In this document: piece by piece, positions 1-34,143 of the stretch
Layout: every line of letters begins with the position of its first letter
Position numbering within the stretch: position 1 is the stretch's first letter
DNA from: a virus
Direction: 5' to 3' (one strand)
DNA length: 34,143 bases
Virus record (IMG/VR): IMGVR_UViG_3300021959_000188
Coordinates: 1-34,143 of that record
Notes under the pieces: generated by a model
Told to the model about the DNA's origin: nothing
The model's database searches: none
What the model saw: only the letters and a program-made list of their open reading frames with translations
Program-made: the position numbers and the translations under genes

Positions 1-126
1 TGCTGTTAAAATACAAATCGCCAGCATTTAGCGGATCACCATCATTGTCCGTTGTTGGATCAGATGTTTTGCTGCCAAGGTAAGTATCGTCAAAGTTATC
101 AAAAGCAGACGCCGCAGATGCAGCCG
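1..126. repeat. Left copy of terminal direct repeat
   Basis: Bases 1-126 equal 34018-34143 apart from A at 16 versus G at 34033. Both variants lie in the fibre gene, and the change is synonymous (TTG or CTG, leucine). The simplest reading is overlap of a circularly permuted genome. Confidence 0.95.
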
Positions 127-1309
127 ATGCAGCCGCCGCAGTCTGTGATGCTGCCGCAGCCGATGCAGAAGTCGCCGCATTTGTCGCAGATGTTGCCGCA
201 TTTGTTTCACTGGTAGACGCATTTGTTTCTGACGTTGCTGCGTTAGTTGCAGATGTTGCCGCCGCAGACGCTTGAGTTGTTGCAGTTGTTGCGGCAGTTG
301 ATGCAGTCGTGGCGGATGTAGATGCAGAAGATGCAGACGTTGCCGCGTTTGTTTCCGATGTTGCGGCAGCGCTTTCAGATGCAGCCGCAGCCGTCTCACT
401 TGCTGCCGCAGCCGTTGCCGATGAAGCAGCATTTGTCTCAGACGTTGAGGCATTGCCCTCAGATGCAGCCGCAGCCGTGGCAGAGCTTGCCGCATTGGTT
501 GCCTGAGTGGACGCAGTTGTTGCGCTTGTTGCGGCATTGCTTTCAGATGTAGCCGCATTGCTTTCGCTCGCTGCCGCAGCCGTGGCAGAGCTTGCCGCAG
601 CCGTTGCGCTTGCCGCTGCCGCAGATGCAGATGTAGACACAGATGCAGCGTCAACAATCAAATCATACTTCGCGCTGTTGGCGTTTGTTGTTAGCGGCTC
701 CGATCCGCTAGATGTATGCGCTGTATTTACAATGAAGACATTACTAGTGCTTGTGTCTTTAACTAAGTCGCGCGGTTGATATGCAGTTGCTGTAGCCCAA
801 TTGCCGCGAAATGTGCCGATCTCTTGCGTAACAGAAATGTCTCCGCTGCCATCAAAAGCAAACACTTTATTTGCACGATCTGCCGCAGATACAGTAAACT
901 CTGTTGATGTAATCGTATTTGTCTTAGACGCTTTAAGCGCACGGTCTAGCTCTTCGCTGTGCGTCTGCACCATAAACGTCAGTTTGTCTAAAGCTTCTTC
1001 CATACTTTCCGCAGGGAAAGGATCATTCGGGACAAGATCCAACCCTTGCGTCAATGGCTGCTCACGCAGGATCGTTAGAGTTTCACCAGTAGCAGGAGCA
1101 GTCACCATTGTTACATTGCCACCACCTGCGTTGCCAACCCCCGACACAGTGTAATGCGTTGTGATGGTTTGAGTGGTTTCTGTACCCGTGCTGCTACGCA
1201 GAATGACTGTCAGATCATCTTCATCAAAGATCTTAAAGCTATACGCAAAGACAGTTGTAGAGCTATCTCCGTTAAAGCTTACTTTGTTTGTACTACTGGT
1301 TACTGTCAT
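1..1309 (-). CDS. Tail fibre protein, N-terminal 436 residues (gene continues across the circular junction)
   Basis: This is the 5' part of an 828-residue tail fibre gene that leaves the window at base 1 and continues in the same frame at 34017. The ATG at 1309 follows a GAGGAT ribosome binding site. The first ~130 residues (start MTVTSSTNKVSFNGD, then SMEEALDKLTFMVQTHSEELDRALK) match the T7 gp17-type N-terminal domain that attaches fibres to the tail. Residues ~220-395 are an Ala/Ser/Thr-rich repeat (units such as SETNAATSA), typical of a long trimeric helical shaft as in lambda side-tail fibres. The ejection protein gene ends 51 bp upstream, which is the T7 order. The G/C-rich repeat creates long spurious open frames on both strands. 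Confidence 0.93.
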   Translation of the reverse strand, partial: MTVTSSTNKVSFNGDSSTTVFAYSFKIFDEDDLTVILRSSTGTETTQTITTHYTVSGVGNAGGGNVTMVTAPATGETLTILREQPLTQGLDLVPNDPFPAESMEEALDKLTFMVQTHSEELDRALKASKTNTITSTEFTVSAADRANKVFAFDGSGDISVTQEIGTFRGNWATATAYQPRDLVKDTSTSNVFIVNTAHTSSGSEPLTTNANSAKYDLIVDAASVSTSASAAAASATAAASSATAAAASESNAATSESNAATSATTASTQATNAASSATAAAASEGNASTSETNAASSATAAAASETAAAASESAAATSETNAATSASSASTSATTASTAATTATTQASAAATSATNAATSETNASTSETNAATSATNAATSASAAAASQTAAAASAASAASAFDNFDDTYLGSKTSDPTTDNDGDPLNAGDLYFNS

Positions 1310-1360
1310 TGCATATCCTCAAACAAGATCTTTTTAACATGATTTTGCCTCTTTGAACAG

Positions 1361-3850
1361 TCATCTAAAGCCACCACCTACAGATACAACACTAGAAGGT
1401 GGAAGCCAAAACTCTTGATCATTTTCCCGTTTGATCCGTTTTTCCATACGAGACAAGTATCCCGGATTTATCGTTTCTTGCAATTGATACCAAATCATAT
1501 AATCCATTGCTTGCTTCGTGTAAAACAAATTGGCAAAAGGCGTATTGCTTTTTGCAAACCGAATAAAATCACCCCGAACATCTTCGTCGCCTGTTAAAAG
1601 CTGATCTCTGGAACGTAAAACTAAATCAATAGCATCCGTTGCGGTTGAAATGCCCGGACCAATAAAAGTATCAAGCGTCCCGCCCCCAAATCTGTTTGCT
1701 TGACCAAAAAGAAAATCGCCGTAAATACCTATTCCACCACCCTGTAAGGCTGCGGCAATAAGTGTTTCTGCAGAAGGCGGGCGAGGCTCACGTCCTTTTG
1801 CAACCTCTTTTGCTTGCATTACAAAATAACCTAACGCCCACGACCCAACAATTGTATTAATTAAACCAAGATTTCCGCCTACACCCCGCGCAAAAATATC
1901 TCGTTTTCTTTTAACGCCAGTACCATAAATTTGACGCCCAAGATTTTTAGTTAAACCGAGAACGCCAAAAGACTTAAACTGCGCTACAAATCTAATAGCT
2001 TCGCCACCAAATGTTCCGGGACGATAACCTTGACGCAATATTGCTCTTTCTCTTGCACCCGGAGAAGGTACAGAAAAGTTTGCTTCATTTGTTAAAAGAT
2101 TAAAAACATTTTCTCTTACAGTTTCATCCGGTATTTCACCCGGAACAATGTAATCACGACCATCTGGGCCTTTTTTTACGCCCTTCCGAACAGCTTCCCA
2201 CTTTGGTGCATCAATCCCATAAACACCAAGAAGACGTTGCAGATCTGGGGCAAGCTTATCAAAACGCTTTCCAGCCTCGCGTCCTAAGTCATTAGCAATC
2301 ATAAGCGTTACGCCGCGCTTGTTTGCTTCAGTCCAAGGCTGCAACAAGTTAAGCTTAAAAAAAGCATTTAGATATTTTGACGTTCGACCCGGAATATCGT
2401 CAGAGGCATTAAAGCGAGACATAAAGTCTCCAATTTGTGCCTCAAATCCAACGCCTAACCGATCCGCAAAATCTCGTTTTTCTTTTCCACCCATACCCTT
2501 AAATACGGCTGAAAAGCTATCCCCCCAAGCTTGTGCAAGGCTGCGGCCTTGATACATGCGGTTTGATGCCATAAACGCCACATCACTAAATGCCGAAATA
2601 GCCGCGCCGCCAAGCTTTGCCATTGTTTGAATGGCGCGATACCCGTGCATCAAACGCGCAAGTGGTGTATGTGATCCAATGTTTATATCGCCAGTAACTT
2701 CATCAAGCATTGATTTAAAGTTAAGAAGAGTTCCTTCACGCTTTAATTGCTTTACCTTTGTTGCATCTGATCTGTGCTTATCAAGTAATCTTTTTTGCAC
2801 ACGCTCAAACATAGCTTCTGGATTTGTACCAAGCTGCTCCATTAAAGCTGTAGAGCGAATAGACGCTTGCAAATCTTGCACAAATGCTTCACGCAATGAT
2901 GCTTTTCCAAATTCTTGATCATAATTGTACCAAGTGTCTGCGTCTTTAAATGTAAATACAGATGATGCACTGCGCGATTTTGCAACATTCTTTGGGCCTG
3001 TAAATGCTTTGCCTATCTCAGAACGATCTGTGGATAACCGCACACCTGTAGTAATTGCATCATAAGATCTTTCAAGAAACGCACGACGAGCTTCACTTGT
3101 TGCATTAGCAAACTCACCATCAGCAGTCTTAGACCACTCAAGACGCCCCCCTTCCATCATGTAATTAACCCAAGCATTTTTGCCTACTTTGGTCATTCTG
3201 CGTGGATCGTGGCTTGCACGAACAACACGGCCTTCTTTTAATCGTATATATGCGCCAGCTTTGTTTTCACGCTGCAATGCTGCACGTTGATATTTTTGCA
3301 TAATTTTTGCAATTGCTTGCGCATCAGCACTTGCATTAATATCAGGCAAAGGATTTTTTCTGTTTAAATTAGACAATGCTCTGGCAACTTCACGCTCAAA
3401 ATCACCGCTCATTTTATTAAACTTTGTAAGCAAATCCCCCTTGCGTAAATCAGCAACCATACCGCCAAAATACTGACCGCCTATGGCATTCATCAAACTA
3501 TCAACGGAACGCTGCGCATTTTGAAATGGAGCATTAACGCCAACAAGAAGAGCTTCTAGCGCCAAAGACGGATTGCCGACCATATCATCTGCTTCTTTTG
3601 CCATCGCCATAATTCTTTTTTCAGTAAGAATATTTATGTAACGATTGCGCCGCTCTATCTTTTTTGCCAATTCAGCTTCTTTTACAAGAAATGTGCCGCG
3701 CTCAAAAATATCATCTTCTACCGAACTCAACCCGCTTTCAGCTTTTCTGCTTGTTTTAACAGATTGCAAATCCGCAATAATCTCTTCTAACGTTTCATCG
3801 CTTAATCGACCATTGTTTGCGTCATCTATAAGTTTTAAACAATCAGCCAT
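1361..3850 (-). CDS. Large internal virion / DNA-ejection protein (T7 gp16-like, second half)
   Basis: An 829-residue protein encoded between the other ejection protein genes and the tail fibre, where T7 carries gp16. In that family the protein sits in the inner core and is injected to build a channel across the cell envelope. Long charged helical segments surround glycine-rich hydrophobic stretches (near residues 400-430 and 670-700). I cannot see a lytic transglycosylase motif. It overlaps the upstream 619-codon gene by TAATG, so the two are probably translated in a fixed ratio. Their combined length (~1,450 residues) is close to T7 gp16 (1,318). The assignment rests on position, size and composition rather than a sequence signature. 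Confidence 0.75.
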   Translation of the reverse strand: MADCLKLIDDANNGRLSDETLEEIIADLQSVKTSRKAESGLSSVEDDIFERGTFLVKEAELAKKIERRNRYINILTEKRIMAMAKEADDMVGNPSLALEALLVGVNAPFQNAQRSVDSLMNAIGGQYFGGMVADLRKGDLLTKFNKMSGDFEREVARALSNLNRKNPLPDINASADAQAIAKIMQKYQRAALQRENKAGAYIRLKEGRVVRASHDPRRMTKVGKNAWVNYMMEGGRLEWSKTADGEFANATSEARRAFLERSYDAITTGVRLSTDRSEIGKAFTGPKNVAKSRSASSVFTFKDADTWYNYDQEFGKASLREAFVQDLQASIRSTALMEQLGTNPEAMFERVQKRLLDKHRSDATKVKQLKREGTLLNFKSMLDEVTGDINIGSHTPLARLMHGYRAIQTMAKLGGAAISAFSDVAFMASNRMYQGRSLAQAWGDSFSAVFKGMGGKEKRDFADRLGVGFEAQIGDFMSRFNASDDIPGRTSKYLNAFFKLNLLQPWTEANKRGVTLMIANDLGREAGKRFDKLAPDLQRLLGVYGIDAPKWEAVRKGVKKGPDGRDYIVPGEIPDETVRENVFNLLTNEANFSVPSPGARERAILRQGYRPGTFGGEAIRFVAQFKSFGVLGLTKNLGRQIYGTGVKRKRDIFARGVGGNLGLINTIVGSWALGYFVMQAKEVAKGREPRPPSAETLIAAALQGGGIGIYGDFLFGQANRFGGGTLDTFIGPGISTATDAIDLVLRSRDQLLTGDEDVRGDFIRFAKSNTPFANLFYTKQAMDYMIWYQLQETINPGYLSRMEKRIKRENDQEFWLPPSSVVSVGGGFR

Positions 3851-5709
3851 TATGCCCTCGCAGTACAGATTGCGGCAACTTGCACAAGGTCAATATAAGC
3901 ATCTATTGTTTCATCAACCTCGCGCAATCCTGCAATTAATTCTAAATCATCTTTTGTTAGCTCTCCCGCATCTTCTAGCTGACGCAAGATTGCCTCATTC
4001 TGAGCCAACTCATTTTCAAAATCAAACTGATCTTGGATTGTTGGAAGCGCAGCATCAATTTCTTCAGCCGCATCAAAATCAGCTCCAACATCGCTTCTTG
4101 GATTTGCGCCATAACGCGCCAAAACTTCCGCTTCAGCTTCATATAACTTTACTTGTATTTGCTCTGTTGCAATTTCAATGTCATCCCCTGTCCTTGCCAT
4201 ATAATCAGAGATAATCGCAACCTCTTCATCGCTTACATCACGTCCGGTTAACTCCGTAACATGCTGACGAATGGCTTCACGATTTGCCATTTCAGCCTCA
4301 AAATCATCTCGCGCTTGTGTAACAGATCGCCATAACTCAGCATCAGCTTGATCTTGTGCAGCAAAGTGATACCTGCCGGCGGATGTATCACGCAACTTTT
4401 CTACTAGCTCATTTGGATCTCGCTTAGACAAAAATCCGGCTTGAAAGGCATAATCTGCCATTTCATCTAAATTAACGCCATCTGGATTGCTAATTCCATT
4501 TATATAAGTATTTCCGCGATAATATCCACGCACACCTTTTACATCAAAACTTTTTAATTCGCCCCTAAATGTTTCATCAGCATCATTGATCCCACCGCGA
4601 TCACGAACAAACTGCCCTAAATCCATAGGCCGCTTCATAGCTTTAGGCATTACAGGGGAAACATCTATAGCATGATCAGATACAAATTGATTAAGAGCGG
4701 TACGCGCCACGTTGTAACCGCCAAGTACGTTATGCTCTTGAAGCACACGTTGTTTTGCCAATTCAACTTTGGCAAGCGCCTCTTTTTCGCTTATCTTAGG
4801 TGGCTCTGCCAATGCAGCACGAGGTGCAAGGTCTTCTGGCACATCGGCTTCGCTTAAAATAGAACCATAATCTATTTTTGGTTTTGCAAAAACACCTTCA
4901 ACTGTGCGTATGCCACTGCCAAGAAATGTTCCGACCCCAATGTTTAATAACGCCTCGCCCATACTGTAATCAAGTTGTTGCTGTTTAGACAGGCCATAAT
5001 ATAAAGGCTCTGTTAGCAACGAACCAGCCAACCCTTCCCCTGCGCCAATCATTGCCCTACCGCGAAATCGACCAAATCGAGCAACTGCCGCAGCTCTTCG
5101 CGCTTGCCCAAAGTAAGGGATAAATGATGCAGCAAGTTCAATTGGATCTGTCGCAGCCGCAACTAATGAACCTGCAAATAATCCGCTGTATCCAGCAACC
5201 CCGTTTAAACCTTTTTCTATAATGGCATTTCGCACGATTTCTTCACGTTTGTTTTTGTAAAGTAACTCAGCATTTTCTCTTGATACAGGCCGATCAAAAG
5301 TTAATATGTCGCCGAACTCTTGATTTAGCACGTCTATTGATAATAAACGCCCATCTTGAACCATTTTTTTAACTTGAAGATCAATAGTTGCAGATCGGTT
5401 TCCTTCAATTTCCTCAAGCTCAGATCGTATTTGCTCACGTTTTATTTCATCAGTTTCTATATAAAGATTATCTTGAAGGTCTTTAAATCTAGTAAGTGCT
5501 TGATCTCCTTCTCTAAATATATCGGCACGCTCTTCTGGAGATAAATTTTTAAAAATGTCTTGAGATAACTTCAAAGCATTTGAAGTTAAATCTGTAACAG
5601 TAGGCGCAGAAGCAGCTTGTTTAAATATCTCAAAAGCACTTACCGAAAGATCGGCAAAGCCAGTTGCGCGAATGACCGCACTATCTTGAGCTAATGGACG
5701 TGGACGCAT
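3850..5709 (-). CDS. Internal virion protein (T7 gp16-like, first half)
   Basis: A 619-residue protein from the ejection-protein block. Residues ~165-265 hold three hydrophobic, glycine/alanine-rich segments (GLFAGSLVAAATDP, GEGLAGSLLTEPLYYG, LLNIGVGTFLGSGI), consistent with an ejected protein that inserts in the host membrane. The remainder is charged, acidic and helix-rich. Its stop overlaps the start of the 829-codon gene (TAATG), and its start lies 9 bp beyond the 830-codon gene. It could be the N-terminal half of a split gp16 or an independent ejection protein. No catalytic motif is recognisable. Confidence 0.7.
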   Translation of the reverse strand: MRPRPLAQDSAVIRATGFADLSVSAFEIFKQAASAPTVTDLTSNALKLSQDIFKNLSPEERADIFREGDQALTRFKDLQDNLYIETDEIKREQIRSELEEIEGNRSATIDLQVKKMVQDGRLLSIDVLNQEFGDILTFDRPVSRENAELLYKNKREEIVRNAIIEKGLNGVAGYSGLFAGSLVAAATDPIELAASFIPYFGQARRAAAVARFGRFRGRAMIGAGEGLAGSLLTEPLYYGLSKQQQLDYSMGEALLNIGVGTFLGSGIRTVEGVFAKPKIDYGSILSEADVPEDLAPRAALAEPPKISEKEALAKVELAKQRVLQEHNVLGGYNVARTALNQFVSDHAIDVSPVMPKAMKRPMDLGQFVRDRGGINDADETFRGELKSFDVKGVRGYYRGNTYINGISNPDGVNLDEMADYAFQAGFLSKRDPNELVEKLRDTSAGRYHFAAQDQADAELWRSVTQARDDFEAEMANREAIRQHVTELTGRDVSDEEVAIISDYMARTGDDIEIATEQIQVKLYEAEAEVLARYGANPRSDVGADFDAAEEIDAALPTIQDQFDFENELAQNEAILRQLEDAGELTKDDLELIAGLREVDETIDAYIDLVQVAAICTARA

Positions 5710-5718
5710 ACACTTTAC

Positions 5719-8211
5719 CTACTTTGCTAACAACAAACCCTTACGTTGCAAGAAATTACGGAACCTAAATTCAATTTGCTTGGCTGGCATGTCCTTTAAA
5801 AGCTCGCCACGTTCCGATTTAAATTCTTCGTATTCAGTTGGATAATCATCTGCTAAGGCTGGCTTTCTTGTTTCGGGAATTTCTTCACCCGGCTCTACTA
5901 TTGTTTCTGTAGTAAACTTTGTAATAGTTTCTTCTTCATTAAGATTAATTACTTTATTTTCTTCAACCGCTGTTTCAAATTTTCTAAAATTAAAGTCTTG
6001 AAGATCTTTAAATTTTATTTCAAATCTCCTCGGATCAGCAGTATCGGTCAGCGCAGGGATAAACGCACCGTTTAGATTGTAATGCAAAACCACACCATCG
6101 CCTGTGCTATTGTTTAACCAAACACCATTTGTCGTTAAAGATGCTGATGAAACAGCAAGATTTTCAAATTCTCCATAGCGAGGATCTGCCAATGGAATAA
6201 GGTCGAAACGCGCTAAAATATCTGCCCCTAAAAATTTACCTGCAGCATCCTCAATATCGTCAGCATTAAATTCTGTTGGGATAATAAATCCTTGACCGTT
6301 TATGCTTGCAATATTGCCAACAAAAATATCCGAAATGGCCTTTTCAACGGCTTTGTCAGTGCTAATTCCGCTTCTAATGTAGCTATAAGAAAGCCGCTCA
6401 ATCATATCAGTCTGCTCGTTAAGCAATCTAATTGAAGCATCGCCATCGCCACCAGTTACATATGCTTGACTATAATCTTGATAATCAGAATTATTAGAAA
6501 TTAATTGCGAAACACTTGCCGACCCAGATGTTACAGAAGATGGCAAGGTTTCTTTTATTTGCGCTGTAGTCAAATCTTTTAATTCAATTAAACGTTTTTG
6601 AACCGCTGGATCAGAGATGTACATGGATTGAATATAATACGTGCTAAGTCCCGCACGATTTAAGTTATTCAAAACAATCTGCGCATCTTTTTGATCAAGT
6701 TGACTTGTAATCGCTTGCAGATAAGCAACGCCATCGGGACCAGCGATTTCTTCCATATAAGAAACAATATTTGTAACTTCTGCTTTGGAAAATACAGGTG
6801 TAAAATCCAAATCATTTAATGCCTTTATCTTACGCCCCTGCTCTATTCTATTTATAAGCTGAGACGGATCACTTTGAATGGCTTGCACAGAAGTATCTAT
6901 TGGCTCTATCTTGATTTGATCCATTTTGGTCACAGAAGCCCACGCAATCGGATCGCCATCTTGAGACATTGCATTGGTAAGCTTGTCTTTAATGTTTATC
7001 GCCATCTTTAAACTAGACAACTCTTTTTCAGTGTCTGCCACTCCCTCAATGCCAAAACCGTCTCTGCCCTTGCGATATTTAGCAATTATTGCATCAATAT
7101 TATTTAAAGTAGCTCTTTCATATATTCCTTTTTGTTCCTCCAAAGTTTCTGCAAATTTGAGTACATCTTGACTGTGCTCTATATCTTGTTCACCAGAAAA
7201 ATTAACTCGAATTTTATCAGAGAATTTTAAAAGATTTTCCATATCATCATATGTGAATATTTCCCCCCTTTCCATTCGGTCTATAAGCGCATTTGTTTTA
7301 ACTTGAAAATCATTAAAATTTGCTTCTGCAATTTTTGCTTGTGTTATTTCAGATGTGGTCTTTCCTTCAATGAAAATCTGATCACCACCAACAGATCGAA
7401 GAATTGCAACTTGATCGCTGGGATCTAATTTGCTTAACAAACCAACCATATACGCAGCTTGCGGTGACGTTAGATCCTTTTGTTTAGTTTTATCACGTAA
7501 AGCAGCCCTGACCTCATCAACAAAAGAAATGCCGCTTTCAGCTGCGTTTGCATTTTTTTCAAGTGCTAACCGAGCGCCTTCTTTTAGCATGGCAAGTTGT
7601 TGTTTAGTTAAAATGTCGTAATTACCAGCTTGTATTTTGGCAAGTCTGTTTGTATCTTGTTCAACCTCTGAAAAAACAAACTGCAATTGTGCAAGGTCAG
7701 TGCCATTGGCAATTTCCCTTACGCCATTTTGAAGCTTTCTAACTCTATTTTGTTCAGCCGCAATTTGAATGCGCCGATCAATTCCATCTCGCAATGCAAA
7801 TCTATTTTGAAGCTCTAGCTGACCAAACCTTGAATTAAACTGTTGAAGCGCATACCTATCGCGCCCCACTTTATCTAACAAAGAATTTTTTAATTCTTGT
7901 GTTTCGCGCGTCCAAATCGGATCGTCACCGTCTAATACATTATGATAATTAGGAGCTTTTTCTAATTCTTTTCTGCGTTCACGCAATGCCTCTTGAGCAT
8001 CAAGCAAAGCTTCGTTTAAATTATTTTCTGTTTCAATCTTATATCTTACTTTTGCATACTCATTTGCGGACTCAGCAAGCGCCAATGCTGGAGCAGCTTT
8101 AGCCTCTTCCGCAGCCATAACTTGTTGAATGCTTTGACGCGCACGAATAGAGCGCCCCGGCGCTTCTCTTGTAACCCTGCCTTCAGCCGTGTAAACTGGT
8201 ATTCTCATCAA
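5719..8211 (-). CDS. Internal virion protein (T7 gp15-like)
   Basis: An 830-residue, highly charged and mostly helical protein immediately after the gp14-like gene and before the gp16-like pair. It has few hydrophobic segments and long stretches rich in Glu, Lys, Gln and Asn. T7 gp15 (747 residues) occupies the same slot and forms the middle ring of the inner core and part of the periplasmic ejection tube. The start overlaps the upstream stop by ATGA. The identification rests on synteny, size and composition. Confidence 0.75.
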   Translation of the reverse strand: MMRIPVYTAEGRVTREAPGRSIRARQSIQQVMAAEEAKAAPALALAESANEYAKVRYKIETENNLNEALLDAQEALRERRKELEKAPNYHNVLDGDDPIWTRETQELKNSLLDKVGRDRYALQQFNSRFGQLELQNRFALRDGIDRRIQIAAEQNRVRKLQNGVREIANGTDLAQLQFVFSEVEQDTNRLAKIQAGNYDILTKQQLAMLKEGARLALEKNANAAESGISFVDEVRAALRDKTKQKDLTSPQAAYMVGLLSKLDPSDQVAILRSVGGDQIFIEGKTTSEITQAKIAEANFNDFQVKTNALIDRMERGEIFTYDDMENLLKFSDKIRVNFSGEQDIEHSQDVLKFAETLEEQKGIYERATLNNIDAIIAKYRKGRDGFGIEGVADTEKELSSLKMAINIKDKLTNAMSQDGDPIAWASVTKMDQIKIEPIDTSVQAIQSDPSQLINRIEQGRKIKALNDLDFTPVFSKAEVTNIVSYMEEIAGPDGVAYLQAITSQLDQKDAQIVLNNLNRAGLSTYYIQSMYISDPAVQKRLIELKDLTTAQIKETLPSSVTSGSASVSQLISNNSDYQDYSQAYVTGGDGDASIRLLNEQTDMIERLSYSYIRSGISTDKAVEKAISDIFVGNIASINGQGFIIPTEFNADDIEDAAGKFLGADILARFDLIPLADPRYGEFENLAVSSASLTTNGVWLNNSTGDGVVLHYNLNGAFIPALTDTADPRRFEIKFKDLQDFNFRKFETAVEENKVINLNEEETITKFTTETIVEPGEEIPETRKPALADDYPTEYEEFKSERGELLKDMPAKQIEFRFRNFLQRKGLLLAK

Positions 8212-8759
8212 GCTGCTCCTATGTTATCAAAAAATCCAGTTTCATAGGCAGTCCTCGCTGCCTTCCCAGCGCTTGAAATAAGGGAAGCAGTTCCTTGCGC
8301 TCTTGCTGAAGCAGCCGCCATACCACCTTCCATGCGAGAAAGCTCTGCATTTAACCTAGCTTCTTCCTGAGCGTCACTAATCTGCATGTTGGCAATTTCA
8401 TTGTTAAACTCATTCACAGAAAGCTGATAATCAAACTCTCTTGCGTTTTGCCTTAAGACATTCAACGGTGTCCCAACACTCATGTCAAAGCCAGCGAACC
8501 CCGTACTTGCTCTCAGTTTACCCTGTACATCCCTTTCAAAAACATCCCTTGCTCTCTTTTGATCAATTGCAAACTGCGCATTTAGAATGCCGCGCTGCCT
8601 TTCAAATAAATCAATATCGCGCTCAATGATCTTTGCATTAAATTCACCAGCGCGTTGCGCAGCCCGTGCCGCTTTGTCACTAGCGCTCTTCGCCTTCGCG
8701 CCTTGGTATAATGTTGTTCCGATTTGAACAGCGGCTAATGCAGATTTAAAAACACCCAT
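8208..8759 (-). CDS. Internal virion protein (T7 gp14-like)
   Basis: A 183-residue, alanine-rich helical protein. It begins with a weakly hydrophobic segment (KSALAAVQIGTTLYQGAKAKSAS), continues with charged helices and ends in a small Ala/Gly-rich tail. T7 gp14 (196 residues) has similar composition and position and becomes the outer-membrane component of the ejection channel. The gene lies 1 bp after the GNAT-like gene and overlaps the 830-codon gene by ATGA. Confidence 0.8.
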   Translation of the reverse strand: MGVFKSALAAVQIGTTLYQGAKAKSASDKAARAAQRAGEFNAKIIERDIDLFERQRGILNAQFAIDQKRARDVFERDVQGKLRASTGFAGFDMSVGTPLNVLRQNAREFDYQLSVNEFNNEIANMQISDAQEEARLNAELSRMEGGMAAASARAQGTASLISSAGKAARTAYETGFFDNIGAA

Positions 8760-8760
8760 A

Positions 8761-9216
8761 TCAGCCCCCTATGTACTTTCGGAAAATGTTTTCGGAATGC
8801 TCAAAACCTAAACGTACTAAAAGCCTATCAAACGGTTTGTGCGTTTTTACATTTATGTGCATCACAGAAACACCAACATCTTTTAAATCGCGCTCGGCAA
8901 ACTTAATTAGCCGCCAAGCGTTAAACCCTTTCCGGCTCTTAGGATTTATATATATCAGATCATTAAGGGCAAAGATATGGTCTTTATAGTGTAAGTCACG
9001 CATTGCAATCATGGCGAAGTAGCCAGCCAAAAAACCGTTCTCTCGCATGGTATAGAAATGCAGCAAGTTTGCATCCTCTAATGCTTGGTACATATCCCAA
9101 TCTGGGCCAAGCTCAATCTTGTCCTTACTAAGAGCAATCTCATTGTAATGATCGACAAACATTGGCTCTAGCTCTTTTTTTGCTTCCATGAAGCTTTCTT
9201 TTGCGTACTCAATCAT
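8761..9216 (-). CDS. GNAT-fold acetyltransferase-like virion protein (T7 gp13-like position)
   Basis: A 151-residue protein with the outline of a GNAT acyltransferase: a central strand pair (FLAGYFAMIAM, then FALNDLIYINP), a helix after the usual acyl-CoA loop position (SRKGFNAWRLIKFAERDL), and a C-terminal HKPFDRLLVRLGFEH motif matching the common end of GNAT domains. In T7-like phages a small protein of this kind (gp13 slot) follows the tail nozzle gene and acts in head assembly. Whether it acetylates anything is unknown. It overlaps the nozzle stop by ATGA. Confidence 0.75.
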   Translation of the reverse strand: MIEYAKESFMEAKKELEPMFVDHYNEIALSKDKIELGPDWDMYQALEDANLLHFYTMRENGFLAGYFAMIAMRDLHYKDHIFALNDLIYINPKSRKGFNAWRLIKFAERDLKDVGVSVMHINVKTHKPFDRLLVRLGFEHSENIFRKYIGG

Positions 9217-11216
9217 ATGTCAAACGTGTTCATTCGTGGGAAGAACGCAAGCACAGAAATCGGCAAAGGCTGGTTCTGTCTCACATAAATCCGGTCATCA
9301 TCATCAAAGCCGCCTTCAAACTCAATGTTTTTGTCGCCAGTAAACAAAGGCACAGCCTCGTCCATAGCCATTGAGCTATCTCTAAACGGTATGCGGTCTA
9401 TCTCACCACTGTCATTGCCAACCTCAATGCCAACAGTTTCATACAGTCGTAAAGTAATCCCGTGGATGCGCTTGGGTTTGCCCTGACTTGTGCCATCCAC
9501 AGATCCGCTTTCAATGCGCAGCGTTTGCAAGTTGCTTACAAAGTTATATCCTGCCACCGCACTTGTAGACGAAAAGTCTAAAGCCACTGCCGCAGAGCTT
9601 ACAGTCTTATCTGGATGGCTTGCACCATTTGCCAAAATCGCTACGCTTTCACCTTCCAAGTGATATAATCCGCTAAGAGAAGATGTTGCGCCGCCACTAT
9701 AAGACAATCCGCTATCTACAAAAAACGCTGTAGTTGTATCATTCCCAAAATCAAACAACTTCATTTTTTCAACATATCTGCGCGTTACGCTTTGGATCGT
9801 GCGCTTTACAACCATAAACAATTCGTCTTCGCCCGTGTCTGTAGGCAAAGTAGCAATGCTTTCAACCACTGCCTGACCGCCGCCGAATGCACCGCCAATA
9901 ACATGCTTGTGCCATGCAACAACTTCTTCTTCTCTGCGATATGTTAGCCCTAAGAGCGTCCCATCTGCCCGTATAGCCCAGATAACACTATCCGGCTCTT
10001 GCTGGTATGCAAACTGATTTATGCCGCCCTCAGTGATATGCTCTGCCAGTATGGTCATATCGGGAGCCTGATACCCCGCAGTATTCACTTCGCCAGCATA
10101 TCGAAACTCTCTGACCTTTCTGCCACCGCGCTGGGCAAACAAAGTCACATCAGCAACCTGCACAGGCTCCACAGTTGCAGACCCATAATTACTATATTTA
10201 CGAATAAGCGTTGTCGTAGGCGTCACAGGACCGTCATTCGTCGCAGTTAGCACATACTCACCGCCACTTGTTCCGATGGTCAAAACCCGCGTTGCAGATA
10301 GAAAGCGCACCGCATTCACTTGATTGGATGCAATCGTATAGATCAATGCGTCATCATCAGCCGTGCCAACAGTGAAGTTTGTATAATCGCCGTTCTTACT
10401 AAACCAAACAGTTTGTGGGTTGTTGTTGCTATTAGCAAATACAAGACGCTGCTCAAAGAATGTCACAACACTTGGACGATTATCAGACCCCGACAATCCG
10501 GGGGAAGGAGAACCCGAAAACGTAGGTGTGGCAAAAGTCCAAGCATTGTGATCAGTGCGCGTCAAGGTTCGCACATCGTAGCTCGGATGCACGATATACA
10601 TGGTATCAGCACTCTGAGCAAACCGCAGGTCAAACAAGTCAGCTTCAGCGTATGGGGTGGCGATTTCATAAATCTCTGTTGCCGTGCCGCCTGACGTATA
10701 TGTTGTAAAACTTGTCGTATCTATATTATTGCCAAACAAATCTTGCAGCGTAAACGTGTTAGTTGAGGCATTTGCAACAAGGTAATTTCTGCCATTTAGC
10801 TCAGTCATGCCGCCAATACTGTCAACATAAACTTCATCGCCGTTGCCAAACCCATGACTTGCACTCGTTACAATGCCGGGGTTTGCTTTAGTAATCGCAG
10901 TAATTGTTTTTGCAGAAGCATCAAGAACCTGCAAATCATTGCGATACACCCGCATCGTTTGGTTGCCAAACTCTAGGATGTATGTGTCTGAGGTTTTAAA
11001 TTGAAACGGAATTAAACGAGACTTTACAGAACTATCTGCCGTAGCGCCAAGAAACTCTGTCCCCGGTCTGCGCGTTACGCCCCCATGAGGCATAACAACC
11101 ATGTTTGTCAAATCAGACAAACCCTCACGATACTTCTCAATGTTTATGCGACCTTCAAGGCGTGGCGATATTTCACCCGCAGTGAAAGAGCTAAAGGCTG
11201 GAGCGGATCGTGCCAT
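9213..11216 (-). CDS. Tail tubular protein B (nozzle, T7 gp12-like)
   Basis: A 667-residue beta-rich protein. Its N-terminus (APAFSSFTAGEISPRLEGR, then GVTRRPGTEFLG) is the recognisable start of T7 gp12-type nozzle proteins, which form the distal end of the short tail and carry the fibres. Length and position after tail tubular protein A agree. Its start overlaps the upstream stop by TAATG. Confidence 0.92.
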   Translation of the reverse strand: MARSAPAFSSFTAGEISPRLEGRINIEKYREGLSDLTNMVVMPHGGVTRRPGTEFLGATADSSVKSRLIPFQFKTSDTYILEFGNQTMRVYRNDLQVLDASAKTITAITKANPGIVTSASHGFGNGDEVYVDSIGGMTELNGRNYLVANASTNTFTLQDLFGNNIDTTSFTTYTSGGTATEIYEIATPYAEADLFDLRFAQSADTMYIVHPSYDVRTLTRTDHNAWTFATPTFSGSPSPGLSGSDNRPSVVTFFEQRLVFANSNNNPQTVWFSKNGDYTNFTVGTADDDALIYTIASNQVNAVRFLSATRVLTIGTSGGEYVLTATNDGPVTPTTTLIRKYSNYGSATVEPVQVADVTLFAQRGGRKVREFRYAGEVNTAGYQAPDMTILAEHITEGGINQFAYQQEPDSVIWAIRADGTLLGLTYRREEEVVAWHKHVIGGAFGGGQAVVESIATLPTDTGEDELFMVVKRTIQSVTRRYVEKMKLFDFGNDTTTAFFVDSGLSYSGGATSSLSGLYHLEGESVAILANGASHPDKTVSSAAVALDFSSTSAVAGYNFVSNLQTLRIESGSVDGTSQGKPKRIHGITLRLYETVGIEVGNDSGEIDRIPFRDSSMAMDEAVPLFTGDKNIEFEGGFDDDDRIYVRQNQPLPISVLAFFPRMNTFDI

Positions 11217-11821
11217 TAGAGCCTCGCTTCAATAAAGTCACTCGCCTCTATGCGTTGCGGAGCGCCCTCAGTTGCATCAACATACCTTGCCTCTTTTAGT
11301 TTAGCCTCATGCAATGCAGTCACAGTACCCAGCAAGCTATTCGATCCCGTAATTGCGTAACAAAGCTCAACAGCAAGACGGGATGCCAAAGCTTCAATCA
11401 ACCCTGCATCATATTGCTGTGGGTCAGTAATTCTTGCTATATACTTAATTTTTGCCGTGCCCTCATCAGTCAGCAACTTGCGCCCTTCAATAACAAAAAC
11501 ACTATCACCCGTATTGCTGGTCATATTGTCTTGAGGATATGCCAAAGATCCATTGTTAAATTCCAACACACGCAAGCAATACGGATCTGTAGGCAGCGCA
11601 TATTGCTTGGAATATCCGAATGCAGGAGCATCCACTTCTTGAGCCAATGCCGCTCTGCGTATTAAACTGTTCCAAGGATGAGAGCGAAACACCGCATCTC
11701 TAACCCCATCGTATCTTTGATTGACAAGCCTTGCCGCCTTGCTGTTTTCATCAAACGCAGAAATGTTTGAAGCACCCAGCATGTTAAGCGCATAGTTGGC
11801 AATATCGACGTTACTTGTCAT
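11216..11821 (-). CDS. Tail tubular protein A (adaptor, T7 gp11-like)
   Basis: A 201-residue protein with the typical start of T7 gp11 / P22 gp4-type adaptors (DIANYALNMLGASNISAFDE), followed by the VFRSHPWNSLIRRAAL block. The family forms a dodecameric ring between portal and nozzle. A GGAGATAGCAG ribosome binding site precedes the ATG. The gene sits after a stable hairpin and directly before the nozzle gene. Confidence 0.93.
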   Translation of the reverse strand: MTSNVDIANYALNMLGASNISAFDENSKAARLVNQRYDGVRDAVFRSHPWNSLIRRAALAQEVDAPAFGYSKQYALPTDPYCLRVLEFNNGSLAYPQDNMTSNTGDSVFVIEGRKLLTDEGTAKIKYIARITDPQQYDAGLIEALASRLAVELCYAITGSNSLLGTVTALHEAKLKEARYVDATEGAPQRIEASDFIEARL

Positions 11822-11843
11822 CTGCTATCTCCATAAGTGAGAG

Positions 11844-11861
11844 GGGGCGGTTTCCCGCCCC
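11844..11861 (-). other. Stable hairpin with GAAA tetraloop in the capsid-tail intergenic gap
   Basis: On the coding strand the RNA reads GGGGCGG-GAAA-CCGCCCC, a perfect 7-bp G/C stem closed by a GNRA tetraloop. It lies in the 46-bp gap between the 153-codon gene and tail tubular protein A. No T-run follows, so it is not a classic terminator. It could limit exonuclease decay of the upstream capsid mRNA or slow transcription. Confidence 0.7.
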
Positions 11862-11867
11862 GCCCTA

Positions 11868-12329
11868 TTAGTCAACCACATACTTCATGGTTAGCTCAAT
11901 AGTGCCAGTGCCAGCGGCACCGCCCATTGTCACTGTGATTGCAACACCATCTTCATTGGTGTCTGTCTCTGTGCCCGAGCCAAGAGCCAGAGTTGCAAGT
12001 ACGTCTACCTTCTGAGCAGATGTCGATGCAGCCGCAGCTTTGTATGCAGCAGCAGCGGCAGATACCGCAGTACCCGCAGCATTCGTATGCGCAGCATAGC
12101 CGACTGACAAGGTTGTTGAAGCTCCCAGCGCATCATGCGCCAAAGAACCTTCAAGCAATCTTGCGCCATCAGGAAGAACAAACATCTCAATAACATCGCC
12201 AGATGCCAAGGAAGATGCTTCGTATGTGCCATGAGCCACGCGGACACGTCCGCCAAGCTCATTGGCTTTGTTCATCACAGCGGGGGTTGCCCGTGTGTTT
12301 GTGCGTTGTGCTGAATATACAGTAGCCAT
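11868..12329 (-). CDS. Probable head decoration or minor head protein
   Basis: A 153-residue, Ala/Gly/Thr-rich protein encoded directly after the major capsid gene with a good ribosome binding site (AAGGAGACTAATCA before ATG). The sequence looks beta-rich in the first half (GGRVRVAHGTYEASSLASGD) and the last third (VAITVTMGGAAGTGTIELT), with an alanine-rich stretch between. Position and composition suggest a capsid cementing or head protein. I do not recognise a defined family. Confidence 0.6.
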   Translation of the reverse strand: MATVYSAQRTNTRATPAVMNKANELGGRVRVAHGTYEASSLASGDVIEMFVLPDGARLLEGSLAHDALGASTTLSVGYAAHTNAAGTAVSAAAAAYKAAAASTSAQKVDVLATLALGSGTETDTNEDGVAITVTMGGAAGTGTIELTMKYVVD

Positions 12330-12341
12330 TGATTAGTCTCC

Positions 12342-13202
12342 TTATTCTGAACAGGCGATTTCAACGACTTTTGACTCTTCCATGCGCGTTGCACCGATTG
12401 ACTGACAGTAGTAAACCTGTGTTGCGTATGATTTGTCAGCACGTTCATCAATACGTGCGGCTGGCTCTTTACCAATCGCAAGCTTGATGCCGTCACCAGC
12501 AAATGCGATGACCTGACGATCACCGGAGCCATCTGTACCCAAGCGGTTGCTGACGTGGAACTGGAAGCCAACAAAGGTGTTGATTTCGCCCATCGCCAAC
12601 GCTTTTACAGTGTTGTAGTCGCTTGACGTTACAGTCGTGTTGTTCAACAGGTCAGAAACCTGCTTAGGTGAAACAACAATATGACGCGGAATAGATGGAT
12701 CAACATTTCCACTGTCCAAGATTTCTTTTGCAGAAACCAGCTTGGCAATCGTCAAGCCAGAGGCTGCAACCGCAATCTTTTGAGCAGATGGCAATGCTGT
12801 AGATGTAGAACCATCTTTGCCTGTCTGAGCAGTACCCAGAGCAGCCGAAATGATTACATCATCCATTGCACGACCCATCGCAGCCGCAGCCGCACGGCTG
12901 TACGTTGACGTTGGGTCTACAAGCAAACGGACTTTGTCCTGATCGTCGATCAGATCCGCATACTCATAGTCAGACATCGTTACCATGCGCCGTGAATGTG
13001 GTGTGTCAATCAACGGTGTGTCCGCGTGGCGTGATGTACGTAGGACAGCCGCAGCTTCTCCTACTTGATCAAAGAAAGCTTTCTCGCCATTCACGCTTTC
13101 CACATCTACCGCTGCTCGCAGGATAGAACCCATTTGCTGCGAAAGCATTTGGATATTTGCAGAAAACTGATTAACGAAAGCTGTAGTAATTTGAGTAGAC
13201 AT
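12342..13202 (-). CDS. Major capsid protein
   Basis: A 286-residue protein after the scaffold gene, with a strong ribosome binding site (TAGGAGAGGCAAG before ATG) fitting high expression. Typical coat features include an N-terminal helical arm, a long spine-helix-like segment with small residues (SRAAAAAMGRAMDDVIISAALG), IVVSPKQVSDLL, and a C-terminal segment describing native protein contacts. The usual HK97 fold is presumed from family knowledge. Its place between scaffold and tail tube genes matches T7 gp10. Confidence 0.88.
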   Translation of the reverse strand: MSTQITTAFVNQFSANIQMLSQQMGSILRAAVDVESVNGEKAFFDQVGEAAAVLRTSRHADTPLIDTPHSRRMVTMSDYEYADLIDDQDKVRLLVDPTSTYSRAAAAAMGRAMDDVIISAALGTAQTGKDGSTSTALPSAQKIAVAASGLTIAKLVSAKEILDSGNVDPSIPRHIVVSPKQVSDLLNNTTVTSSDYNTVKALAMGEINTFVGFQFHVSNRLGTDGSGDRQVIAFAGDGIKLAIGKEPAARIDERADKSYATQVYYCQSIGATRMEESKVVEIACSE

Positions 13203-13330
13203 CTTGCCTCTCCTACAATGTTTCAGTTTTTGGTTTACTGCGCTAGGTTGTCTCTTGCGAGGCCGTGCTACTGCTTAGGGCAGCTACTCCGCTTGACTAC
13301 AAGCTTACTCGTGGGCCTTGCGGTTGTCCA
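13203..13330. other. 128-bp leader between scaffold and capsid genes
   Basis: This is the longest gap inside the head module. The coding strand contains the small inverted repeat CTGC-CCTAA-GCAG and two similar runs (GACAACCGCAAGGCC and GGCCTCGCAAGAGACAACC), then the capsid ribosome binding site. Such spacing before a capsid gene often houses a promoter or RNA-processing site. I cannot identify a consensus promoter here. Confidence 0.35.
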
Positions 13331-14134
13331 CTATACATATTCCCTGAGCCGCAACACTTCTTCAACGTAATTGCTATGCTCAGGATGCATTCTATCAAAA
13401 TATGGGCCATCTCGTCTAGTCATCTCTGCAATTTGCCGAGAAGCCTCTTGCGGGGTCATTACCATCTCTGTCGGCGCACCCTCAAGATTGTCCTCACCTA
13501 TTTGCGCAGCAAGGTTGCTGAACATGCGAACAATCGCCGGATGATCCCCCAACATGCGCCCATCTGATAAGGTAATTTCATCAAAGATCTCAGTACCGCC
13601 AAGAAGCTGCGTTGCCGCCAAACGCGCCATCTCAAGCTTCTGCTCAAACGCCTGACCATACTCCTGCCGCAACTCTTGCTCACCTTCATAGCGTGATTTC
13701 TCAGCCATCTCATCATAAGCGCCCTGCATACCCTGAACAGTATTACGAACAAAGCCCATCATCTGCTCTGCTTGCGCATTGCTCAGTCCGGCGCTATATG
13801 CCGCCTCACGCAATGCACTTACAGTCTCATCAGCAATAGCAACATCGCTTTTGCTGAACTCATATGCGCCAGCCTCAGTTGGAGCGCCAAGCTTTGTGTA
13901 AACTTCGCGCCATTCGTCAAACGTAGCAGACTTTCCGGGTATAGCCACTTTGTCTGCGCCAATCATACGTTGCGCATTCACATAACTCTTAGCTAATGCA
14001 CTCGGATCAGTAAACGTGCGCAAGCTTGGCTCATTGCGCAACTCTTCTGGTAAACTTTCTAAAAAGCTAACTGGAGCCGCTTCCGCTGCCACAGCCTCTT
14101 GAGATCCAGTATCTTGGATTGCCTCTTCGCTCAT
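13331..14134 (-). CDS. Scaffold / capsid assembly protein
   Basis: A 267-residue acidic protein between portal and capsid genes. It opens with an Ala/Glu-rich disordered segment, then the conserved SFLESLPEELRNEPSL and TDPSALAKSYVNAQRMIG blocks seen in T7-like scaffold proteins, and finishes with long charged helices. It would guide capsid assembly and then leave the head. It overlaps the 69-codon gene by ATGA. Confidence 0.88.
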   Translation of the reverse strand: MSEEAIQDTGSQEAVAAEAAPVSFLESLPEELRNEPSLRTFTDPSALAKSYVNAQRMIGADKVAIPGKSATFDEWREVYTKLGAPTEAGAYEFSKSDVAIADETVSALREAAYSAGLSNAQAEQMMGFVRNTVQGMQGAYDEMAEKSRYEGEQELRQEYGQAFEQKLEMARLAATQLLGGTEIFDEITLSDGRMLGDHPAIVRMFSNLAAQIGEDNLEGAPTEMVMTPQEASRQIAEMTRRDGPYFDRMHPEHSNYVEEVLRLREYV

Positions 14135-14340
14135 TGGGGGTCCTTCCTCTCGGTCAGCATTCGGACAATCAGCAGCACAGCCGCTCGCTGACCTTCATTA
14201 AATGCAGATTGATAAGGATTGTCCGAAAATGTGGTTGCCTCAAAACTAAATCGTGTTTTAAGATCACTCAATACTCTTTCACCATCGTCAGTGTTAAACG
14301 TGCGTCGATACGCAAGCTTTAACTCTTCAAGCTCTTTCAT
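14131..14340 (-). CDS. Small conserved head-module protein, function unknown
   Basis: A 69-residue helical protein (MKELEELKLAYRRTFNTDDG...) placed between portal and scaffold with ATGA overlaps on both sides, so it is certainly translated with the head genes. No catalytic or metal-binding motif is visible. Small genes at this position in T7-like marine phages are common and unassigned. Confidence 0.75.
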   Translation of the reverse strand: MKELEELKLAYRRTFNTDDGERVLSDLKTRFSFEATTFSDNPYQSAFNEGQRAAVLLIVRMLTERKDPQ

Positions 14341-15932
14341 CCTTGAGCCGCCTTAATCAATGGTGCAATTTGTCCCGCTTGCTCCGCAGCCATAGCATTT
14401 TCAGCCATTTCCATTTGCTGCGCTTGCGCCTCTGCTTGCTGCCTACGAATACGCGCTACTTCTTCATCGCCGCGAATAACACGCGCAGGAATGCCCGTAA
14501 CCTCAACCAAATACTGCACCAGCTTGTCGCTATCTAAATAATCCATAACAGGCGCAATCTCAGCAACCTGCATCATTACCTCAAACCCACGCAGCATAGA
14601 CTGCAAGTCTGTCAGGCGCTGCGCTTTCGCCAGCGGAGATACATACTCAATATCTATATCCTGACCTTGTAATTGCTCAGGAGCGGCAGGGAGAAGGCCA
14701 TTCCTGAGCAGCAACGCAAATGATCGGGAAATAAGAGGCTGTAACAACTCAGACTGGAGCCTACCAAGAACAGGTCCAAGAAGTCGCATCTTCTCTTCAT
14801 TGCGCTGCAATACTTCTGTAGCAGTCATTGCCGGACCTTGAGACATCAGCAATTGATCTACATAAAACGCTTGTCTGATAGAATTTCTCCGCTGCTCCTC
14901 CATATTAAGACCCAACGGATTATTCGCACCAATATTTAAAGGCTCCAACCTGTCTCTTGTCCCAGAGCGGTAGAAATTCAAAGACCCCGGCGTTGTCCGA
15001 ACAGGCAACATAAACCCATCATCAGGAACCATCAAAGGAGGATCAATCTGCTTCTGAGCAGCGCGAATAGTCACCTCTGACATCTTGTTTAACATCTTAA
15101 CATCAGGCAACGCATTCATCGCAGGTGATCGACCATATGTGCTCACACTGTCTTTAACAAAACGCGGAACCATAAATGGAAAATCGTCAAACCCACCCTC
15201 GGAAAGCAACATCCTCGTATCCGCATGGTAATACACCGATGCAATCGGCTTATCCTTTGCCATGCGACCTTTTGTCTCAGAGCGGGGGTATATCGCATGA
15301 ACAATCTCATGCTCCTTGTATGGATCACCCTTGATGTCCTTAACAACCTGTGCTGGCGCATTGCTTTCGCCAAAGCGTTGCATCATAGCACGGGCAGACA
15401 TCTTAAACTTGCGATACACTGTATCAACCTTGCCATTCGCATCCTCAGATATACAAATCTCCGCAATGTGCCTTGAAGAAAAGCGCAAGCCCTCAGCATC
15501 GCCCTCTACATACAAAGCAGCCGTGCCAAACACCACTAAATCATAATAAAGCTCATGGATCTCTTGCTGGAAGTTGGATCTGTTAAAATGCTGATACATC
15601 TGATCCAAGCAAAGCTCCAACCACTCATTCGCCAAATCATTATTCTGCAATGAAGGCTCACGATACCGCATCGAAAACCACGGCGTACTCGGTGACGTCA
15701 GCATCCCATGCAAAGAACTAGACAACAATTCAACAGAATGAATTGCCGTGCCATCATAAATCAACTCAGTCCGCTTATCACCCTGCGTCCGCTTCTTCGT
15801 AATGTCAGCCTTGCGTGGCAGCATATAATCCGCAAGCTCCTGCCAATGCCTCTCCCAATTAGACCGCTGCGACTGCAACGTCTTATACCTGCGATCCAAC
15901 TGCACTATCAAAGGAGACACTTGAGCCATCAC
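14337..15932 (-). CDS. Portal protein (head-tail connector, T7 gp8-like)
   Basis: A 531-residue protein with the characteristic start of T7-type portals (ERHWQELADYMLPRKADI), an early SLHGMLTSPSTPWFSMR block and a late GLNMEEQRRNSIRQAFYVDQLL block. It ends in a Gln/Ala/Glu-rich coiled tail. Twelve copies form the DNA-packaging vertex. Size equals T7 gp8 (~536). It overlaps both neighbours. Confidence 0.95.
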   Translation of the reverse strand: MMAQVSPLIVQLDRRYKTLQSQRSNWERHWQELADYMLPRKADITKKRTQGDKRTELIYDGTAIHSVELLSSSLHGMLTSPSTPWFSMRYREPSLQNNDLANEWLELCLDQMYQHFNRSNFQQEIHELYYDLVVFGTAALYVEGDAEGLRFSSRHIAEICISEDANGKVDTVYRKFKMSARAMMQRFGESNAPAQVVKDIKGDPYKEHEIVHAIYPRSETKGRMAKDKPIASVYYHADTRMLLSEGGFDDFPFMVPRFVKDSVSTYGRSPAMNALPDVKMLNKMSEVTIRAAQKQIDPPLMVPDDGFMLPVRTTPGSLNFYRSGTRDRLEPLNIGANNPLGLNMEEQRRNSIRQAFYVDQLLMSQGPAMTATEVLQRNEEKMRLLGPVLGRLQSELLQPLISRSFALLLRNGLLPAAPEQLQGQDIDIEYVSPLAKAQRLTDLQSMLRGFEVMMQVAEIAPVMDYLDSDKLVQYLVEVTGIPARVIRGDEEVARIRRQQAEAQAQQMEMAENAMAAEQAGQIAPLIKAAQG

Positions 15933-16126
15933 ATCATTCCAATACTATTTATCAGAGATTGCTTCTTCTTATCCTTACCCTCAACAGCGCCGCCCTGCAT
16001 ACGACCAGCCATCTTCTGATGCAACCGCTCCAAAGGATCTACAGTCATATCAAAACGGCGCTTCGCAGGTTGGGACGACTTGCGCCCCATCTCACCCGCA
16101 ATGTTCTGAGGAGAACGATACATCAT
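15929..16126 (-). CDS. Small basic protein upstream of portal
   Basis: A 65-residue basic protein with KDKKKQSLINSIGMM at its end. It overlaps the preceding gene by TAATG and the portal by ATGA, so it belongs to the packaging/head operon. The basic-S-L tail recalls the motif on other small proteins in this genome. The function is unknown; a virion or packaging role is inferred from position. Confidence 0.7.
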   Translation of the reverse strand: MMYRSPQNIAGEMGRKSSQPAKRRFDMTVDPLERLHQKMAGRMQGGAVEGKDKKKQSLINSIGMM

Positions 16127-16521
16127 TACGAAATCAACCCACCCATCAAAGACCTGCGACGACGAACCTGCTCAGGAGCAACAGCCATCAAACCTTGCGG
16201 CCCCGTTGTCATCGTAGACGCACGACCCCGCCTTGTGCTCTCTATCGCCCTCTGCTCAGTTTCACTCTCCACCTCCGGCGCAGCGGCAACTGGCTCAGGA
16301 GCAGGAGGCGGCGTAGGCGTAGGCGTAGGAGCCGGAGCAGGAGCCGGAGCTGGAGCTGGAGCTGGAGCCGAACTTGTCCCAGACCTAAAAGGAGCCAAAA
16401 GATCTACGTCCGCACCAAACCTGCGCAGCGATCCAATCTCCTCTGCCTCCCTCAGAACATCACCCGCCCTGTCAGCCGTTTGCCGAATAAAACCACCAAA
16501 TCTTCTTACCGCACCACCCAT
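16126..16521 (-). CDS. Ala/Pro-repeat protein, probable virion component
   Basis: A 131-residue protein between the large terminase and portal genes. An N-terminal helix (RRFGGFIRQTADRAGDVLREAEEIG) is followed by a flexible AP/TP repeat (residues ~53-75, encoded by the GGAGCC/GGAGCT repeats near 16320-16375) and a basic end, RRRRSLMGG, close to the C-terminus. Tandem hexanucleotide repeats here may vary in number between relatives. No known domain is recognised. Position suggests head assembly or structure. Confidence 0.7.
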   Translation of the reverse strand: MGGAVRRFGGFIRQTADRAGDVLREAEEIGSLRRFGADVDLLAPFRSGTSSAPAPAPAPAPAPAPTPTPTPPPAPEPVAAAPEVESETEQRAIESTRRGRASTMTTGPQGLMAVAPEQVRRRRSLMGGLIS

Positions 16522-16533
16522 AGCTAATCTCCT

Positions 16534-17811
16534 CTACGCCGCAAATGGATCATATTCCATAACCGCCTGTTTCTGGGGTGGCCTCATCCGATCACCCGTT
16601 TCACGCAACCCAACCGCAAAATACCTCCACGCATCCGCAGCATGGCTACTCCAATCATGTACAGGATTTGCACGAAAACTTCTAGTCCTATCATTATATG
16701 ACCTATGATATTGACGCAAAGCCTCCAATCCCTGCTTGCACTTCTCCCGATCAAACCAACACCTCGGCAGCACCATCTGCGCCGCATGTATCCCATCCTC
16801 CAAAGGCAACTTAGGCACCACACGAAAATTCAAACCCAAATCCCAAGCCGTCTCCCGCCTAGACTTCCCAGACCCAAGCTCCCTCACCTCAATGTCATGC
16901 GGCGCATTATGCGTCCCATACAAATAATTCCGCTGGTTCAATATCTGACAATAATGCGGCAAACCCTGATTTCTGTTCTCATAAAAATCAATCACATGAA
17001 CAGCACGACCAATACTCTGCGTAAACCAAATCGCCGTGCTATCCCCAACACCCAAATCCCACCAAGTGTCCACCTTCTTCGAAGGATCATACGGCACATT
17101 CGTCACACGACCCGAAACCGTAGCCTCCTCCAACTCCTTCCCATATATCGCACCCGGAACGTTCGCATTCCAACTACACTCAAATTCCTGCGCATACTGA
17201 TCATCAGACATCATCTGCCGCGCAGCCGACAATTCCTCGTCGTCCAAGATACCCGTCTCGCTCGCCTTGTAAATCGCAGTCAACCAATCATCATTTGCAG
17301 CGCTCTGCTCATACACATCATAAAACGCATTGTGACCTTTAGGCGTCCCAACAAATACACACCAACCCTTCCGATCAGACAACGCAGGACGAATAACCTC
17401 CGGAAACACAGTCTCCGGCATGTCAGCAACCTCGTCCATCACACAGCCATCAAGATATATACCGCGCAAACTGTCAGGGTTCTCAGCACCAAGCAAACTA
17501 ATCCGCGCACCCGTAGGCAGATCACACCGCAATTCAGTCTCATGGAACTTTACATTCGGTATCCCACCCGCAAACTGTTTTATATAATCCCAAGCTACAT
17601 TCTTCGCTTGGCGGTAGGTGGGTGCCATGTACGCATACCGGGGGTTTGATTTCTGAGAAAGCAACGCATCCCGCAAAATATGATTGATTGCCCAGACAGT
17701 TTTGCCAAACCGACGATGACACACAACAACACCCCAACGCTTCACCTGCATTTCATTGTGAAGCTCCATCTGCAATGGACGTGGATCATATGGTATCTCA
17801 ATATGCGTCAA
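16534..17811 (-). CDS. Terminase large subunit
   Basis: A 425-residue packaging motor with a clear ATPase: Walker A CHRRFGKT at residues 31-38, Walker B VMDE at 124-127 and coupling motif GTPKG at 155-159. The nuclease half has D252 (WWDLGVGD), D257 and the HDWSSHAADAW block (386-394) of RNase H-like terminase nucleases. It cuts concatemers and pumps DNA through the portal. Its ATG overlaps the upstream 83-codon gene. Confidence 0.96.
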   Translation of the reverse strand: MTHIEIPYDPRPLQMELHNEMQVKRWGVVVCHRRFGKTVWAINHILRDALLSQKSNPRYAYMAPTYRQAKNVAWDYIKQFAGGIPNVKFHETELRCDLPTGARISLLGAENPDSLRGIYLDGCVMDEVADMPETVFPEVIRPALSDRKGWCVFVGTPKGHNAFYDVYEQSAANDDWLTAIYKASETGILDDEELSAARQMMSDDQYAQEFECSWNANVPGAIYGKELEEATVSGRVTNVPYDPSKKVDTWWDLGVGDSTAIWFTQSIGRAVHVIDFYENRNQGLPHYCQILNQRNYLYGTHNAPHDIEVRELGSGKSRRETAWDLGLNFRVVPKLPLEDGIHAAQMVLPRCWFDREKCKQGLEALRQYHRSYNDRTRSFRANPVHDWSSHAADAWRYFAVGLRETGDRMRPPQKQAVMEYDPFAA

Positions 17812-18053
17812 TGCTGGGTGTACCTTTCGTTCGAAAATCGAAGCAGCCCGTTTTGCTCTAGTATGGTTTCATATAGATCTAAAAGCAAGACCGCTGCTTC
17901 ATATTGGGCCGTGGCGCTTTCTGCGTTGACGACAAGGTGGCGCAATTGTGTGATGTGGTTGAAAAGGCCAGTGTCAGTCACGGTCCCATCTCCAAAGGTG
18001 ATATAGTGATCAAGGCGGGGCGGGCGGTTTCGCGGGGGGTGGGGGTCCAGCAT
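17808..18053 (-). CDS. Small protein overlapping the terminase gene, function unknown
   Basis: I use the ATG at 18053 (81 residues); a TTG at 18059 in the same frame would add two residues, and no good ribosome binding site precedes either. The N-terminus is Pro/Arg-rich (DPHPPRNRPPRLD). The rest looks helical (LFNHITQLRHLVVNAESATAQYEAAVLLLDLYETILEQ). Overlap with the large terminase start by ATGA couples its translation to packaging. Confidence 0.65.
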   Translation of the reverse strand: MLDPHPPRNRPPRLDHYITFGDGTVTDTGLFNHITQLRHLVVNAESATAQYEAAVLLLDLYETILEQNGLLRFSNERYTQH

Positions 18054-18223
18054 TCGCAAAAATCTGCGCAGCTTAAGCGCATAATAGACATTATGTTAAG
18101 AGTTTCGCGCAAGGGTTGCATTATATCAACCTGTGATAGACCTGGATGCCGCAAATTCTTAGCGGCACAGCCTCACGCGCGTAGCTGTCAACGACAGGAT
18201 GATTGCTAGAACTGATTTTAAGC
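18054..18223. other. Intergenic region with four small hairpins between the terminase genes
   Basis: The ~170-bp gap between small terminase and the 83-codon gene holds four inverted repeats in a row: CATAAT-agac-ATTATG (18080-18095), GGTTG-8nt-CAACC (18114-18131), TGCCGC-9nt-GCGGCA (18147-18167) and CTGTC-aac-GACAG (18185-18197). It contains no open reading frame of note and no recognisable tRNA. Placement inside the terminase operon makes a packaging-initiation site or structured leader RNA plausible. Confidence 0.5.
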
Positions 18224-18688
18224 TTAATGTTTAACAATATCTTTTCTATCTTTTTGCTCATTGTCTGATGTTGTGCTTAACTCAATATCATTGCCAGCCC
18301 AACTAATCGTAAAGGTTTGTGCTTGCGGCTGATCTTCTTTCTTATCACGTACACCCCAAGGCTGATTGCGTGATAATGTCCATTTCAAACTATCAATCTC
18401 AAGGCGGCGGCGTTGCACTTCTGCATTGGCTAACCTATTGTCTTCAAATGTTGGAAGGTTTGCGGTTGCTAGCTCAACAATGTGGTCAGTGAAATACTCT
18501 GACTGTAGCACCCTGCCTTGCCGATATATTTCATACAGTTCCTCGTTACGCAACACGGCTTGCATGACACCTTGGTACGTTGGCATTCCTGATGTCTTTA
18601 AAATGTTTCTTAAAGTTTCACCAACAGCCAGCCTGTCTGAAATCTTTCGCATAAGGTCTACATCAATCTTGATGGGTTTCTTAGCCAT
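18224..18688 (-). CDS. Terminase small subunit
   Basis: A 154-residue protein with an N-terminal helical region resembling a DNA-binding module (LMRKISDRLAVGETLRNILK, then GMPTYQGVMQAVLRNEELYEIY). The SEYFTDHIVELA and AEVQRRRLEIDSLKWTLSR blocks resemble Sf6-type small terminases. It would recognise the packaging start site and load the large subunit. GAGGTGAGAG precedes the ATG. It is the first gene after a strong terminator. Confidence 0.87.
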   Translation of the reverse strand: MAKKPIKIDVDLMRKISDRLAVGETLRNILKTSGMPTYQGVMQAVLRNEELYEIYRQGRVLQSEYFTDHIVELATANLPTFEDNRLANAEVQRRRLEIDSLKWTLSRNQPWGVRDKKEDQPQAQTFTISWAGNDIELSTTSDNEQKDRKDIVKH

Positions 18689-18723
18689 CTCTCACCTCTT
18701 ATAGCTTCAAACACAAGATACAT

Positions 18724-18753
18724 AAAAAATTGGCCCAGCGCAATGCTGAGCCA
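18724..18753 (-). terminator. Rho-independent terminator separating early and late genes
   Basis: Read leftward the RNA forms TGGCUCAGC-AUUGC-GCUGGGCCA, a 9-bp stem with one G-U pair and a 5-nt loop, followed by AUUUUUU. It ends the replication operon just after the 204-codon gene and before the small terminase. Confidence 0.88.
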
Positions 18754-18804
18754 GTTTGTGAGGCAATTGGGTGGAATGAGTCCCAATGCAGTGTGGTCAA
18801 CTTA

Positions 18805-19383
18805 TCAGAACGGTATCGGATCATCAAACTCTTTTGCCTTGATGTCTGTAATTTCTGCCCCTTCAAACGATTGCTTCACTGCTCGTTCAAATTCCCCTGC
18901 CTTACTTTCTTGAAACGCTTGGTATGCCAGCCCCACCTCCCGCAGCGTCAGCAACTCTAGCTCTGGCCTCTGCTCCTTTATCGTCCTCCACGACCTTCCA
19001 TCTTTCATAACGCCAAACAGCTTGCCATCTATTTCCACCTCCCAGACCTCCGTAGAGGCTCGCTGAGCGCCCAAACGCTCCGCTTCCGCATCCATAGCCC
19101 TCAGCCCTCGAATAACGATCTCACAGCGCGTCCTCGTCTCTTCCACATCTTCTTCCCAAACTGCCGCGTTCATCTTGGCAACCGCGCTGCCATACTTCTG
19201 CGCCGTCTCGATGCTTACCAACTCCGGCAGCACATCAATCCCCCACTTGTCGTCCATCTCGATTGCCAGCCTGTCTACTGGCCCCAAAGCAAAATCACAC
19301 ATGATTGCATTCTTGCTCTGATTGCTGGACAAGATCCTGTCCGATTTCTTTTGTCTCTTCCCCCGCTGCACACTTGTCTTCAT
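18805..19383 (-). CDS. Replication-region protein with SSB-like acidic C-terminal tip
   Basis: I take the ATG at 19383 (192 residues), preceded by AGGAGG at 8 nt. A GTG at 19419 would add 12 residues but would overlap the repeat cluster. The protein is hydrophilic and helical with no recognised enzyme motif. It ends in Glu-Phe-Asp-Asp-Pro-Ile-Pro-Phe, closely resembling the DDDIPF tip that bacterial SSB uses to recruit replication and repair proteins. It is the last gene of the replication operon, after the primase-helicase, and a terminator follows. A role bridging phage and host replication proteins is inference. Confidence 0.75.
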   Translation of the reverse strand: MKTSVQRGKRQKKSDRILSSNQSKNAIMCDFALGPVDRLAIEMDDKWGIDVLPELVSIETAQKYGSAVAKMNAAVWEEDVEETRTRCEIVIRGLRAMDAEAERLGAQRASTEVWEVEIDGKLFGVMKDGRSWRTIKEQRPELELLTLREVGLAYQAFQESKAGEFERAVKQSFEGAEITDIKAKEFDDPIPF

Positions 19384-19389
19384 CAACCA

Positions 19390-19540
19390 ATCCTCCTCAC
19401 CTTGTAACGAAGCCCTCACTTCACCTCCTCACCTCCTATGTAATACATAGGAGAGGTGAGGAGGAAGAATTTTGGGCGCTTTTTTCCTCACTTCCTCACC
19501 TTTCCTCACCTTGGCATTTCAAGGTGAGGAAGTGAGGATT
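19390..19540. repeat. GTGAGG/CCTCAC repeat cluster with nested palindromes, candidate replication origin
   Basis: About nine copies of CCTCAC or its complement lie within 150 bp, often as TTCCTCAC or GGTGAGGA. They form a long hairpin (arms 19424-19442 and 19444-19464; core CTCCTATGTA / TACATAGGAG) and a second one (TCCTCACTTCCTCACC paired with the GGTGAGGAAGTGAGGA near 19521-19536, or alternatively CCTCACCTTG-gcattt-CAAGGTGAGG). The cluster sits directly downstream of the primase-helicase gene, a usual place for a phage origin. Some copies also resemble ribosome binding sites. Confidence 0.6.
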
Positions 19541-19544
19541 TCGA

Positions 19545-21692
19545 TCACACTTCATCCCACTTAATCATCTCGCCCACGACCACACATTGCACGTCTCTGC
19601 CCTGCCGTTTGTCGTACATCTCAGCTTGCTTCAGCACGTTGGTTTTGATCCATTGTTTGACGATTGATTTGACCTTTGCCTTATCGCCGGGTTTGTCAAG
19701 GTCTAGCTTCAACTCATCTGCGACTGCTTGTCCGACATAGTGCTTGGCTTGCACGTTTGCTTTAAACGGTGTTTGGTTGGCTTCTGCTTCTGCCACAACT
19801 GCTTGCACGTTTCTGGCGTTTTGGGTTGTGACGCCATCAAACAGGTCCGGCAGCTTGAACTCTATTGCAACCCCGATATGCTCGCCGTTTGCGATTTCGA
19901 CTGAGAGCATACGTCTGTATATACGCTTGTCAGACGGCGGTGCGAGGTTTGCTTTTCCATCGTCTACTGCAAAGATGCCGAGCGCATCGTGTTCGTCTAC
20001 GCCGAGCGCCATTGCATCGTCGGGTGTTATTCTGTTGATTACTCTGGCGGCTCTGGCTGCTCCGATTAGGCTTCCTGCGCCACGCACACTGTCAATTGTG
20101 GCATCGTCACCGTTGCCTTTTCTGATGTGGTGGACGAGCTGGACTGAGCTGTTTGTATCACGGGCCAGCTTGCGCAGCATTGCCACGACTGCTTGGATGC
20201 TTCCGTTGTTATTCTCGTTGACCAAATGTGCCGAAATAAAGGGGTCTAACACAACTACGCCGATGTTGTTTTGTTTTACCTTGCGTGTGATATGCGCAAG
20301 CATGTTGTCATTTGTAATCAGTCCGTCCCTGCCTTCTGCCGCCAGCGTGAGCTGCATGGTGTCCTCACCGTCCATAAACAGGCGGCCTTTGATGTCGTCT
20401 GGCGTCAGTCCGTAATGCTGCATGGCTGCTATGGTGCGCATCTGCATTTCGGATATTGGGTCTTCAAGGTTGATGATCCAGACGTTTTCCTGCTGCTTGA
20501 CTGCCGTGCCGAGGAGCGGCTTGCCTGTCGCAATCGCTAGTGCTTCGACAATGATTGCACTGGTTTTCCCGATGCCACCCGCCGATGCTGTGACACTGAT
20601 ATACTTCTTGATGTAATCGTATCCGTACACCCACTCCCTGCGCGGCAGCGTGAGCGCATCAAATGTTTTATAGGGGGTAGGCCACGTTTCCTGCGTTTCG
20701 GCACTCAGCGCCTCGTTCTGTTGCTCTATGCGTTGCTGCACGGGATCAGGTGGCGGTGTCCAGCCTTTGTTTCTGGCTCCATCTATTGCGCGTTGGACCT
20801 CTGCTCTTGTGTCGTCTACCGTGTAACCTGCCAGCGTAAAGCTATCTGTTATGGCGTGGATCTCTTCGTCTGATAAACCTTTTGTAACGTATGAGCCGAC
20901 GAGCCGTACCATATTTATGTGCCAATCGTCACCGGCTAGCACGTTCTGCACTGCCAGTTGCCTGTCCATTGCTTGCTGCCCTAGATCTATGTTTATGCTG
21001 CTAGCTGGCTGCTCTTTCTTGGGGAATGCTCGCATGAGCCGTTCGAACGGCACGGGGTCACGATCCGTACTGAATTGCGTACGCATTGTGACAAGCTCTG
21101 GAGTGTAGCCTTTGGCTTGTTTCTTTTGGTTGGGCCATGAGACTGTGCCAGCCACGCGCATGATCCGGCTTGGGTTTACGACTGCGGCATCTGTTTGAAG
21201 ACTTGCGGCGATTGATTTCTGGACGTTGCGCCATGCGTTTAGATTGTAGCACGGCTCTTCTAGCTGCCAGTACGCATGGCCTCTGTTGAATGGTATGCTG
21301 CCTGTCTTGACTGACATTGTGAATTTTGGTCCGGCGAATGACAGGATGTTTTCCATTGCGCCTTCTGTGTCTGCGTCTGCAAAGCAGTAGAATGCTGCAA
21401 GGATGTCTTCGTCTGTCGCGCCTTTACCCGCTGGTATGATGCGGATTGGATCTATTGGGTTGATGCACATGTAGATATTTTGCTTGGCGTTATTCATTGC
21501 CTCGGCGTGATCTACGGCTTCTTTGATTTTGTTGACGGCAAACCGTGCAACTGAGACTGTTCCTGTCTGCCCGATTGCTCGAATTTCTATGAGTGGTTCA
21601 CCGCAGGTATTCCAATTCTCTGTGATCTGTGTTATGAACTGTTCGATAACGCTGGATCTGGGTGATATGCTCATTGTGTTTTCCATTTCCAT
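19545..21692 (-). CDS. Primase-helicase fusion (AEP/RepB-like primase plus RepA/DnaB-type ATPase)
   Basis: A 715-residue replication protein. Residues ~70-230 look like an archaeo-eukaryotic-type primase: the FADAD metal motif (D106, D108), GHAYW with H139, and D168...R176...R179 in the DAAVVNPSRIMRVAGT block. Residues ~350-560 form a RecA-fold helicase: Walker A AGGIGKT (371-377), NLED (408-411), Walker B VVVLDP (479-484), HHIRK (521-525) and VRGAG (536-540), as in RepA-like hexameric helicases. The C-terminal ~100 residues look like a winged-helix or accessory region. With no DNA polymerase in the genome, it probably primes and unwinds for host polymerase III. Confidence 0.88.
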   Translation of the reverse strand: MEMENTMSISPRSSVIEQFITQITENWNTCGEPLIEIRAIGQTGTVSVARFAVNKIKEAVDHAEAMNNAKQNIYMCINPIDPIRIIPAGKGATDEDILAAFYCFADADTEGAMENILSFAGPKFTMSVKTGSIPFNRGHAYWQLEEPCYNLNAWRNVQKSIAASLQTDAAVVNPSRIMRVAGTVSWPNQKKQAKGYTPELVTMRTQFSTDRDPVPFERLMRAFPKKEQPASSINIDLGQQAMDRQLAVQNVLAGDDWHINMVRLVGSYVTKGLSDEEIHAITDSFTLAGYTVDDTRAEVQRAIDGARNKGWTPPPDPVQQRIEQQNEALSAETQETWPTPYKTFDALTLPRREWVYGYDYIKKYISVTASAGGIGKTSAIIVEALAIATGKPLLGTAVKQQENVWIINLEDPISEMQMRTIAAMQHYGLTPDDIKGRLFMDGEDTMQLTLAAEGRDGLITNDNMLAHITRKVKQNNIGVVVLDPFISAHLVNENNNGSIQAVVAMLRKLARDTNSSVQLVHHIRKGNGDDATIDSVRGAGSLIGAARAARVINRITPDDAMALGVDEHDALGIFAVDDGKANLAPPSDKRIYRRMLSVEIANGEHIGVAIEFKLPDLFDGVTTQNARNVQAVVAEAEANQTPFKANVQAKHYVGQAVADELKLDLDKPGDKAKVKSIVKQWIKTNVLKQAEMYDKRQGRDVQCVVVGEMIKWDEV

Positions 21693-21717
21693 TCCGTTTA
21701 TTGCTCCCCTGTTGGAC

Positions 21718-21743
21718 TGCCCAGCGGCTTGGACCGCTGGGCA
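21718..21743. other. Strong hairpin between SSB-like and primase-helicase genes
   Basis: A perfect 9-bp stem, GCCCAGCGG (21719-21727) and CCGCTGGGC (21734-21742), with a 6-nt loop and one more T-A pair outside. The T-run (ATTTTCTTG) follows only on the plus strand, against the direction of the flanking genes. It could stop stray rightward transcription or act as an RNA-processing or attenuation hairpin in the leftward message. Confidence 0.7.
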
Positions 21744-21752
21744 TTTTCTTGT

Positions 21753-22355
21753 TTAGAACTCTGCGTCTGCCGGAGCGGCTACGGGAGCAGGGGTTGGCTC
21801 TTCTATTGCAATCCCAGCGGCTGCGCCTTCTTTGAGGCAGTCTGGTTTGTCCACCCACTTGACGATTTCAAAGACGGGGTAGCATGTGGAGCCTTTGGTG
21901 AATTTAAGTTCCTTGGCTTCCACCATTTTGATCAGCGGCATTTGCCCTGCGGCTGGTTGGCCTTTGAGTTTCGGCGCAAGGTCTGTAAGTGCTGACCATA
22001 TGGCAGCACCTGCTTGCTCCCACATTGCCACCTTGCCATTGCCGATTGCGCATTTGACTGAGATGCCTTTCTTGTAATCATCTCCCGGCTTTGCCATCAT
22101 TTGGTTTACCGACGGGTTCCACTTCCATTCGGGTGCCACACCTTGGATGCCTTCCGATTTCTGCCAGCCTGTCTTGAGACTGTCGAGATCAATAACGAAA
22201 CCGTTTGTTTGCGCGGCAGCGTATTCATCCTTGGCTGCTCCATCACGCAGGTAGAATTGCTTGGCTCTAATGGCCCCATCCTGAGTGCCTCTGGCTGACC
22301 ATTGCAAGAAAGTGTTTACGTCTGAGCCTGTGTTTCCTAAGTCGATTTCAAACAT
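21753..22355 (-). CDS. Candidate phage single-stranded DNA-binding protein
   Basis: A 200-residue protein upstream of the primase-helicase. It has several aromatic residues (FLQWSARG, FYLRDG, PEWKWNP), a compact predominantly beta-like core and a low-complexity Ala/Pro tail ending in an acidic residue then Phe (APADAEF). This layout of a compact core, flexible linker and acidic tip is that of SSB proteins. I cannot confirm an OB fold by eye. It is preceded by a 25-bp leader shared with the next upstream gene. Confidence 0.55.
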   Translation of the reverse strand: MFEIDLGNTGSDVNTFLQWSARGTQDGAIRAKQFYLRDGAAKDEYAAAQTNGFVIDLDSLKTGWQKSEGIQGVAPEWKWNPSVNQMMAKPGDDYKKGISVKCAIGNGKVAMWEQAGAAIWSALTDLAPKLKGQPAAGQMPLIKMVEAKELKFTKGSTCYPVFEIVKWVDKPDCLKEGAAAGIAIEEPTPAPVAAPADAEF

Positions 22356-22362
22356 TTTTGTG

Positions 22363-22387
22363 TCCTTTCACTTTGTTTGATTGTTGA
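22363..22387 (-). repeat. Copy 1 of a duplicated 25-bp gene leader
   Basis: These 25 bases are identical to 22657-22681. On the coding strand both carry CAAAGTGAAAGGA just before a start codon, so each supplies the ribosome binding site of its gene (here the SSB-like gene at 22355). Similarity extends a few bases further with two mismatches. Confidence 0.85.
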
Positions 22388-22397
22388 GATTGTTTCG

Positions 22398-22649
22398 TTA
22401 TCTACGCCGCCATACGCGGTAAGTGTTGTCCGATTGCAAGCGTCTTACTGCTACTCCGAAATGTCCGCTTTGATGAAACTTATTTATATAAGCACACAAC
22501 TTAGCTGCTTCATCAGAGTTTGGAATTGCAACACTGTCAAACGGTTGCATATTTGATGCAATGTTTTTAAGCCTTTCGCGTTCCTGCTTTAGCTTTCTAA
22601 CTAAGTGCGGCCCAGCGGGCAGCGGTATTTCCCTTTCTATTTCATACAT
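22398..22649 (-). CDS. Small conserved phage protein, function unknown
   Basis: An 83-residue protein with an EREIPLPAGPHLVRKLKQERERLKNIASNM start and a basic end (GVAVRRLQSDNTYRVWRRR). Proteins with this IPLP...YRVWR pattern are common in phage replication regions. They look like small nucleic-acid-binding or regulatory proteins, but no function is established here. The gene lies between the two copies of the 25-bp leader. Confidence 0.7.
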   Translation of the reverse strand: MYEIEREIPLPAGPHLVRKLKQERERLKNIASNMQPFDSVAIPNSDEAAKLCAYINKFHQSGHFGVAVRRLQSDNTYRVWRRR

Positions 22650-22656
22650 TGTCGCT

Positions 22657-22681
22657 TCCTTTCACTTTGTTTGATTGTTGA
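22657..22681 (-). repeat. Copy 2 of the duplicated 25-bp gene leader
   Basis: Exact copy of 22363-22387, located before the start at 22649. On the coding strand it ends in AAAGGAAGCGACA before ATG. The pair brackets the 83-codon gene. Confidence 0.85.
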
Positions 22682-22711
22682 CGTTGTTGTGCGCGTGACC
22701 CTGCGCTGGGA

Positions 22712-23461
22712 TTAGATACCATACAACTCTTCCCTTATGGCTTCCGCACCATTCCAGTAGAATGTGTTTGGGTTGACCGGAATGACCTCTGCAATGTCCT
22801 CTTTGCTGCCAGCCCGTAGGAACTTTTCCATGCGACTGATTTGCTTTTTGGCTGTAACGAGTAGCTCATTCGGATCGCCATCTTCCAGCAAGCTGGTTTT
22901 CTTTGGTGTCACGTATAGAAACTTGACCGCCTGATTGCCTTTGGCCTTCTGGTAAATCGCGCGTTGTAGCTGATGCTCTGCCGACATGGTGCTTGGCATA
23001 CGGCCCGTTGTTTTAAGATCAATGATCACGCCCTGCTTTGGGAAAACCAAATCCAAGAAACCGATCACAGGTATTTCGTAATCGTCTGTCTTGGCTGTAA
23101 TGCTGATCTTCTCCTGCCCCTCTTCTGGAAACTCAGGCTCGCCATAATCTTTGAGCGCATCCAATGCCAGCGCCATGCACGGCTGGATCATGTCCCGTTC
23201 TTTCGTTGTCTTTTCATCGCCAATAGGAAAGAACCCGTCAAACTTATCATGCGCGGCTTTCAGAGCTTCTGCAACGTCGGTTCCTGTTAGCACTGCCACG
23301 ACTGCGTCCTCTGTACAGATGCCACGCATGGCGGCTGATGACATTGGCCCACGCTTTCCAAACAAGTATTGCGCGACCCACACGTCCGGCGCATTGGTCC
23401 AGAGGTTAATGCTTGATGCTGACAGGTGCTTGATGCTGTGCTTTTTAAATCCGTTTGTCAT
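22712..23461 (-). CDS. PD-(D/E)XK nuclease, RecB/Cas4-like
   Basis: A 249-residue protein with the family outline: a HLSASSINLW start, E51 in RGICTEDAV, GFLDL with D137, IIDLKTT with D148 and K150, and QxxxY (Q166-Y170). These residues bind metal and cut DNA in RecB-family single-domain nucleases. In a phage replication operon it may be a recombination exonuclease or help degrade host DNA. No single-strand annealing protein is recognised beside it; the SSB-like protein may partly fill that role. It overlaps the 92-codon gene by ATGA. Confidence 0.87.
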   Translation of the reverse strand: MTNGFKKHSIKHLSASSINLWTNAPDVWVAQYLFGKRGPMSSAAMRGICTEDAVVAVLTGTDVAEALKAAHDKFDGFFPIGDEKTTKERDMIQPCMALALDALKDYGEPEFPEEGQEKISITAKTDDYEIPVIGFLDLVFPKQGVIIDLKTTGRMPSTMSAEHQLQRAIYQKAKGNQAVKFLYVTPKKTSLLEDGDPNELLVTAKKQISRMEKFLRAGSKEDIAEVIPVNPNTFYWNGAEAIREELYGI

Positions 23462-23736
23462 GCGACCTCACAGAATTTTTCCATGCAAGAGTAAAATTCT
23501 ATCCTGTATTCACCTTCTTGGTTCCAAGCTCTTTGCACCTCAACGCAAACTTGCAGATTTTTTGTTAAAAGATATACGCTTAAACAACCTTCATGATCTT
23601 TAAGTGCTTTGACCTTGTGTTTTATTGTTTGATCAATGTGCAGATATGTTCTCATTAAACGGTCAACTCTCCACTGCTCGCCTTCTCCGTCGAGTGCAAT
23701 GTCGTAGATCATTTGGTTCTCCTCAAATTCATTCAT
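23458..23736 (-). CDS. Small unassigned protein of the recombination operon
   Basis: A 92-residue protein of mixed charge with five cysteines or more near the C-terminal half (GCLSVY, VCVEV, YSCMEKFC). The four-base overlaps with the resolvase upstream and the nuclease downstream show that it is part of the operon. I recognise no family. Confidence 0.65.
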   Translation of the reverse strand: MNEFEENQMIYDIALDGEGEQWRVDRLMRTYLHIDQTIKHKVKALKDHEGCLSVYLLTKNLQVCVEVQRAWNQEGEYRIEFYSCMEKFCEVA

Positions 23737-24200
23737 GATGTTAGCTTTCCGTATAGCGCAAGCAGTGCAGCCTCTGCGCGTCCGTCGTCTTTGGCGCGGC
23801 TGAAAAGATCCGCTTGCTTGGGAAACCTCTGACTTGCCAAACTCCGCGACACCCCTTTATCACGGCTCAAGCCTAAGTAGGATTTCCACTTGGCTGGCGT
23901 GACAAATTGCATGGGTATCTTGTGCGCTGCGACTGCCATTTGCGTGGCACCGTATGACTGCCCAAATCGAAACATGCTGGTAACGCCTTGCCCACGCATT
24001 GCTGCAACCTGCTCAATGATTGCCATGTGCGGCTCGTCCGTTTCCGGCGCAAGGATCTCATGCAGTTCGTATAGATTTATCTCTGTCTTGCCTTTGGCAT
24101 TTTGGTAGACAGGCATATCGTATATCGAAACGATGTTTTCCTTTGGTGCATAGAATGCAATAGCGCCTGAGAAGCCGGGATCTATGCCGATATAAATCAT
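23733..24200 (-). CDS. RuvC-like Holliday junction resolvase
   Basis: A 155-residue RNase H-fold nuclease: YIGIDPGFSGA with D7, IIEQV with E63 and the KDDGRAEAALLA block with D138/D139, the acidic set of RuvC-type resolvases. AMRGQGVTSMFRFGQSYG is the usual mid-domain block. It would resolve branched replication intermediates before packaging, in the place of T7 gp3. It overlaps both neighbours. Confidence 0.9.
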   Translation of the reverse strand: MIYIGIDPGFSGAIAFYAPKENIVSIYDMPVYQNAKGKTEINLYELHEILAPETDEPHMAIIEQVAAMRGQGVTSMFRFGQSYGATQMAVAAHKIPMQFVTPAKWKSYLGLSRDKGVSRSLASQRFPKQADLFSRAKDDGRAEAALLALYGKLTS

Positions 24201-24790
24201 GCGGCCTCCTCAATGCGTATGCCGTTTGCCTTGAGGTAAAACGCCAAGGCTTCCTCCGTTAAGTCGCGCAATGTCTGGTTATTGTTTTGCATTTTATTGC
24301 GCGTATCTTGCAATAGTTTCATGGCATCTGCTAGCTCTTTTCTTATTCTGTGGTTCCACTGCTCTTTGTTTTTATCAAACTTTTTGCCATCTAATTTGAC
24401 CGCGCCCCCATGATTTTGGAAGTATTCGGCAATCTCTGGATCTATTCGGAACCACTCGCCATGATCCCTAAACCGATCAAACAATATGTGCGCAATCTGT
24501 TCAGCAACCCTCCCGCCTTTAATGATCGCGTTAAGCTTTACCGCCCCATATTCTTGGTTTGATAACTGCTTAACTCTTATGGCTGGTTGCTCTGATACCC
24601 CTATTTTATATAGGTTTTTATCTTGGCTATACGCCAAGTAAACATATGACGTTGATGGTGCGTAAATGTCTGATAGAGTTCGATCCAGAAGGTCAACGAT
24701 TGCAGCCGTTTCACTTTTGAACCGTGCATCATGCCGATACTTGCCAATCGTTTCAGCAAGTAAATCTGGGATGTGTATATTTTTTCTCAT
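24197..24790 (-). CDS. Ribbon-helix-helix plus T5orf172/MUG113 (GIY-YIG-like) protein
   Basis: A 197-residue protein. The first ~45 residues (NIHIPDLLAETIGKY...SETAAIVDLLDRTL) look like a ribbon-helix-helix DNA-binding domain. Residues 48-116 match T5orf172/MUG113, a branch of the GIY-YIG nuclease superfamily: YVYLA (49-53), YKIG (61-64), R72, E97 and EWF (112-114). The rest is charged helix. It is the first gene of the leftward operon and faces an intergenic region full of TTGCAC repeats, so it may be an autoregulator, a nuclease, or both. Confidence 0.78.
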   Translation of the reverse strand: MRKNIHIPDLLAETIGKYRHDARFKSETAAIVDLLDRTLSDIYAPSTSYVYLAYSQDKNLYKIGVSEQPAIRVKQLSNQEYGAVKLNAIIKGGRVAEQIAHILFDRFRDHGEWFRIDPEIAEYFQNHGGAVKLDGKKFDKNKEQWNHRIRKELADAMKLLQDTRNKMQNNNQTLRDLTEEALAFYLKANGIRIEEAA

Positions 24791-24800
24791 TGTTTACCTC

Positions 24801-24872
24801 TTTGCACATCTTGCACACTTGCACGATGCATTGCAGATAGTCAATAGTATTTATTTTTGCACATCTTGCACA
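24801..24872. promoter_or_regulatory. TTGCAC repeat operator region in the divergent promoter
   Basis: TTTGCACATCTTGCACA occurs twice exactly (24801-24817 and 24856-24872). Further TTGCA units start near 24819 and 24831, making six in all, several spaced 9 bp apart. Direct repeats of this spacing between divergent operons suit a ribbon-helix-helix repressor. The adjacent 197-codon gene encodes such a candidate. Confidence 0.7.
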
Positions 24873-24880
24873 TAATTCTA

Positions 24881-24907
24881 TTGACAGGTTGCTAGCAGAT
24901 TTATAAT
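24881..24907 (+). promoter_or_regulatory. Sigma70-like promoter of the rightward operon
   Basis: TTGACA (24881-24886) and TATAAT (24902-24907) are both perfect consensus hexamers, though with a short 15-bp spacer. The first gene starts 25 bp beyond the -10 element. The second TTGCAC operator block ends 8 bp upstream of the -35, so a bound repressor could block polymerase. Confidence 0.75.
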
Positions 24908-24931
24908 GCTGAGGGAAGAGGAGCTAATGCT

Positions 24932-25120
24932 TTGACCAAAGAACAAACGCAATATCAAATAGGCTGCGAGCGCAAACTAATTGAGCGTTTGCAGCGCAGC
25001 CAGCAACTGATGCGGGAGTATGATTTGCATGTGCGCCCCAATGGTATTGGTGCTGACATTGCTGCGTTTGATACGGCGATTGAAAATGCAGAGGCAAGAA
25101 TAAAGGAGCTAATGGAATGA
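24932..25120 (+). CDS. Small coiled-coil protein, first gene of rightward operon
   Basis: A 62-residue, charged helical protein (KLIERLQRSQQLMREYDL ... AIENAEARIKELME) with a TTG start at 24932, chosen because AGAGGAG lies 8 nt before it. An ATG six bases upstream stops at once. Its stop overlaps the next ATG (ATGA). As an early, promoter-proximal small gene it may be a host-takeover factor, but there is no direct evidence. Confidence 0.7.
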   Translation: MTKEQTQYQIGCERKLIERLQRSQQLMREYDLHVRPNGIGADIAAFDTAIENAEARIKELME

Positions 25121-25383
25121 AAAGATTTTGCGCTGAATTTATTCAGACAGGCACAAATGATCGGATGACAGTAAATGCCGACACGCTCGAAGAATTAAAC
25201 ACTTTGCTGTACGGTCGCCCGTATCCTGCCAAGCCTAATTCTGTTAAGATCTATGAGCGTAAAGACGTAAAGCCTCGCGTTGATTTCAACACGAAGGTCG
25301 CGTTGGGCAGCGCGAAGAAACATCAGGAAAACATGCAGGTCACACTGGACCGCGCACCTTGGGAGAAGTCAGATGAAAATTGA
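25117..25383 (+). CDS. Small unassigned early protein
   Basis: An 88-residue basic protein with a compact N-terminal half (FCAEFIQTGTNDRMTVNADTLEELNTLL) and a charged, probably disordered C-terminal half. It is linked by overlaps to the genes on both sides. No family recognised. Confidence 0.7.
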   Translation: MKRFCAEFIQTGTNDRMTVNADTLEELNTLLYGRPYPAKPNSVKIYERKDVKPRVDFNTKVALGSAKKHQENMQVTLDRAPWEKSDEN

Positions 25384-25468
25384 TAAACAAGATTGGGCAA
25401 TCTTTGCTTTGGTGGTCGTTATGGCGGCTGTGTTTGTAACAGGTATCAGCGCGGGGTGGTGGTTATGA
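25373..25468 (+). CDS. 31-residue single-span membrane protein
   Basis: The short frame begins MKIDKQDWAIFALVVVMAAV and ends GWWL; residues 9-29 form one hydrophobic helix. It overlaps the preceding gene by 11 bp and the following one by ATGA, and AGAAGTC precedes the ATG. Continuity of the overlapping gene chain is the main evidence that it is real. Confidence 0.6.
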   Translation: MKIDKQDWAIFALVVVMAAVFVTGISAGWWL

Positions 25469-25704
25469 TTGAGTTTTTCACCGTTCTGATGATCGACTAC
25501 GAAATGGCGTCGTTCAATGCAGCGCCGCTTGCATCCATCGTCTACGCCACAGAAAGCCATTGCCAGCAAGTAATGGATCAAGGATTGGCTGACCCGATCT
25601 ATGATCACATCGTCAAGCTGTACGGCAATGACATTTATATGACCTGCGTGGAAACAGAGGTTGTTTCTTCTGCGATTAGACCAAGGGCAAGGCCAGAAAG
25701 TTAA
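25465..25704 (+). CDS. Small unassigned early protein
   Basis: A 79-residue protein starting at the ATG that overlaps the upstream stop (ATGA); longer versions starting further upstream would overlap the membrane peptide entirely. The sequence MIEFFTVLMIDYEMASFNAAP has a moderately hydrophobic start, and two Cys occur later. No family recognised. It ends 4 bp before the transglycosylase start. Confidence 0.6.
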   Translation: MIEFFTVLMIDYEMASFNAAPLASIVYATESHCQQVMDQGLADPIYDHIVKLYGNDIYMTCVETEVVSSAIRPRARPES

Positions 25705-25708
25705 AAAA

Positions 25709-26389
25709 ATGATCCACTATCACGGCGGCCCGATCACACCACGTTCTGAGCTTTTCAAAATGGGCGGCAAGCATATGTGCGTTTCGTTTGCTGACAAGCG
25801 TGATGATGATTGGTGCTTGAGAAATTGCCAGAGTGTGATGTGGGACAATGGCGCATTCAGCGCATTCACAAAAGGCAAGCCAACAGATTGGAATAAATAT
25901 TATGAATGGCTTGAAAGCCGTTTAAGCCCACCGCATTGGGCGGTTATCCCAGATGTCATCGATGGTGATGTCAATGACAATTTAGAGCTTATAAAGCAGT
26001 GGCCTCACAGAAAAGATTGTAGTGCTGTTGTTTGGCATATGGCAGAACCAGTAGATCATCTTTTGCGTTTGATTGATCTAGGCTTTGGCAAAGTGTGCTT
26101 TGGCTCATCTGGTGCTTACTGGCAAGTTGGATCGAACGCGTGGGAAAGACGCGCAGATGTTGCATTCAACGAGATATACAAACGTGGGCCGATACCTTGG
26201 GTGCATATGCTTAGAGGGCTTTCCATGGCTGGGTCTAAGTATCCTTTCGCCAGCGCTGACAGTGCTAATGTTGCGCGGCATCACCAAGAAATGAATACGT
26301 GTCCAGAAAGGTGGGCAAGGCAGATCGACATGGTTCAAAACCCTGTCACATGGAAAATGAAAGAAACACAACGGGAGTTGCTACTATGA
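25709..26389 (+). CDS. dpdA: TGT/DpdA-like transglycosylase, candidate 7-deazaguanine DNA-modification enzyme
   Basis: A 226-residue TIM-barrel protein resembling the short phage DpdA branch of the tRNA-guanine transglycosylase superfamily. It keeps WDNGAFSAF with D46 (TGT base-contacting Asp position), VIPDV (79-83), FGSSGAYW (131-138), HMLRG (166-170) and SADSANVAR with D184, the likely nucleophile position. The CxCxxC...H zinc site of bacterial TGT is absent, as expected for short DpdA types. DpdA enzymes exchange guanine in DNA for a 7-deazaguanine base. I use the ATG at 25709; a TTG at 25661 would add 16 residues inside the previous gene. Its stop overlaps the transporter start (ATGA). 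tRNA remains a possible substrate. Confidence 0.8.
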   Translation: MIHYHGGPITPRSELFKMGGKHMCVSFADKRDDDWCLRNCQSVMWDNGAFSAFTKGKPTDWNKYYEWLESRLSPPHWAVIPDVIDGDVNDNLELIKQWPHRKDCSAVVWHMAEPVDHLLRLIDLGFGKVCFGSSGAYWQVGSNAWERRADVAFNEIYKRGPIPWVHMLRGLSMAGSKYPFASADSANVARHHQEMNTCPERWARQIDMVQNPVTWKMKETQRELLL

Positions 26390-26916
26390 ATAAAGGTTAT
26401 ATAGCAGCCGCAGGTTATGCTCTTACCATTCCTGCCGCAAACTGGATGATTGGAAATGTAGGTACGTTTTGTGTACCTGATGGGCCTTGCCTTATCCCTC
26501 TTGGCTTTGGCCTCATGGCTCCAAGCGGAGTTTTAATGATTGGGCTTGCACTTGTATTACGGGACGCAGTGCATGAATGGTTAGGAGCGCGAGCCGCACT
26601 TTATGCCATCGGCGTCGGTGCTATCTTGAGTTACCTGCTTGCTGATCCTTTCATTGCCGTGGCTTCATTGATTGCGTTTGGAGTGTCTGAGCTTTCTGAC
26701 TTTGCAGTTTATAGCAAAATAAGACAGCGCAGCCGAGAGCTTGGAATATTGGTAAGTGGTATCGTTGGAAGCGTTATTGATAGCGCCCTTTTCCTCTACA
26801 TTGCATTCGGATCACTCGCGCACATTGAGGGACAGATCTTTGGCAAGATAGCCATGAGCGCCTTAGCAGCCGTTGCTTTGTATGCTTACAAAAGGAGAGG
26901 GCAAGACCATGACTGA
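26386..26916 (+). CDS. yhhQ: VUT/YhhQ-family queuosine-precursor transporter
   Basis: A 176-residue integral membrane protein of the VUT (YhhQ, DUF165) family. Landmarks are PSGVLMIGLALVLRDAVHEW (46-65), ADPFIAVASLIAFGVSELSD (86-105) and SGIVGSVIDSALFLYIAFGS (124-143), the strongest family signature. Hydrophobic segments alternate with these blocks, giving about five or six spans. E. coli YhhQ imports preQ0/preQ1. The start is fixed by an ATGA overlap with the dpdA-like gene and a GGGAG site, so the two are translationally coupled. The phage has no visible queC, queD, queE or folE, so imported or host-made base would have to feed the transglycosylase. Confidence 0.88.
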   Translation: MNKGYIAAAGYALTIPAANWMIGNVGTFCVPDGPCLIPLGFGLMAPSGVLMIGLALVLRDAVHEWLGARAALYAIGVGAILSYLLADPFIAVASLIAFGVSELSDFAVYSKIRQRSRELGILVSGIVGSVIDSALFLYIAFGSLAHIEGQIFGKIAMSALAAVALYAYKRRGQDHD

Positions 26917-27109
26917 GAAATGTTTGGACTGCGATAGGGATGCTTTGATAAAATCTGACTATGACACATATTGTGCCGAATGTTACATGCGCAGGGAGGT
27001 AGAAAATGCTAGAACTCACACCCCACGATCACGCACTTTTACGTCATCTCAAGCGGGAGGAAGAACGCTGTCTGGACGCTTACCTTCGCACAGGTACAAG
27101 ACACCCTAA
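26909..27109 (+). CDS. Small zinc-ribbon protein
   Basis: A 66-residue protein with CLDC (5-8) and CAEC (22-25), a four-cysteine zinc ribbon, followed by a basic Ser/Thr-rich tail. AAAGGAGAGG precedes the ATG, which overlaps the transporter stop by 8 bp. Its tail overlaps the next gene out of frame by 104 bp, which is unusual. Only the first ~30 residues look like a folded domain. Confidence 0.65.
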   Translation: MTEKCLDCDRDALIKSDYDTYCAECYMRREVENARTHTPRSRTFTSSQAGGRTLSGRLPSHRYKTP

Positions 27110-27191
27110 CGTCCAGCAAGACCTGTGGCGAGCGCGGCAAGAGTTGAAAGAATATGTGCGCAGCCTACGCTTGGAAGGCAAGCGAATTTAA
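27006..27191 (+). CDS. Small helical protein, last gene of rightward operon
   Basis: A 61-residue charged helical protein (HALLRHLKREEERCLDAYL ... ARQELKEYVRSLRLEGKRI) with a strong GGGAGGT site 5 nt before ATG. It starts inside the zinc-ribbon gene. No family recognised. Confidence 0.65.
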   Translation: MLELTPHDHALLRHLKREEERCLDAYLRTGTRHPNVQQDLWRARQELKEYVRSLRLEGKRI

Positions 27192-27216
27192 AACAATGCA
27201 ATGGGGGATATGGTAA

Positions 27217-27387
27217 TTATTTTCCGTAACCCCCGCCCATCATAGATTTCTTCTTACCTTTTTTCTTATTGCCGTGCATCCCTTCAACCTTTCTTATTGT
27301 TCCATACACATATGCATCCTTGCGTTCACCTGACAGGCCCATCTTCTCGGCTTGTCTTTCCAGCTTATCGTGCAGCTCTTTAGGCAT
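27217..27387 (-). CDS. Small basic protein with KKKSMMGGG tail
   Basis: A 56-residue frame too short for the usual cutoffs. It starts MPKELHDKLERQAEKMGLSG, contains ERKDAYVYGTIRKVEGM, and ends in a Lys-rich stretch with SMMGGGYGK. The ATG overlaps the stop of the 239-codon gene by 8 bp. Similar small basic proteins are frequent in marine phages. A DNA-binding or virion role is a guess. Confidence 0.7.
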   Translation of the reverse strand: MPKELHDKLERQAEKMGLSGERKDAYVYGTIRKVEGMHGNKKKGKKKSMMGGGYGK

Positions 27388-28099
27388 ATTTGTCTTTCAT
27401 CAATAACGCCTCCACAAAGATCGACAACTCGTTTGTACCAGAGGATGATTTTGCTTCAAACTGAAAATCTGATTTAGAAGCAATGCGAAATGGTATTTGT
27501 CTGTCAAACGTCTGCATGTTTTGTTGAAACGTAGCTTCTGCCACACGCAAAACACGCCCAGAGCTACTATCTATTCTATTTCTATAAGTGATATACTTGT
27601 TAGAGTTTACCGTTCCAGACGTAAGGGATATGCGAAAGATGTACAAAGAATGATTGGCTGGAACAGTGTAGACACAAGCCTGTGTTGTTCCTAAAGTTGC
27701 TTCGATGTGTGCGTAAATTGTACCACTTTCGCTAACTGTTATATCACCAACATTTGACCCAGATAGAATTGTTGCACTATTGATCCGATAGAAAGAGTTT
27801 GTGGTTGTAACTGGAGTTGTTCCATTTAACTGCACAATCTCTGCAATGGTTTCATAGTTTGCATCAAGGCCAGAGACAAGGATTGCCATTGTGTCAGATG
27901 CGCTAGTTGACACACAACTCACTTGAACGGCTGTGCTAGGATGAACGTACTGACCTCCATCATTCCAAATAGTTTGAAAAGTTATGCCAACACTTCGACT
28001 AAACCCAAAGATATTGACAGGCACGACTTCCGGCATACGCTCAGACGCTATCTCCAACATCGCATGTGGGCTGTCTACATCTTCGTGAAAGTATCCCAT
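27380..28099 (-). CDS. Probable virion structural protein
   Basis: A 239-residue, Ser/Thr-rich, beta-strand-rich protein with little charge, typical of a phage surface or adhesin-like domain (e.g. TPVTTTNSFYRINSATILSG, VPANHSLYIFRISLTSG). It lacks a signal peptide or enzyme motif. It sits between small basic genes, away from the main structural block. I think it is a virion surface protein, but the exact role is not evident. Confidence 0.6.
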   Translation of the reverse strand: MGYFHEDVDSPHAMLEIASERMPEVVPVNIFGFSRSVGITFQTIWNDGGQYVHPSTAVQVSCVSTSASDTMAILVSGLDANYETIAEIVQLNGTTPVTTTNSFYRINSATILSGSNVGDITVSESGTIYAHIEATLGTTQACVYTVPANHSLYIFRISLTSGTVNSNKYITYRNRIDSSSGRVLRVAEATFQQNMQTFDRQIPFRIASKSDFQFEAKSSSGTNELSIFVEALLMKDKYA

Positions 28100-28311
28100 C
28101 AGGCGCTCTTCTTATTCTTGTTGATCATTGATATGCGCCGACCTTTGCGCACCGCCTCTTCCTTAGAAGATGCGCCCCAATCTTTCAGAGCCTTGAGCAG
28201 CGGCGTGTCTCTGCCCTTCTTGTCCTTTGTTGGACCCGGCATCTTGCCCATACGCTGCAAGAAAGCTGCTCGGCGTGGGCTGCTACCTGTTCTTTCGGGA
28301 GGTGCTGACAT
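28099..28311 (-). CDS. Small basic protein
   Basis: A 70-residue Lys/Arg-rich protein (PPERTGSSPRRAAFLQRMGK ... VRKGRRISMINKNKKSA). It overlaps the next gene start by one base and begins one base after the 57-codon gene, so it is part of the same unit. Likely disordered in part. Function unknown. Confidence 0.65.
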   Translation of the reverse strand: MSAPPERTGSSPRRAAFLQRMGKMPGPTKDKKGRDTPLLKALKDWGASSKEEAVRKGRRISMINKNKKSA

Positions 28312-28312
28312 C

Positions 28313-28486
28313 TTACGAACTCATCATAGATTTACGCTTTGGCTTCTTGGCAGTCTTTGCTGACTGCCTAAATGCCTCGGCTGTGGGTGCGCCTTCTTCG
28401 CCGGGGCTGCGCATCTTCTCGCCAGATCCGGCAGCTATGCGCTTACGCTTTGCGTGAATGTTTGAGTACAATCCTTGCTTTGCCAT
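28313..28486 (-). CDS. Small basic protein of a common marine-phage type
   Basis: A 57-residue frame starting MAKQGLYSNIHAKRKRIAAG, followed by SGEKMRSPGEEGAPTAEAF and a KPKRKSMMSS end. AAGGAGAGG lies before the ATG. The MAKQGLYxNIHAKRKRI start is a familiar small phage protein of unknown role. It opens the leftward unit 28486-27217 and shares the basic-S-M-M tail with the 56-residue protein. Confidence 0.75.
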   Translation of the reverse strand: MAKQGLYSNIHAKRKRIAAGSGEKMRSPGEEGAPTAEAFRQSAKTAKKPKRKSMMSS

Positions 28487-28745
28487 TTCAAAAACTCCTC
28501 TCCTTATGTTGTAACATAGGATTTATATTGAGGAAAGTGTATGATTAAATCGTGGGAGACAGGGCATGAATGAAGGATCTAACCACAAATTGAGGTGCAT
28601 TCATAGAAAAACAAACAGTCTGTTGATGATTTCCCCTGTCTCCCAAACACCAGAATACCAAAAACAACGGCACCTTCAAGGTCTATAATGCACCCTTAAA
28701 GTATGCTATTTTCCTCTTGTGTAGCCAACACACGGGAATAGCGGC
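28487..28745. other. Divergent intergenic region with branched inverted repeats
   Basis: A 259-bp gap between the leftward small-protein unit and the rightward HNH gene. It contains an imperfect palindrome next to the ribosome binding site (28501-28525) and a long inverted repeat at 28554-28644. No open reading frame is supported. Promoters for both directions would be expected here, but I do not see a clean consensus pair. Confidence 0.5.
28554..28644. ncRNA. Candidate structured RNA or DNA element: nested inverted repeats
   Basis: GGGAGACAGGG (28554-28564) pairs perfectly with CCCTGTCTCCC (28634-28644). Inside it, ATGAATG (28566-28572) pairs with CATTCAT (28598-28604), and a short AACA/TGTT hairpin lies at 28614-28624. 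Together these could fold into a three-way junction in noncoding sequence. It could be an RNA, a recombination site or a protein-binding site. Confidence 0.4.
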
Positions 28746-29099
28746 TTGTCTTATAAGGATAAGGACAAGAGAAAGCAGTATAACAAAAATTACGGGTCCA
28801 CTTGGTATGAGCGGAACCGTGAGAAAGTTATTGCCAGAACAAAGCTGCGACGAAAGGAAGAGCGTGAAAAATACAGAAAGTACAAAGCAGGTTTGTCCTG
28901 TTTTTTTTGTGGCTTCTCGCATCCGGCTGCTATAGATTTTCACCACCGTGAAGCGGAGGGAGATCCCAAGGTCCATGAGTTGCTTAGTTCTGGAAAATAT
29001 AAAAGGATGTGGGAAGAGATAGAAAAGTGCATTCCGCTTTGCGCAAATTGCCACAGGATATATCATTGGATGCAAATGGAAGGAGAGAAAGTTGAGTGA
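28746..29099 (+). CDS. HNH endonuclease
   Basis: A 117-residue HNH nuclease with a Lys/Arg-rich N-terminus, zinc cysteines C52/C55 (CFFCG) and C99/C102 (CANC), and catalytic-type residues in AIDFHH (H66, H67), N101 and H103-H107 (CHRIYH). The start is TTG at 28746; no in-frame ATG exists before the domain. Small free-standing HNH enzymes in phages are often homing nucleases or packaging helpers. Here it is far from the terminase and in reverse orientation, favouring a homing or accessory role. Confidence 0.88.
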   Translation: MSYKDKDKRKQYNKNYGSTWYERNREKVIARTKLRRKEEREKYRKYKAGLSCFFCGFSHPAAIDFHHREAEGDPKVHELLSSGKYKRMWEEIEKCIPLCANCHRIYHWMQMEGEKVE

Positions 29100-29289
29100 G
29101 ATACCAGAATATTTTACTATCGCTGCGAAGATTATAGAGCGTGCAGAGCGCGGTTTACCGCAAGACCGATGGATGCGCGGCGACCATGAAGTTGAAGCAT
29201 TGGTGAGGGCTTACATAGCCTTGCTGCGCACTTGCGAAACAATGCACAATGATATGATCCAGAAAGGATCAGATGCTATGGATATTTAA
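29092..29289 (+). CDS. Small protein after HNH gene
   Basis: A 65-residue helical protein (EYFTIAAKIIERAERGL ... VEALVRAYIALLRTCETMHND) with a TTG start preceded by AGGAGAG. It overlaps the HNH stop by 8 bp and its own end overlaps the o-spanin end by 4 bp (convergent). Function unknown. Confidence 0.6.
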   Translation: MSEIPEYFTIAAKIIERAERGLPQDRWMRGDHEVEALVRAYIALLRTCETMHNDMIQKGSDAMDI

Positions 29290-29492
29290 CCGCATAATCT
29301 TTCGTACTTTTCGTTATGCACAATGGTATCTGTCAATAATTGCTGATCATTTTTTAACAGCCACTCTGCAACTTTGGCATCAGCAAAATAATGAGGCTTG
29401 GCTACTTCGCAGTAGCTATCACTCGTTATCTTTTCGCACCCACTTATCAGCACGACCAAGCAAGGCATTGTCGCCCAAGCTTTCAATCTCAT
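29286..29492 (-). CDS. Outer-membrane spanin subunit (Rz1-like lipoprotein)
   Basis: A 68-residue lipoprotein precursor: basic start, hydrophobic stretch and lipobox LISGC with Cys19 as the lipid-bearing residue. Its first 74 bp overlap the i-spanin gene in another frame, the classical Rz/Rz1 arrangement. With the partner it would fuse inner and outer membranes at the end of lysis. The mature part is not as Pro-rich as lambda Rz1. Confidence 0.78.
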   Translation of the reverse strand: MRLKAWATMPCLVVLISGCEKITSDSYCEVAKPHYFADAKVAEWLLKNDQQLLTDTIVHNEKYERLCG

Positions 29493-29658
29493 CTTCCACT
29501 TCCTTTGCGGTCTTCATATTATCAATTAGCTTTTCATCCAGCTTACGTTTGATTTTATCTTTGCCCCGCGCAATACCTGCCGAATAAATTCCAAGCAAGC
29601 CGAGTACGAATGACACGGCAATTAGTCCATATATTTGTAGCTTGTTTATTCCAAACAT
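29419..29658 (-). CDS. Inner-membrane spanin subunit (Rz-like)
   Basis: A 79-residue protein with one N-terminal membrane span (IYGLIAVSFVLGLLGIYSAG, ~9-28) and a charged helical periplasmic part (KIKRKLDEKLIDNMKTAKEVE), the expected form of an i-spanin. It overlaps the lipoprotein gene out of frame and follows directly on the 66-codon gene. Confidence 0.8.
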   Translation of the reverse strand: MFGINKLQIYGLIAVSFVLGLLGIYSAGIARGKDKIKRKLDEKLIDNMKTAKEVEDEIESLGDNALLGRADKWVRKDNE

Positions 29659-29859
29659 TTAAGCCTTTCTGCCTCCAAGAATTTCGACGCATTTAATAAA
29701 TACTCTCCCTTCCGCAGGGCGAGTTGCTTCTAGTCTTGCGAGCAAATTCATGCGGCCCCTTTCGCAGATTTCCTCGTTTTGATAAATGACTTGGTTGCTC
29801 GCTATTTTGTGTGCGTCAGGCAAAAGGAAGAGAATAACCAAGACCCACATTAGTGCCAA
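29659..29859 (-). CDS. Small exported or membrane-anchored lysis-cassette protein
   Basis: A 66-residue protein with a hydrophobic N-terminus (ALMWVLVILFLLPDAHKIAS), either a signal peptide or an anchor, and two cysteines in the remainder, which may form a disulfide after export. It lies between amidase (10-bp overlap) and i-spanin (adjacent). It might be a lysis accessory protein; no family recognised. Confidence 0.65.
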   Translation of the reverse strand: MALMWVLVILFLLPDAHKIASNQVIYQNEEICERGRMNLLARLEATRPAEGRVFIKCVEILGGRKA

Positions 29860-30524
29860 CCCTCAGCCCATGCTTTTAATCGTTCTCGCATGATGACCAG
29901 AGCAAACAATACTGTAAGACCAGCAAAGCCAAGAATAATATACTGGCTTGTCTGATCGACCTTTGCGAGTGCGGTGATCGTCGTGCCAGCGGAAGCAGCG
30001 ATTGTTGCGGCTGATGCCTTCACGGTCTTGGATTGCACGGGCTTTTCTCGCTCTGGCTTTTTAACTGTCGCCTCTGACAATGACATGCCGGAGATCCACT
30101 TCTGCACTCTAAAGCCGGGGCAGGACTTGGAACTAAACCTATTGTGTCCGAATACCTGATCTTTCTTGATGTTGAACTGACCTTGCAGTTTGCGGATCAA
30201 GTCATAAGTCGCAGCAAGTTGAACAGGCGTAAAGTGATCCGAAGGTAAGTCGTCACTGTCTGAGCCAAAGCCGCCCCACATTGCAATGCCAATTGTATCC
30301 GCGTTGTGGCCCTTGCAGTGAGCGCCTTGCTGGTCCAGCGGACGCCCTTCTGTGATTGTGCCGTCACGGTCCACAAGGAAATGATAGCCAATAGATCGAA
30401 AGCCTCTATCCAAATGCCACCGCTCGCATTCTTTCATCTTCTCCTCAGAAGATTTGTCAGCCCACCATTCGGGCCGCGTAGCTGTGCAGTGCAGGATAAT
30501 TCTTTTAATATCGCGCATATTCAA
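29850..30524 (-). CDS. N-acetylmuramoyl-L-alanine amidase (T7 lysozyme-like) with C-terminal membrane anchor
   Basis: A 224-residue endolysin. The catalytic domain (~5-145) has the T7 lysozyme set: zinc ligands H12, H127 and C135 plus Y47 and K133. It cleaves the amide bond between N-acetylmuramic acid and L-alanine. Unlike T7 lysozyme it continues with a Lys/Pro linker, an Ala/Thr-rich segment and a clear membrane span (YIILGFAGLTVLFALVI, ~195-211), followed by a basic end. The tether would place the enzyme at the membrane. As the phage has no RNA polymerase, the T7-type polymerase-inhibition role is unlikely. Confidence 0.9.
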   Translation of the reverse strand: MNMRDIKRIILHCTATRPEWWADKSSEEKMKECERWHLDRGFRSIGYHFLVDRDGTITEGRPLDQQGAHCKGHNADTIGIAMWGGFGSDSDDLPSDHFTPVQLAATYDLIRKLQGQFNIKKDQVFGHNRFSSKSCPGFRVQKWISGMSLSEATVKKPEREKPVQSKTVKASAATIAASAGTTITALAKVDQTSQYIILGFAGLTVLFALVIMRERLKAWAEGWH

Positions 30525-30751
30525 ACCTCCATATCCACAATAGAGCCTTGCGGTTTTAAGCCAGTGTTTGATGCACCAAACTTATCATAACTCAGCATTA
30601 AATCAAGCTGTTGTCTCTCCAGCGCCTTAGCGAGCTTGTGAGCGCGGTTATGTTCTTTCTGCACTTGTTGCTGCGCCTGATGGTTTTCGATGCTCTCGCG
30701 GCTTCTCTCAACGCCCACGGCAAACGGTAAATTTCCTACTGGCTCAAGCAT
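30521..30751 (-). CDS. Small charged protein in lysis module
   Basis: A 76-residue hydrophilic protein with a central Gln/Lys/Arg-rich helix (ENHQAQQQVQKEHNRAHKLAKALERQQ). It overlaps the upstream and the amidase genes by short out-of-frame overlaps. Function unknown. Confidence 0.65.
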   Translation of the reverse strand: MLEPVGNLPFAVGVERSRESIENHQAQQQVQKEHNRAHKLAKALERQQLDLMLSYDKFGASNTGLKPQGSIVDMEV

Positions 30752-31211
30752 TGGCTAACCACACAAAGCCCACAAGACCAGCAAACAAAACTAAGAACAA
30801 AACAATCCCAGCGCACCACTCAATAATAGCTTGTTTTATTTCCATGCGGCGAAACTCATGCTCACGTTTTTGTTTTCTAATCTCAGCCTCTATTCTAAGA
30901 AACTCCTGCCAATGAGAGGGACCAAGTATCGCAGGGTGGCTAATGATCTCTCGCAATTCATCACGCATTTGCTGCGCCTTCTTTCTAGCTAAGAAAACTT
31001 CCATAGCTTGAGCTTGAGTGCCAGATCCCAAAGCCTTATACCAAGGCGGTTTCTCTGACATCTTTTCAGCTTGATCCAATTCAGCCATACAGCCAGCCCA
31101 TTGCTGCAACTGTTGACCCATGTCTTGAAGATCGCGCCCAACTTGAACGCCCTTCTTGAGAAAGTTAAATGCGGCTGTAGCTCCCGCGATTGCAGTAACA
31201 GGATCTATCAT
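30744..31211 (-). CDS. Membrane-anchored helical protein in lysis module
   Basis: A 155-residue protein with a small-residue-rich N-terminal segment (DPVTAIAGATAAFNFLKKG), long charged helices and a strong C-terminal membrane span (GIVLFLVLFAGLVGFVWLAN, ~134-153). Its ATG overlaps the upstream 55-codon stop (ATGA). The tail-anchored form suggests a lysis or internal-virion role; the identity is open. Confidence 0.65.
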   Translation of the reverse strand: MIDPVTAIAGATAAFNFLKKGVQVGRDLQDMGQQLQQWAGCMAELDQAEKMSEKPPWYKALGSGTQAQAMEVFLARKKAQQMRDELREIISHPAILGPSHWQEFLRIEAEIRKQKREHEFRRMEIKQAIIEWCAGIVLFLVLFAGLVGFVWLANA

Positions 31212-31375
31212 GTTTCATAGAACCTCGCTGGGCAGGTGTAGCTAGGTGGCACTACATAACTTCTATCATACCATTCATAGTCAGGACGTTCACGTCCACA
31301 GTCATAAAGACAAACTTGATACAACCCTAGTTCAAAACTTTGGCCCCAGAATATAGCGACCAGAGTACACAGCAT
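31208..31375 (-). CDS. Small cysteine-containing protein, possibly exported
   Basis: A 55-residue frame, MLCTLVAIFWGQSFELGLYQ followed by VCLYDCGRERPDYEWYDRSY and ending TCPARFYET. It is aromatic-rich with four cysteines and a short hydrophobic start. TGATG overlap with the gene before and ATGA overlap with the gene after leave no gap, so it is probably translated. Confidence 0.65.
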   Translation of the reverse strand: MLCTLVAIFWGQSFELGLYQVCLYDCGRERPDYEWYDRSYVVPPSYTCPARFYET

Positions 31376-31566
31376 CAGCCCATCATATTTATGCGCAAGA
31401 GTAGAGCAATAATAAATGCAGACGCACCAATCAGAATAGCCTCCAGACGCTTCACACGATTGAACAAATCTTTAAACTGAATATTCATCTGCGTTTTAAT
31501 CGCTATTATTTCTTTTTCTAATCCATCAATGCGGTCATGCGCTGATGATACCGTTCTTTTATCCAT
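31375..31566 (-). CDS. Holin candidate, XhlA-like
   Basis: A 63-residue protein with an amphipathic coiled coil (VSSAHDRIDGLEKEIIAIKT ... FNRVKRLEAIL) followed by one C-terminal span (IGASAFIIALLLRI). This layout matches XhlA-type holin-associated proteins, and it is the first membrane protein of the lysis block, upstream of the amidase. It overlaps its neighbours by TGATG on both sides. Confidence 0.6.
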   Translation of the reverse strand: MDKRTVSSAHDRIDGLEKEIIAIKTQMNIQFKDLFNRVKRLEAILIGASAFIIALLLRINMMG

Positions 31567-31739
31567 CAGTCAGCCTCCTGAATGGTTAGTGTCCCAGCCT
31601 CAACCTGACGCATGATCTCGGCGTAGTGGCGGTTGCTGGGGTCTAGGGGGACGAATAGCTCCTGCCCGTCGATGGTGGCTTTGATAATAGCATTATCATT
31701 ATCTGTATATTGTGCTGATGTAATTATTATTTGGTTCAT
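31566..31739 (-). CDS. Small protein after tail adhesin
   Basis: A 57-residue frame starting MNQIIITSAQYTDNDNAIIK, with LFVPLDPSNRHYAEIM and ending EAGTLTIQEAD. Small proteins with a VPxDPxNRHYxEI core commonly follow tail-fibre genes in marine phages, but the role is unclear. The ATG is 3 bp after the adhesin gene, and its stop overlaps the holin candidate. Confidence 0.7.
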   Translation of the reverse strand: MNQIIITSAQYTDNDNAIIKATIDGQELFVPLDPSNRHYAEIMRQVEAGTLTIQEAD

Positions 31740-31742
31740 AAC

Positions 31743-32840
31743 TTATAACTCCGCATCAACTGAAATCGTAGGGTCGGCAGCATTATTTGTAGTTAGATAC
31801 GTTGCTTGTCCAGCAGTTAAACCAGTAGCGGTAAATTCTACTACTCCAGAATTATTGTTTGTTCTTATTACTGAGGTGGCAGTAACTGCTTTAGCACTAC
31901 CCGTGCCATTGACAACAGCAAAATCACTTGCTGCTGAAAATGTTATCGTTGGTGCAGACCTTAAAATCGTTATCCAACCGCAAGATACTTTAGCGACAGT
32001 TGTGCTTCTACTTAAACCTGTGTATGGAAAAGCGTTGTAAGCTGCAACGGAGCCAAGAGATTCAATTTTTTGAAAATACCTCTGGCACCTCGCCAGTTCA
32101 TCCCCAAATGGCCTATGCTCGAATGGGGTGGCTGCGCTTAAATCGCCAACCTCCAATTGAACGCCTGTGAGGTAGAAAGTTGCGCTAGATGTTTCACATA
32201 AATTTGTTGAACCCGTTACACCAATGTAAGTTCCAGTTGTCCATGACCCCGCACTAGTCTTAAAGGTTGAGCCACTGCCTAAGTCAAAATTAACATACAC
32301 TCCAGCGCCATTTGTTGAGTTCCAAGTTCCTGTTGTCGGACCAGAAATAGTTATAGTCTTTTGTTCAAACGTATTTGCGGCAGAAATTGTGTATGTAAAT
32401 GCATAAGACTGTTGCGTGCTTGCTCCATACAGTGCCCCCGAAAAAGTTCCAGTAACACTAGAGCGCACCCAAAAGGATAAAGTAATTGCTGAGGCAGATG
32501 CAGTTCCCCATCCAAAGTCTGAAATATTATATCCTTCGATAACTTGATATATTCTATTTACCGCCCCAGCAACAGGAGATGCGCCAGTCCCAATAGTAAT
32601 CAGGGCAGAGTTTGAAAATCCTGTAGGAGATGTTGTTGACCTCTGAATGGTTGTTCCAGAAGCAGTGCCAACAGCCCCCACCCATCTATCAAGTTTGTAA
32701 GCTAAAGATGTAAATGCAACACTCGACCCTTCATTGCGCTGGTCAAAAACCATTGCACCGTTGATGATGCGGTTCCTGTTCGACAAGGCACCATCGTCAA
32801 ATACATTGCCAAGCTGCGCTAAACCAAATGCCTTGCTCAT
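31743..32840 (-). CDS. Second tail adhesin / receptor-binding-like protein
   Basis: A 365-residue Ser/Thr/Gly-rich beta protein. The start (NRNRIINGAMVFDQRNEG) and the middle block (CETSSATFYLTGVQLEVGD...ATPFEHRPFGDELARCQRYF) form the widespread jelly-roll-like module found in phage tail fibre tips, which resembles carbohydrate-binding domains. It immediately follows the fibre gene (TAATG) and may bind the host glycan receptor or decorate the tail. Confidence 0.82.
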   Translation of the reverse strand: MSKAFGLAQLGNVFDDGALSNRNRIINGAMVFDQRNEGSSVAFTSLAYKLDRWVGAVGTASGTTIQRSTTSPTGFSNSALITIGTGASPVAGAVNRIYQVIEGYNISDFGWGTASASAITLSFWVRSSVTGTFSGALYGASTQQSYAFTYTISAANTFEQKTITISGPTTGTWNSTNGAGVYVNFDLGSGSTFKTSAGSWTTGTYIGVTGSTNLCETSSATFYLTGVQLEVGDLSAATPFEHRPFGDELARCQRYFQKIESLGSVAAYNAFPYTGLSRSTTVAKVSCGWITILRSAPTITFSAASDFAVVNGTGSAKAVTATSVIRTNNNSGVVEFTATGLTAGQATYLTTNNAADPTISVDAEL

Positions 32841-34143
32841 TAGTTACCCTCCAGTGCTGTTACTCTAGCTTCCAAGGCTTCGATCTTGGCTATACTTTCC
32901 TTCAGTGCAGCCGTTAGCAGTGGCACCAGTTTGCTCTGGTCAATACCTTGCATGACCGCATTGCCATCATCGTCAACCTCATTGTGAGTACCTGTGACTG
33001 CCTCTGGGACGACTGCCTGTGCTTCGTGGGCTAGGAAGCCATCAACACGGGAGCCGTCTACTTTCCATGCAAAGTTTACTGGGTTCAGCGCAAGCACACG
33101 TTCAGATGAACCTGTCATTGGCTGCACATCTTCTTTCAGGCGGTAGTCGGATGAGGTGTTGAAGGATGTGGACGATGTTGTGACAGATATGCCACCAACT
33201 GTTGTGCTGCTTCTTGCAAACTGCGCTACATTACCATTTGAACTACCACGATTTAAATACAAAGATGCACTATTATTAATTGAGGCTTGCAGTATACCTA
33301 AACCTTGCAAAATACAGCCATCAACACTAGGCCAACTTCCACTTGTATTACCAACTCTTAGGTTACCGCTGCTGTCGATGCGCATGGCTTCTGCGTTATT
33401 TACACGGAAGTCCATTTCATTAACATCGTGACTATAGCGAATGCGGCCCATCACTTCCTCAGCAGCACTAGTGCCATCTGCAAATGCTATAGCACCTTGA
33501 GATGTAGTTCCTGTAGCAATAGTAATACCGCCACTTGCTGCATTATAGACAACAAGGTCATCAATGTTTGAATTGTAAGAACTAGGCGAACTCGTCCCAA
33601 TGCCAACCCGATTGTTCGTACTGTCAACGTAAAGCGTGTTGGTGTCTACGGTCAGGTCACCAGTAACAGTAACGCTTCCTGAGAATGTACCGCCTGTGCT
33701 TGCTGGAACCATGTCCGCAGTCGTGAAGGACTTAAACGCTACAATGTTAAGCTCATCACCCGTAGCCGCGCCAGAGGCCAGCACAATGCTTGTGCCATTG
33801 TTTGCAGTGTAATCTGTGCCATCTTCTAAAGTTATGCCATTTAATGTAACAATCAGATTTTGCTGAGTATATGATAACGTAGCTGCATTATCATCAGCGC
33901 CAGAAAATGTTGTTTGTCCCGATGTGGCTGTGTAATTATAATTTAACAAAGACACGTTGCCAGCCGATGTTGCTGCAATCCAGTTCGCACCATCGTACAC
34001 ACGCATTTCATTGGCAGTGCTGTTAAAATACAGATCGCCAGCATTTAGCGGATCACCATCATTGTCCGTTGTTGGATCAGATGTTTTGCTGCCAAGGTAA
34101 GTATCGTCAAAGTTATCAAAAGCAGACGCCGCAGATGCAGCCG
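32840..34143 (-). CDS. Tail fibre protein, C-terminal part with S74 self-cleaving chaperone domain
   Basis: This is the 3' part of the fibre gene begun at 1309. Bases 34018-34143 duplicate 1-126, so unique sequence starts at 34017. Reading 1309 to 1 and then 34017 to 32840 gives 829 codons in one frame. The shaft passes into beta-rich repeats (VTGDLTVDTNTLYVDSTNN, RVGIGTSSP) and ends in a peptidase S74 intramolecular chaperone. The SDYRLKE motif places the presumed nucleophile Ser at ~726 of the full protein and the partner Lys at ~731. In this family the domain trimerises the fibre and then cuts itself off just before that Ser; the last residues (IEALEARVTALEG) form a coiled coil. The gene overlaps the next one by TAATG. 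Confidence 0.93.
   Translation of the reverse strand, partial: AASAASAFDNFDDTYLGSKTSDPTTDNDGDPLNAGDLYFNSTANEMRVYDGANWIAATSAGNVSLLNYNYTATSGQTTFSGADDNAATLSYTQQNLIVTLNGITLEDGTDYTANNGTSIVLASGAATGDELNIVAFKSFTTADMVPASTGGTFSGSVTVTGDLTVDTNTLYVDSTNNRVGIGTSSPSSYNSNIDDLVVYNAASGGITIATGTTSQGAIAFADGTSAAEEVMGRIRYSHDVNEMDFRVNNAEAMRIDSSGNLRVGNTSGSWPSVDGCILQGLGILQASINNSASLYLNRGSSNGNVAQFARSSTTVGGISVTTSSTSFNTSSDYRLKEDVQPMTGSSERVLALNPVNFAWKVDGSRVDGFLAHEAQAVVPEAVTGTHNEVDDDGNAVMQGIDQSKLVPLLTAALKESIAKIEALEARVTALEGN
34018..34143. repeat. Right copy of terminal direct repeat
   Basis: The same 126 bp as the window start. Merging the copies restores the 829-codon fibre frame and gives a circle of about 34,017 bp. It lies inside a coding region, so it is more likely a circular-assembly overlap than a true T7-like physical terminal repeat. 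Confidence 0.95.

Follow-up and report, generated by a model that had tools for sequence, protein, structure and literature searches.

The window, as we call the whole 34,143-nucleotide stretch of viral DNA analyzed here, carries an overlapping pair of genes for the DpdA-like enzyme P0001 and the predicted transporter P0002 (Table 1). Together with small open reading frames (ORFs), the pair occupies a plus-strand island of about 2.3 kb in a gene layout that otherwise lies on the minus strand. The ATGA overlap between the two genes is present as claimed in the original prediction, and many relatives likewise have a −4 overlap or another short one. The PHROG matches of the window form a podovirus-type set, with structural proteins (connector, tail tube proteins, major head protein, internal virion protein, and terminase) accompanied by a primase/polymerase-helicase, a Holliday junction resolvase, and an amidase. 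The primase/polymerase-helicase-like gene (19545 to 21692, matching phrog_906) contradicts the earlier suggestion that this small genome lacks polymerases of its own; the accompanying suggestion, that base-synthesis genes are missing, stands provisionally, with no FolE, QueC, QueD, or QueE found in the window by phmmer at an E value of ≤1e-4. Subject to the completeness of the record, the window thus holds no preQ0 biosynthesis-type cluster as defined by FolE, QueD, QueE, and QueC; such absences are provisional because no terminal repeat was found in the viral record, the completeness of which is uncertain. Rfam and tRNA scans of the window gave no match, and a promoter scan gave no excess over shuffled sequences. 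A small ORF with a zinc-ribbon-like CxxC...CxxC pattern (26910 to 27109) starts inside the 3′ end of the transporter gene; it is absent from the equivalent place in the phage fragment L002 described below.

Table 1. Features of the enzyme-transporter locus in the window
Feature	Position	Strand	Details or basis
P0001, DpdA-like (TGT-superfamily) transglycosylase, "family A"	25709..26389	+	226 aa, ATG start
P0001 key residue codons	D46 25844-25846; D82 25952-25954; H166 26204-26206; D184 26258-26260	+	
P0002, VUT/COG1738 transporter, predicted 7-deazaguanine base importer	26386..26916	+	176 aa
ATGA start/stop overlap of both genes (translational coupling)	26386..26389	+	Sequence
Mobile block, 98.4% to L002	25707..26861	+	blastn, exact boundaries
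Plus-strand island with pair and small ORFs	24932..27191	+	ORF layout and PHROG annotation of neighbors

The first gene is, as had been predicted, a short TGT/DpdA-like gene with D46 in WDNGAF and D184 in SADSANVAR, and no CxCxxC...H zinc site is visible in its product. P0001 matches phrog_887, named queuine tRNA-ribosyltransferase (E value of 9e-42); Pfam and NCBIfam searches with P0001 and its relatives (family A) matched no family. Residues D46, D82, H166, and D184 are invariant in an alignment of 27 relatives, and their conservation among 153 homologs is 1.00, 1.00, 0.99, and 0.99, respectively. When the family A profile (192 sequences) was compared with the DpdA of Escherichia phage CAjan by hhalign, the two aligned over 171 columns (probability of 99.5%, E value of 9e-23), with D46 falling on LDSGAF, D184 on CDSSSW, and H166 on a conserved histidine, so that the profile comparison called for by the original prediction places both aspartates in register. 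Deletion of dpdA from CAjan abolishes dPreQ0 in its DNA (PMC6884629). The same comparison with the single E. coli TGT sequence aligned only 18 columns around the DSGGF motif (probability of 1.4), and P0001 falls outside Tgt as recognized by a zinc site plus similarity to Tgt.

The AF2 model of P0001 has a pLDDT of 83.7, and the structural search suggested earlier gave a divided answer: in the Foldseek viral library, all named matches at an E value of ≤0.001 were phage queuine tRNA-ribosyltransferases (TM scores of 0.57 to 0.69), and the PDB returned nothing at that threshold. Transaldolases and TrpA ranked at the top of the PDB list, but their matches were not significant (TM scores of 0.4 to 0.5), and they were rejected as homologs. 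Judged by its sequence, P0001 is a homolog of DpdA, and it would be expected to act on DNA. The family A gene in the 1,719-base entry OR850331.1 (H47) resembles P0001 in the way that the copies of Salmonella phages do; the label of this entry, Staphylococcus phage, is possibly wrong. The prophage copy of family A in Ensifer aridi (L189) looks broken, its gene being divided between two ORFs.

The assignment of the second gene to the VUT family was borne out by Pfam Vut_1 (48.6 bits against a gathering score of 27.2, E value of 1.5e-12), and P0002 also matches phrog_4899 (E value of 2.6e-34). P0002 has hydrophobic segments, and its residues R59, D60, D105, D132, and K154 are at least 99% conserved in 131 sequences. 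COG1738 transporters serve queuosine (Q) salvage, and the members tested elsewhere move preQ0/preQ1 (PMC11130926). Against the queuosine precursor transporter model TIGR00697, P0002 scores 41.6 bits (1.2e-10), which is under the cutoff of 50.95; P0002 is a divergent VUT member, and its exact substrate is therefore not certified by this model.

Bacterial relatives of P0002 provide a view of the substrate independent of the name of the transporter. Transporters sharing about 50% identity with P0002 occur in Devosia sp. ZB163 and Microvirga alba, where the gene overlaps queC and is the last of a DpdA-DpdB-QueC operon (PADLOC; DpdA, 8.5e-99; DpdB, 3.4e-119). These Dpd islands are chromosomal and encode a bacterial-type DpdA, DpdB, and QueC, unlike the pair in the window. 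In two further loci (L349 and L352), a P0002-like transporter follows QueE-QueD-QueC. A set of 28 bacterial genomes contained 19 P0002-like genes; family A is the neighbor of 12 and QueC of 6, and the remaining one, in a locus of only 2.6 kb, has neither neighbor. Because its relatives sit in dpd operons or beside QueC or family A, the transporter is linked with 7-deazaguanine bases and, in Devosia and Microvirga, with DNA modification as well. The Devosia and Microvirga chromosomal operons (L332 and L333, about 6.4 to 12.6 kb) also contain a second DpdB-like gene beside DpdA.

The association of enzyme and transporter was measured in IMG/VR, where the best 80 loci per search were taken and dereplicated, so that the sample consists of near relatives. 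In a family A search blind to the transporter, a VUT gene was adjacent in 50 of 58 dereplicated loci. A second family, B (phrog_15826), is remotely related to family A (profile match of 95.5%, E value of 1.6e-8), and its structural model is poor (pLDDT of 66); a transporter-blind search with this family found the transporter adjacent in 40 of 53 loci. Conversely, 79 of the 80 loci from a transporter-led search adjoin a DpdA-like gene (67 of family A, 12 of family B), and a contig end truncates the last one. In all 130 dereplicated DpdA-transporter pairs, the two genes share a strand, and either gene may come first. Cultured phages carry the pair with family A (Pam5, RHph_N3_2, RHph_X2_30, PEAT2, and Flyfo) or family B (the Mycobacterium phage StevieRay, the Arthrobacter phage Aoka, and the Rhodococcus phage ReqiPine5). 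In the latter three, the transporter adjoins or lies one gene away from the enzyme (StevieRay gp53-gp54, Aoka gp38/gp40, and ReqiPine5 gp04-gp03), with no synthesis genes in the stretch viewed, and the annotators of StevieRay and Aoka call the enzyme DpdA-like. In Sinorhizobium phage phiLM21 (L355, 3123 to 4474), the transporter abuts a third DpdA-like protein of 274 amino acids, which has DSGAF and SSDS motifs and is annotated as hypothetical.

The two genes move together, and the transporter also changes its enzyme partner. The transfer is seen in L002, a T7-like phage fragment where the pair is flanked by an endonuclease-like gene and a primase/helicase (names read from the sequences). Positions 1722 to 2876 of L002 are 98.4% identical to the window over 1,155 bp, from 2 bases before the start codon of the enzyme to near the end of the transporter, and blastn found no other match between the two sequences; a block confined to the pair in an otherwise unrelated phage indicates that the two genes were exchanged together. 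The exchange of partners is seen in L020 and L258, which share transporters 94% identical and 541 bp of upstream sequence 97% identical, one with a family A enzyme and the other with family B. Likewise, the transporters of the window and L031 are 82% identical, whereas their enzymes are only 44% identical.

The transporter and que genes avoid each other, and que genes sometimes replace a missing transporter: que genes lie near DpdA in 1 of 90 loci with the transporter versus 6 of 21 without it (Fisher P = 1.5e-4). L009 and L010 have DpdA-QueE-QueD, L188 has QueE and QueD, and family B is accompanied by QueC, QueD, and QueE in L286 and L314, with FolE also present in L314. In the family A tree, the clade of the window has full SH-aLRT support. 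Of its 73 members, 67 carry the transporter and 3 carry que genes, whereas the other 3 lack both; the transporter/que label changes 18 times on the tree versus 48 times in shuffles. The Salmonella phage 7-11 and Pantoea phage MED16 fall on a deep family A branch lacking the transporter; PEAT2, which has the transporter, is a neighbor of 7-11 in the tree.

Other arrangements were also observed. In L280 to L282 (6001 to 7683), the transporter forms one overlapping run with QueC and a DpdA-like gene of family B. Families A and B share a locus with FolE and QueC, and no transporter, in L269 and L272; L269 also has QueE, and its family A match, whose branch in the tree is very long, may represent another type of DpdA. 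In the Caulobacter phage DMCA (L325, 5705 to 6726), a 98-amino-acid 6-carboxytetrahydropterin synthase (QueD) gene overlaps the family A gene, and QueD alone lies beside family A in L174, L195, L217, and L237.

QueC is encoded by most of the bacterial hosts checked, which means that import is not needed in every case, and Tgt is present in 8 of 8 hosts checked. Among hosts with the pair, 6 of 17 lack QueC; among those in which family A stands alone, 1 of 53 does (P = 6e-4). The contrast is only suggestive, because draft metagenome assemblies make up most of the QueC-less hosts and the two groups are taxonomically different. Mycobacterium smegmatis, the host of StevieRay, is reported to lack all Q genes, and the DNA of Orion, a DpdA-only phage growing on it, is unmodified (PMC6884629). 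In hosts that make preQ0, import would add to the supply; in those that do not, it may be the sole source.

Taken together, the linkage, the exchange of partners, the transfer as a unit, and the connection to bacterial dpd operons are best explained by import combined with insertion into DNA, and we consider it likely that the pair is a salvage-type DNA modification cassette. In this model, the transporter would raise the level of a 7-deazaguanine base (preQ0, preQ1, or a near relative) in the infected cell, and the DpdA-like enzyme would swap guanines in DNA for the imported base by a TGT-type mechanism, with D184 forming the covalent link to the sugar and D46 acting as the acid/base. Import would thereby stand in for the FolE-QueD-QueE-QueC synthesis genes of other DpdA phages. 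Which base is used, that it enters DNA and not tRNA, which way it is transported, and how the phage benefits are inferred. Several points speak against the model, namely, the assayed relatives without a transporter, with their trace modification and cleavable MED16 DNA, the PDB search with no significant match, the failure to align with TGT beyond the DSGGF motif, the TIGR00697 score below the cutoff, and the QueC of most hosts checked. The DpdA-YhhQ salvage pairing put forward originally is thus upheld by comparative evidence in its central part, a DpdA-like enzyme joined with a transporter of the 7-deazaguanine type in a salvage route that replaces synthesis; the specific identification of preQ0/preQ1, the presence of the base in the DNA of this phage, and the protection from restriction are not.

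The claim of restriction resistance finds no support in the assayed relatives, in which the modification is at trace level. In the family A phages 7-11 and MED16, dADG was measured at 50 and 354 per million nucleotides (PMC6884629, PMC8306585), from which we compute about 9 and 33 such bases in each genome, respectively. Most enzymes tested cut the DNA of MED16 (PMC8306585). Such trace levels mean either that too little base is available, a shortage that a transporter would relieve, or that the enzyme marks few sites. It is possible, if rather unlikely, that the enzyme modifies only a few specific DNA sites (for instance, in packaging, origin, or regulatory regions), with no bulk block to restriction and with the transporter merely ensuring supply. 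The small numbers of modified bases and the cleavable MED16 DNA are consistent with this reading; however, neither assayed phage has the transporter, and low supply explains the trace level equally well. For the salvage cassette, the benefit is most likely evasion of some DNA-targeting defense at selected sites rather than bulk restriction resistance.

A second alternative, which we think unlikely, concerns the cargo: the transporter may import another 7-deazaguanine (7-carboxy- or 7-amido-7-deazaguanine or queuine), which the enzyme would then insert. The main form in 7-11 and MED16 is dADG, not dPreQ0, and the QueC gene between enzyme and transporter in L280 to L282 would be sensible if a QueC substrate were imported, whereas the COG1738 members tested elsewhere move preQ0/preQ1.

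It is improbable that P0001 is instead a minimal tRNA-guanine transglycosylase that, in the course of infection, raises queuosine or a precursor base in host tRNA and so favors phage translation, leaving the DNA unmodified. The superfamily does include TGTs, the PHROG family bears a tRNA-ribosyltransferase name, the COG1738 role in Q salvage would fit, and the hosts checked carry Tgt. However, the profile matches phage DpdA and not TGT, the 226-residue protein has neither a zinc site nor a C-terminal tRNA-binding part, and relatives of the transporter sit with DpdA-DpdB; in addition, the hosts already have Tgt, and the host of StevieRay is the M. smegmatis reported to lack all Q genes. Finally, chance adjacency or hitchhiking of two genes that do not work together is hardly credible and was rejected, although 48 of 70 bacterial family A loci have neither the transporter nor a que gene and many lambdoid and enterobacterial prophages have a family A gene with no neighboring transporter, since all 130 pairs share a strand whichever gene comes first, the DpdA family is repeatedly exchanged beside near-identical transporters, and the pair is transferred as a unit.

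The salvage cassette can be compared with several known systems. The DpdA of CAjan is homologous to P0001 and has the same order of catalytic motifs, and a COG1738-type transporter is annotated in its cluster too (GenBank); however, CAjan makes preQ0 by FolE, QueD, QueE, and QueC and has a DpdA of 306 amino acids, whereas the window has only the transporter and the 226-amino-acid enzyme. The DpdA-only Salmonella phages 7-11 and SEN1 and Pantoea phage MED16 have the same family A and no synthesis genes (PMC6884629, PMC8306585), but 7-11 and MED16 have no transporter beside the enzyme. The 2019 study that described DpdA-only phages and possible uptake found YhhQ homologs uncorrelated with any phage group (PMC6884629), in contrast to the well-supported clade described above, in which 67 of 73 members have the transporter. 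A phage preQ0/preQ1 transporter and the salvage hypothesis were published for Pantoea phage Vid5 in 2018 (PMC6266253), and a phage-encoded Vut_1 transporter was proposed for preQ0 salvage in both Vid5 and Enterobacter phage EC151 (PMC6266253, PMC8310023); in these phages it belongs to a biosynthesis cluster, either partial or full, in which DpdA is longer, and not to a stand-alone pair. The original description of the design as little described therefore holds for the stand-alone pair and not for its parts, given Vid5, EC151, the annotation of CAjan, and the DpdA-only phages. New here are the stand-alone pair as a conserved, mobile module with synthesis-gene reciprocity, the interchange of DpdA families, and the link to bacterial operons.

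On balance, it seems somewhat probable that the pair is a widespread, mobile, and self-sufficient import-and-exchange module, in which an importer and a short DpdA from any of at least two remotely related families, with nothing else, occur in many unrelated phages. The DNA chemistry of these phages, some of which infect hosts unable to make the base, would then depend on environmental 7-deazaguanines. The analysis also suggests functions for phrog_15826 (family B) and phrog_4899 (the transporter), both of which are listed as unknown, and cultured, nonpathogenic test systems are available in StevieRay on M. smegmatis, Pam5 on Pseudanabaena, and RHph_N3_2 on Rhizobium. If the model is true, phage DNA modification would be a nutritional trait, dependent on bases released by other microbes.
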